NCBI GenBank assembly: GCA_023379465.1
Contig: JAMCTM010000021.1
Coordinates: 1 to 6,349, forward strand
Length of the DNA stretch: 6,349 bases
Reading direction: 5' to 3'
DNA from: Patescibacteria group bacterium
GTDB taxonomy: Bacteria; Patescibacteria; Microgenomatia; Levybacterales; UBA12049
The notes below the pieces were generated by a model. It searched no databases. It had not been told where the DNA came from and saw only the letters and a list, made by a program, of their open reading frames with translations. Of the stretch, positions 1 through 6,349 are shown one piece after another. Made by a program: the position numbers and the translations under genes. Positions within the stretch are counted from its first letter, which is position 1; every line of letters begins with the position of its first letter.

Positions 1-1
1 A

Positions 2-805
2 TCAAAATGAAAGATAAAAAATGAGTATAGAGTATAAAGTATAAAGTATAAAGTGTGCTTTTGTAAGCAAAAAAAGAGTCAACAAAATTATTACCAAAAG
101 ATAGCGAATGAGTAAGATAATAACCTTAGGTCTTATGATTTTTGCCTCCGAGTCTCCCAACGCGAATCTGAAAAACATTATAAAGGACTCTCTTAAATTT
201 TTTCTTGGCAGCCAATAGGCAATGGCAGACTTTTGGAAAACAATTACTGCGCCGATTTTCTTAAGTCTCTTGGCAAAAACATAGTCCTCGTTATGAGAAT
301 ACTCCTCGGGAAATCCTCCTGCTTTTTGCCAAATTGATTTACGAAAAGCAATAGAACGAGTGGCAGGCAGAAAATTTTTAGGATCAACCCTATCTTCCAT
401 TACCAATGTATAGGGAACCAAACATCTTTGGAAGACATTTTTAGGTAAACTTCTATAGTATCCCGCGACAACATCTACTTTTGAATCAAAAAATGGTTCG
501 ATTATATTTTTTACCCAATTTGTATCTAAAATACAACCGGCATCTGAACAAATAATAATATCCCCAGTTGCTTTTCTAATCGCTTCATTTCTCCCCACCG
601 CCCTATTTCCCGGTTTAATAATCAATTTAATCTCTGGGCTTTTTAGTTCTTTATTTGAAATTACCGATGTGGTAGCATCGGTTGATCCTCCGTCAACAAT
701 AACGACCTCATCCGGTAATCTCGACTGGTTAAACAGCGATTTTAAAAAGAGATCAATTGTCCTCTCCTCATTTAAAACAGTTGTAATAAAAGAAACCTTC
801 TCCAT
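2..805 (-). CDS. GT2-family glycosyltransferase with C-terminal membrane segments
   Basis: A 267-residue GT-A fold glycosyltransferase of family 2, expected to move a sugar from an activated donor onto a lipid-linked or envelope acceptor at the cytoplasmic face of the membrane. Visible features: the N-terminal strand and nucleotide-binding start (SFITTVLNEERTI, residues 5-17), VVIVDGGSTDAT (34-45), a SDAG motif at 87-90 where the metal-binding DxD normally sits, and HNED (171-174), whose ED is the usual catalytic-base motif. Residues about 228-265 form one or two hydrophobic segments, so the protein is probably membrane-bound. It is the last visible gene of the minus-strand operon, starting 31 bp after the GT4 stop. 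GGGG four bases before the ATG is only a weak ribosome site. The stop is TGA. A 7-bp tandem repeat encodes much of the C-terminus. Donor and acceptor cannot be read from the sequence. Confidence 0.93.
   Translation of the reverse strand: MEKVSFITTVLNEERTIDLFLKSLFNQSRLPDEVVIVDGGSTDATTSVISNKELKSPEIKLIIKPGNRAVGRNEAIRKATGDIIICSDAGCILDTNWVKNIIEPFFDSKVDVVAGYYRSLPKNVFQRCLVPYTLVMEDRVDPKNFLPATRSIAFRKSIWQKAGGFPEEYSHNEDYVFAKRLKKIGAVIVFQKSAIAYWLPRKNLRESFIMFFRFALGDSEAKIIRPKVIILLIRYLLVIILLTLFLLTKAHFILYTLYSILIFYLSF
24..55. repeat. 7-bp tandem repeat in the 3' end of the GT2 gene
   Basis: About four and a half copies of a heptamer: AGTATAG at 24-30, then AGTATAA at 31-37, 38-44 and 45-51, then a partial copy. 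On the coding strand the unit reads TTATACT. Because 7 is not a multiple of 3, successive copies are read in different frames, giving the LYTLYSIL-type hydrophobic residues around 251-261. Confidence 0.85.
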
Positions 806-836
806 ATGACCCCGTAAACATGAGCCCGGAGTAGCG

Positions 837-1922
837 CTATTTTGAAACCCCAGAATGTCTCCACAGTCTCAGATATAAATCAACCACATTATCCCATGTC
901 TGACCCTTAACCCATTCAAATCCCTGACTGATTTTCGGCTCGATTTTTTTCTTATGATTTAAATCATAGACTATCTGCTCTGCTAATTTTTGAGCATCAT
1001 CTTTGATAATTATAAACTTTGCAAATGGCGCCGTTTCTAAATAATCCTTCTTAAGAGAATTATTATAAACAGCAAAAACAGGTTTTTTATAAGCTAACGC
1101 CTCAAGGATCGAAAGATAAGAAGAGGCAAAAACAATATCAGCGTTTTCGATATATTCCGAAACCCCCTCAACAAATCCCAATACTCTCCCATATTGTGCG
1201 ACACGAAAGTGCAGAGAACCATCACCCACTGCCTCGAACTCAAAATTAATTTTCTTAGTCTTAAGCAGTCTAAGCGTCTTAAGATAAACGGAAACTCCGG
1301 TATCTTCTTCGAGTCTTCCGACAAAAACTATTTTGTATTTTGAATTTTGTGTCTTGAATTTATTTTGAATTTTGAATTTGGGATTTGGAATTTCAACGCC
1401 ACCGTAAGTAATGTAATCCGATTTTGTCCCGTACCATTTCTTAATATAATTACCCACGCAAATATTCCCCCATGAAAGCTTCTCGCTTATCTTTCTAATA
1501 AGAACTGCTTTCTTGGCAGGAGGGAAAACAGTTTCGTATCCATGAAACGTAGTAAAAATGGGCTTTTTAGGATAAAGAAGTCTAAAAGGCAGATACCAGA
1601 AAAAAACATCATGACAATGAACAAGATCCGCGTCCTTAAAGAACTTGCGTTTTAACCACAACTGTCTCCAAATCCTAAACTTTTTGAACCAATCCTGGCC
1701 ACCAACGGAAATTCTGTAAACTTCTAATCCATTGTAATTTTCTGCCGTCTTAGCACTTGGTGCTTCCAACTGATATACTAATATATTAGCGTTTGACAAC
1801 TCTTCTGTTACAACAATCACTCTATGTCCTCTGCCTACCAGTCGCCTACCCACTTCCAGAATATGCTTCTCCACCCCGCCAACATGCGGATAAAAAAGAC
1901 GAGTGAAAAAAATAACGGTCAT
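837..1922 (-). CDS. GT4-family (GT-B fold) glycosyltransferase
   Basis: A 361-residue glycosyltransferase of family 4, a retaining GT-B enzyme that probably adds a sugar from a nucleotide-sugar donor to a surface glycan precursor in the cytoplasm. The N-terminal acceptor domain shows FYPHVGGVEKHILEVGRRL (10-28), HCHD (102-105) and HGYE (127-130). The C-terminal donor domain begins at IVFVGRLEEDTGV (198-210) and has the SSYLSILEALAYKKPVFAV block (267-285). In that block the second Glu of the family's EX7E motif is present (E274), but the position seven residues upstream is Ala266, so the first Glu is missing or displaced. Residues 178-198, between the two domains, are encoded by a heptameric repeat. 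The ATG overlaps the methyltransferase stop (ATGA) and has no Shine-Dalgarno, which suggests translational coupling. Stop is TAG. The specific sugar is unknown. Confidence 0.92.
   Translation of the reverse strand: MTVIFFTRLFYPHVGGVEKHILEVGRRLVGRGHRVIVVTEELSNANILVYQLEAPSAKTAENYNGLEVYRISVGGQDWFKKFRIWRQLWLKRKFFKDADLVHCHDVFFWYLPFRLLYPKKPIFTTFHGYETVFPPAKKAVLIRKISEKLSWGNICVGNYIKKWYGTKSDYITYGGVEIPNPKFKIQNKFKTQNSKYKIVFVGRLEEDTGVSVYLKTLRLLKTKKINFEFEAVGDGSLHFRVAQYGRVLGFVEGVSEYIENADIVFASSYLSILEALAYKKPVFAVYNNSLKKDYLETAPFAKFIIIKDDAQKLAEQIVYDLNHKKKIEPKISQGFEWVKGQTWDNVVDLYLRLWRHSGVSK
1329..1391. repeat. Degenerate 7-bp repeat encoding the GT4 interdomain linker
   Basis: Nine heptamers, 63 bp, read on the minus strand. 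They resemble ATTCAAA or CAAAATT/A: ATTCCAA, ATCCCAA, ATTCAAA, ATTCAAA, ATAAATT, CAAGACA, CAAAATT, CAAAATA, CAAAATA. The length is exactly 21 codons, so the frame is kept. It encodes a Lys/Asn/Gln/Phe-rich stretch (residues 178-198) just before the VGRL strand that opens the donor domain. Confidence 0.8.
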
Positions 1923-2659
1923 GGTTTTCTAGCAACTACAAAATTATTAGATTCTCCAAATAAAAAAAGTGATATCAAGTCGATAAATGACACCACATCG
2001 GATATAAAAAACTTTATGAATCTTATAGATTTTCCTGCTACTGGGTTCAAAAATAAAAAATTTCTCAATATACCTTCTGTTTTCTTTACTTTTAGAATTT
2101 CAAGTCCTGTCTTTTTACAGATTTGGACAATTTCTTGTTCTGAGTAACGCCTAAGATGCCCTACTCTCTTATCGAATTCTTTAGCCATACCCATTTTATA
2201 AAGTGGTGCGTTTTTTGAAGGAACAGATATTACAAGAACTCCTTTATCTGTAAGCATTTGATGAATTTTTATTAAAGCAAGCTCATCTTCTGCAATATGC
2301 TCTAATACTTCATTACAAATAATCAGGTCAAATTTACTTCTAGGAACTTCTCTAGGAAAATTCATCCTAGCAAACTCTATATTTTTAAAATGTAGATATT
2401 CCGCACTTTGTCTACAGGAACTAATTGATTTTTTCGAAACATCAATTCCAAAAACCTTCTTCCCTTTACTAGCCAGGTAAAGAGATAGAACTCCAGCTCC
2501 GCAACCAATATCCAATACTTTTGTTCTCCCCGGTAAATATTCATTTAATATTCCCAAAATATCCCTGTACGTAAAATTACTTGAATCAATTACACGTTTT
2601 TGCATTAACGTAGAAGCATGAAAGGAATCATAATTAACGCTAGATGCATCAAACGACAT
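1919..2659 (-). CDS. Class I SAM-dependent methyltransferase
   Basis: A 246-residue Rossmann-fold methyltransferase of the Methyltransf_11/23 (UbiG-like) type, which transfers a methyl group from S-adenosylmethionine. Visible motifs: motif I VLDIGCGAG (48-56), the acidic strand end GIDVS (71-75) that would bind the SAM ribose, FDLIICNEVLEHI (110-122) with the NEVLEH signature, and VLVISVPSKN (141-150). A hydrophobic C-terminal segment (about 211-235) may touch the membrane. As first gene of an operon with two glycosyltransferases it probably methylates a surface sugar or lipid-linked intermediate; this is inferred from context, and a quinone or small-molecule substrate is not excluded. The ATG at 2659 has no Shine-Dalgarno and sits at the predicted transcription start. 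Sampled 60-bp rows are AT-rich (two at 27% GC, one at 43%). Stop is TGA, overlapping the next ATG. Confidence 0.93.
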   Translation of the reverse strand: MSFDASSVNYDSFHASTLMQKRVIDSSNFTYRDILGILNEYLPGRTKVLDIGCGAGVLSLYLASKGKKVFGIDVSKKSISSCRQSAEYLHFKNIEFARMNFPREVPRSKFDLIICNEVLEHIAEDELALIKIHQMLTDKGVLVISVPSKNAPLYKMGMAKEFDKRVGHLRRYSEQEIVQICKKTGLEILKVKKTEGILRNFLFLNPVAGKSIRFIKFFISDVVSFIDLISLFLFGESNNFVVARKP

Positions 2660-2665
2660 ATCAAC

Positions 2666-2694
2666 ATTTTAACATTGCTATAATATATTGACAA
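2666..2694 (-). promoter_or_regulatory. Sigma-70-type promoter for the methyltransferase operon
   Basis: On the minus strand, TTGTCA (2694-2689), a 17-bp spacer, then TAAAAT (2671-2666) preceded by TGT, an extended -10. Six bases separate the -10 from the ATG at 2659, so transcription should start at or next to the start codon, giving a leaderless mRNA. Its -35 shares TTGACAA with the opposing promoter. Confidence 0.7.
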
Positions 2695-2716
2695 GGCTAA
2701 AATTATAAACTATATT
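2688..2716 (+). promoter_or_regulatory. Sigma-70-type promoter for the surface protein gene
   Basis: TTGACA (2688-2693), a 17-bp spacer, then TATATT (2711-2716). The expected start is near 2723, about four bases before the GTG at 2727, so the transcript would be nearly leaderless. The -35 lies on the same bases as the -35 of the minus-strand operon promoter. Confidence 0.7.
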
Positions 2717-2726
2717 CTTACTTAAG

Positions 2727-5700
2727 GTGAGAAAACTGACTGTTTTAAAAATTTTCATTTTTTTAGTTTTCTTCTTTCTTTTCTTATCGTATTTACCCAT
2801 TAATATACTCGCTTCTACTAAAACCTTCCAAGACAACTTTAATGATGGTAATTACGATGGATGGGTAGTCCTACGAAATCCTTGTTATTATAATGGTGCT
2901 CCTGCAAAATGGGAAGTCGTAAATGGCAAACTTGGAATAAAGATAAATGGAGGTAGTTGTGTAACAGAAATAATGCCTGACGATACCCTATGGAACAATT
3001 TAGGTGATGATTATTCAGTTCAATTTGATATGACATTAGGAAACGGTACAACGAATGAAGCAGTAGGTGGCACAGATCATAACTTCGCATTTAGATATAG
3101 AGATTCTGGACATTGGTACGATATCCATCTACAGTCTCCTAATGTCTTAGGACTTCAACGAATATCAGATACAGGAATGTATACAAATAATTCTGTGCTG
3201 GGCAACTTTAAGAATGGACAGACCATTCACTTCAAAATAGAGGTTACGAAAGAACATATTCAAATTTTTGCTGGTACACCACCTCAGTTATTATTAGATT
3301 TTTCTGATCCAGGACTCGGAAAACAATCAAGTGGTAGAATAGCTCTTCAAGCTAGTGCCGGAGGAAATCCTGTCTCCGAGACCTGGTTTGATAATGTGGT
3401 GGTAACTGCGATTGAGCCGCCGCTTAATGTTCCGCTTCTAAAACAAACTGATCCTATCTGGGGCGGAAAAGAATATGACACGGCAAGTTCCTGGGTAAAT
3501 GCACCCAATATCACCATTGGCGACTGGGGCTGTGCTCTAACTTCGACGGTAATGGTCTTAAATTATTACGGAATTAACAAACTTACAGATGGCACTGGAC
3601 TTGATCCGGGCAGTCTTAATACCTGGCTTAAGAGCCAACCCGATGGCTATATAGGCAGTGGTTTTTTAAATTGGCTGGCTATATCTCGCCTTTCTTATTT
3701 GGCAAAACCGCAAAACCCCGCCTTTTCCCACGACGGCCTCGAATATCGAAAAGTCAATACAGAAGACAAAACTCAATTAACCACCGATATCACGAATCAA
3801 CAGCCCGACATCCTGGAAGAGCCGGGTCATTTCATTGTGGCCAAGGGCATCGACGGCGACACTTTTGACATCAACGATCCCTATTACGACAGGACCCTCT
3901 TAAACGACTACGGCAATACCTTTTCCTCGTTGGGCCGCTACATCGCCTCTGATACCAATCTTTCCTATATCATGCTGACAGTTGATCCCAATGTGCAATT
4001 GCTCCTGACCGATCCAAGCAGTAAGGAAAGCGGCAATGACACGACTGCCACATTCTCGCAAATCCCCAATGCCTCTTATTACGTTCAATCCGGCATAGTC
4101 AATCCAATAAACGGCGACACTTCACCTCCATCTAGAATTTTCCTCTTGCCGACCCCCGAAGATGGTTCTTATTCCATCTCCATTGCCACTGCCAGTGCTA
4201 CTCCCCAAAATTTTGCTCTCAAAATTTATGAATACAATACCCTGGGGGAACCAACGATCAGTTCTTTTTCCGCGGTTGCTAAAAAAGACAAACCCGGATC
4301 CTACCAATTTATTTATTCCCAGGGAGCGCCCAATCAGGAAGAACCCCTTGATAATACCAAACCAAAAATTATAAGTGCCAAAACTTTAGATACCAACGGC
4401 AATGGTAAAATTGATGTCATCCAGGCAACTTTTTCCAAAGATCTATACGGTCCATCGGTAACCAAAAATGATTTTCAAATAGATGGGTACAGCGTAACAA
4501 GCGTCAAAGAAGAGAATGGCCTAGTTACCATCAACCTCTTGGAAAGTGATGGAACCGATACCGGCAAAACCCCAACCATAACTATGAACCAAAACTCGGT
4601 GGAAGATTTCGCCAACGGGAATTGGAATGATAGTCAAAGCCTAACCTCCGATGACGATGCCCCTCCTCTTGCCCCTACCGTTAATATTCCGGGAGATGAT
4701 TACTTAGCTCCGCAAACAGTCAGCCTGACAGATTTTCAACTTCCGAATTCAGTAAGTATTTACTACACTATTAATGGGTCAGATCCTGCCACGTCTTCCT
4801 CGAAAACTCTTTTTGCCAGTCCTATTATAATTGCGAACGACCTAATCCTAAAGGCAATTGCCGTTGATAGCGCCGGCAATAAAAGCAGTATTTTAAACCA
4901 AGATTACAGGATTGCGCCGACAATTGATATTTCTTCTTTGCGAACAACTGTAGGCTCCGACAACAGGTCTTTTACTATCAACTGGACAACACAGCAAAAA
5001 GCCCTCGGCAGGGTAATTTTTGATGAAAATAGCCACGCAAAGATAAACCATTTGGCAACTGATCCGTTTGGAGGAAAGTTTGGCTACAAAAACACAACAG
5101 ATGAAGAAATAACCAAAACAAAAAATCATTCCATGCTGATTTCCGGCCTTTCACCCGAAAGAATCTATTACTACAGGATTATAGCAAGGGCTTCGCCGGA
5201 GCAGATTAGCGATGAACAAAGCATTACCCTGCCGGGCAGTTCAACTTCTTCAAGTCCGTCAACTTCGCCATCGGCAAGCCCTCCGTCAAATTCTTCCCCT
5301 GTCTGCAATGACCAAAAACCACAAGGTGCGCCAAAACTTATCAATGCCTTTCCCGGACTAAACACCGTTACTTTAATCTGGAGTAAGGCAGCAGATCCTA
5401 TCTCATATTATCTTGTTGCTTACGGAATAGAACCAAATAAACCCCTATATGGAAATCCGAATGTCGGAGATGAAAATACAACAAGTTTTGTAGTTGAAAA
5501 TCTGTCAGGCGGACAAACTTATTATTTTAAAGTTCGCGCCGGCAATGGATGCGCTCCTGGTGATTTTTCGCCTGAAATGGCCACTGCTCCTTTTGGATTT
5601 CGAGAGCAAGGAGCGGCAACCGGCTTTGCGAAAGGAGTTCTCGGATCAAAAACACAGGTGAAACAGGCAAATTCACAAAGCAATCTGCCTTCGCCAAGAG

Positions 5701-5837
5701 GATTAGGGACGGCTCCGTCTTCGCCTGTCTTATCCGCCAGACAGCAAACATTCGTAAAAATTGCGGCTTTGCTTATTTTACTTGGCTTTTCTGCAAGTCT
5801 TTATCTAAAAAGGAAAATTAGACTGATAAAGAACTAA
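2727..5837 (+). CDS. Surface-anchored multidomain protein with LamG-like and C39-like peptidase domains
   Basis: A 1036-residue exported protein. Order: signal peptide (1-30: RK, long hydrophobic run, cleavage probably near ILAS); concanavalin/LamG-DUF1080-like beta-sandwich (about 31-230, starting FQDNFNDGNYDGW); C39-like peptidase domain (about 234-425) with candidate nucleophile Cys269 in GDWGCALTS, His368 in PGHFIVAKG and Asp384 in INDPYY; Ig-like region (about 426-540); a module with a calcium-loop-like DTNGNGKID (555-563); chitobiase C-terminal-like domain (about 650-727, YYTINGSDPATSS); two FnIII-like domains (about 731-836 and 867-955) around a Ser/Pro linker (837-858); then a C-terminal membrane helix (about 1009-1027) with a KRKIRLIKN tail. 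Topology is therefore outside with a cytoplasmic tail. It probably binds glycans and cleaves or remodels a surface peptide; substrate unknown. GTG is the only plausible start: the frame upstream closes at TAA 2706-2708, and no Shine-Dalgarno is visible. Confidence 0.9.
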   Translation: MRKLTVLKIFIFLVFFFLFLSYLPINILASTKTFQDNFNDGNYDGWVVLRNPCYYNGAPAKWEVVNGKLGIKINGGSCVTEIMPDDTLWNNLGDDYSVQFDMTLGNGTTNEAVGGTDHNFAFRYRDSGHWYDIHLQSPNVLGLQRISDTGMYTNNSVLGNFKNGQTIHFKIEVTKEHIQIFAGTPPQLLLDFSDPGLGKQSSGRIALQASAGGNPVSETWFDNVVVTAIEPPLNVPLLKQTDPIWGGKEYDTASSWVNAPNITIGDWGCALTSTVMVLNYYGINKLTDGTGLDPGSLNTWLKSQPDGYIGSGFLNWLAISRLSYLAKPQNPAFSHDGLEYRKVNTEDKTQLTTDITNQQPDILEEPGHFIVAKGIDGDTFDINDPYYDRTLLNDYGNTFSSLGRYIASDTNLSYIMLTVDPNVQLLLTDPSSKESGNDTTATFSQIPNASYYVQSGIVNPINGDTSPPSRIFLLPTPEDGSYSISIATASATPQNFALKIYEYNTLGEPTISSFSAVAKKDKPGSYQFIYSQGAPNQEEPLDNTKPKIISAKTLDTNGNGKIDVIQATFSKDLYGPSVTKNDFQIDGYSVTSVKEENGLVTINLLESDGTDTGKTPTITMNQNSVEDFANGNWNDSQSLTSDDDAPPLAPTVNIPGDDYLAPQTVSLTDFQLPNSVSIYYTINGSDPATSSSKTLFASPIIIANDLILKAIAVDSAGNKSSILNQDYRIAPTIDISSLRTTVGSDNRSFTINWTTQQKALGRVIFDENSHAKINHLATDPFGGKFGYKNTTDEEITKTKNHSMLISGLSPERIYYYRIIARASPEQISDEQSITLPGSSTSSSPSTSPSASPPSNSSPVCNDQKPQGAPKLINAFPGLNTVTLIWSKAADPISYYLVAYGIEPNKPLYGNPNVGDENTTSFVVENLSGGQTYYFKVRAGNGCAPGDFSPEMATAPFGFREQGAATGFAKGVLGSKTQVKQANSQSNLPSPRGLGTAPSSPVLSARQQTFVKIAALLILLGFSASLYLKRKIRLIKN

Positions 5838-5875
5838 CCACTGACTTTTTACCACCCGCGCCTGCCATGGTCTTG
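5838..5875. other. Short convergent gap without a recognisable terminator
   Basis: This 38-bp gap separates the 3' end of the surface protein gene from the 3' end of the tRNA. It contains a T5 run (about 5846-5850) and a CCATGG palindrome, but no GC-rich hairpin followed by a T-run on either strand, so I cannot assign an intrinsic terminator. Confidence 0.5.
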
Positions 5876-5947
5876 TGAGCCCGGATGGACTTGAACCATC
5901 GACCTTTCGGATGTGAACCGAACGCTCTGCCGCTGAGCCACGGGCTC
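5876..5947 (-). tRNA. tRNA-Val (CAC anticodon)
   Basis: A full 72-nt cloverleaf on the minus strand. The acceptor stem GAGCCCG/CGGGCTC is a perfect 7 bp. The D arm is GCTC/GAGC around AGCGGCA. The anticodon stem TTCGG/CCGAA encloses TTCACAT, placing anticodon CAC at 5915-5913, which reads valine GTG. The variable loop is 5 nt and the T arm is GATGG/CCATC around TTCAAGT. The discriminator is A, as expected for tRNA-Val. CCA is not encoded (CAA follows the discriminator), so it must be added by a nucleotidyltransferase. It faces the surface protein gene and diverges from the signal peptidase gene. Confidence 0.95.
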
Positions 5948-5956
5948 TTCAAATTT

Positions 5957-5985
5957 ATATTAACATAAAAACCTATGATTGACAA
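5957..5985 (-). promoter_or_regulatory. Sigma-70-type promoter for tRNA-Val
   Basis: On the minus strand, TTGTCA (5985-5980), a 17-bp spacer, then TAATAT (5962-5957) preceded by TGT, an extended -10. The first tRNA base is 10 bases beyond the -10, leaving a 5' leader of only about 2-4 nt. The architecture closely copies the methyltransferase promoter. Confidence 0.72.
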
Positions 5986-6007
5986 AGGAGGCTAATTCGG
6001 AGAAAAT
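5979..6007 (+). promoter_or_regulatory. Possible promoter for the signal peptidase gene
   Basis: TTGACA (5979-5984), a 17-bp spacer, then GAAAAT (6002-6007), a 4-of-6 match to the -10 consensus. The ATG at 6014 lies six bases further on, the same geometry as the methyltransferase promoter, implying a leaderless mRNA. The alternative is an upstream start using GGAG at 5999-6002 as ribosome site, since the -10 here is weak. Confidence 0.45.
5999..6002 (+). promoter_or_regulatory. Possible Shine-Dalgarno GGAG for signal peptidase
   Basis: GGAG ends 11 bases before the ATG at 6014, slightly long but usable. It competes with the leaderless model, because the predicted start at about 6014 would leave it untranscribed. 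A stronger AAAGGAGG at about 5984-5991 is too far upstream (22 bases) to serve this start. Confidence 0.35.
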
Positions 6008-6013
6008 ATATAA

Positions 6014-6349
6014 ATGGCCATTATTCGAAAAATCTACGCTTTTCTAATAGACACTGTTCAAACATTTCTTCTTGCCGCGTCGGTCTTCTTGGTAATCTAC
6101 ATATTTTTATTTCGTCCATTCGAAGTAGACGGGCTATCCATGTTTCCAACATTCCATAACGGAGACTATGTGTTAACCAACCTAATTACCCTTAAACTGG
6201 GAAACATAAAAAGAGGAGATGTTGTCGTTTTTGTGGCTCCGCCTGACCATCAAAAAGATTTCATAAAACGGATAATAGGACTTCCCGGGGACACGATAAT
6301 GCTTAAAAACGGTAATGTATATTTAAATAAGATCGGAAGAGCACACGTC
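6014..6349 (+). CDS. lepB: Signal peptidase I, 5' part only
   Basis: The first 112 codons of a type I signal peptidase, which cleaves signal peptides from exported proteins on the outer face of the cytoplasmic membrane. One N-terminal membrane segment (about residues 16-34) is followed by the box B motif GLSMFPTFHNGDYV (40-53) with nucleophile Ser42, a RGDVVVF strand (67-73), and the box D motif KRIIGLPGDTI (85-95) with general base Lys85. The Ser/Lys dyad is intact, so the visible part looks functional. The start is fixed because TAA at 6011-6013 lies directly before the ATG. The gene is truncated by the contig end. Its last six codons (6332-6349, IGRAHV) come from adapter sequence, so genuine coding ends at about 6329. 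It may process the surface protein's signal peptide, as it would all secreted proteins. Confidence 0.93.
   Translation, partial: MAIIRKIYAFLIDTVQTFLLAASVFLVIYIFLFRPFEVDGLSMFPTFHNGDYVLTNLITLKLGNIKRGDVVVFVAPPDHQKDFIKRIIGLPGDTIMLKNGNVYLNKIGRAHV
6330..6349 (+). other. Illumina TruSeq adapter contamination at the contig end
   Basis: The final 20 bases begin AGATCGGAAGAGC and continue exactly as the TruSeq Read 1 3' adapter. An exact 20-base match at the very end of the contig is best explained by untrimmed reads. These bases should be masked, and the true sequence ends at about 6329. Confidence 0.96.

Follow-up and report, generated by a model that had tools for sequence, protein, structure and literature searches.

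A putative compact two-way sigma70-type promoter built on one -35 element between glycan and surface-protein genes of a Patescibacteria bacterium

The closest described counterparts of the arrangement reported here are the shared -10 bidirectional promoters (Warman, Grainger and colleagues; PMC12825309, PMC10268837), in which, according to the portions of these papers drawn on here, two opposing sigma70 promoters rely on a single, nearly symmetric core element. They are widespread, polymerase chooses its orientation on them, and the class is defined by transcription starts that lie 7-25 bp apart, 18 bp being the commonest distance (PMC10268837). At five such promoters of E. coli, weakening of one direction barely affected the other, and competition emerged chiefly on strengthening of one direction (PMC12825309). 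A second counterpart is the Pc/Pr pair of pLS20, where, in the text available to us, divergent sigma promoters overlap and one polymerase binds, the -10/-35 of one promoter being proposed to coincide with the -35/-10 of the other, and where switching also involves a dedicated regulator, Rco (PMC4207663). The locus described below resembles the first group in a layout that occurs widely, in its single near-symmetric element and in the orientation that polymerase would have to choose, and the second in the overlap of its divergent promoters. It differs from the shared -10 promoters in that the symmetric element is the -35 (TTGNCAA) and not the -10, that the predicted starts lie about 64 bp apart, outside the 7-25 bp that defines that class, and that each promoter is aimed at a start codon. 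It differs from pLS20 in that the -35 is held in common and that no regulator is seen beside 2688-2694. With bacterial leaderless genes, as far as the sources consulted describe them, it shares -10 boxes that lie directly upstream of start codons and leave no space for a leader. In the accessible text of open-licence papers, where "-35" was unusable as a search term, no description of -35-centred sharing was found.

Patescibacteria are a large group of mostly uncultured bacteria with small genomes, and to our knowledge little seems known about transcription initiation in them. The DNA analyzed here, called the window throughout, is a contig stretch of 6,349 nucleotides from a member of this group, and its features are collected in Table 1. 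Matches to its methyltransferase in the genome contigs were found at four loci, three of them in Candidatus Levyibacteriota, a phylum within the Patescibacteria group (54-59% identity), and its LepB is 87% identical to that of G066, a genome of the same order; these matches suggest a source near Levyibacteriota. The region 1919-3400 had no near match in the phage collection, and nothing besides the tRNA was found in the window by Rfam at gathering thresholds. The hydrophobic ends of the surface protein were assessed by eye.

Table 1. Genes and predicted promoter elements of the window (positions are those of the window; spacers in nt).
Feature	Position	Strand	Remarks
Family 2 glycosyltransferase gene	2..805	-	Pfam Glycos_transf_2; stop codon at first bases of the window
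Family 4 glycosyltransferase gene	837..1922	-	Pfam Glyco_transf_4
SAM-dependent methyltransferase gene	1919..2659	-	Pfam Methyltransf_31, 2.6e-24
Methyltransferase/glycan extended -10, TGT-TAAAAT	2666-2674	-	Spacer 17; ATG 2659 is 6 nt away
Shared -35 heptamer, TTGACAA	2688-2694	both strands	Plus TTGACA 2688-2693; minus TTGTCA 2694-2689
Surface-protein gene -10, TATATT	2711-2716	+	Spacer 17; 10 nt upstream of GTG 2727
Large putative surface protein, 1036 aa	2727..5837	+	C39-like peptidase, CHB_HEX_C, Pur_ac_phosph_N and fn3 domains
tRNA-Val (CAC)	5875..5947	-	tRNA prediction, Rfam
tRNA-Val extended -10, TGT-TAATAT	5957-5965	-	Spacer 17
Second shared -35, TTGACAA	5979-5985	both strands	Window's only other divergent junction
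lepB -10, GAAAAT	6002-6007	+	Spacer 17; ATG 6014 is 6 nt on
lepB, signal peptidase I	6014..6325	+	Pfam Peptidase_S26; truncated by contig end

An earlier note on this DNA had placed two divergent promoters on one -35 between the glycan operon and the gene of the surface protein. Its positions for TTGACAA, TATATT and TGT-TAAAAT, and both 17-nt spacers, proved exact to the base, and two divergent sigma70-type promoters on one -35 are supported by a consensus scan and by shuffling of the window. On the minus strand TAAAAT (2671-2666) is preceded by TGT (2674-2672), and judged by their letters both directions would qualify as sigma70-type (-35 near TTGACA, spacer of 16-18, -10 near TATAAT). The consensus scan returned 25 promoter-like sites in the window, compared with 16.1 +/- 3.6 expected. 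The plus-strand promoter was the sole top scorer of the window (11/12), and the minus-strand promoter (10/12) was among six sites with that score and the sole one of the six with an extended -10; the remaining plus-strand matches between both genes, at 2661 and 2675, scored 9/12 each. Taken together as a TTGNCAA pair with 17/17 spacers, the two promoters scored 21/24, and among 1000 dinucleotide shuffles of the window shared 17/17 pairs reached at least 20 in none, at least 19 in one and at least 18 in five. The window contains two shared pairs that score at least 19, while none of the 1000 shuffles contained two at 18 or above. The shared -35 arrangement at 2688-2694 is thus not chance. The two start codons are 67 bp apart, and by their coordinates the -10 boxes lie 39 bp apart. 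The short distances from -10 box to start codon (6 nt and 10 nt) and the second copy of the layout at 5979-5985 were absent from the earlier note.

By the established geometry of sigma70 promoters, transcription from a -10 box that ends 6 nt short of a start codon begins at that codon or immediately beside it. If genes are called leaderless when about 6-7 nt separate the -10 from the start codon, the methyltransferase gene and lepB qualify at 6 nt and the surface-protein gene, at 10 nt, is near-leaderless. Because the -10 boxes abut the start codons, the transcripts are probably leaderless, and it is leaderless starts that would leave room for two promoters within 67 bp. Distances between a promoter-like -10 and a start codon peaked at 6 nt in G002 (762 kb), with a low internal start-codon control. 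Across five genomes, used in part or whole, the 6-nt peak comprised 30, 33, 22, 5 and 8 cases, compared with control means of 1.8, 1.4, 0.4, 0.5 and 0.2, respectively (G003, G013, G034 and G060 contributed partial sequence, and G034 is probably partly masked, given its low G+C and coverage); gene calls for this and for the genome-wide sharing tests below came from a crude longest-ORF scheme. G002 had 97 genes with a putative leaderless promoter and a TTGACA-like -35, chosen for their similarity to TTGACA, and the base following the -35 hexamer was A in 49% of them. No report of leaderless transcription in Patescibacteria was found in the accessible text of open-licence papers.

The second copy of the layout, between tRNA-Val and lepB, could be followed across the order. 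Matches to lepB numbered 78, in 74 of 82 genomes, and 70 of the 78 places were sampled (30 loci and 40 stretches); two of these (L208 and L218) gave no match on re-placing and were dropped, leaving an upstream set of 69 regions, i.e., 68 relatives and the window. A divergent tRNA-Val(CAC) was present in 54 of the 69, and the exact heptamer TTGACAA was found in 48 of these 54 junctions, the window included, and not in the other six. Among the 48 TTGACAA-bearing junctions the tRNA-side -10 stood at spacer 17 in 41, with at most 16 at any other reverse spacer from 10 to 26 (highest at spacer 12), and the lepB-side -10 stood at spacer 17 in 36 and at spacer 18 in 11; in G002 the tRNA-side -10 is off-register. 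The seven heptamer columns of this 48-row profile are invariant by construction, since its rows were chosen for TTGACAA. The lepB regions without a recognized tRNA also carried TTGACAA (13/15), so the seventh A alone is no sign of sharing; a reverse -10 at spacer 17 was found in 5 of these 13. By eye, a tRNA end uncalled by ARAGORN is visible in L166, L178 and perhaps L201.

Such conservation bears on whether TTGNCAA is a -35 at all. The heptamer could instead be the operator of a regulator, with incidental -10 boxes, and its palindromic form and high conservation at lepB would agree with that. We regard this explanation as highly improbable, however, since the -10 boxes at tRNA-Val/lepB peak at spacer 17 in the two directions and since a TTGACA-like -35 accompanies the 97 putative leaderless promoters of G002, selected though they were for that similarity.

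The layout was also found well beyond lepB. We searched for the strict pattern ATNNTA-N16-TTGNCAA-N16-TANNAT, which represents two promoters with 17-nt spacers, with the reversed pattern as control and with order, class and phylum defined as genome groupings around G001 or G365. In the order, 81 sites were found in 54 of 82 genomes (reversed control, 1), and in the phylum, with a few genomes from the same order, 128 sites in 76 of 286 genomes (reversed control, 2), both totals being summed forward-pattern counts entered by hand. Bacteroidia, the sole outside group compared and one of mostly larger genomes (n = 60), yielded three sites and three reversed. Changing the spacing in the 82 order genomes reduced the yield to six sites at 18/18 (N17 on both sides; reversed, 1) and three at 13/13 (reversed, 4). 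Many of these 81 are orthologous to one another. Thirty of the 81 were taken as loci; gene starts no more than 16 nt from the -10 stood on both sides in 13 of them, on one side in 13 and on neither in four. Among 1200 random points the corresponding values were 0.75, 17 and 82% (at least one side, 17.8%); this control counted open frames alone, while tRNA genes were also counted at the real sites, which made one otherwise one-sided locus two-sided, and the both-sided loci are 12 of 30 when tRNA genes are excluded. The genes at the order sites included a class II (D/K/N) aminoacyl-tRNA synthetase gene, an RmlD-like gene and a FUR-family gene opposite YibE/F. One gene pair recurs: one product, of 172 aa, matches no Pfam family, and the other, of 140 aa, contains a Glucodextran_B domain, as judged from a single example of each searched against Pfam. 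By eye, 10 of the 30 loci show both members of this pair and two more show one.

Sharing as such is not supported as a product of selection by the intergenic counts or by the spacing test. At all TTGNCAA sites of five genomes, 17/17 sharing was observed twice, compared with 0.41 expected; at intergenic sites it was observed once, compared with 1.27 expected, and sharing is therefore no commoner there than would follow from -10 boxes placed independently. An order-wide search free of the palindrome (CAT-N6-ATNNTA-N39-TANNAT-N6-ATG) gave eight sites at the sharing-compatible distance and seven at a distance 4 bp shorter (N35), with one and two reversed sites, respectively, and sharing-compatible spacing was rejected as evidence of selection. 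A test of -10 boxes only in the five genomes gave a mild excess at gaps of 39-40 (6 of 73 pairs). The offset between opposing -35 elements was exactly -1 in nine of 60 divergent near-leaderless pairs (drawn from 222 divergent pairs) and other offsets occurred at most twice, an excess of little weight because a near-palindrome by itself favors offset -1. Given that intergenic sharing equals the independent expectation, that the sharing distance is no commoner than its comparison and that TTGACAA, a common -35 form, can by coincidence be read in either direction, the layout seems to have arisen opportunistically; it may then persist for long, as at tRNA-Val/lepB.

We also followed the methyltransferase/surface-gene junction itself. 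The methyltransferase was matched at E 1e-30 or better in 11 of the 82 genomes of the order, and in three of these (L005, L006 and L012) the heptamer, the extended -10 (TGn-TARAAT) and the 6-nt distance to the start are all conserved as in the window, with start-to-start lengths of 63, 66 and 64 bp, respectively. The protein starts of the divergent genes in these three look by eye like that of the window's surface protein. The surface-side -10 of L006 (TAAACT, spacer 18) is weaker than that of the window, and weak boxes were picked out by eye where one would be expected in L005 (CATGCT at 17) and L012 (TTAAAT at 18), in neither of which the promoter scan found a surface-side promoter at the shared -35. 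No clean shared element was found in the other eight methyltransferase genomes (L007-L011 and L013-L015), where the divergent neighbors or spacings are mostly unlike those of the window. These observations bear on a one-way reading, in which the methyltransferase/glycan promoter alone is real and the match facing the surface gene simply reflects a near-palindrome in AT-rich DNA. It agrees with the drift of the surface -10 among the window, L005, L006 and L012, all four of which retain the methyltransferase side, and with the equality of intergenic sharing with independent expectation. The surface side is, however, the best-scoring promoter of the window (11/12), with a GTG start 10 nt away, and we consider the one-way reading unlikely.

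The reading that we favor, with a probability of roughly 0.75, is that the 67-bp region is a general compact two-way sigma70 promoter, space-saving and always on, and not a dedicated switch. The elements, their spacing, their recurrence in the lineage and their conservation at orthologous junctions are read directly from the DNA; transcription in both directions, leaderless starts and room for one polymerase are what we infer. A sigma70-type holoenzyme would read the near-palindrome TTGACAA as a -35 either way (TTGACA or TTGTCA) and would melt one of two -10 boxes, each 17 nt from the shared -35. Both RNAs would begin at or within a few nucleotides of a start codon, so that no leader room would be spent. 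Because the two promoter footprints overlap at the shared -35, the geometry would admit one polymerase at a time, and a direction would have to be chosen.

The earlier note had gone further and proposed that promoter competition would couple the glycan operon reciprocally to the gene of the surface protein, or switch between them. In a full switch, polymerase in one direction would block the other strongly enough for the two to be expressed alternately. The promoters do overlap fully at the -35 and both score high in the window, and the Pc/Pr pair of pLS20 provides a precedent, in the text available to us, for overlapping divergent promoters that are able to form a switch (PMC4207663). Reciprocal coupling or switching is nevertheless unsupported, and we judge it very unlikely. 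Unrelated gene pairs carry the same layout, which is generic in that it is present at tRNA-Val/lepB, at FUR-family/YibE/F and before a class II aminoacyl-tRNA synthetase gene, and housekeeping genes among them have no evident reason to alternate. The sharing-compatible spacing is not preferred (eight sites versus seven, as given above), and the surface-side -10 is poorly conserved in relatives. In the pLS20 type a regulator gene lies under one promoter, while the genes flanking 2688-2694 encode a methyltransferase and the surface protein, neither of them regulator-like by Pfam. The shared -10 promoters of E. coli, in the portions of the study consulted, compete little at basal strength (PMC12825309), and it is this, together with the lack of a visible regulator among the two flanking genes, that favors a constitutive two-way promoter over a switch. 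Interference between the directions would probably be slight at ordinary strength, and weak co-expression of both genes is more likely than switching.

Positive coupling, in which the negative supercoils left by each polymerase aid the opposite promoter and the two genes rise together, is compatible with a compact promoter. Coupling of this supercoil type is known at other divergent promoters, and the divergent starts here are very close (67 bp); the mechanism, however, needs no shared -35, and we hold it to be quite unlikely.

Two-way promoters that arise through -10 symmetry are already known (PMC10268837, as far as consulted), and our results suggest that -35 symmetry is a second route. More tentatively, and at somewhat less than even odds in our estimation, -35-centred two-way promoters may be routine in Patescibacteria, each packing outward promoters for two leaderless genes into about 65 bp; selection would maintain them order-wide at some junctions such as tRNA-Val/lepB, and mutual exclusion would tie the two outputs. 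The promoter grammar described here, i.e., TTGACAA, a spacer of 17, an extended -10, 6 nt and a start codon, can aid the prediction of start codons and transcription units.

A conserved divergent gene pair, encoding a 172-aa protein and a 140-aa protein, flanks a near-symmetric two-way promoter, in which one -35 element (TTGWCAA) is predicted to serve both directions, in loci of related genomes listed below. In L068, the single locus searched against Pfam, the 140-aa member carried a Glucodextran_B domain and the 172-aa member had no Pfam match.

Loci of related genomes with the 172-aa/140-aa pair at TTGWCAA
Genes of the pair	Loci
Both	L068, L075, L076, L077, L079, L081, L082, L084, L085, L086
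One	L083, L089

The divergent tRNA-Val(CAC)/lepB arrangement (5948-6013 in the window) was found in 54 of the 69 lepB upstream regions examined, and at such junctions the lepB -10 element frequently read GANAAT in place of TATAAT. The final 20 bases of the window (6330-6349), AGATCGGAAGAGCACACGTC, resemble Illumina adapter sequence; the end of the contig, together with the final residues of the lepB reading frame, is therefore probably artefactual.

In the window, the methyltransferase gene shares 4 bases (1919-1922) with the gene for the family 4 glycosyltransferase, an overlap like that of a tight operon. In the related loci L001 and L002, a protein judged by eye to be polysaccharide flippase-like is encoded 3' of the methyltransferase and glycosyltransferase genes, which, if that likeness holds, would therefore belong to a surface glycan locus.
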